Shown here: in pieces, positions 1-35,780 of the stretch
Numbering within the stretch: position 1 is the first letter of the stretch
Layout of the letters: every line of letters starts with the position of its first letter
Virus record (IMG/VR): IMGVR_UViG_3300032282_004479
Span: 1-35,780 of that record
DNA: 35,780 bases
Strand: one strand, 5' to 3'
Source: a virus
The notes under the pieces: generated by a model
What the model saw: the letters and a program-made list of their open reading frames with translations, nothing else
What the model was told of the DNA's origin: nothing
Database searches by the model: none
Translations under genes and position numbers: made by a program

Positions 1-2592
1 TATCGATGTATTAGTAATAGCTGCATTAACTGTAGAATTACCAAAACTTATACTATAAGAACTATAACCTCTGTTTGTAAACTGATTACCAACATATACA
101 GTAACCGCAGATTGAGTAGGAACTTTGCTTACGCTATTAGAACTTAGAGTAGAATCTGAAGAGAACTCATTAATCGTTTCACCGAGCTGCGCACCGATCG
201 CACCAAGACGTAGAGTAGAAAGACCAGAAAGATTAAATGCCGAAGCATTAAGTGTTGCAATACCAGTAGCCTGCTGAACACTAAAATACTTACCAACATA
301 GAAGTTACCAGATTGGTCGGTAGCAACATAGAAAACACGTCCAGGAAGGTTTTCATTAATCTGTTGGCTCTGTACAGGTGATACAGAAGGAACTCCTGGA
401 TAGTTAGTAGTTACTGTATTACCAGTACCAATATTCAGGAAGTCATGACCCATCAAACGAATCTGGCTATATTTATAACGAATCTTAAATGTATTAGCCT
501 GAGGAGATGGATAAGTTTTCTGATTGGCAAGAACAAAAACTAAATTACTTGAGGTATTTACATAACTACCAGAAACGCTTTGAATAATATATGCATTGCC
601 TGTATCACCAGAATTGAAAACAATAGCGCCGCCTGTATCTGGTAAAGCAGTAAAACCATTAGCGACAAGAACATAACCGTTCTGTCCGTTACCAGTATTT
701 GCAATTGTAGCATTAGCTGCTGAAACTGAACCAGTAATAACGTCATTATTGGCAAATGTGCCACTTATCGTTTTATAATAAAGGGTATTCGCTCCTTGCT
801 GGAAACTAAACACATATCCGTTGGCGCCAGAAATGCTACCAGCAATATACTCACCAGTGCTAAATGTTGTCGTGCTAACATTAGAAAGAGTTAACATATT
901 ACCAGTAAGAGTACCATTGGCTGTTACTTCTGTACTATCATAACCATAGGAAGAAGAACCATACTTACCGTATGAATTGTTATTATTCAACCCACGAATA
1001 TAACCACCATTGGCTGTTGCAAATCCAAACCAGCAATAGTAAGTAAAGCAAGAAACAATTTCTGCACGACCACCATTGTTAACATAATAACCTACACCGT
1101 CATCATTGATTTGAGTATAGGCATGGAACAGCATTGATTTATTGCCGCTTGCATGAGCAGAACCATCAACATAAGCACCAATACCACGGGTTGAAATCGC
1201 AGAACATTCGAATATGTATGGAGATTTTGTTGTAATTGGAGAAGTAGGATTGAATGCAACAAAAACGCCAACTGGCGTTGTTAATGTAATATCGCTAGGA
1301 GAACCAGTATTACCAACCCAACCAGTCATGCCTTTAAATGTCATACTCTTTAACAATGTGGCATCAGATAACTGCCACATTGTTTGAATTGAATATGTAC
1401 TGTTGGCTGGCTGAACAATAACACCACGTTGAGAATCACCAACTATAGAAACACCACCTGGAACCACGATTGGTAAAACTTCGCTATATGTACCATTTTT
1501 AATAAAGATAGTTGAATTATTAGGAGCTGTTTGAGCTGCTTTTTGAATTGTGGCAAAAGCAGATTGCATAGAAGTACCGTTATTATTATCTGAACCCGAT
1601 GGAGTTACATAATAAACGGCATTTGCAAAACCAGAATTAGCCCAAGCTGGTTTACCAGAAGAATTTACAGTTAGTATTTGATTATTTGAACCAATAGCTA
1701 AACGATTAAGACCACTAGTATCTTGGAAAAGTAAATCGCCAGTTGTTGTTAAAACTGTATTTGCAGCGCCTTGTGATACAAGAGACCAATAAGCAGTATT
1801 TGGTCCAGATGGTGAAGGTGTGTAATTATAATTATTCGAATTACTATCGTCCCAAATAGAAATATAAGTGCTTCCAGAATAAGTTGCCTGATCGCCCTTC
1901 TTATAATTAGTTGAAGAACTCCAAGTTCCAATATACTGAGAACCTGATGAAACTTGCTGCCAGTTTGAAGTTGTATTAGATCCAGGAATAACATTAGAAT
2001 TATCTAAAATAGAAACATAACTATATGCACCGTATGTTACTACGTCGCCAACTTTATAAGAAGTAGAATTACTCCATGAACCACGAGTATTATAACCAGT
2101 GGTTAAAAGTGTCCAATATGAAGTTGCGGTCGATGGTGTATTATTAAGACTGTCCTGAATACAAACGTAAGTATAACCACCATAACCAACAATATCTCCT
2201 GGATAATACTGAGTTCCAGAACTCCAAGTATTTTCCATCATAAGTCCAGGAACAAAAACCGACCAGTTAGATTCGTCTAAGTGAAAACTACCAGCTGATG
2301 TATGACCAGTAGTACAAATCCAAACATAACCATCAACTCTAACGATATCGTTTACTTTATAGTAAGTGCTAGAAGCCCATGTATTTTTAAATGAAAAACC
2401 ATCAGCAATAAGAGTCCAGTAAGAAGAATCTGTATAAAAACCACCAGATGCATTCGAGCTCGACGTGTGATTGCTCGTACATACGTATGTTCTACCACCA
2501 TATGTAACAATATCGTCTTTAATATAGGCGGTTGAGGTAGCCCAGTTTCCCTGATATGTGAACTTTAATCTACCTAATACAAAATCTACCAT
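1..2592 (-). CDS. Large tail fibre protein with tandem CBM-like modules and a pectate-lyase-type beta-helix (3' end outside window)
   Basis: The frame is open from ATG at 2592 to the window edge (864 codons, no stop), so the C-terminus is missing. The start follows a GGGAG ribosome site and a late-type promoter. Residues about 15-275 hold five tandem modules of about 50 residues, with Trp at 17, 72, 123, 173 and 224 and a W-x(5)-Y-x(3)-D-x-V-x-Y-x-G-x-x-Y pattern like type 5/12 carbohydrate-binding modules. From about residue 325 (VYYVTPSGSDNNNG) a right-handed beta-helix of the pectate-lyase type begins, with the familiar VPGGVSIVGD turn. Near residue 705 comes SQIRLMGHDFLNIGTG and then GAQLGETINEFSSD, both of which I recall from cyanophage fibres. 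It is probably a long or side fibre binding a surface glycan; that role is inferred. It is the last visible gene of the minus-strand run. Confidence 0.85.
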   Translation of the reverse strand, partial: MVDFVLGRLKFTYQGNWATSTAYIKDDIVTYGGRTYVCTSNHTSSSNASGGFYTDSSYWTLIADGFSFKNTWASSTYYKVNDIVRVDGYVWICTTGHTSAGSFHLDESNWSVFVPGLMMENTWSSGTQYYPGDIVGYGGYTYVCIQDSLNNTPSTATSYWTLLTTGYNTRGSWSNSTSYKVGDVVTYGAYSYVSILDNSNVIPGSNTTSNWQQVSSGSQYIGTWSSSTNYKKGDQATYSGSTYISIWDDSNSNNYNYTPSPSGPNTAYWSLVSQGAANTVLTTTGDLLFQDTSGLNRLAIGSNNQILTVNSSGKPAWANSGFANAVYYVTPSGSDNNNGTSMQSAFATIQKAAQTAPNNSTIFIKNGTYSEVLPIVVPGGVSIVGDSQRGVIVQPANSTYSIQTMWQLSDATLLKSMTFKGMTGWVGNTGSPSDITLTTPVGVFVAFNPTSPITTKSPYIFECSAISTRGIGAYVDGSAHASGNKSMLFHAYTQINDDGVGYYVNNGGRAEIVSCFTYYCWFGFATANGGYIRGLNNNNSYGKYGSSSYGYDSTEVTANGTLTGNMLTLSNVSTTTFSTGEYIAGSISGANGYVFSFQQGANTLYYKTISGTFANNDVITGSVSAANATIANTGNGQNGYVLVANGFTALPDTGGAIVFNSGDTGNAYIIQSVSGSYVNTSSNLVFVLANQKTYPSPQANTFKIRYKYSQIRLMGHDFLNIGTGNTVTTNYPGVPSVSPVQSQQINENLPGRVFYVATDQSGNFYVGKYFSVQQATGIATLNASAFNLSGLSTLRLGAIGAQLGETINEFSSDSTLSSNSVSKVPTQSAVTVYVGNQFTNRGYSSYSISFGNSTVNAAITNTSI

Positions 2593-2617
2593 TTAAGTAT
2601 GCTCCCGAATTTTATTC

Positions 2618-2625
2618 TATTTATT
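2618..2625 (-). promoter_or_regulatory. Late-type promoter for the large fibre gene
   Basis: The minus strand reads TAATAAATAG here, one base from the T4 late consensus TATAAATA. It lies 26 bases before the fibre ATG at 2592, and the first bases of the motif form the TAA stop of the 259-residue gene. The same arrangement recurs near 3435 and 13332. Confidence 0.6.
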
Positions 2626-3403
2626 AATATGAGTAATCAGCACCATATCGAGCTACAAAATATCCATTTGAATTTATGTAATATGTTAGCTGTTGCGTAT
2701 CAAATCTTACTTGTTCATATGTACGGCGAGAAATATCAACTCTTGCTTCCGTTATATTCATTTTTGAATAACAATTAGCATTTGTACCACTGCAATAATA
2801 TAGAGTTGATGGAGCGTCAAAAGGAACAGTAAAAATTAACGAATGTGGTGTTATTGAATTGTTTGTAGTTAGTAAAGAAGAACTAGTAGAATCATTAGCC
2901 GAACGAGAGTAGGAAACTCCATTCGTGAATTCATTTGTATAATTACTATCTCCTGCTACTGCGGAAATATAAAGAGGAAAATTTTGAGTGCTAAAATCGT
3001 CCGTTTGGAAAGTATAAACGACACCTTTTTCTAGGGTAAGAGTCGTATTCGATAAACCATTAACAGTAAATGAAGGTGTTGCAGTATTACCATTAACAAC
3101 TCTAATTAAAAAAGTATTAGCTAAAGTTAATTTATTTGCATTTTCGTTATCTATGATTCTAGTGTTATTATAATATGTTCCACTAGGAGTAACACCAGCA
3201 ATTAAATCTTCTATGTCATTATATGCAAGTCTAGAACCATCAGTAAGTGAAACAGATTCTGATGTATTAGCCCATAAAATTTTTGTATAAGTTAACAGTC
3301 CGTTTGCATCTCGAGATAAAGCATGCATTGCAAACTGCGAAGGAGCAGCTGCTGATGCGATATCAGTTGTTGTTTTTATTAGATCTGTAACTTTAGCTGT
3401 CAT
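2624..3403 (-). CDS. Virion protein with a degenerate cupredoxin-like segment
   Basis: A 259-residue protein preceded by its own late-type promoter and a weak TTGGA ribosome site. The N-terminal third is structural-looking. Residues about 95-220 follow the layout of the plastocyanin-like domain I recall from cyanophage virion proteins: GVVYTFQTDD, then NFPLYIS, then a beta strand ending LYYCSGTNANCYSKM. In the usual version the last strand reads YYC-x2-H-x2-M and the earlier segment reads HPL. Here both histidines are absent and C204, C211 and M215 remain, so type-1 copper binding looks lost; a C204-C211 disulfide is possible. The C-terminus (240-259) is Tyr-rich. A neck, fibre or decoration role is inferred from its place between fibre genes. 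Function is not established. Confidence 0.7.
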   Translation of the reverse strand: MTAKVTDLIKTTTDIASAAAPSQFAMHALSRDANGLLTYTKILWANTSESVSLTDGSRLAYNDIEDLIAGVTPSGTYYNNTRIIDNENANKLTLANTFLIRVVNGNTATPSFTVNGLSNTTLTLEKGVVYTFQTDDFSTQNFPLYISAVAGDSNYTNEFTNGVSYSRSANDSTSSSLLTTNNSITPHSLIFTVPFDAPSTLYYCSGTNANCYSKMNITEARVDISRRTYEQVRFDTQQLTYYINSNGYFVARYGADYSY

Positions 3404-3431
3404 AAATTTTTTCCAAAAATAGTATTCTTTC

Positions 3432-3439
3432 TATTTATT
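3432..3439 (-). promoter_or_regulatory. Late-type promoter for the 259-residue gene
   Basis: The minus strand reads AAATAAATAG, 28 bases before the ATG at 3403. The motif contains the TAA stop (3437-3435) of the preceding tail-fibre-assembly-type gene. It matches the T4 late -10 element TATAAATA in seven of eight bases. Confidence 0.6.
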
Positions 3440-3833
3440 TAGATGGAGGAGTTGGCCAAGAAACAAGAGCGTCTGGATCTGTGATTGATGATGGTATATC
3501 TCTAAGTGCCTGACGATAAGTTTCCCATTCAACGATCCACTCTTCTGTCTTATTTGCCCTAACAGAAGGTAATTCTGTCCAATCGCACTTAGAAAGAAGG
3601 TCATCCCTTTTTAATCTTGTATCAAAAATCAAAGCATTTAATCTTAAAGGTCGTTTCCATTCCTCAACTTCTTGATTAGTCATAATACTAATCATATTAT
3701 TACTCAATTTAAAATGAGGCGAATTTGGGAAAGAATCTGGAACAATATACCAGCCGTCTCCTTCTGGTTTATTTTCGGAATTGTAAATAGAAGTGCTAAT
3801 TCCGTTTTCGTCAAATTGTACGTATCTACCCAT
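3435..3833 (-). CDS. Tail fibre assembly or chaperone-type protein
   Basis: A 132-residue protein. I place the start at ATG 3833 (MGRYVQFDENG) because a GGAG site precedes it at good spacing and the stop of the upstream fibre overlaps it as TAATG; a longer reading from 3860 only duplicates the fibre's end. The C-terminal half (LKRDDLLSKCDW, then W-x-x-YRQALRDIP and a final WPTPP) is the hallmark of the phage tail-assembly chaperone family common beside tail fibre genes. Such proteins help fold or attach the adjacent fibre and are often receptor-specific. The N-terminal VQFDENG...GWYIVPD segment also fits that family. It is coupled to the 409-residue gene just before it, its likely client. Confidence 0.75.
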   Translation of the reverse strand: MGRYVQFDENGISTSIYNSENKPEGDGWYIVPDSFPNSPHFKLSNNMISIMTNQEVEEWKRPLRLNALIFDTRLKRDDLLSKCDWTELPSVRANKTEEWIVEWETYRQALRDIPSSITDPDALVSWPTPPSK

Positions 3834-5062
3834 TATCTGTCTCCGAATAATGCTGCGCATGCTGGATATGCTAAGTAAGTATTTTGACTAGAATACGTAC
3901 TATCGAATCTACCATAAGCTAATGTAGCTAACATTCTCATATCGCAAATTAATCCTCCAGTAAATGTTGAATCTAAATAATAAAACATATTTGTGTCGTA
4001 AAATTGATATGAAGTATAATAATACCAACTCGATGCACCCATAACAAGGGCTGTTGTATTTGCTGGTATAGAAAATGATACGCTCTGAGTTGAACCAACT
4101 GAGGTTGTGCCAGTTGTCGAACTTAATGAAGTCCAAGAACCACTAGAAACAGTCGAATATGGGGCATTTGTAGAAGCTGGCATAAAATATCCAATATTAG
4201 AGCCTTCATAACCAGCTGACCAATACATCGAACGCATCCACCATAAAGAGCAAGTTAAAGAACCAGAAGTTGTATTTCTAATCGGTAAAACATGAAAAGT
4301 AACTCCAGTATAACTTGTTGGATTTGATTGGACTGGTATATTTCTATATGATGGTCCGATTCTATTACCAGAAGCGAATAATAATCTTCTATTAGAAAAT
4401 GAACTTTCTGTTCCACTAAACGATGATTGCGAACTACCACTAGTACCATATCCATCGCCCATAAGCATATGCCAAGCTTGTATAGTACTATTTGTATCGT
4501 TGCCAGCTGCACCATAGGTATAAAAAGTAGTCCATGGACCGCTAGAAGTAAATGAATATTGAGGGTCTTGTCTAGTAACTGAAGAAACCATACTACCTAC
4601 TGTGTTACTTCCATCCAAACTAACAAAACTTGTATTGCCTAAAGATAAAGCGCCCCAATAAACATTTCCGCTTGCACCACCAGAATATAAAACATTACCA
4701 GAAGTTCCATTGCTACTATTATTGGCTGTAATTCTAACAGTACTAATACCGCCACTTAAATTAGCAACACCAGTAACAGCTATCGTATTACTAAATGTAG
4801 CTGCACCAGTAACAGCTATCGTATTACTAAATGTCGCATTACCTGTATGAATCGTAGAATTGCTAAATGTTGCATTACCAGTAACAGCTATCGTATTACT
4901 AAATGTAGCTGCACCAGTAACAGCTATCGTATTACTAAATGTAGCTGCACCAGTATGAGTAGAAGTATTACTTACTGTAATATCATCAAGGATAATACTA
5001 TCACCAGATTGAACTTCTTGAACGCTAGTTCCATTTATAACTAAAGGGTATCTTGCTGTCAT
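3833..5062 (-). CDS. Repeat-stalked tail fibre or receptor-binding tip
   Basis: A 409-residue protein. Start at ATG 5062 follows an AGGA site. Residues 1-36 (TARYPLVINGTSVQEV) look like an attachment domain. Residues 37-96 are five tandem 12-residue repeats of the type TGAATFSNTIAV plus a partial sixth. The remaining 300 residues are rich in Ser, Thr, Gly and aromatics (for example CSLWWMRSMYWSAGYEG) and end in ACAALFGDR. I do not recognise a catalytic motif. The layout of thin stalk, aromatic globular tip and an assembly-type partner gene directly downstream fits a receptor-binding protein. Role is inferred. Confidence 0.75.
   Translation of the reverse strand: MTARYPLVINGTSVQEVQSGDSIILDDITVSNTSTHTGAATFSNTIAVTGAATFSNTIAVTGNATFSNSTIHTGNATFSNTIAVTGAATFSNTIAVTGVANLSGGISTVRITANNSSNGTSGNVLYSGGASGNVYWGALSLGNTSFVSLDGSNTVGSMVSSVTRQDPQYSFTSSGPWTTFYTYGAAGNDTNSTIQAWHMLMGDGYGTSGSSQSSFSGTESSFSNRRLLFASGNRIGPSYRNIPVQSNPTSYTGVTFHVLPIRNTTSGSLTCSLWWMRSMYWSAGYEGSNIGYFMPASTNAPYSTVSSGSWTSLSSTTGTTSVGSTQSVSFSIPANTTALVMGASSWYYYTSYQFYDTNMFYYLDSTFTGGLICDMRMLATLAYGRFDSTYSSQNTYLAYPACAALFGDR
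4775..4954 (-). repeat. 36-bp in-frame tandem repeat in the fibre stalk
   Basis: Five consecutive 36-base units encode the 12-residue repeat starting TGAATFSNT or TGNATFSN. Units 1, 2, 4 and 5 are nearly identical at DNA level; unit 3 diverges (ends NSTIH). A partial sixth unit follows below 4775. Being a whole number of codons, copy number can change without breaking the frame. Confidence 0.85.
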
Positions 5063-5070
5063 TTTAATTC

Positions 5071-5502
5071 CTAATAAATTGGTATATAAGTTGTAACATT
5101 ATTACGTTTTGTAAAATTTAAATAATTTTGAGTTGCAGGGACGGATAATGTAACATTTGCACCGACATGTGGTTTTACTTCTAGTGTTGACTCGCTTGGT
5201 ACCATAGAAACTGCACCAGATTTTAATGTAACAAATAAATTTCTAAATTTACTACCAACAAGCGCACCATTAGAAAATTGAAACCCATTTGCAATAATAG
5301 AGCCAGTTGTCGTTACGTTCGCATTAAAAGTCGTCGGTATAGATCGCCCATTAACTAATGCCTCAAAACCGCCTGCCGTTTGCCCATCAAATATACGAAT
5401 TGTAGAATCAGTAGTATTATACGTAAGTTCTCCAATACCTCCGATATAGGCATTGTTATTTGTTCTAGTATCCCTACGTAAAAAAACTCTACTGGTCGTC
5501 AT
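5071..5502 (-). CDS. Short fibre or adaptor protein with the GELxYN attachment motif
   Basis: A 143-residue protein. ATG at 5502 (MTTSRVFLRRDTRTNN) is preferred: a strong GGAAGG site lies just upstream, and ATG overlaps the stop of the previous gene as ATGA. An upstream GTG in frame adds only five residues. Residues 5-45 (VFLRRDT...IGELTYNTTDSTIRIFDGQ) match the layout of the N-terminal attachment module in the two upstream fibres: a short strand with basic residues, then GEL-x-x-N-x-x-D-x-x-x-x-x-x-x-G. A short beta-rich domain follows. Probably a baseplate- or fibre-attached adaptor; exact function unknown. Confidence 0.65.
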   Translation of the reverse strand: MTTSRVFLRRDTRTNNNAYIGGIGELTYNTTDSTIRIFDGQTAGGFEALVNGRSIPTTFNANVTTTGSIIANGFQFSNGALVGSKFRNLFVTLKSGAVSMVPSESTLEVKPHVGANVTLSVPATQNYLNFTKRNNVTTYIPIY

Positions 5503-6074
5503 GTAAATACCTTCCAAGTTGTTCCAGTATAAATCAACTCAATTTTAGTATTCGGTATATCCAACTCTAAATCATTATTAGCACCATTTATACTATAGCC
5601 ATTTCTTAATATAACAGCTGGCATTGTATATTTATCACCTCCGCCATCTGCAATCTTTAGCCAAGCGCCTTGAAATGGTGTTGGTAGGGTAACATACACT
5701 TTTTCTGAAGAGGTATCAATTAAGTTTGAACTATAAGCTGCAACAAAAACATTAGAACTATAAACAATGTATGGTGCAGAACCGCCACCCCCACCAGAAA
5801 CTGTGTCCCAATAAATTCCGCTTCCATTAGACGATAAAACTTGAGTCGGTAACCCATAAGAACCGTTAGCTTTCAAACCACCAGTAACATTAAGGTTGAC
5901 TACATTCGCCCCAACAGGTATAATAGAACTACCGTTTGATGAATACAGTATACCATCTGTTAAGTTTAATGCTAACTCACCAGCTGCGATATATGAACTG
6001 TTTCCAGAATTCGTTGTGTTCGGTTGACGCCCAGAAATGGTTGTGCGTTTAACTTGAATCCTATTATTAGCCAT
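5499..6074 (-). CDS. Small tail fibre protein with attachment N-terminus and beta tip
   Basis: A 191-residue protein with a GAGGGAG ribosome site ahead of ATG 6074. Residues 1-50 (MANNRIQVKRTTISG...AAGELALNLTDGILYSSNGS) are the attachment module shared with the 701-residue fibre. Residues about 78-95 repeat the QVLSSNGSGIYWDT motif seen in that fibre as QVLVSNGSGIYWGT. The C-terminal 65 residues (LPTPFQGAWLKIADGGG...NGYSINGANNDLELD...LIYTGTTWKVF) are a compact beta domain of a kind widespread at fibre tips. It overlaps the next gene by four bases. A fibre-tip or accessory fibre role is inferred. Confidence 0.7.
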   Translation of the reverse strand: MANNRIQVKRTTISGRQPNTTNSGNSSYIAAGELALNLTDGILYSSNGSSIIPVGANVVNLNVTGGLKANGSYGLPTQVLSSNGSGIYWDTVSGGGGGSAPYIVYSSNVFVAAYSSNLIDTSSEKVYVTLPTPFQGAWLKIADGGGDKYTMPAVILRNGYSINGANNDLELDIPNTKIELIYTGTTWKVFT

Positions 6075-6091
6075 ATGGCTCCCTCAATTAA

Positions 6092-6130
6092 TCGATATAT
6101 ATCGAAATAACAAATAGAAGTATATACTTC
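6092..6130. repeat. Two 14-bp perfect palindromes in the gap between fibre genes
   Basis: TCGATATATATCGA (6092-6105) and GAAGTATATACTTC (6117-6130) are both perfectly palindromic and sit in the 68-base gap between the 701- and 191-residue fibre genes. On the minus-strand transcript the second forms a hairpin right after the upstream gene and is followed by a T-rich stretch, so a weak terminator or RNA-processing site is possible. Confidence 0.6.
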
Positions 6131-6142
6131 CGTTAATTCAAA

Positions 6143-8248
6143 TTAGAACGTGCCACCATCCAATGATGCATAAATTAATGCAGAGCCATTAGACTGTAAT
6201 ACGTAACCATCTGTACCGAGACCAAGCTTATTAAACCCATTTGTTGCATTTGCTACAAGGATATCTTGATTTGTATAACTATTCAATCCCGTTCCACCAG
6301 AAGTACCTGATAGAGGCGAAGAAAGAGATAGAGTATTAGCTGTTATAGCAACATTTAAAGTAGAATTAGCAGCTATCGCTATATTTGTAGCGTTAGAAAC
6401 TAACCCAGCTGAATGTAAATAGGTATTAAGGGTAGATAATTTAAAATCATTATTTGCAATATCGATAGTAACGCCAAGTATGTCATGTGGCCACTGCTCG
6501 AATATATAAAACTCATCTGTTGCTGCATGACGGAAGAAACCAGCATGTAATCCAGGAGTATTCGCATAGTGGATCAAAATACCAGAATCTGTCGAATCTG
6601 TTTCATTTTCTGTAGCTAAGTTGATAAACGGATCGGTTATGTTTAGCGTAGATACGTTTGTAGAAATAACATTACCACCAACGTATAAGTCAGTACCGAC
6701 ATAAAGAGCACCAGACACGTTTGCGCTTTGAATACTAAGCGAAGCATCATTTGCGTAAATATGCTCTGAAGTAATATTAACATTTGACGAAATATTCGTC
6801 ATTGTTCCTACGATATTTGCAATCGTAGCATCTGTATAAACAATTAAATTGTTAACAGCGAGCGCACCAGAATTATCCGCAAGAGTCGTAGAACCTAATT
6901 CTATTGCGGTTCCGAAATAACCAGTTCTCCACTTATAACCACTGCTACCTAAGTCGTAGCTGTTACTTACAGTTGGTAAGAAATTAGAAGCTACACGACC
7001 ACTGAAATTGGTGTTAGAGTTTATAGTAAAACTTGTAGCATTAGCAACCAAGTTTGAATTTATAATGGTTGTAGTACCATTTATCGTGGAATTAGAATTT
7101 ATTGTAGTAGTTGTTCCGCCAAGAGTATTATTAGCGTTAACATTTAAATTGGTTCCACCAATGGTAGTATTTGAAGTAATGTAGGTGTTAGTACCACCAA
7201 GGGTAGTTAAAGCTCCAGATACTGAAATATTAGCATTCAAAAACGTATTAGAATTAATTACTGTATTTGTACCAGCAATAGTCGTGTTTGAAGTAATGTA
7301 GGTGTTAGTACCACCAAGAGTTGTAAGAGCCCCAGCAGTTGAAACATTCGAATTGAATGTAGTATTTGCATTGAAAGTTGAGATACTACCATTAATTATA
7401 CTATTAGCATTAATTACTGTATTCGTTCCAGAAATTGTGCTATTAGAAGTAATGTAAGTATTGGTACCACCAAGAGTAGTTAATGCACCTGCAGTCGAAA
7501 CATTAGAGTTAAATGTAGTATTCGCATTTACTGTAGCGTTTGTACCAGAAACTGTGATATTTGAAGTGATATAGGTATTCGTACCACCAAGAGTCGTAAG
7601 AGCTCCATTAGTAGTAACATTAGCGTTAAATACTACGTTTGAATTTAATGTTAATAATTCACCACCAAGGCTAGTATTAACATTAATATTAGCCGAAGAA
7701 GAATTTACTGTAAAATATGTTCCTACGTTAGCAGAAGTTGTAACGTATAATGTTCCAGTGTTTACCTGACCTGAAAGAGTAGCATAAGTACCAGAAACAT
7801 TTCCAAATAAAGTGGTCGTGCTTATTGAATTAGCTACGAATAAATTGTTAGTAGATTTGTCAAAAGTAAATCCAGCAGTGGCATTAGCAACGCCGCTATC
7901 ATTAAATTGAACTTGAGTGTTAGAACCAGTTGTACCAGTTCCCCAATAGATACCAGATCCATTACTTACAAGAACTTGACCTGAACTACCGATAGACCCG
8001 TTAGCATAGAGGGTTGTAATCCAAGCATTTGCAGTTTTTACATAATCAATATAGCCGCTACTATTAGCGACAAGAGCCTGATTAACTGTTAAGACACCTG
8101 GGTATCGTTTACCGCCGATTGCAACTACGTTACCATTTGATCCGATATAAAGAACATCGCCATTTGCAGTATACGCAAGCTCACCATTAGCTAATCCTGT
8201 AGGAACGGCAGTATTCAGAGAACGCTTGATCTGAATAAGATTCGCCAT
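6143..8248 (-). CDS. Repeat-rich tail fibre protein (701 residues)
   Basis: Starts at ATG 8248, directly after the stop of the 93-residue gene. Residues 1-45 (MANLIQIKRSLNTAVPTG, then GELAYTANGDVLYIGSNG) are the attachment module shared with two downstream genes. Residues about 88-105 carry QVLVSNGSGIYWGT. Residues about 190-415 are Asn/Thr-rich with GALTTLGGTNTYITSN appearing verbatim at 215, 254, 306 and 345, that is 39, 52 and 39 residues apart, all multiples of 13. Then PTVSNSYDLGSSGYKWRTGYFG (426-447) and a domain with NITDPFINLATENET and HAGFFRHAATDEFYIFEQW, features I recall from cyanophage fibres. The C-terminus is YASLDGGTF. A shaft-forming fibre, probably trimeric; trimerisation is inferred. 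Confidence 0.8.
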   Translation of the reverse strand: MANLIQIKRSLNTAVPTGLANGELAYTANGDVLYIGSNGNVVAIGGKRYPGVLTVNQALVANSSGYIDYVKTANAWITTLYANGSIGSSGQVLVSNGSGIYWGTGTTGSNTQVQFNDSGVANATAGFTFDKSTNNLFVANSISTTTLFGNVSGTYATLSGQVNTGTLYVTTSANVGTYFTVNSSSANINVNTSLGGELLTLNSNVVFNANVTTNGALTTLGGTNTYITSNITVSGTNATVNANTTFNSNVSTAGALTTLGGTNTYITSNSTISGTNTVINANSIINGSISTFNANTTFNSNVSTAGALTTLGGTNTYITSNTTIAGTNTVINSNTFLNANISVSGALTTLGGTNTYITSNTTIGGTNLNVNANNTLGGTTTTINSNSTINGTTTIINSNLVANATSFTINSNTNFSGRVASNFLPTVSNSYDLGSSGYKWRTGYFGTAIELGSTTLADNSGALAVNNLIVYTDATIANIVGTMTNISSNVNITSEHIYANDASLSIQSANVSGALYVGTDLYVGGNVISTNVSTLNITDPFINLATENETDSTDSGILIHYANTPGLHAGFFRHAATDEFYIFEQWPHDILGVTIDIANNDFKLSTLNTYLHSAGLVSNATNIAIAANSTLNVAITANTLSLSSPLSGTSGGTGLNSYTNQDILVANATNGFNKLGLGTDGYVLQSNGSALIYASLDGGTF
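7195..7606 (-). repeat. 13-residue-period repeats in the 701-residue fibre
   Basis: Coding repeats for GALTTLGGTNTYITSN begin at residues 215, 254, 306 and 345. The units between them (TSNITVSGTNATV, NANTTFNSNVSTA and variants) are also 13 residues long. One interval carries an extra 13-residue unit. Boundaries are approximate. Confidence 0.7.
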
Positions 8249-8530
8249 TTAAAAAATACCCCCATCTAAAGTTAATTGTCTTATTTCGTATTTATTAACT
8301 GCTTCGCTGTAAGAAACAGTAGAATTTTCTTGCTTATCCACAACTAATACGTCTTTAAGTTCTTCCAAACCAAGCGCAGTTCCTATTGACCCAGAAAAAG
8401 TAGGATTATTTTTAATTGCAATAGGTAAACTAGAAGTCAATAAAGTAGAGCTATTGTTACTAATAACAACATTAGGATTTAAATTACCGACTGCTATCTG
8501 TATTTTATTAACAGTAAGTACATTCGCCAT
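8249..8530 (-). CDS. Small virion protein upstream of the fibre (unknown)
   Basis: A 93-residue protein whose ATG overlaps the stop of the preceding gene as TAATG. The N-terminus (MANVLTVNKIQIAVGNLNPNVVISNNSS) loosely resembles the short attachment strands of the neighbouring fibres. The middle is polar. The C-terminus reads IRQLTLDGGIF, almost the same LDGG-x-F ending as the 701-residue fibre that follows (LDGGTF). No catalytic or membrane features. Its place between an Ig-like protein and a fibre suggests an adaptor. I do not recognise a named family. Confidence 0.65.
   Translation of the reverse strand: MANVLTVNKIQIAVGNLNPNVVISNNSSTLLTSSLPIAIKNNPTFSGSIGTALGLEELKDVLVVDKQENSTVSYSEAVNKYEIRQLTLDGGIF
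8289..8296 (-). promoter_or_regulatory. Possible late-type promoter ahead of the 701-residue fibre
   Basis: AATAAATA on the minus strand, 41 bases before ATG 8248 and inside the coding end of the 93-residue gene. The spacing is longer than at the better examples, so this may be chance in AT-rich DNA. Confidence 0.3.
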
Positions 8531-8859
8531 TATCTAGTCACCTGCGGTGTAACAGTAACAATACCCTCTAATATTCTAGAAACAACACTACCTCCACTAA
8601 TAACTTCAAGATCATAAACATATCTACCAGAACTTATTTGATTTGTATTTTCAGCACTCATAGTTAATAATATAGAAGCTGTATTAGCATTTAATGTTAC
8701 ATCAAAAGTATAATACGTATTAGAAGTGTAAAATTTACGCATTTGTGATCTTCCAGTATAACCTGAAAGATCGATTAAATTGCCCGATTCGTCAGTTAAA
8801 GTTATGGTTGCGCTGAAATCTGCGCCCTGATCCATAACTAAATTTGCTTTTGTAGCCAT
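8530..8859 (-). CDS. Small beta-sandwich virion protein
   Basis: A 109-residue protein. The N-terminus (ATKANLVMDQGADFSATITLTDESG, with DLSGYTGRSQMRKFY) is a pattern I recall from small conserved proteins in cyanophage fibre clusters: an immunoglobulin-like or BppU-like beta sandwich. Alternating strands continue to YVYDLEVISGGSVVSRILEGIVTV, with no cysteines and no signal peptide. It overlaps the next gene by one base and follows the previous gene by seven bases. Probably a baseplate or fibre adaptor; the role is inferred from context. Confidence 0.7.
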   Translation of the reverse strand: MATKANLVMDQGADFSATITLTDESGNLIDLSGYTGRSQMRKFYTSNTYYTFDVTLNANTASILLTMSAENTNQISSGRYVYDLEVISGGSVVSRILEGIVTVTPQVTR

Positions 8860-8866
8860 CTAATCC

Positions 8867-10525
8867 TCAAACCGTAAGTAGAGTTCTATTAATTCTAGCA
8901 GTTACTGTAGAAGATGTTGGTGTAACCAACAGTCTAACATTACCAGAATTAACATCAACGACTATAGTTGCCAAGCTCGAGTTATTAAACAATTGAGCAT
9001 ATTCTGCGGAGTATGCACTTGTGCCATCATGATATACTAGAAGCTTGGTTGCGTGATAACTTGTAGTTACAGAATCAGTAAACTGTAAAGTATATTCGGC
9101 AGTTCTATAAGTTGCTATCGGGAATGTATCAATAGCTACCTGAGAAACTCCAGAAAAATTGAAGTTAGAAGTAGTTACTAAAGAAGAACCTAAAGCAAGC
9201 TGAGTGCCGCTAATCGAAACATTAGTTGTTATGTTCAAATTAGAACTATATGCAGTAATAGTATTTGAATATAAAGTAGTTGCATATGCCTGAGAAAATA
9301 CGTTTCCTGTACTTCCTAGATAATACGTGTTATTTGATGTTGGAATAATATTACCGTTAGCAGAGAATGTACCAATTAAATTGTTCAATACATTTACATT
9401 ATATGCAGTTATTGTATTGGCTGTAATCGTAGTTCCAGTAATTGTAGTATTATCGGAAGAATTACCAACAATAATATGAGTTGTATTTGATACGTATCCA
9501 CCAGTGGAGCTAGGGGCTCCTACAATAAATTGGTTAGACTTTACAGAAGACGAATTAGCTACAAAAGAAGTTCCAACTGAGTAACTTAATGCATTAACTA
9601 AACCAGTAGTATAAATTCCTATTGAGTTTGCAACAGTTGTAGAACTAATATTAGCAGAAGTTGTTACGTATAAAGTTGCAGTATTAGTTTGGTTAGTTAC
9701 ATTAATTGCTGGTACATCAACTAAGGTTGTATTGGCAGTAAATGAAGTTCCTATTGAATATGAAAGAGCGTTAACTGCCCCAGTAGTATAAACACCAGAA
9801 GAATTAGCTACAACAGCTGTTCCTACATTAGCAGATGTTGCGACATATAATGTATCTGTATTGGTTTGATTTGTAACATTTACTGCTGGTGCAGCAACTA
9901 AACTAGAATTAGCCTTAACTGTTGTAGAAACATTAAGAGATGTTTGTACGTCTAATAAATCAATATTTGCGTACGATGCCAATACATCACTAAAAGAAGA
10001 AAGACCGTTTAATACTGATAAAGTATTAGAAAAAGTAACAGTGCCGTTAACACTTAATGTATTACCTGAGTAAATATCACCATTTATGTAAGTATTATTT
10101 GCATTAACAACAACATTAGAATTTACTGTATTAGAAATTATATCAATTATAGAATTTGTAGCACTAGATTTAAAAGAAGTATTTCCTTCGAAAACGGCAC
10201 TGTTTGACGTCTTAAAGTACAAGTTAGCAGAGCTAAGATATACATTAGCCGTCGCATTTATTTGAGAACCAATAAAATTAGTATTAGACGTTACTGAAAG
10301 AGTCGCACTTGTAGTTACATTACCACCACGAAGATTAGTAGCTGTTAATGTATTACTACCAAATATACCGATAACAAAACTGTTACCGACAGTAATATCC
10401 CCAGAACTGTTTGCAGCTGTCGTAACAACAGACGTATTGACCAGATTGATAATATCGTTGTCTCTACCGATCCAGTCGTTAAAACTGAAAGATGCTACAT
10501 TAATTACACCGAATTGTCTAGACAT
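8867..10525 (-). CDS. Repeat-rich tail fibre or virion protein (552 residues)
   Basis: The N-terminus (SRQFGVINVASFSFNDWIGRD) is followed by an Asn/Ser/Thr-rich beta-structured shaft. A 59-residue unit is duplicated: VTNQTNT at 217 and 276, and NALSYS at 252 and 311. The cassette TATLYVTTSAN inside it also occurs in the 701-residue fibre as GTLYVTTSANVG, pointing to exchange between the two genes. The C-terminal 100 residues (FPIATYRTAEYTLQFTDS...YHATKLLVYHDG...AEYAQLF) form a different, compact beta domain, also familiar from T4-like marine phage structural proteins. The start overlaps the preceding coiled-coil gene by eight bases. Structural role is likely; whether fibre or baseplate decoration is open. 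Confidence 0.75.
   Translation of the reverse strand: MSRQFGVINVASFSFNDWIGRDNDIINLVNTSVVTTAANSSGDITVGNSFVIGIFGSNTLTATNLRGGNVTTSATLSVTSNTNFIGSQINATANVYLSSANLYFKTSNSAVFEGNTSFKSSATNSIIDIISNTVNSNVVVNANNTYINGDIYSGNTLSVNGTVTFSNTLSVLNGLSSFSDVLASYANIDLLDVQTSLNVSTTVKANSSLVAAPAVNVTNQTNTDTLYVATSANVGTAVVANSSGVYTTGAVNALSYSIGTSFTANTTLVDVPAINVTNQTNTATLYVTTSANISSTTVANSIGIYTTGLVNALSYSVGTSFVANSSSVKSNQFIVGAPSSTGGYVSNTTHIIVGNSSDNTTITGTTITANTITAYNVNVLNNLIGTFSANGNIIPTSNNTYYLGSTGNVFSQAYATTLYSNTITAYSSNLNITTNVSISGTQLALGSSLVTTSNFNFSGVSQVAIDTFPIATYRTAEYTLQFTDSVTTSYHATKLLVYHDGTSAYSAEYAQLFNNSSLATIVVDVNSGNVRLLVTPTSSTVTARINRTLLTV
9551..9907 (-). repeat. Duplicated 59-residue module in the 552-residue fibre
   Basis: Two direct in-frame copies of a 177-base unit cover residues about 207-325. 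Both contain VTNQTNT, TLYV-x-TSAN, an IYTTG or VYTTG step and NALSYS. Sequence has drifted at DNA level. Confidence 0.7.
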
Positions 10526-10700
10526 TAATTTTCTCTTTTACTTTGTTCAATTCTTTTTGTAAACTATCTATCTGCTCTTTTAAAGCTTTAATCTCTGTTA
10601 TGACTTCAACTTTAAATTTGTAGTCATTATATTCCTTGTTATCAGTATTTATTACAAATTTTTTCACAGGATCTTTTTTAAAAGAAGATATGGTGCTCAT
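10518..10700 (-). CDS. Small coiled-coil protein
   Basis: A 60-residue highly charged protein. Residues 30-58 (VEVITEIKALKEQIDSLQKE and onward) have hydrophobics in heptad positions, so a coiled coil is expected. The N-terminal half is basic and polar. ATG overlaps the stop of the 727-residue gene by one base, and its own stop lies inside the next gene's start, so it is translationally coupled on both sides. It could be an oligomerisation adaptor or assembly helper for the adjacent fibre. No family recognised. Confidence 0.65.
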   Translation of the reverse strand: MSTISSFKKDPVKKFVINTDNKEYNDYKFKVEVITEIKALKEQIDSLQKELNKVKEKINV

Positions 10701-12883
10701 TAAGCAGAAACTCCGATAGCTCTGACATTAGAAACTTTTGGAATTATAAATTGATTACCTGATTGGAATACTATTTTCAATGAAAAAGTATCATACTTAT
10801 CAAATAAAGTCATATTTGAATTGAAATAACGAACAGTATTGTTATTTCTCATATTAGTGAATGCTTGATGTTTATACTTCATTTTTCTAATTTGTAAAGA
10901 ACTAGAACCAAGAGCGGTAGCATCACTAGAAGAAATTTCAGTGTTTAATGTTATCTGAGTTCCAGAATCAACACTATAAACAGAATAAATTACACACTTT
11001 TCTGGGAAAAGTTGTGGATAAATTGCGATAAGATCTCCTGGAGAAAGCCCAGAAGTAACATCAGTGAAATCTGTATCGTTGCTTATCGCGGTAACAGTTT
11101 TAGAACCAGAAGTTACCGTAACATATCCAGGAACAATATATGCAGAACCATCATTAAAAGTATCAGCGTCTGGACTTGTTTTAAATCCGTATGTATATTC
11201 TACAAAATCATTTAAATCGCTTAGGCTACTATATTTGTTTCCGCTTGTTTCTATAAGTTCTGACCAATCTTTATCATCGAAATAATCTGAGTCGTCAGAA
11301 TTATAAATTTTAGCATAAACTTTAATATTTGTACCAGATGGTTTGTATGCTTGAAGATATACAAGTAAATCTTCGGCTTGTCTACCTTGAGCGAAATTAA
11401 TTTTGCTTGTTATATGTTTAGAATATGCACTACCATTTTTTGTATTTTCATTCGTCGTATCGTTATTTACGATATATCGTTTGAAAAAAACGTCAGTCGC
11501 ATTGTAATCGATTTCGGGCGAAGTGAAATCATTAGAAGAAGTAATATCGAATACTAACTTAGAAGATTCGTTTTTATCAGTAGAATGGAAATTTCTTAAG
11601 CTAACTTCATTAGATCTAGATTTCAGCATGATTGGTTTTCCAGCTGTATCTAAATTTTTATTTTCATACATTTTAACATTAAATGACGTAGCTGGAGAAG
11701 AAACTATACCATTCAAACCACCGTCGTTAGATGTATATTTAAATTCCTGTCTAGTAGTAAAAGCTGTTTGAGCAGGAGTATTAATGTAAGTGTGTGGTTC
11801 TGTGCTATGAACTAAAATATCATTAAAATATGCATCAGAAATAGTAGCACCAGAAGTTTCACCAATTATTACAGAATTATTTGTAAATCTTAAAGATGAA
11901 TTTGCATTTGAGTCACTAAGAACCATAAAGTTTTGAGCGCCAGGAACTAGTTGGCTATTTTTAACAATATATGCTCTTGCTACAGCTGTATGATAATAAT
12001 CCGATGCCGAATTCGAGAAAGAAAAATTTTCATCAACGTAAGCTGTATTATTATCAGCTGATACATTAATTATTTTTCTAACATTTACTCTACTTGTATC
12101 ATTTACGACAATATAGCTATCATCTCCACCAGGAATGAATAGCCCAGAAAAACCACCACCACTTGTGGTTACAATATTAGTACCAGCAATTACAGAAACA
12201 GAACCTGTCGCGCTTGTTGGTCTTTTATAAACATACTCGCCGTTAAAAAATGTACCCGATGATTTTGTAAATGTTACGTATTCGTAGTTTTTAATGTTAA
12301 GTTCAAAACGTGGGAAAGAACCAGCTGGAATTACACCATCATATGCATATCTTGCAACATAAACTCTGAATTTTAAATTCTTATAAGGTAACGGTTGCCA
12401 ATTTACATTTGTTCCCGAAAGTTCGAAATATTTACCTTGATATTTGCCTGCAATACCAGAAGAAGAACCTTTCGTGTCTACGTTAATTTCGCCTTCCGAC
12501 GCAGCCCAAAGAGAAAACGCTTCGTCTTTAGAATCTGCCTTGATAATAAAAGCATACTCTACGCCAGTTCTTAATGGAACTGGAGTTGAAAAAGTAAATT
12601 TAGTAACAACACTCGCATCTACAGAAGATGCAATTTCAGAAAATTCTTTTCTTGAAGAAATATAATCGCTCAAATTTGTATAGTTGGGAATACCACCAGC
12701 AGCAGTTGGTACAATATATAAATTTACTCCAGGCTCTATAACGCCAGATTGGTTGCCGATTGCAACTGGTTTCGACTTAAAAAATACATCTATACTTGTT
12801 AAACTAACCTGTTCTGCTAATTTAACCGATGCAGGATCAATTATAAAAGTTTGAGCAGGTACATATTGGTCAGTCGTAGCCAT
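10700..12883 (-). CDS. Large virion structural protein with the AQ[ST]F-x-[IV]DP domain
   Basis: A 727-residue protein. The opening (PAQTFIIDPASVKLAEQVSL, then TSIDVFFKSKP, PGVNLYIVPTAAGGIPNY and RTGVEYAFIIKADS) matches a domain I recall near the C-terminus of very large cyanophage baseplate-fibre proteins. The middle has LRNFHSTDKNESSKLVFDIT and repeated beta strands. The end reads FQSGNQFIIPKVSNVRAIGVSA. No membrane segments. It lies ten bases after the 138-residue gene and likely acts with it and with the 2156-residue protein at the baseplate periphery. The assignment is by motif memory only; no enzymatic residues seen. Confidence 0.75.
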   Translation of the reverse strand: MATTDQYVPAQTFIIDPASVKLAEQVSLTSIDVFFKSKPVAIGNQSGVIEPGVNLYIVPTAAGGIPNYTNLSDYISSRKEFSEIASSVDASVVTKFTFSTPVPLRTGVEYAFIIKADSKDEAFSLWAASEGEINVDTKGSSSGIAGKYQGKYFELSGTNVNWQPLPYKNLKFRVYVARYAYDGVIPAGSFPRFELNIKNYEYVTFTKSSGTFFNGEYVYKRPTSATGSVSVIAGTNIVTTSGGGFSGLFIPGGDDSYIVVNDTSRVNVRKIINVSADNNTAYVDENFSFSNSASDYYHTAVARAYIVKNSQLVPGAQNFMVLSDSNANSSLRFTNNSVIIGETSGATISDAYFNDILVHSTEPHTYINTPAQTAFTTRQEFKYTSNDGGLNGIVSSPATSFNVKMYENKNLDTAGKPIMLKSRSNEVSLRNFHSTDKNESSKLVFDITSSNDFTSPEIDYNATDVFFKRYIVNNDTTNENTKNGSAYSKHITSKINFAQGRQAEDLLVYLQAYKPSGTNIKVYAKIYNSDDSDYFDDKDWSELIETSGNKYSSLSDLNDFVEYTYGFKTSPDADTFNDGSAYIVPGYVTVTSGSKTVTAISNDTDFTDVTSGLSPGDLIAIYPQLFPEKCVIYSVYSVDSGTQITLNTEISSSDATALGSSSLQIRKMKYKHQAFTNMRNNNTVRYFNSNMTLFDKYDTFSLKIVFQSGNQFIIPKVSNVRAIGVSA

Positions 12884-12892
12884 ATTAATCCC

Positions 12893-13309
12893 TTAATTTT
12901 GAATCATGTTTGCTGCGTCCAGATAACGAGTAAACATTACATCTGGCGTATTATTTGTAAATCTTATCGTTTTAGTTACAGAACTTGAGCCGCTCGTATC
13001 GCTAATGGTTAAAATTTTATTACCAGAGCTATTATCGAAAAGCTTTGAAAAATTTTTATTCTCTAAAATCAAATTGGAGTTTTCTCTTGTCCAGAAAAAT
13101 TTTAGATTAAGCTTCCCATACCCATCAGAAATAAGAGGATCGCCTATATTTTTACCTTCTTGCACGCAAAAATCAGAATAATCGAATTTATCGAATACTA
13201 CATAAAAACGTGTGTAAGGTTTCAGACCAGAACATTTAATATCAAAAGATTGATCTGGTACTGTAAATTTAGCCTGAGTAAGTCTCTTTTTTATTTCTTT
13301 AATATCCAA
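12893..13309 (-). CDS. Small virion domain protein with a TTG start
   Basis: A 138-residue protein. The start appears to be TTG at 13309: no ATG is available near the N-terminus, and AAAGGGGA lies seven bases upstream. Residues about 28-70 (CSGLKPYTRFYVVFDKFDYSDFCV, then GDPLISDGYGKLNLKFFW) follow the GLKP-x-T-x-x-x-x-x-FDG...SD-x-x-G pattern of a beta domain that I recall inside large cyanophage structural proteins. The C-terminal half has ISDTSGSSSVTKTIRFTNN. Here it is a separate gene with its own promoter. Probably a baseplate or fibre-attachment domain; function not proven. Confidence 0.65.
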   Translation of the reverse strand: MDIKEIKKRLTQAKFTVPDQSFDIKCSGLKPYTRFYVVFDKFDYSDFCVQEGKNIGDPLISDGYGKLNLKFFWTRENSNLILENKNFSKLFDNSSGNKILTISDTSGSSSVTKTIRFTNNTPDVMFTRYLDAANMIQN

Positions 13310-13315
13310 TTTAAA

Positions 13316-13323
13316 TCCCCTTT
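13316..13323 (-). promoter_or_regulatory. Strong ribosome-binding site deciding a TTG start
   Basis: The minus strand reads AAAGGGGA, seven bases before TTG at 13309. It is among the best Shine-Dalgarno matches in the window and supports TTG as the start of the 138-residue gene. Confidence 0.6.
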
Positions 13324-13328
13324 GAGAC

Positions 13329-13336
13329 TATTTATT
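13329..13336 (-). promoter_or_regulatory. Late-type promoter for the 138-residue gene
   Basis: TAATAAATAG on the minus strand, with its TAA serving as stop (13337-13335) of the 2156-residue gene. It lies 20 bases before the TTG start, placing the expected RNA start very close to the ribosome-binding site. Confidence 0.6.
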
Positions 13337-16300
13337 AGTCAAACCAACCACCACCACTCCAGCCACCACTCCAGTCAGCAGCAGTACTATTATCGAAAGT
13401 ACCAGTTTCAGAATTGTAAGTGCCAAGAGCTGATTCTGAAACTCCAGTGTAACCATACTGATATTCTGATATATCGCCACCATTAACGCTGTCAGCAGTT
13501 ATAATGTTACCTGTATCAGTAGTTACAGCAGGCGTTGTGATAATTGGTTTTGATGTATAAACTGTTCTTACTACAGAACCGTGACCAGAATTTATGCCTT
13601 GTGATGTTAACGATGCCCAATAATAAGAATTATAATTGATTGAAGCAGTTCCTGTTGTTGGTGTTGTTGTGAATACGTTAGGAACGTAAGAATTATTATT
13701 AATATTTACAGCTTCTTGAGAAGAGTAAATGTTATTTCTTATTTGTTCTAGCGTTTGACCGTTTTTATAGTGATCTTTCACCCAATACACGAAACCAGAC
13801 CAATCTGACGGTCTTCCAAAACCACCAGCAAGTTTAGCGCCGCCTCTAATTGGTGTATCTATATAAAGGTGATAGAGTACATCAATAAAATTATCTTGGT
13901 CAGTATACGGAATATTAACATCAATAATTTGACTTAATGCATTAACTAAAATTGTCTTATTAGCAACACCAAATATTTCTATCAATGGATAATTAGGATT
14001 GAAATATTGCTGTATGTAGTTTGGTGATGCTGCAGATGAAGACAAGTTTTCCAATAGAGGCTGGGAACTATTTGCTCTATACTGTTCTGATGTTTTCCAG
14101 AAAACATAACCACTGGTATAGTAAGTTCCAGAAGGTATAGCTGTTGGTGAAAAACTAGAAGTTACATCAGCAGCTGCATTATACTTATACGCAAAACTAC
14201 TACCATAAGCTGCAATTAAAGCATTCTTAGTTTGAGTAAACGAATTACTCACATCAGAACGACCCGCTCCTCTTGCAACAATATCATGAACCCAATAAAG
14301 CATTCCTGTACAATCAGGGTATCTTCCAAAATTAGACCAATATAGACCATGGATAAATGTGATTAATCCCGAATCAATACCATTATAAACTACACCTGTT
14401 GTTCTATATAATTCTGCTTTAATCAAATCAATCATAGTAGATACTGGTATAGAAACAGTTTTCCATTTATCTGTACCACTATCATATTCATTATACATGC
14501 TAGCTGAATTAGCTTTTAGAACTGTCCAATTAGAACTATCATAGTTAGCATATGTTCCAGCATGAGATAATCCACCTTGAGTATCAGCAGAACTAAATCC
14601 CCAAGTTGCTGGATTTGCAAAAGATTGAGAACCATACGGGAATGATGAACCAGTATAAGAAGCAGCAGGGTCTTTAGCGTAAAATAATACGTTATCACCA
14701 GCTATAGTTGTTGATGTCGTTGATGAAGTGCTACTACTAGAACTTGTTGATGTTGTGGTCGAAGTTGTAGTAGAAGTTGTTGTTGATGTAGTAGTAGTTG
14801 TAGAAGTAGTTGTAGTTGGCTGTGTAGGACCGATGTCTTGTTTACAATCAATATAATCTTGAGAGTTAACAGGATACTCGAGAATCCAACGCCATTTCTT
14901 AGAGTTAACACCTTTTGTAGTAACGATTTTATAATTTCTACCGATACTGGCAACATGTGTGAATGTTATTTTGCCTGATCCTGTTGCCTGACCACCAGCC
15001 AAGCTTGGCGCATTTGTTGTTAATACAACATCAGAGTCATTAAATTGTTTAAACTCTTTCATAAATGTTATATCATCATTAGTTAACGCTTCAGCGCCAG
15101 AAGTTGACGCAACAAGCTTTCCTGCCTGATAAATTTCTATTTTTACTGGTTGATTGTAAGTATAGAAATAAAGAGTTACTGGTTGATTGAACTCAGCAAA
15201 TTTCGCAGGATAGGAAAGTTCAACAGCTTTATCCGCATCAAACGGATTTGCTTGCTGATTTGTAATTTCAGTAATAACAAATGGGGAATTATCATCGATT
15301 AAACATGGAGAAGGTAAACTCTGGTAGGTAGCAATATCTTGCACAACCACAGCTGATTCTGCCTGAACAGCAAGAGAATAATGGAACTTATCTCCATGTA
15401 ATAGATTGATATTTTCAGTTTTTGGATAAAGATCATTAAATGCAATAGTTGCAGAATATTCAGGATTTCTTAAATCAGAGAAATTCGTTGTTGAAAAATC
15501 ATCAACAAAGAACCCATACTTAAATCTATCGATAGAAGAACTAATAGAACTTGGTATTACCTGATTTGTAGTTAAAGATTCTAACTGAGAAAGACTTGTG
15601 TAATATTCAAGATCTCTAATTCTTTTTTCTAATTTACCGATTTCAGCCATGGTATAACCCTTTGGCTGCGCAGCAGAAATTTGAGCAGAAGATAAAAGAT
15701 TAGAAGGTATTTTGCCTGCAAGTCTTTTTGTTGTATATCTTTCACTCGCCATTCTTGTATTTAAAATTTCAAGAACACGATTATTTGGAATTTTAGGTGT
15801 TGTTGGATACGAAGGAACGAAAATATTACCAACAAGTATAGAATCAAGAGGTTTGTTAACAGCAGTTGGTTTTAAAGAAGGCTTACCTGATATTAAGTCT
15901 ATCGTTCCTCTTTTATTTACAACTACAGAATCAACTCTTGGCTGATAGAAGCTTATATTTGCTGTGAATACACTATCGGGAAGTGGGAACTTAAAATCTT
16001 GATTATAGAAATATACTGTACTTACTGGGTTAATATTTGTTACATAAGTGTCCGCATAATATGATGTCACGGATGCTGTTGATGCTTCGACATCAATTGT
16101 AGGCAATGCCTGTGGTCTAAAATCTAAAGTGTTTAATAGATTAAAATAACCATTTTTATCAGAATAAAATTCAGGAACTTCATTTGTATTAATTACACCA
16201 TATGTATTTGTTATATCGTATAAAGAATAACTATCGTTATTAAATTGCTGATTAGTATTTGAAGAAACATAAGAAGGAGTCGCAAAATAACCTGTTGAAG

Positions 16301-19300
16301 ATGCTATAAATGCGTCAAAACGAACTTCAATAAGGTCGCCAGAATTTAATGTGAATGTAGATGCTGGGTCGAGATAAAGGTATCCAAGATCGTAAAAATC
16401 TGGATTCTGATTATGATCGATATAGAAATTTTTAGTTTGAATAGCACCGTTTACTTTTACTTCTCTTAAACGGAAAATGTCTGGGCAACCAAGGCACCAT
16501 GGTCCTCTTACTCCACCATCATTTCCATCTGTAGTAATAGCCACAGGTATATTTCTTTTTGCTGTTTTAGTTGCAGGACTTGCATTTTTTCTTGAAATAG
16601 TGTAAGTTACTGCTGAATCAACAGCTGTAGTTCCTCTGAAAGGATAACCAACATTTAATGTTAAAATATTTTGATTTGTATCAACATTTGCAGTCATTCC
16701 AGATCTAGTACCAAAAGGAAGAGCAACTCCCTGTGGTAAATAGAAATAACTATTAGCAGCTGAAGTGTTAAATTCTACATTAGAACTAAGTTGCATACTT
16801 GTGTTATTAGAAATAAGAACGATTTGCTTATATGTTGAATGAGCAATATCTGTTGCAAACTTATGACCAATTTCATCGAAACTTACTGCAGAAGATATAG
16901 AAATATATGATGGGCTACCTAAACTACTTGCAAGTTTAAATGTTGATGAAGTTGCATTAATTACATAATAAGTTGCATTATTAGAAAGACCAGTTATAAC
17001 GGTGTTTCCAGGAGCTGTAGTATACGTTACAGCATCACCATTAATGAATGGGTTGTTATTGATATGAATAACATTAGAAATAATGTTGGAATAAGGTGCA
17101 ATATTTGCAGAAGTATTAGCTTCTAAATAGATATAATCACCAACATTAAAATCACCAACAAAAATTGTTGATGTACCAGTAATAGTATTACTATTTAAAG
17201 TTGTCGCAACTGTTCCTACACGTGGTGTTGAACTAATAAGATTTGAAGTAGCCACAACTACTAATTCTCTCATCTGAGAAGAAGTTAAAGTACCATTATA
17301 TGGGAAAAATTCATTTGGTACTGAAGAGTAGTCAATCGTAGCAATACCGCTATTTGCAAAAGATACAGTATTATTAACAGTTCTATAGGAATAATTTACG
17401 TTACTTAAATTTTGTAAAGTTGTTGTTACACCACTATTAAATACTAACTTGCTATTATTAAAATATTGAATTGCTGCAATATCATCACCAGTTACAATAT
17501 CTTGCTGAAGAACGATATCTGCAACGCCAGAGAATGTGTCACTTGAATAGTATACGCTCTTTGCGTCTTTTAGGTTATAACCACCATAAATTTCAGTAGC
17601 AAAAAGATAAAAATAATAAAGAGCTGTATTAGTTCCAGGAGTGCCATTGTTGAAAACAATAGAACGCATTCTAGCTTCGCCAATACGATTACCTTTAAAT
17701 GTAATACCTGTTGGGTCTGCCTGAACTGTATGAAGAATACGAGCAGAAGTATTAGCTTCTGTTAAATTAACAACAGTACCACCAATAGTTTCTGAAATTT
17801 GAATTGAAGAACTATTAGAAGAAGTAACGTAATAATACGTGTTACCAGTCAAACCTTCAATCGCTGTTTCGCCAGAAGGAACCGAATAGTAAATTTTATC
17901 ATTAATATCAAAATACGTGTCAGCAGATGGTATTAAGATAGTATCTTCTGTTGAATCAACACCAGATGTATTTGGTGTAACATTTAACGGAGTGGCTACT
18001 GTTGAATATTTCGTAATATACTGTCTTGGTTGATCATAAAAGTAAATTTTTTCGCCAGACATAAATGGAAAATTACCACCAAATTCATTAATGTTAATAT
18101 AATTTCCATAATTTAAACTTACGATAGAATTATTAGTAGAAGCGGTATCAATACCAGCATTAATATTCGTATTATAGTTATCTATTGTTTCTACACGATA
18201 ACCACTGATATACGCTTTACCTGGATCTACAACAACTGTAAGTAAACTAGCTTCTGGGGAATCTGTATTTGCGAATACAGGAAGAACGGATTTAGTTGTT
18301 ACTAAAAATTCGTCTAATACATAGTCACCAGCTTCATCAGAAGTACGACGAGCGATTTCTTTATTAATTTCATTGTATGCAGTATAAACATTTTGCTTAT
18401 ATGGCTTACCTTCACTGAAATCAACAAGGCTATAGAACGAATCAGATGCATTCGCCTCGGAAGTTGATACAACAGTGAGGTATGGTAACAGTTTAAGTCT
18501 ATCAGCACCAGGAGCTTTCGCATTAGAAGTTCCCTGAACATTATCTAATAGTGAAGAATCTTCATTGCTGTTTACAATAGTTTCAGATGTATCGAATACA
18601 ACAGAAACCTGATCAGGAATATTAGTATACTTTGTTACAATAACATTTTGTGGTTGAACTTTAAGGAAGAAACCCTTCTGATAGATATAACCTTCGGTTA
18701 CAGCCATAGAATAGCCGTAGCCAGAAGCTGTGAAACCAAAAGGTGTCTTAATCTTAGTTACATAATTGTATGCAGTAAGATTTAAATCGTTAATAGATGC
18801 AGATGCATTTGTTTTTGGTTTAATTGTAACATGAGGAACGATACTATAACCAATACCACCACTTGTTACTGAAATACCATTAACAAAACCAATAGCGTCA
18901 GTAATAACTTGACCAGCTGCATTTTTACCAACTGTACTGATAACACGTGCAGCTCCAGTACCACCATTCGTAATATTATTATGAACTACGCTATAAGAAT
19001 CTGTGTAAGTATTATCAAACTTCCATGGAGTAGTTAATAAAGCAATATTTGTTAAATCGCTATTAAGTGGTTTGATACGAAGGATAATATCATCCCAGTT
19101 TGGATCGCCAGAGAAATAATCTGGTAAAATTTCGAAAATTTTCGCCTGACTTCCTGTATCTGGCTGAGTAATAGTATCATTAATTGCAAAGTTAGATTTC
19201 CATGCATCAGTATAGCCTGCATCAGTTCTTTTAAATCCATCAGGATTTCTAACTCTAATAGCGCTGGTAAACACAACGGTATCATTATTATTAAAACCAA

Positions 19301-19805
19301 GACCGCCATTATTAACTGATACAGAGAAAAGCGAATTTACTTTACTTCTGATTGTAAGAGTTTCACCCTGACTGAAGCTTGTTGTCGAACCATCATTACC
19401 GCTATTCTGTAACTTCAGATATAATGTGTTTGTATCACCAGTTGTAGAAGCTTCCGAACCAGAAACTGTTTCTAAAATTGTACCTGCCAAACCAGAAGAT
19501 TCAGAAACAATATCATAACCGACATATGAAGAAGGTGTCGCAGGATAACCGTTGATATCCTGATCGGAAATACGCACAAAGAAATAATTAGGATCGAATG
19601 TGAAGTTTACACCAGAAACAATGCTACCGTTTTTGAAAATATTAGAACCAAATTTTTCAATCTGATTTTGTAAAATTGCTTGGAGCTGATTTAATTCACG
19701 AACCTGTACTGAAACTCCTGGTTTAAATAGAACTCTATAAAAGCTCTTATTTTCATTGAAGTCATCAAAATATGGAGAGACACTAAGATTAGTTTGTAAT
19801 GCCAT
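13335..19805 (-). CDS. Giant DUF4815-type baseplate/fibre protein with two DUF4214-like modules (2156 residues)
   Basis: The N-terminus (LSVSPYFDDFNENKSFYRVL, then PGVSVQVRELNQLQAILQNQ and IEKFG) is the signature of the DUF4815 family of T4-like marine phages, a baseplate-to-fibre structural protein. The body to about residue 1660 is beta-rich with many Asn/Ser/Thr turns and includes PWCLGCPDIFRLREV. A Thr/Ser linker of about 40 residues (about 1662-1702) follows. After it come two modules with the DUF4214 pattern LY-x(n)-GR-x-PD-x-x-G-x-x-YW: GRYPDCTGMLYWVHD near 1828 and GRPSDWSGFVYWVKD near 1998. The C-terminus is Gly/Trp-rich (SGGWSGGGWFD). The tail beyond the linker looks like an added, surface-exposed region that may bind glycans; that is inferred. 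Confidence 0.8.
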   Translation of the reverse strand: MALQTNLSVSPYFDDFNENKSFYRVLFKPGVSVQVRELNQLQAILQNQIEKFGSNIFKNGSIVSGVNFTFDPNYFFVRISDQDINGYPATPSSYVGYDIVSESSGLAGTILETVSGSEASTTGDTNTLYLKLQNSGNDGSTTSFSQGETLTIRSKVNSLFSVSVNNGGLGFNNNDTVVFTSAIRVRNPDGFKRTDAGYTDAWKSNFAINDTITQPDTGSQAKIFEILPDYFSGDPNWDDIILRIKPLNSDLTNIALLTTPWKFDNTYTDSYSVVHNNITNGGTGAARVISTVGKNAAGQVITDAIGFVNGISVTSGGIGYSIVPHVTIKPKTNASASINDLNLTAYNYVTKIKTPFGFTASGYGYSMAVTEGYIYQKGFFLKVQPQNVIVTKYTNIPDQVSVVFDTSETIVNSNEDSSLLDNVQGTSNAKAPGADRLKLLPYLTVVSTSEANASDSFYSLVDFSEGKPYKQNVYTAYNEINKEIARRTSDEAGDYVLDEFLVTTKSVLPVFANTDSPEASLLTVVVDPGKAYISGYRVETIDNYNTNINAGIDTASTNNSIVSLNYGNYININEFGGNFPFMSGEKIYFYDQPRQYITKYSTVATPLNVTPNTSGVDSTEDTILIPSADTYFDINDKIYYSVPSGETAIEGLTGNTYYYVTSSNSSSIQISETIGGTVVNLTEANTSARILHTVQADPTGITFKGNRIGEARMRSIVFNNGTPGTNTALYYFYLFATEIYGGYNLKDAKSVYYSSDTFSGVADIVLQQDIVTGDDIAAIQYFNNSKLVFNSGVTTTLQNLSNVNYSYRTVNNTVSFANSGIATIDYSSVPNEFFPYNGTLTSSQMRELVVVATSNLISSTPRVGTVATTLNSNTITGTSTIFVGDFNVGDYIYLEANTSANIAPYSNIISNVIHINNNPFINGDAVTYTTAPGNTVITGLSNNATYYVINATSSTFKLASSLGSPSYISISSAVSFDEIGHKFATDIAHSTYKQIVLISNNTSMQLSSNVEFNTSAANSYFYLPQGVALPFGTRSGMTANVDTNQNILTLNVGYPFRGTTAVDSAVTYTISRKNASPATKTAKRNIPVAITTDGNDGGVRGPWCLGCPDIFRLREVKVNGAIQTKNFYIDHNQNPDFYDLGYLYLDPASTFTLNSGDLIEVRFDAFIASSTGYFATPSYVSSNTNQQFNNDSYSLYDITNTYGVINTNEVPEFYSDKNGYFNLLNTLDFRPQALPTIDVEASTASVTSYYADTYVTNINPVSTVYFYNQDFKFPLPDSVFTANISFYQPRVDSVVVNKRGTIDLISGKPSLKPTAVNKPLDSILVGNIFVPSYPTTPKIPNNRVLEILNTRMASERYTTKRLAGKIPSNLLSSAQISAAQPKGYTMAEIGKLEKRIRDLEYYTSLSQLESLTTNQVIPSSISSSIDRFKYGFFVDDFSTTNFSDLRNPEYSATIAFNDLYPKTENINLLHGDKFHYSLAVQAESAVVVQDIATYQSLPSPCLIDDNSPFVITEITNQQANPFDADKAVELSYPAKFAEFNQPVTLYFYTYNQPVKIEIYQAGKLVASTSGAEALTNDDITFMKEFKQFNDSDVVLTTNAPSLAGGQATGSGKITFTHVASIGRNYKIVTTKGVNSKKWRWILEYPVNSQDYIDCKQDIGPTQPTTTTSTTTTTSTTTSTTTSTTTSTSSSSSTSSTTSTTIAGDNVLFYAKDPAASYTGSSFPYGSQSFANPATWGFSSADTQGGLSHAGTYANYDSSNWTVLKANSASMYNEYDSGTDKWKTVSIPVSTMIDLIKAELYRTTGVVYNGIDSGLITFIHGLYWSNFGRYPDCTGMLYWVHDIVARGAGRSDVSNSFTQTKNALIAAYGSSFAYKYNAAADVTSSFSPTAIPSGTYYTSGYVFWKTSEQYRANSSQPLLENLSSSAASPNYIQQYFNPNYPLIEIFGVANKTILVNALSQIIDVNIPYTDQDNFIDVLYHLYIDTPIRGGAKLAGGFGRPSDWSGFVYWVKDHYKNGQTLEQIRNNIYSSQEAVNINNNSYVPNVFTTTPTTGTASINYNSYYWASLTSQGINSGHGSVVRTVYTSKPIITTPAVTTDTGNIITADSVNGGDISEYQYGYTGVSESALGTYNSETGTFDNSTAADWSGGWSGGGWFD
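14700..14820 (-). repeat. Low-complexity Thr/Ser linker coding repeat
   Basis: GTTGTA/GTAGTT-like short repeats encode a TTTSTTT-type stretch of about 40 residues that joins the DUF4815 body to the DUF4214-containing tail. Such flexible linkers separate domains in secreted and surface proteins, and the repeat is prone to slippage. Confidence 0.75.
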
Positions 19806-19822
19806 TTGTATCGAAACCTTTT

Positions 19823-21847
19823 TTAAAATTCAAAAACAAGCTTGAATGTTTCAGTTTGTGATTCATTTCTTGTGATTGGTTCTAGATTTTCCAAATAAAG
19901 AATTCTACCAGAACCAAATACTAACTCTGGTAAATATTTAGTCGTGAGAGAAGCAACAGCCCCAGAAGTTTCACCGACAATAGTGTTTGAAGTGTTAAAA
20001 ATGCCATTTTGATTTGTAACAAAAAAGTTAGTTTGTCCACCAAGAGTTTGAACGGAATGAAGATATGCACTCGATGGTGTTTGCTCAACTAACTCATTAT
20101 TTTGAAAAACGCCAGAGGTGATTGTACCAATATATCGATATGCTTGAACGAATGTATCGAATTGTTTAGTTTCACCGTTTCTTACAATAGAAGTAATATC
20201 TGTTGCGTATCCACCAGAATTGAAACCAACTGTAATCGCATCATCTTTAATATGGCCAGTTATAGTTTCTAATGTAATTGAGCCAGTTGATTTTTCAGAT
20301 AAAGTACCATATGCCTGCGTATCAAGAAGATACATAGTCGCATTAGAGAAAGTTACTAGACTTTCTTCGTTGAAGACAACTTCTGAGTTACTTGTGACTG
20401 TATCAACAGTAAATAGAGAATCATTGGTTCCATCCGAGATATAAACCATCGTATTTGTATTTAGTACAGAATCAAAAATACCACCATACTCTGCATTTGC
20501 AGTTGTATTACCACTATCGATATTCACGTGATTTTGAACACGTTTTGGATAGAAGTTATAGACAGTTTCACCAAGAGAGAATGCACCTCTTTGTGTATCA
20601 TAGTTAATTGTTGCGTTATTGAATTTAGGATTTAGTACCAAGCCAATCTGTCTGAACTGATTAGTTGAAGGAACAGTATTACCTTCGCTATCATTAAACT
20701 TTGCGCTTACGGTAACAGTGGAGCAATAGAGTTCGTTACCCTGATCAAAACCATGACCGCCAGTTGGAGGAAGAATCGGTCTTACCGTTGCAACTGATTG
20801 AACAGGAACATACTCAGAGGCATAGACATTTGCAGTAGCAATTTTATATCCCGAACCTGCATCCAGCATTTCAACTCTTGCAATGCTATTACCTGATGCA
20901 TTAATGTATGCCCATGCAATGGCATTAACAGTTTCGGTTTGGTCACCAGTAATGTATACTCTTGGGTAGATAGAATATTTTGAACTATTATCAGGCTGTA
21001 TTGCAAATGAATCATCTAACTGAACGTAACGAGCAGTTGATTCTTCACCACCAGTATATGACATAATTGTTCTATACTGTCCAGAGCCTGTTCCTGCGGT
21101 GATTGTTAAAATGCAACCCTTATAGAAGTCGTTTTGTGGATTAGCACCTGCAACGCTGATACCATAGTAATAGGAATTTGAAAAAATACCAACGTCTGCT
21201 GTTGAGAACGAACCGTTAGCAACGTAGTTATCGTAGCCATTACCAATAGCGGTAATTTTAATTGAATCAATCGAACCTGCAATCGCATTACTACTTACTT
21301 CTGTATTAGCGACGAAGGGAATGAAATTTGTTGTTGAAAACTTATCGAATGTTGTTTCATCAACAGTATACATATATTTCCATGTATAACCGTCGCCAGG
21401 ACTAAACTGTAACCCATCAGTGCCGATTTCTGAAAACGATGGTTTTACAGTTGATGCTGCACCGCTATTATTACTAAGGCACTTATAGATATGGTAGTAT
21501 GTGCCTTCTTTTGTACATATAAAGAAGTCTTTTGAAGACAGTGTCGTGTCTTTATCATCATACATCGCATAGACAATACCTGACTGCCAAATAACTCTTT
21601 TGATCATAAGTGATACATCAGAGTTAGTAACCATTTTACCAAATATCATATTTCTATAAACGTCGATAGTTGTATCATAAGCATCATCGTAAATTTTAGT
21701 GATTGTACTATCAACGTAGTCTAAATGATTACCAGCAAAGACATAGTAATAATCGGAATCGGCATTGCTACCAGAAAAGGAGAATGTATTGACAAAATTC
21801 TGAGCACTGGTAAAACGATAGTAATTGGGAATCAAAGACTCGGTCAT
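19823..21847 (-). CDS. 8: Baseplate wedge protein gp8
   Basis: A 674-residue protein, about twice the length of T4 gp8 (334). The N-terminus (TESLIPNYYRFTSAQNFVN, with YVFAGNHLDYVDS) and the block from about residue 85 (VIWQSGIVYAMYDDKD, then YHIYKCLSNNSGAAS, then PGDGYTWKYMYTVDE) are characteristic of gp8. A central part has GGHGFDQGNELYCSTVTVSA and NQFRQIGLVLNPKF, the insertion typical of the longer marine versions. The C-terminal third is beta-rich and ends ESQTETFKLVFEF. In T4, gp8 forms a dimer in each baseplate wedge with gp7, gp10, gp6, gp25 and gp53. It lies directly after the gp7-like gene. Confidence 0.88.
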   Translation of the reverse strand: MTESLIPNYYRFTSAQNFVNTFSFSGSNADSDYYYVFAGNHLDYVDSTITKIYDDAYDTTIDVYRNMIFGKMVTNSDVSLMIKRVIWQSGIVYAMYDDKDTTLSSKDFFICTKEGTYYHIYKCLSNNSGAASTVKPSFSEIGTDGLQFSPGDGYTWKYMYTVDETTFDKFSTTNFIPFVANTEVSSNAIAGSIDSIKITAIGNGYDNYVANGSFSTADVGIFSNSYYYGISVAGANPQNDFYKGCILTITAGTGSGQYRTIMSYTGGEESTARYVQLDDSFAIQPDNSSKYSIYPRVYITGDQTETVNAIAWAYINASGNSIARVEMLDAGSGYKIATANVYASEYVPVQSVATVRPILPPTGGHGFDQGNELYCSTVTVSAKFNDSEGNTVPSTNQFRQIGLVLNPKFNNATINYDTQRGAFSLGETVYNFYPKRVQNHVNIDSGNTTANAEYGGIFDSVLNTNTMVYISDGTNDSLFTVDTVTSNSEVVFNEESLVTFSNATMYLLDTQAYGTLSEKSTGSITLETITGHIKDDAITVGFNSGGYATDITSIVRNGETKQFDTFVQAYRYIGTITSGVFQNNELVEQTPSSAYLHSVQTLGGQTNFFVTNQNGIFNTSNTIVGETSGAVASLTTKYLPELVFGSGRILYLENLEPITRNESQTETFKLVFEF

Positions 21848-21855
21848 TTATTGTC

Positions 21856-24819
21856 CTAAGTTATCTCAACAGTTGAGAAAATATTTGTTGGTACAGGAAG
21901 CGTAGAACTTCTTACAGTGGATGCAAAATATTTAGTTCCTGCAATATGAAGGAGCTGTTTAAGCATAGCCTCATATTTATCAAGTGTCACAGAAGAACGA
22001 ATTTCGTAGGAGAACTCCTGATAGTAGTAGCCATCATGAAGCTTCTTATTATTGGAAAGGAAGCCATTGTTTGTTCTATAATAGCCAAGCGATTTACCTT
22101 CCTGACCACGCTTTTCAGCATCGGTTTCGTTACGAGTACCAAGGTTCATGACTATTGCGCCTTCTCTAAGACCATCACTGGATATAAAGGAACCAATTTC
22201 TTTATGACGATAGCCATAGCCAGAGTCGATGACTTGAATGTTGCTTACTGAGCCGAACTCCGAAACAACATTGGTACTAACTACGGCGTTAAAACCCATG
22301 GGCTTTGATTGTTGTTGAACATAGATATTATTTATTGCGGCTATAGCGCCTGAAGTTGTACCGATTATTTCATTATTGGTATAGTATGGGTCGAATACAT
22401 TTTCATAATTTAAAAGACGAACTTCCAGTGCAGTTGTATTGGCTGATTTGACTAATCCCTTTGCACCAGTGTCCTGTATAATGATTTCACCACCAAAAAA
22501 GGTACCTGTTGGATTATCGTACTGTATAACGATATCTTTTTTATCGGCAGCGGCTATCATTGGTTCTTTGATACGCACAACGGGAGGGATATTATACTCA
22601 TAGCCCTGATCAATAGCGACCAAATTTGTAATACCGCCAATAGTTATTTCATCGTAGTTTAGTATATCACCAAGCTTATTGTTATTGGTTGAGTTAGCAA
22701 TAACTGTTGGGCTGATACCAAAGTCGAATGAGTCAAGAGGAACGGTAAGGTAATCAAAAACAACGTCGGTATTGATTTCTATTGTCTCAGGGTAGGATAA
22801 TGATTGTGCGATTTCGAAGCTAGCCAAATATCCCTTGGAAATATTTAATACAGTAGCGTTACTATAGTTGTTTCCATTATATGATACGGAATGAACGTAA
22901 TTGCCTGTATTGCTATAGAACTGGAATTTAGCAGGGGCGAATGCCAGTGATGCATTAGAAAGGGCAATAGTTGGCTCAAGGTCTAGTATTAACTCATTGC
23001 TATCGATAATGCCTGAAACGGTAGTGTTACTTTGTAACTCGCCGAGACTTGGCCAAACACGAATGGTTGCATTGGCAAGGGCAACGGTAGGTGCATCTGA
23101 AAGACCGATGATTGTACCACTCTCAATGGAAGTAACGGTAGTATTTGCAACTAGCTGTCCTGCATCTGCTGTAACGATGTATATTGGTGAACCGACGATG
23201 ATATGATTGGTGTTTGATACGGTTACGTTTGCACCAATACTACTAGTATTGGCAAGAGTGAATGAATTATTGACTACGCTAACTGCAGCTCCTGGAGCAA
23301 TACCGATTGTAGTGGTAAGCTCGATATTCGCGCCAGCTGTTGTATTTGCAATAGCTATGATTGTTGATGGTGTTGAAAGGACCACGCCTAGCTCAATACC
23401 TACGTTAACGACACTAGCTGCATTGAGTGTATCCATGCCGTGAAGTGTTACGCTCGTTAGGAAAAGACCACTTACGCTATTGAGTCTTAGTGTACCAGTA
23501 GTACCTAATACAGTGCTAGCAACAACTATGCCCTGTGCAGCAACTCGTCCTACGTTATCATACTGTACTACGGTTTCGCCTACGTTGAACTTTGGTGAAT
23601 TTTCATAGTCAATGAAAACATTATCACTAGCTCCTACTATAGTAGCAGATGCTGTTTGATCAATATAAGGCACTATGCCAACGTCGGCACTGATTGCATT
23701 GGCTTCGGTATAATATGCAGTTGAATCCATACTACCACTGAGTACAGTAAAGTAAAGATTTCCACTAGCTGTGTTTCCAACTACGTCCTGAATGATAGCC
23801 TTACCTGTTTCGCTACCGCCCATGTCATAGGTGTAAAGGTTAGCTCCTACGGTAAAGTCACCAGTTGCATTGATATAGCTGATTTGTCCCTGTGATGCTG
23901 TGACGTAATCGAAATCACCAAAGTACGCTGTATTGCTATATGCAGTGTTTACGTTGACATGACTTAGTCTCAATACCTTTTCAGAAATAACAACATTTGC
24001 TCCAGTGGTATAACCAAAGCCACCGTCCACTAGTAGGAAATCGACCTTGCCTGTGACTTCTGATACTGCAGTGACCAAGCCCATAGCTCCTACGCCGAAG
24101 CTACTATGAAGCTCTACTACGTCACCTGCAGCAAAGCTGTTACTACCTGTTAATACAGTGACGCTTGTCAAACTACCAAGGATACGTGGATTATTGACTA
24201 CGGAGCTCTGTGATGCCGTCTTAATGGTCTCGCCAGTGATAAAGTGACTGTTGTTCTTTAGGTTCGATATCGTAAAGACTTCGATATAGACGTTCTTTAC
24301 CTTTTTGCGAGTAAGCTTTTCTACGAATGCAGTTGTGCCTGACTGTAATCCAATAATCTGCTTGCCAACGAAAAAGATGTTCGAAGGTGATGGTGTAATT
24401 TCGAGGTATACCTTTTCATACCAGTCGCCACTGGAAAGCTTGAATAGATCATCGCCTGGAGTGTAAATCTCTGCAGGTGTGTTGAAAACTACCTTGAACA
24501 ATAAATCAATTGCACGTGCACTACCCTTGGAACGATAAAGGTCCAAGCTATGCTTCACCATCTTCTTCGTGGATGCAGCTGTGTTGAACTGTACGTTCTT
24601 TAGATACTTTTCCTTGAAGTATATTAAAAATGAATCTACGGTGTTATCGATGTCGCGGTACTCACCAAGTCGACGCGCCTCATATACTGCACCACCACTT
24701 TCTTCCATCCACTTGTAATAGCTCTTGGCAAACTCGACGAATACTGGACCTTCCTCCTGTATGAACATCGGGAAGTGTGTTTCAATAAGATTCGATACGG
24801 TCTTTTCGGTGATGATCAT
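21856..24819 (-). CDS. 7: Baseplate wedge initiator, gp7-like
   Basis: A 987-residue protein, close to T4 gp7 (1032). The N-terminus (TVSNLIETHFPMFIQEEGPV, FAKSYYKWMEESGG, then YRDIDNTVDSFLIYFKEKYL and VKHSLDLYRSKGSARAIDLL) is the conserved start of gp7-like proteins in marine T4-like phages. Residues 300-700 are repetitive, Asn/Thr/Val-rich beta structure with ANTT and ANATI-type steps. The C-terminus (YYQEFSYEIRSSVTLDKYEA, MLKQLLHIAGTKYFA) is a helical block conserved in these proteins. ATG overlaps the gp6 stop as ATGA. By analogy with T4 it seeds wedge assembly and contacts gp6, gp8 and gp10. Base composition becomes more AT-rich from this gene leftward. Confidence 0.78.
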   Translation of the reverse strand: MIITEKTVSNLIETHFPMFIQEEGPVFVEFAKSYYKWMEESGGAVYEARRLGEYRDIDNTVDSFLIYFKEKYLKNVQFNTAASTKKMVKHSLDLYRSKGSARAIDLLFKVVFNTPAEIYTPGDDLFKLSSGDWYEKVYLEITPSPSNIFFVGKQIIGLQSGTTAFVEKLTRKKVKNVYIEVFTISNLKNNSHFITGETIKTASQSSVVNNPRILGSLTSVTVLTGSNSFAAGDVVELHSSFGVGAMGLVTAVSEVTGKVDFLLVDGGFGYTTGANVVISEKVLRLSHVNVNTAYSNTAYFGDFDYVTASQGQISYINATGDFTVGANLYTYDMGGSETGKAIIQDVVGNTASGNLYFTVLSGSMDSTAYYTEANAISADVGIVPYIDQTASATIVGASDNVFIDYENSPKFNVGETVVQYDNVGRVAAQGIVVASTVLGTTGTLRLNSVSGLFLTSVTLHGMDTLNAASVVNVGIELGVVLSTPSTIIAIANTTAGANIELTTTIGIAPGAAVSVVNNSFTLANTSSIGANVTVSNTNHIIVGSPIYIVTADAGQLVANTTVTSIESGTIIGLSDAPTVALANATIRVWPSLGELQSNTTVSGIIDSNELILDLEPTIALSNASLAFAPAKFQFYSNTGNYVHSVSYNGNNYSNATVLNISKGYLASFEIAQSLSYPETIEINTDVVFDYLTVPLDSFDFGISPTVIANSTNNNKLGDILNYDEITIGGITNLVAIDQGYEYNIPPVVRIKEPMIAAADKKDIVIQYDNPTGTFFGGEIIIQDTGAKGLVKSANTTALEVRLLNYENVFDPYYTNNEIIGTTSGAIAAINNIYVQQQSKPMGFNAVVSTNVVSEFGSVSNIQVIDSGYGYRHKEIGSFISSDGLREGAIVMNLGTRNETDAEKRGQEGKSLGYYRTNNGFLSNNKKLHDGYYYQEFSYEIRSSVTLDKYEAMLKQLLHIAGTKYFASTVRSSTLPVPTNIFSTVEIT

Positions 24820-26708
24820 TCGCGTACAGTCTTAATATGAATTACAATTTCATCGGTACCAAGCTCCATGATGTTGTTGCCTGATATACTGATATCATCA
24901 TATTCAGGAACACCATAGATACGAAGCTCCGTTCCATTATAGCTCTCGACGAAAAAGTCCACTAGCTTGATAATACCGTTTGCATAGTCGATGGTGCCTA
25001 CATCCTTTACCTTGATGTGATTACCACGACCATCGGAGCGCACTAGTCTGACCGTGCCAATACCGTCATCCTCTAATACTACTGTTCCCAGGTTAGGTGC
25101 AACGAAAGAAGAGCTGGTCATTGCATGTGTGTCGTTCTCAGGGTGAGTTTGACCAAGCTCTGGTCCACGTGAATACAGTGGTATACCAAAGCGTATGATG
25201 ATGTTCTGCGACACATTGAGAAACGGTACGATCTTTTTGAAAATATCGATCTTGGTCTCGTTACTCACAATACTCGGCGTAGTTGCATCAATAGCCGATG
25301 TAAGCTTGGACTTACGCAAAGTCACATTGAAATTACGTAGGTTAACTGTGTCATAGTTGACAATGGTGTTGTAAACTGCAGTACGAATTTGATCGGGGCG
25401 ATTTTTGGTGATATTGATGTTGTAGTTGACCGTGCTAGTGATGTTGTAATAAAGACTTTCTGGCTCAATGAAAACTGCATCAATAGACAATGGTGAACGT
25501 GGAGCTAGGAAACTAGCATACTCCAGCTTCTTTGCATCGGGTAAACCCTCGACGTCTTTCAGCTTAACCGAAACATAGACCTTGCCATACAGTGGAGGTT
25601 CCAGCGTCTCACCACCAAATACAGCAATAGCTTCGATCTCAGGGAATGCATTACGTAACAGGATCTCGTAGTCAGTGCTTGTGATAGCTCTTTCCTGTGT
25701 CTGAAAGTATCTTGGTGCTTTGAAGCGAATTTGCTCAATGCTCTCGGCGTCTGCACCGTTATATGATCCACCTGGATATTCAGCTGAAGTCATCAGCTTG
25801 CTGGATCCCGTGTATACGCCACCAGAGGTCAGACCAACATCCGTGTCTAGATTGAATACAGTTACACCATTACCCATCTCACCTTCGCTGACACGGTATT
25901 CGATAGTAACAACTGCACCATTGCGTGGACGGCGACCGATAATGTCGTCACCAAAGACCACTTCATACTTACCATTATCAGCTGCCTGCAGGAAAAACTT
26001 CGTATCGGTGCTTTTGATATCAAGTAGAGTTGCAGTATAAACATAGTCGTAGGTAGTTGCACCTGAGTTTTCGCTTACAGTCACAGTGATGGAGTCAGTA
26101 TCAACTGCAGGGTCGGTTAGTACAAATCTTTGGTTCTCCAGCGTATAGTCAATAACATAAGTGTCGGTCTGGTAGATGCCTTGGTAGATAGTAAATGGAT
26201 TAACGATAGTGCTACCGCCGAGATTATCATACTCTCTATAGGACACAATGAAAACATTACGATCATTTTCGCTATCGTAGATTGGTGTGTTGTTTACATA
26301 GTTTGCATCAGTGACAAATGTACGGGAAACACCCTGAGTCGTGCCACTGAACCTTGTGCCCTTCGGCATAACCAATGCAGTAACTGTTGGATCCAAGTAT
26401 ACTTCAAATGGCTCCAGTGTAATACGCGATGACTTCTTACTGCGTGGAAGGTAGTTAAGCTCCTTGGCATGGCTGACGATGCTGTCTCTTAGCTGTGCAG
26501 AGTCCAAAAATGACTCCGAAGCTACCATGTTCAGATAAAAAGAGTTAAGGAAAGTATTGTACGCCAATACATCCAGCAGTATATTAATATTCGACCCCTC
26601 GAAGTCATAGTCTTTGAACGCTGACTGTGCCTTGAGGAAGTTCTTTAAGCTGCTTTTTGTGCTATCAAAGTCGAGAGAAGTAAGTTCCAGTGAGCTGTTT
26701 GCTGCCAT
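24816..26708 (-). CDS. 6: Baseplate wedge protein gp6
   Basis: A 630-residue protein, near T4 gp6 (660). The opening (LELTSLDFDSTKSSLKNFLK, DYDFEGSNINILLDVLAYNT, then FLDSAQLRDSIVSHAKELNY and LPRSKKSSRI) is diagnostic. The body contains VVFGDDIIGRRPRNGAVVTI and the conserved central segment ERAITSTDYEILLRNAFPEI, then PPLYGKVYVSVKLKD. gp6 is the J-like wedge protein that forms the inner ring around the tail hub, working with gp25 and gp53. It lies one base after gp25, the usual neighbour. Start ATG 26708 is clear. Confidence 0.93.
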   Translation of the reverse strand: MAANSSLELTSLDFDSTKSSLKNFLKAQSAFKDYDFEGSNINILLDVLAYNTFLNSFYLNMVASESFLDSAQLRDSIVSHAKELNYLPRSKKSSRITLEPFEVYLDPTVTALVMPKGTRFSGTTQGVSRTFVTDANYVNNTPIYDSENDRNVFIVSYREYDNLGGSTIVNPFTIYQGIYQTDTYVIDYTLENQRFVLTDPAVDTDSITVTVSENSGATTYDYVYTATLLDIKSTDTKFFLQAADNGKYEVVFGDDIIGRRPRNGAVVTIEYRVSEGEMGNGVTVFNLDTDVGLTSGGVYTGSSKLMTSAEYPGGSYNGADAESIEQIRFKAPRYFQTQERAITSTDYEILLRNAFPEIEAIAVFGGETLEPPLYGKVYVSVKLKDVEGLPDAKKLEYASFLAPRSPLSIDAVFIEPESLYYNITSTVNYNINITKNRPDQIRTAVYNTIVNYDTVNLRNFNVTLRKSKLTSAIDATTPSIVSNETKIDIFKKIVPFLNVSQNIIIRFGIPLYSRGPELGQTHPENDTHAMTSSSFVAPNLGTVVLEDDGIGTVRLVRSDGRGNHIKVKDVGTIDYANGIIKLVDFFVESYNGTELRIYGVPEYDDISISGNNIMELGTDEIVIHIKTVRE

Positions 26709-26709
26709 A

Positions 26710-27132
26710 TTAGCGGACTCTTTGCAAGATTAGGTTGAGAGTGTTTACTGTATTACTATTTATCAGTGAAAAAACGATCGTGGCTATGACTGTGTTAGGG
26801 TTGCTCTCACTGAAAGCGACATTGACTCCAAGCAAATTCACTCTCGGCTCATGGAATTGCAGTGTTTCTTTGATGTAATCCTTCATGTCATGTAGGGTAA
26901 AATTATCCATTGGCTGGAATAATGTGCGATAGACATTGCTGCCGATCCCTGGATTGAAGAATCGCTCGCCATAGTTAGTCATCAGCAGATTCTTTATGCT
27001 CTGCTTTATGCTCTCTGTGTTTGTCACTCGTGCAATATCACCAGACAGCGGATGTTTTTCAAGATTAGACAGAAAATCAGAGTATATCTCTGGTTGTTTG
27101 GTATATGCAGTAATCGATTGTGCTCTAGACAT
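26710..27132 (-). CDS. 25: Baseplate wedge protein gp25
   Basis: A 140-residue protein (T4 gp25 is 132). Diagnostic blocks are YGERFFNPGIGS (54-65) and the HEPRVNL motif (94-100), containing the EPR triad conserved in gp25, in type VI secretion TssE and in GPW proteins. It attaches sheath to baseplate together with gp6 and gp53. It follows a 130-base gap after PAAR and leads the wedge genes. No AATAAATA-type promoter is seen just upstream on the minus strand. Confidence 0.95.
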   Translation of the reverse strand: MSRAQSITAYTKQPEIYSDFLSNLEKHPLSGDIARVTNTESIKQSIKNLLMTNYGERFFNPGIGSNVYRTLFQPMDNFTLHDMKDYIKETLQFHEPRVNLLGVNVAFSESNPNTVIATIVFSLINSNTVNTLNLILQRVR

Positions 27133-27262
27133 TGTTTTTCTCTCGTTATAAATACATTCCTTGGTGAAGCTACACCATTTAATTAAATTAATTTAGAATA
27201 CCATCGAAGATATATCGAAGATACTCACAATCATACACAATCATAGGCTATCAGCCCATAGG
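27133..27262. repeat. Intergenic gap with three short direct duplications
   Basis: The gap between PAAR and gp25 is the longest non-coding stretch in the window. It holds ATCGAAGATA twice (27203, 27214), CACAATCATA twice in tandem (27226, 27236) and CATAGGCTATC twice (27242, 27257); the last copy runs into the end of PAAR. TTAATTAA-type AT palindromes lie at about 27178-27195. A perfect TATAAATA occurs on the plus strand at 27147. No clear terminator is seen. Confidence 0.7.
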
Positions 27263-27553
27263 CTATCCACCTGCAAATACATCACCCGACCCTGCAGCCA
27301 CAGACGTACAGCCAGATATTCCATCACCCACACGCCCACATCCCTTACCATTAATGAATACAGTAGTAGACCCCACAGCTATTGGTGCTGCATGTACAGG
27401 GCATGGCACTCCAGGGAGTAAATGTGGTGTATTACTATCTCCCTGGCGACTCACCCCTATACCATTCACAAATACATTATCCGAATGACCGCTCCTTACC
27501 ATACCAGAGCAGTGGGCTACATCAGCATCTCCCTGTCTTGTTACTGCAGGCAT
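27263..27553 (-). CDS. PAAR-domain spike tip protein (gp5.4-like)
   Basis: A 96-residue protein. The opening PAVTRQGDADVAHC, then VFVNGIGVSRQGDSNTPH and VFINGKGCGRVGDGIS, has the PAAR repeat layout. Likely metal ligands are among H14, C15, H44, C51, H54 and C82. PAAR proteins form a small sharp cone with a bound metal at the end of the beta-helix spike of T4-like tails and type VI secretion systems. Here it follows the separate beta-helix gene and a 70-residue protein, exactly where a tip should be made. TAATG overlap with the gene before. Confidence 0.92.
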   Translation of the reverse strand: MPAVTRQGDADVAHCSGMVRSGHSDNVFVNGIGVSRQGDSNTPHLLPGVPCPVHAAPIAVGSTTVFINGKGCGRVGDGISGCTSVAAGSGDVFAGG

Positions 27554-27765
27554 TACTTTCTTTCCCTTTTCATCAATTCTTTTAGCTTATCATTCCATGA
27601 GTCAATTTCATTGTGTTGATCATGACTATGCGGTCCATCGGGTATCACAGGGCGAAACTCTATTACATTATCAAACTCCAATGGTATATCATCATAGTTA
27701 TCATAGGTATACAGTGTTCTGCCTATTAGTATAACGAACTTATGGTCGGAGATAGGTTTGCTCAT
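27553..27765 (-). CDS. Conserved-looking 70-residue protein in the spike cluster
   Basis: ATG 27765 overlaps the beta-helix stop as ATGA, and its TAA overlaps the PAAR start as TAATG, so it is tightly coupled on both sides. The sequence (KFVILIGRTLYTYDNYDDIP, LEFDNVIEFRPVIPDGPHSH, then a charged helix EIDSWNDKLKELMKRERK) suggests a small beta domain plus helix. There is no signal peptide. I think similar small proteins occur near PAAR in cyanophages, but I cannot confirm that. It may be a chaperone or adaptor for loading the spike tip; speculative. Confidence 0.7.
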   Translation of the reverse strand: MSKPISDHKFVILIGRTLYTYDNYDDIPLEFDNVIEFRPVIPDGPHSHDQHNEIDSWNDKLKELMKRERK

Positions 27766-28418
27766 GGGTTCAGATCAATCCTCGGTGCTTTCATTGTTGT
27801 TGTTCCCCCTGACTTGGTATCCAGTGTAGAACCTACATTCATTACTGTCTTGGCAGAGCTCTTGGTCTGGAAGTCTCCCCCCTGTGCATCAGACGATATT
27901 CCTCCCGATGCAACAAAGTTGATGTCTCCTCCATTCGCCTTGATTGCAACCGAGCCACCAGCCTCTATATTAATGTCATTATCTGCCTTGATCGTTACAT
28001 TCTTGGCTATCAAATACAAATCATCCAATATGATAATGCTCGCTCCACTCTTTATCATCAATCCATACTTATCAGATACTACTGTCGTCGATGGTCCATC
28101 AATCTCTATATGCTGCCCTGCCGATGATACTCTCAGATTGCCATTATACTTCAAGTCTGTGTTGTTGTCAATAGTCTGTGTCATGCCTCCCTGAACATAA
28201 CTATGCAAATGTCCCTTGATACTGTCTACTCTACGTCCATCACTACTAAACTCCATATACGAACCTGAACGATGCGCAAGCCGAATGCGCTCCTTACCAG
28301 GGGTATCATCAAACTCAAACTCATGACCAGACTCGGTTACGCTCTTCTTGTTATAATAATACTCTGCGTCATAACTCGTCTCTGGATGTCTCTGCTTCTG
28401 CTTCTCTTCATCTGCCAT
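27762..28418 (-). CDS. Beta-helix tail spike protein (gp5 C-terminal/VgrG-spike-like)
   Basis: A 218-residue protein. I choose ATG 28418 (MADEEKQ), which has AGGA upstream and overlaps the gp5-like stop as TGATG; GTG 28421 is the alternative. Residues about 30-60 (GHEFEFDDTPGKERIRLAHR, SGSYMEFSSDG) are the gp5/VgrG pattern that leads into the spike. From about 65 onward short alternating strands repeat (VTIKADNDINIEAGGSVAIK, MKAPRIDLNP), as in the triple-stranded beta-helix of T4 gp5 and VgrG. It should trimerise into the membrane-piercing needle between the gp5-like base and the PAAR tip. In T4 this region is fused to gp5. Confidence 0.85.
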   Translation of the reverse strand: MADEEKQKQRHPETSYDAEYYYNKKSVTESGHEFEFDDTPGKERIRLAHRSGSYMEFSSDGRRVDSIKGHLHSYVQGGMTQTIDNNTDLKYNGNLRVSSAGQHIEIDGPSTTVVSDKYGLMIKSGASIIILDDLYLIAKNVTIKADNDINIEAGGSVAIKANGGDINFVASGGISSDAQGGDFQTKSSAKTVMNVGSTLDTKSGGTTTMKAPRIDLNP

Positions 28419-30070
28419 CACTTAGTTCCTATCACTCTGTTAACCGTTCCCGTTACACTATATCCTACGCCTGCATTTCGATTCAATGTTGATCTGATTC
28501 CGTTAATCGTCAATGCATCAGGTAAATTAACCGTTATGCTCGAGTTCTTTAATGAATTGATCGCATAGTTTGCATTTACTATCTTCGTATTCGGTAAAAT
28601 AGTACTCGTTCTTACTCTCGGTGCAGTTCCTCTCGATGGAGGTACTGGTGGTGCTGTGCTTACCGATACTATGTTTCTACCATTCGCACGATTAATAGCC
28701 GCTACCTGTGCTAAACTCGTTACTCCATTGACATTTATGCTCGAATTCAAAAATGCGCCTGACAATCTAGCAGCTGCATTTAACTGATTGGCAAACCCAG
28801 CAGCTGCCTGTGAACCACTAATGTTAGCTACAACACTCGCAATGTTGCTCACACTCTGTATGGAACCTAATATGTTGCTGATGTTCGAATTAGGTAAATT
28901 GATCGCTGGCATTCCAGGTATCTTCGGTATCGGTATGCTCTTGTTACCTGCAAATGCTGACTCTCCTAATCCCTTCATCATACCTGCCACTGCCAATGCA
29001 GCACCAAAGCTGCCTGTCAATGGTCCAAGTAAACTCTGTGCTCCCCCAGCAAGATTCGCCAATCCCTTTGCTCCACCCAGCGCACCTAATATGCCCTCCA
29101 TCGGGTTGCCACCACCAAATGCACTGGCAAGCATCTGCTCCGTGCCAATGACTGTCTTGATGATATTCAATGCAATCGCAGGGTTTCTCGCAATGCTGTT
29201 CAACAAATCCTGTTGGTTTGATGTCTTATATCTACCTGAGTTTACCATCTGTGTCGCCAGAGTTATCTGTGCTGCTGGTGTGATTGGTATTTTATTAGAG
29301 ATATTGCTGATCTGATTTGTTGCACGTGAAACGCTCTGTGCCGTGCTCGCAATCTTTGCTGCTGTTCCTGCCAATGATATTAGTGTATTCAAATCCATCT
29401 TGCCACTGGCAATCTTCTGGAAATTAGATAACAATGAACCCGATACACCAAGAACATTCATCATGCCCTTTACTGCAGGTAATGCACTAACTAATGCACC
29501 TGCAACATTACCTGGATCTACTCTGTTAATTGTATTGTGAACGTCGCTACCATCAAACTGTGATGAACCAATGGTAGGTTTGTCAACATGAAGCTGATCC
29601 TCCTTGGCAGTGTCCTCGGTCATTCTCTTGGTTGAAACGTCGTTCTTATCTTCACCCTGCGTGTCTTGAGTACGTGCTCCCTTGGGCAAATCATTATTGT
29701 CTGGTTTTACCTCTTCACCGTCATTACCTGCATCAGCACCAGAGCGTGTGAGTATACCAAATATAACAGGTATACTCTCTTCTGCATCTGCATAGAAGCC
29801 AACGACAATCGTGTCTTTCTTAAGACCAATCGGTGTGGTACCAACACCACTCCTACCAGCACCAGTTAATGGTCCACCAATAGGTAATAATGGCACAGCC
29901 CATGGAAGCTTCTCGTCTGGTACATTCTTTTCATCGTCATGCTTACCAAAGATACGAATCTGTACACGACCAGACTCTGTTGTATCTTTCTTTCCCTGCT
30001 TGCCATCACCACGATTAACAACTTTGGCAACAAACCATTTGAAGTGTGAACCAAGAGCTCTTTCTGTCAT
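28418..30070 (-). CDS. 5: Baseplate central spike base, gp5-like OB-fold protein without lysozyme
   Basis: A 550-residue protein. Residues 8-110 (HFKWFVAKVVNRGDG, GRVQIRIFG, KLPWAVPLLPIGGP, KDTIVVGFYADAEES, PVIFGILTRSG) form the OB-fold of gp5 and of phage spike proteins. Residues about 110-180 are acidic and polar. Residues about 185-475 are rich in Gly, Ala, Ser and hydrophobics (for example GALGGAKGLANLAGGAQS), quite unlike T4's lysozyme, and I see no E-D-T type lysozyme triad. The C-terminal 75 residues (PSRGTAPRVRTSTI, VNLPDALTINGIRST) form a separate small domain. It sits between the gp27-like hub and the beta-helix gene. The mid region could be a membrane-active or packing segment; that is inference. 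Confidence 0.8.
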   Translation of the reverse strand: MTERALGSHFKWFVAKVVNRGDGKQGKKDTTESGRVQIRIFGKHDDEKNVPDEKLPWAVPLLPIGGPLTGAGRSGVGTTPIGLKKDTIVVGFYADAEESIPVIFGILTRSGADAGNDGEEVKPDNNDLPKGARTQDTQGEDKNDVSTKRMTEDTAKEDQLHVDKPTIGSSQFDGSDVHNTINRVDPGNVAGALVSALPAVKGMMNVLGVSGSLLSNFQKIASGKMDLNTLISLAGTAAKIASTAQSVSRATNQISNISNKIPITPAAQITLATQMVNSGRYKTSNQQDLLNSIARNPAIALNIIKTVIGTEQMLASAFGGGNPMEGILGALGGAKGLANLAGGAQSLLGPLTGSFGAALAVAGMMKGLGESAFAGNKSIPIPKIPGMPAINLPNSNISNILGSIQSVSNIASVVANISGSQAAAGFANQLNAAARLSGAFLNSSINVNGVTSLAQVAAINRANGRNIVSVSTAPPVPPSRGTAPRVRTSTILPNTKIVNANYAINSLKNSSITVNLPDALTINGIRSTLNRNAGVGYSVTGTVNRVIGTK

Positions 30071-31296
30071 GCGAAGCTATCCTCAAATGCACCCTTGACT
30101 AATTGCATCTCACAGGTATATCTTGGTCTCTCTCCTGGAGCTTTAATTCTGTGTCGGCAATTGAATACAAGGAACTTGCCCGACAATGCAGGATCAATTG
30201 TTGGTGCTGTGCTGAGTGATACTTTTTTCAATAAATTGGCATTTACTAATGCACCAACCTTCAATGCACTATCACCAACTGCTGTTACATTAACTCTGCT
30301 CGATGATATAGAGTCAGCATATGCAGTTTGTGCAGGTGATTGTTCGGGTATATATGACTTCTGATTGAGACCAATGTCTTTGTGGTTGTTGACAGGCAAT
30401 ACAGATATTCTGCTCGCCTCTTGTGAATGCTTATTCTTTAATGCGCTCGACGTTCTCTCACCATCACCACCCTTTTTTGTATCTTTATCAGGATCTTTGA
30501 TGTCGTTCTTTATCTTATATTCACCAGTTGTGAAATTAAATGTTCTAACACTCTGATTGAAGTAACCACGACTGATTGTCTCGCCTGCATTAACCTGCTG
30601 TGGTATATCAACAGCAAGAACAGCATTGCCCTTTGCACCAAAGAAGTCACCGCCAGTTGCTGAATCTTGCACGAGAGTTTTGATTACCTGTCCGTCTCTA
30701 AATAGCTTTTCAACTGTCGTGAAGTGATAACCGTCTTGATTCTCAAAGAATATAAAAGATGATGACTTATTCTGTTCAGATATGCTTCTGCGTCTGATAG
30801 TGTCTATAGCCTCGAATGGCTTTAGCTTCGGCACAACGAAATTATGCAATCCTTTTGTCTCTTCAAGATCTATACTCTTTGAGCTACCAATAAAATTGTC
30901 AAAGATGTCTTTGATCATCTCAGAGAGTTGTTTTTTCTCATATGATTTAGAGATGTATTTGTTTCTTGCTTTATGTACTTCCTCAGAGCAGCAAGTCAGT
31001 ATGTATGACTTGGCTTTCATAGCCTGAGTTGATTGTACCTTTTCAATTGAATTGACTACTAACTTATAATCAACAGTTGATGATCCAGGAGATTTGAATG
31101 CAATGTTTACTGCTTCACCACCAGCAATTTTACCTTCGCCAATGAAATCTTCTGGATCTAATAGGAATATCTTAGCCACAATTCCAGGCATGAGTAAACT
31201 CTCATAGACATCAAAAGTTATAAATGTTCTTTTGAAGTCTACTCCCTTTATTGTCAATTCAGCTACTAGTATGTCTCCTGGATTATACGCTGCCAT
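30067..31296 (-). CDS. 27: Baseplate hub protein, gp27-like
   Basis: A 409-residue protein, similar in length to T4 gp27 (391). The N-terminal strand pattern (GDILVAELTIKGVDFKRTFI, DVYESLLMPGIVAKIFLLDP) and the middle (YILTCCSEEVHKARNKYISK, LSEMIKDIFDNFIG, VVPKLKPFEAIDTIRRRSIS) fit the tube-fold domains of gp27 and phage D-like hub proteins. The C-terminus has GKFLVFNCRHRIKAPGERPR. gp27 forms the trimer that adapts six-fold tube to three-fold spike. Direct overlap with the gp5-like gene supports this. Assignment rests on pattern and position. Confidence 0.78.
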   Translation of the reverse strand: MAAYNPGDILVAELTIKGVDFKRTFITFDVYESLLMPGIVAKIFLLDPEDFIGEGKIAGGEAVNIAFKSPGSSTVDYKLVVNSIEKVQSTQAMKAKSYILTCCSEEVHKARNKYISKSYEKKQLSEMIKDIFDNFIGSSKSIDLEETKGLHNFVVPKLKPFEAIDTIRRRSISEQNKSSSFIFFENQDGYHFTTVEKLFRDGQVIKTLVQDSATGGDFFGAKGNAVLAVDIPQQVNAGETISRGYFNQSVRTFNFTTGEYKIKNDIKDPDKDTKKGGDGERTSSALKNKHSQEASRISVLPVNNHKDIGLNQKSYIPEQSPAQTAYADSISSSRVNVTAVGDSALKVGALVNANLLKKVSLSTAPTIDPALSGKFLVFNCRHRIKAPGERPRYTCEMQLVKGAFEDSFA

Positions 31297-32168
31297 TATT
31301 TACTAAGCAATCTCTTGAGTTGGAGTGCGGCAGTTGTGCCATATTCTTTATTCAAAGCTCTTATGCTCTGTTTATCTGTATTCTTTATATCTTCAACATC
31401 ATAATAGGTAACTGGAGTCCAATAAACAAATTCCTCATCGGATATATTCTTTGCGATCAAATTCGCCTCTGATATATTTACAGAAACTCCATTAACTTCA
31501 CCAGATAGAGTTGCAGTAACGCTGTTGTTACTATATGTATCAGTTGTCCCGAACACCTGATGAATACGTACAACGCTGCTATTAGAGAATAGCAACTGTC
31601 CGTTAGCCACTGGCAAACCATCAGAGAATATTGTTACCTTTTCATCTAATGTAAGAGTTGCATCATAATCAACTTTGTATTCCCAGATCTGATTTGTGTT
31701 GACAATCCAGTCTACCTGTCTGCGTCTATACTCTAATATGTTTCTGCCTGCATAGATTGGCTCATAGTATTTTTTTCTGTAATCAAGAGCTGCATTATAT
31801 TCAGAGACAGAAATAGTTGCAGTATCATCATACCAATTATTATTCCAGTATGCAACTTTGTTCTGAGCTCTTTCAACTGCTCCATATTTGATAGTCAAAA
31901 AGTTATTGAAGTCATACTGATTGAGATTCCAATCGTAATATGGATCTACAACACCATTAGACAAATAAACTAACCATGATAGGTATGGATCGTTATACAC
32001 AGCATTAGAGATATTATCTGCTCTTTCGGAGTTTATCAATTCTAAATTATAAAAGTACTCTGGCTTGTTGTAAACTCTGTTTAGAAAGTTTACACGTGCC
32101 ATTAAATTCTTTGCTTGGTAACCATTATAAGTTATGGTTGGGAACTTCTTAAAATACTGTTCGCTCAT
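31296..32168 (-). CDS. 53: Baseplate wedge protein gp53
   Basis: A 290-residue protein. Residues 53-80 (ISNAVYNDPYLSWLVYLSNG, DPYYDW) match the gp53 core, which in T4 reads NAIYGNPQLYWVLL and DPYYGW. T4 gp53 has 196 residues; here a beta-rich insertion of about 90 residues (about 150-240, TLTLDEKVTIFSDGLPV onward) precedes the conserved C-terminal helix (IKNTDKQSIRALNKEYG). gp53 clamps wedges together around the hub and has a LysM-like fold. The ATG overlaps the gp48 stop as ATGA. The extended form is usual in marine T4-like phages as far as I recall. Confidence 0.88.
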   Translation of the reverse strand: MSEQYFKKFPTITYNGYQAKNLMARVNFLNRVYNKPEYFYNLELINSERADNISNAVYNDPYLSWLVYLSNGVVDPYYDWNLNQYDFNNFLTIKYGAVERAQNKVAYWNNNWYDDTATISVSEYNAALDYRKKYYEPIYAGRNILEYRRRQVDWIVNTNQIWEYKVDYDATLTLDEKVTIFSDGLPVANGQLLFSNSSVVRIHQVFGTTDTYSNNSVTATLSGEVNGVSVNISEANLIAKNISDEEFVYWTPVTYYDVEDIKNTDKQSIRALNKEYGTTAALQLKRLLSK

Positions 32169-33019
32169 GAGCTTCCCATACTTGATTTCAAGAAGTATTC
32201 GACTTCCTGTATTGTTACTTTAAAGTCAACTGCAGTCGGTCTACCATCTCTAAAGAATGATGGAGCTCCGTCTGGTGCAAAATTGAAAGCGCAATCTTTT
32301 ATAACACCATATTTGAATGGATAAAGCTCTGCTCCTTTTGCAACAACCTGACATTTAACTAAACTTGGCCAAGATAAAATTGCACCACCAACTCCCGAAC
32401 TTCTATCTGGTGACATATGATATCTTGTCAAAGTTACCATATTAGCTATTTCTTGTGCTTCTTGGTTATTTTTTGGATATAATCTCCATGCAAACTGATA
32501 TTGTTTGTACTGCGGAGATTTAAACATAACTGTTAAGAATGGATTTAATGATAGACCAGTCATTGCTGATGCTATTGGAGCTCCAGCAGAAGCAGCTGCT
32601 CCAGCTACTTGCGCTCCTAATCCAGCTAAACCACCTGCAGCAGCTGCAGCTGCTCCAGCTGCGCCCACTGCGCCAGCAAGACCTGCTAATAATCCCATAC
32701 CAGCTAAACTTCCCACTTCTCCAGCCAATGCTGCATTAGTTGCAGCTCCTGCGGCTGTATTCAATGGTTCATCAGAATAATTTGCACTATAATTATCAAC
32801 TAAGTTATTTGGTATTGGAAGGCGCATCGATGCAAGACGATTTGCACTACCAATACTATTAAGATCTTCTCTTCTATATTGGTAAAAAACTATATTCATA
32901 TAATATGAACTATTCAAATCTCCTGGAAAAGTATATTCGCCACCAGAATCAACATTAGCGATACCAATTTTTTGTTTGCCTTGGTCTATAAGTTCTGAAA
33001 CTGTATCTCTAATTGACAT
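32165..33019 (-). CDS. 48: Baseplate tail-tube cap gp48
   Basis: A 284-residue protein starting at ATG 33019 (MSIRDTVSELIDQGKQKIGI); an AGGATA site lies upstream, and a longer reading would run through the promoter. The N-terminus, ANVDSGGEYTFPGDL, and the C-terminal tube domain (NPFLTVMFKSPQYKQYQFAW, LYPKNNQEAQEIANMV, YPFKYGVIKDCAFNFAPDGA, IQEVEYFLKS) match gp48 of marine T4-like phages. Between them is an Ala/Gly-rich hydrophobic insert at 89-155. gp48 sits on the hub and with gp54 starts tube polymerisation. First gene of the minus-strand run. Confidence 0.86.
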   Translation of the reverse strand: MSIRDTVSELIDQGKQKIGIANVDSGGEYTFPGDLNSSYYMNIVFYQYRREDLNSIGSANRLASMRLPIPNNLVDNYSANYSDEPLNTAAGAATNAALAGEVGSLAGMGLLAGLAGAVGAAGAAAAAAGGLAGLGAQVAGAAASAGAPIASAMTGLSLNPFLTVMFKSPQYKQYQFAWRLYPKNNQEAQEIANMVTLTRYHMSPDRSSGVGGAILSWPSLVKCQVVAKGAELYPFKYGVIKDCAFNFAPDGAPSFFRDGRPTAVDFKVTIQEVEYFLKSSMGSS

Positions 33020-33032
33020 ATGAATATATCCT

Positions 33033-33040
33033 GCTAAATA
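33033..33040 (+). promoter_or_regulatory. Late-type promoter for the plus-strand genes
   Basis: GCTAAATA on the plus strand, 33 bases before ATG 33073 of gp4, close to the T4 late consensus TATAAATA and to the CTAAATA variant reported for T4-like cyanophages. Faces the minus-strand motif 9 bases away. Confidence 0.45.
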
Positions 33041-33048
33041 ACATATGA

Positions 33049-33056
33049 TATTTATT
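33049..33056 (-). promoter_or_regulatory. Late-type promoter for gp48 and the hub genes
   Basis: TAATAAATAT on the minus strand, 30 bases before ATG 33019. A leader of about 23 bases with AGGATA fits a T4 late transcript. Likely drives the long run gp48 to PAAR and perhaps beyond. Confidence 0.6.
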
Positions 33057-33072
33057 AGTGTTCGATGGACCA

Positions 33073-33513
33073 ATGACATATAAAGGTTATTTTAAACCAA
33101 AAAACCCAAAGAAATACAAAGGTGATCCTACGAATATTATTTATCGTTCTCGCTGGGAATGTGTTTTGATGGATAGATTTGATAAAGACCCGAATGTAAT
33201 TAGCTGGGGCTCTGAAGAGGTAATCATACCATACCGTTCTCCGATAGATAATAGAATCCATAGGTATTTTGTGGACTTTATTGCAACAATCATAAATAAA
33301 GATGGTATTAAAAAAACAGTATTGATTGAGGTAAAACCAGCAGCTCAGACTAAGCCACCAGTCGTCCAAAAAACAAAAAACAGACGATATATTACTGAGG
33401 TAATGACATGGGGCGTAAACGATGCTAAGTGGAAAGCTGCTAGAGAATACTGTTTAGATAAAGGTTGGGAATTTTTAATATTTACTGAAAAAGAATTAGG
33501 ATTGAAATTTTAA
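33073..33513 (+). CDS. 4: Head completion nuclease gp4
   Basis: A 146-residue protein (T4 gp4 is about 150). I choose ATG 33073 (MTYKGYFKPKNPKKYKGDP) because it aligns with T4 gp4 (MAYSGKWVPKN...KYRGDP); GTG at 33058 would add five residues. YRSRWE (24-29), WGSEE, IPYRSP, RYFVDF (64-69), VLIEVKP (83-89), VNDAKWKAA (115-123) are all gp4 blocks. E29, D68, E86 and K88 fit the E...D...ExK site of the TnsA-like nuclease fold. gp4 acts on the packaged head before tail joining. It overlaps the next gene by one base (TAATG). Confidence 0.9.
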   Translation: MTYKGYFKPKNPKKYKGDPTNIIYRSRWECVLMDRFDKDPNVISWGSEEVIIPYRSPIDNRIHRYFVDFIATIINKDGIKKTVLIEVKPAAQTKPPVVQKTKNRRYITEVMTWGVNDAKWKAAREYCLDKGWEFLIFTEKELGLKF

Positions 33514-34109
33514 TGGCATACATCTTTCAGACGTTAGCGAATAAAGGTTCAACAGCTGGTGTTACCCAGAACTTTAGTAAGGAATCGATTAGCTGGTTCC
33601 GTCAAAATGCGGCTAACATTCGCTCTGTAAATGCGCAGAAGATGTTAACCGATAAAAGTAATGCAACTAAAATTGTCACACCTCGCGATATCGGTAAGAT
33701 GTTTATGTATTTTTATGATCCTAAATTTAAAGAAGTTCTCCCATACTACGACAAGTTTCCACTCATATTTTTGGTTAACGTAGACTCGCAGGGATTCGAT
33801 GGAATCAACCTGCATTACATCTCTCCACAGCTAAGAGCTCGGCTGATGGACTCTCTGTATTCTCTACTTAACAACACTAAATATGATAATACAACCAAGT
33901 TGAAGATATCTTATCAACTATTGAATAATGCAAGCAAGTTTAAATACTTTGCACCTTGTTACAAAAGATATTTGTTTAGTCATGTACAGAGTAATTTTAT
34001 TAATGTACCTGTCACAAATTGGGACATGGCAGTGATGTTGCCAACCGAGCGATTCGCGAAGGCAAACAAGTCTAAAGTATTCAAAGAATCATTATCATCG
34101 GTAGGTTAA
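33513..34109 (+). CDS. Conserved T4-like morphogenesis protein, possibly DNA end protector gp2
   Basis: A 198-residue protein. I recall this family next to gp4 in marine T4-like phages, with the block IGKMFMYFYDPKFKEVLPYY (60-79), then DKFPLIFLVNVDSQGFDGIN and LHYISPQLRARLMDSLYSLL; the C-terminus has FKYFAPCYKRYLFSHV and MLPTERFAKANKS. It is shorter than T4 gp2 (274). In T4, gene 2 is beside gene 4, which supports a gp2 role (protecting DNA ends from RecBCD), but I cannot confirm homology from the sequence alone. TAATG overlap with gp4 and direct abutment to the next gene. It could instead be another head or tail joining factor. Confidence 0.6.
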   Translation: MAYIFQTLANKGSTAGVTQNFSKESISWFRQNAANIRSVNAQKMLTDKSNATKIVTPRDIGKMFMYFYDPKFKEVLPYYDKFPLIFLVNVDSQGFDGINLHYISPQLRARLMDSLYSLLNNTKYDNTTKLKISYQLLNNASKFKYFAPCYKRYLFSHVQSNFINVPVTNWDMAVMLPTERFAKANKSKVFKESLSSVG

Positions 34110-34853
34110 ATGGCATTCAATATCAACGAATTTAAAGCAAAAGTTTCTGCTGAAGGCGGTATGCTCAAGTCGAATAGATTTTTTGTGCGTATCACTCCAC
34201 CAAACGGTATGTTAAATGGTACAGCAACAGTTGACGCCACAGGTGCAATCGTAGGAACTTCAAATGGTGGTGCAACAAAAACAGCTTCTATCATAGAATA
34301 CTTTGCTGAATCTTGTAGCCTTCCTGGTATATCATTACAGACATCTGAAATTAGAAGACAAGGTGTTGGTAATTTAGAAAAAACTGTATGGGGTGCTTCG
34401 TTCACGGATTTGGATATAACATTTCGTATCGATCAAAAGACACAGATCTGGAAATTTTTTAAAGACTGGGTGGAAATGATCTATGCCTTCGATATTAGCT
34501 CTGGTACTTTACATGAATTAGATTACAAAGATAATTTTGTAACAACAATAACTGTATTCGTGTATGCAGAAAATTTTCCTGATGAGCCAATCATCACTGT
34601 TGACTTTCAAGATGCATTTCCAATTTCATTACCAGACATATCATTGAATTGGGGAGCAGCAGATGTTATCAATATGCCAATCCGTTTCAATTATAGATCT
34701 TGGAATGTAAGACAAGATACAAATATTAATGTTACTTTACCAAGAGTACAACAGAGAGTTGATAGAGAAGTAAACCCATCAGACATTTATCTTGGTCCTT
34801 CTGAAAATGCAATTCAGAGCGATATAAGAGGATCTATGTTTATAAGATTTTAA
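34110..34853 (+). CDS. 54: Tail-tube-fold protein, probable baseplate tube initiator gp54
   Basis: A 247-residue protein. ATG follows GGTAGG and lies directly after the stop before it. The pattern NINEFKAKV...NRFFVRITPP (N-terminal strand), ESCSLPGISL (67-76), then TDLDITFRID-x-x-x-QIWKFFKDWVEMIY (99-126) and a final strand NMPIRFNYRSWNV is that of the T4 gp19 tube family, which includes gp54 and gp48. T4 gp19 has 163 residues and gp54 has 320, so length does not decide. Because gp48 is next door across the divergent promoter and gp26 follows, I favour gp54 over the main tube gp19. Main tube or a tube paralogue remains possible. Confidence 0.6.
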   Translation: MAFNINEFKAKVSAEGGMLKSNRFFVRITPPNGMLNGTATVDATGAIVGTSNGGATKTASIIEYFAESCSLPGISLQTSEIRRQGVGNLEKTVWGASFTDLDITFRIDQKTQIWKFFKDWVEMIYAFDISSGTLHELDYKDNFVTTITVFVYAENFPDEPIITVDFQDAFPISLPDISLNWGAADVINMPIRFNYRSWNVRQDTNINVTLPRVQQRVDREVNPSDIYLGPSENAIQSDIRGSMFIRF

Positions 34854-34872
34854 CACAATGGAGTGAATAAGT

Positions 34873-35586
34873 ATGGCATTACCTAAAATTATGTATCCGC
34901 AATTTGATATTCTGATACCTTCTAAAAATAAGAAAATGAAGTTTAGACAGTTACTAGTCAAAGAAGAAAAGATCCTTTTAACTGCAAAGGCTAGTAACGA
35001 AGAATCCGATATTTTAACAGCAATCAATCAGGTTGTACAAAATTGTGCTATTGATGATTCCTTTGATGTAAACAAAATTGCTGTATTCGACTTAGAATAT
35101 ATTTTCATCAAGCTTCGTGGTCTATCTATTTCAAATAGAGTTAATCTTACATTCAAAGACTTTGAAGACGAAAAGCTCTATGAATTTGAAGTCGATTTGG
35201 ATAAGATCAAATTAGATATTCCAAAAAATGTTGAAAGCAAAATTATGGTCAATGACAAGCTTGGTATTGTCATGAAGTATCCATCAGCCAGCATCTATTC
35301 AGATAAAGAGTTCTTTAAGAATAGCATGGATGATGCGACAGTTGAATTGGTCATACGTTGTATTGATAAAATTTTTGATGGTGATTCTGTGTATGATCCT
35401 ACTTTGTTCACGAGAGAAGAAGTATTAGAATTTTTAGATAGTTTGGATGTAAAAACATTCACAAAGATTAGTGATTATTTGTCTAACGTACCAAAGGTTA
35501 ACTATGAGATAAAGTATAAGAACTCTCTTGGTAATAATAGACAGATTGTTTTGAGTTCAATAAATGATTTTTTTACGTTGCGCTGA
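34873..35586 (+). CDS. 26: Baseplate hub assembly protein gp26
   Basis: A 237-residue protein (T4 gp26 is 208), start ATG 34873 after GGAG. PKIMYPQFDILIPSKNKKMK, then FRQLLVKEEKILLTAK, AINQVVQNCAID, FDLEYIFIKLRGLSISN and KDFEDEKLYEFEVDLDKIKL are the usual blocks of the T4 base plate protein family. In T4 it is needed for hub assembly; to my knowledge it was not located in the finished baseplate structure, which fits a chaperone role. Its end carries a seven-T slippery sequence in register (35568-35574) and the -1 frame continues into the gp51-like sequence, so two products are expected: 237 residues and a 293-residue fusion. Confidence 0.9.
   Translation: MALPKIMYPQFDILIPSKNKKMKFRQLLVKEEKILLTAKASNEESDILTAINQVVQNCAIDDSFDVNKIAVFDLEYIFIKLRGLSISNRVNLTFKDFEDEKLYEFEVDLDKIKLDIPKNVESKIMVNDKLGIVMKYPSASIYSDKEFFKNSMDDATVELVIRCIDKIFDGDSVYDPTLFTREEVLEFLDSLDVKTFTKISDYLSNVPKVNYEIKYKNSLGNNRQIVLSSINDFFTLR
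35568..35574 (+). promoter_or_regulatory. Candidate -1 ribosomal frameshift slippery site (T_TTT_TTT)
   Basis: Seven consecutive T's, read in the gp26 frame as GAT TTT TTT ACG, match the X_XXX_YYY heptamer with in-register codons. The -1 frame has TGA at 35565-35567 immediately upstream and no stop until 35751, so the overlapping frame opens exactly at this site. Slippage would join gp26 residues 1-234 to 59 codons ending in RQRNA. Confidence 0.65.
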
Positions 35587-35637
35587 GTCATAATACACTA
35601 GAGAACTATTACAATATGATGTTTGCTATGGTTCAGC
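35582..35637 (+). promoter_or_regulatory. Possible frameshift-stimulating stem downstream of the slippery site
   Basis: GCTGAGTC (35582-35589) can pair with GGTTCAGC (35630-35637) as eight base pairs, two of them G-U. The stem starts seven bases after the heptamer, the usual distance for stimulators. The 40-base loop has an inner TAATA/TATTA pairing (35591-35595 with 35607-35611). Confidence 0.4.
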
Positions 35638-35753
35638 ACCATAAATATTCTATAAAAGAAATTGAGGAAATGGTACCTTTTGAGCGTGATTTATATTTTC
35701 AATTGTTGATGAGCTATCTCAATAAACTAGAGGAAAGACAAAGAAATGCCTAA
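35616..35753 (+). CDS. Small gp51-like/chaperone T-domain frame, probably expressed as a frameshift extension of gp26
   Basis: The -1 frame relative to gp26. From ATG 35616 it gives 45 residues (MMFAMVQHHKYSIKEIEEMV, PFERDLYFQLLMSYLNKLEE); the frame is open upstream to 35568, and the preceding LENYYN looks like part of the same domain. The pattern of helix, HHKYS, E-x-x-E-x-x-PFERD-x-Y-x-x-x-L resembles the second (T) domain of tail assembly chaperones in other tailed phages. It may also correspond to the small gene following gp26 that is often called gp51 in T4-like marine phages. Independent translation from ATG is possible, but only a weak AGAGAA lies upstream. It overlaps the next gene by eight bases. 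Confidence 0.65.
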   Translation: MMFAMVQHHKYSIKEIEEMVPFERDLYFQLLMSYLNKLEERQRNA

Positions 35754-35780
35754 TTTTGGAACCATTGATCAAAACGCAGA
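35746..35780 (+). CDS. Start of a further gene (cut by window edge)
   Basis: ATG at 35746 opens a frame reading MPNFGTIDQNA to the window end. An AGAGGAAAGA site lies about 10 bases upstream, and the frame overlaps the gp51-like stop. By order (tube-fold protein, gp26, T-like domain) a tape measure or other hub gene would be expected next, but eleven residues are not enough to tell. Confidence 0.5.
   Translation, partial: MPNFGTIDQNA

Follow-up and report, generated by a model that had tools for sequence, protein, structure and literature searches.

We report that a gp26-family open reading frame (ORF) near the end of an uncultured viral sequence very probably yields both a short and a long tail assembly chaperone (TAC) by a -1 ribosomal slip at U_UUU_UUU, with a downstream RNA stem probably aiding. 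The sequence analyzed, here called the window, is the 35,780-nucleotide stretch covering positions 1 to 35,780 of IMG/VR record IMGVR_UViG_3300032282_004479. The window is a further example of a frameshift already proposed for T4-like phages, of which the downstream hairpin may be a new detail; the present analysis adds the breadth of conservation, a synonymous codon test, and a stem with a held-out check.

Slip site and predicted products

The relevant features, all on the plus strand, are as follows (basis in brackets).

34110..34853, +, tail tube protein gene, adjoining the gp26-family ORF upstream (PF23849, E=2.5e-10; phrog_45, E=2.7e-30)
34873..35586, +, gp26-family ORF, predicted short chaperone form (TAC-N), 237 aa (PF12322, phrog_150; AlphaFold)
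35565..35567, +, TGA in the -1 frame just 5' of the heptamer, shutting the -1 frame upstream (sequence; relatives)
35568..35574, +, slippery heptamer T_TTT_TTT in gp26 phase (homologue counts; synonymous test)
35568..35753, +, -1 frame with the gp51-like C-terminal domain (TAC-C) (phrog_634; homologues; predicted helical)
35582..35590, +, stem 5' arm, 9 bp, 7-nt spacer from the heptamer (pair counts, shuffles)
35584..35586, +, TGA, 0-frame stop of the short form, within the stem 5' arm (sequence)
35629..35637, +, stem 3' arm (pair counts, shuffles)
35746..35780, +, next gene, beginning only (ATG 35746 overlaps the TAC-C stop)

The 0 frame ends ...AAT GAT TTT TTT ACG TTG CGC TGA, the TGA starting 9 bases past the heptamer and ending 12 past it. 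In the -1 frame, 61 open codons follow the TGA at 35565-35567 up to the TAA at 35751-35753. The original prediction had placed the heptamer, the -1 TGA, the 61 codons, the TAA, and the gp26 stop at these positions, and all of them hold. The predicted fusion is 234 + 59 = 293 aa and would read ...INDFF followed by YVALSHNTLENYY... after the slip.

Profile searches matched the gp26-family ORF to PF12322 (E=8.6e-49) and to phrog_150 (baseplate hub, gp26; E=5.9e-54). The -1 peptide matched phrog_634, “baseplate hub assembly catalyst” (gp51; E=1.9e-22), and also the C-terminal part of the phrog_150 profile. The domain is kept in homologues. The gp51-like domain first proposed from the letters of the window is borne out.

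Under the proposed mechanism, most ribosomes would stop at the TGA at 35584-35586 and release a 237-aa gp26-like TAC-N, and a minority would slip by -1 at U_UUU_UUU to make a 293-aa protein joining TAC-N to the gp51-like TAC-C, probably helped by the stem-loop seven bases 3' of the heptamer. If the lambda G/GT analogy carries over, TAC-N should attach to the tape measure protein, and TAC-C should bring in tube or hub subunits during tail assembly. The sequence itself shows the slip site and how it is conserved, as well as the -1 domain, the stem, and the homology to T4 gp26 and gp51; we infer that slippage takes place, how efficient it is, what the stem does, and that the products act as chaperones.

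Conservation of the heptamer and the -1 frame

Loci were fetched from IMG/VR and GenBank using the window ORF and its family profile. Both frames were complete in 105 loci, 91 of which form the non-redundant set (<90% mutual identity). NNT_TTT_TTN stands at the 0-frame end in 91/91 non-redundant homologues, 0 to 3 codons before the stop; the seventh base of the site is T, C, A, or G, and the T_TTT_TT phase is unchanged. Of 10,593 codon positions elsewhere in these genes, just 2 have such a motif in phase. A -1 stop at the equivalent spot before the heptamer is also present in many relatives, and the sequence of the -1 domain is conserved across homologues. Another 310 loci, retrieved later by different queries, have the slip site in 309 cases; the sole exception (L168) has an ORF that ends before the site. 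The early stop of the L168 gp26 ORF is probably an indel or an assembly error.

Codon choice at the site is constrained. NNT_TTT stands at the terminal FF in all 46 homologues of <50% identity, with 17.3 expected from their own codon use; the summed log10 P of this synonymous test is -25, which ignores shared ancestry, and its P-values overstate independence. GC-rich phages retain the site, as in DLP6 (AAT TTT, with own codon use of ~0.1 and 0.04). The arrangement is thus far beyond chance, and a chance T run is ruled out by the synonymous codon test. Among the fetched relatives that carry the slip site, none has an in-frame short-plus-long fusion as its only product; T4-type phages have a pair of genes.

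Could the -1 domain instead be a separate small gene (gp51) with its own start, reached by reinitiation or internal initiation, the TTTTTTT merely encoding Phe-Phe? GenBank annotates it so in S-PM2, phiM12, DLP6, Cr30, and RHph_I1_9, where ATGs are located at the gp26 stop, and the -1 frame of the window itself has ATGs at 35616, the first and within the conserved domain, and at 35619. A start at either of these would, however, cut off the conserved LENYY motif, and the two ATGs are not conserved. Ahead of the conserved core, the -1 frame of the window has no start codon, as in most of its close relatives, and 57 of the 91 non-redundant homologues likewise lack ATG, GTG, or TTG from the upstream -1 stop to the core (to ~20 bases past the 0-frame stop). 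Cultured phages with a startless -1 frame include Synechococcus phage ACG-2014b and Aeromonas phage 65. Heptamer codon choice is also constrained beyond protein needs, and T4 gp51 carries the domain fused to a gp26-like domain. We therefore consider a separate gene very unlikely, and for the clade of the window we reject one with its own start, which is not conserved.

Other lineages differ: in a lenient count of the later set, a start codon was absent in 50 of 129 non-redundant members, and Cr30, phiM12, S-PM2, and DLP6 have an ATG near the gp26 stop, so the C domain could also be made alone there. The homologue comparison suggested in the original prediction gave a conserved heptamer, register, and -1 domain in several hundred relatives, many of them lacking a start codon altogether, and supports that prediction.

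Less probable still is that RNA polymerase, not the ribosome, joins the frames by slipping on the T run. The run in the window is seven Ts long, and transcripts with one extra U would likewise have the -1 frame open. On the other side, many homologues have only six Ts, the seventh base being C, A, or G; NNT_TTT_TTN keeps the phase for tRNA slippage; and the stem downstream, with its 7-nt spacer, is consistent with stimulation of the ribosome. Some sequencing technologies make errors at homopolymers, which would favor an indel in one truly continuous frame, but the arrangement recurs in isolate genomes and in hundreds of assemblies made independently, which refutes such an error and leaves it a negligible chance.

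Downstream stem and other RNA elements

In the clade of the window, a 9-bp stem (35582-35590 with 35629-35637) takes in the 0-frame stop. RNAalifold returned no consensus structure on alignment A4; we therefore counted the pairs of the stem itself and set them against synonymous shuffles, using a gapless alignment of 54 sequences and, as the null model, random recoding of the 3' arm with synonymous codons. Paired stem cells numbered 420/486 (86.4%), against 364.8±5.5 in the shuffles (maximum 385 in 2,000 shuffles). At least 8 stem pairs were formed in 40 sequences (16.6 expected from synonymous shuffles), and 18 cells carried double changes (6.3±2.1 in shuffles). Shifting the partner by 1 to 3 bases lowered pairing to 22 to 37%. 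Held-out sequences (n=43, <90% identity to the first set) gave 352/387 paired cells versus 294.4±4.9. The stem is thus kept beyond coding constraint in the clade of the window, held-out sequences included. The stem of the window itself is only modestly stable relative to shuffles (z of -0.85 and -1.3); given this and the RNAalifold result, a stimulating role is something that we infer for the stem.

Cyanophage-type relatives mostly lack the stem and have a purine-rich, Shine-Dalgarno (SD)-like run 8 to 11 bases upstream of the slip site. In an exploratory comparison, their anti-SD energy averaged -5.85, versus -4.29±0.26 in synonymous shuffles. On balance we favor a picture in which one chaperone family keeps an invariant slip site and each lineage has its own stimulator: a covarying 9-bp stem-loop overlapping both the 0-frame stop and -1 coding sequence in the clade of the window, and an SD-like purine run 8 to 11 bases upstream in cyanophage-type phages. 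With a constrained stem and a lineage-dependent SD-like element, stimulator evolution at a fixed slip site becomes testable.

Relation to T4 gp26 and gp51

T4 gp26 and gp51 both belong to PF12322, as does the window ORF, and match each other directly by BLASTP (E=2e-6). T4 gp26 aligns with the short form over its full length: the family profile covers it as far as the final residues, where the slip site lies and where the terminal stretches read ...FFTL and ...FFEL. T4 gp51 consists of the N domain and a C domain, the latter being the -1-frame domain of the window: phrog_634 matches T4 gp51 at residues 147-246 (E=1e-23), and hhalign of the window C domain against residues 206-244 gave E=9e-4. 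The same domain comparison did not find the C domain in T4 gp26. By homology, T4 gp26 and gp51 are paralogues, gp26 being the counterpart of the short product and gp51 that of the long product, and the two T4 genes therefore apparently correspond to the products that one gene would make here by -1 frameshifting. The proposal that gp26 and a gp51-like domain form the short/long chaperone pair agrees with this, as the extra C domain is carried by gp51 only.

Unlike the window, T4 has two separate genes on opposite strands and no frameshift; the gp26 and gp51 genes are also divergent in Aeromonas phage 31. RB43 (locus L114, 2501-3794) has gp51-like and gp26-like genes in tandem on one strand, unlike T4. 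In an N-domain tree, with an arbitrary root from which ancestral state and direction of change cannot be read, all frameshifting phages fall to the same side of a single branch, and the T4-type gp51s (long forms) group together. Frameshifting phages occur within Straboviridae (Vibrio VS1 [Schizotequatrovirus], Aeromonas 65, and Cronobacter S13), which suggests a single switch between the frameshifting and the two-gene state.

Comparison with known systems

Frameshifting is reportedly conserved in several T4-like groups, with genes 26 and 51 separate in T4, according to the abstract of the study by Vladimirov and colleagues. That study (Vladimirov, Gautam and Davidson, Virology 2022, doi 10.1016/j.virol.2021.11.003) identified the T4-like chaperone genes, per papers citing it. 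It is credited with polyT frameshift signals in the TAC-N genes of T4-like phages (PMC12846349), and PRFect (PMC10885494) takes from it that some T4-like phages have a short gene plus a longer fused gene and no frameshift. The doubt voiced with the original prediction, that such a frameshift might already have been described, was thus justified as far as these two citing papers go. As they present it, the T4-like system shares with the window the gene family, an N domain common to short and long forms, and a polyT -1 signal; differences from Vladimirov 2022 itself may lie in the uncultured clade of the window, in its startless C domain, and in the conserved stem.

G-T frameshifting has been described as widely conserved in long-tailed phages “except T4” (Atkins et al. 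2016, PMC5009743). The TACs of Vandenendeviridae/Andersonviridae (Pseudomonas phage Adele, PMC12846349) resemble the window in a -1 frameshift at a T-rich site ending TAC-N, often misannotated as a separate ORF, and differ in a GTTTTT motif and in phage family. Lambda G/GT (and P2 E/E') is alike in its short form and -1-frameshifted long form, its position after the tail tube gene, and its small C domain. It differs in its slippery sequence, which in lambda is GGGAAAG, and the window phage is a myovirus of the T4 superfamily. In the window family, the 0-frame stop is only 0 to 3 codons past the slip, unlike in lambda G/GT.

Sullivan et al. 2010 (PMC3037559) described cyanophage gp51 as lacking the first ~200 residues, with a length ~20% that of T4 gp51; a C domain reached by frameshift would explain why it was annotated as a fragment. 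An unannotated gap of ~165 to 190 nt after gp26 corresponds to the -1 domain in KU686210, KJ019049, KF156339, HQ634177, KJ019078, KY290955, and NC_028773 (loci L101-L105, L108, and L109), so part of the long chaperone is absent from those GenBank annotations. The frameshift would account for short or missing gp51 in cyanophage and several GenBank annotations.

Predicted structure and gene neighborhood

AlphaFold gave a mean pLDDT of 89.5 for the short form and 78.5 for the C domain, which it models as a short bundle of helices. A fold search of the N-domain model against the PDB gave no significant match; the HK97 tail assembly chaperone (2OB9) ranked 2 and 5, which, at E>1 and probability ≤0.33, is a hint only. 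The N-domain profile against PDB sequences gave chance hits only. The N-domain model matched predicted viral proteins, many of which carry baseplate hub or T4-like hub assembly annotations (E to 1.7e-18).

The gp26-family ORF is preceded by genes for the tail tube protein, a gp2-like DNA end protector, and a head-closure protein. The head-closure (gp4-like) ORF at 33058-33513 has a further match to PF08722 (TnsA-like endonuclease N-terminal family; E=2.2e-22). In one close relative (L006, 3874-6709), the gene after the chaperone encodes a holin-like protein of ~155 aa with three transmembrane segments (GTA_holin_3TM, E=1.4e-7). A long muralytic protein then follows, with glucosaminidase and VanY domains in L006, a VgrG3-like C domain in L014, and VanY in L016. 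Tape-measure matches downstream in relatives are through a peptidase domain only, and the wall-cutting domains just named may belong to the tape measure protein. The annotation of Cr30 places the tape measure protein two genes past the chaperone.
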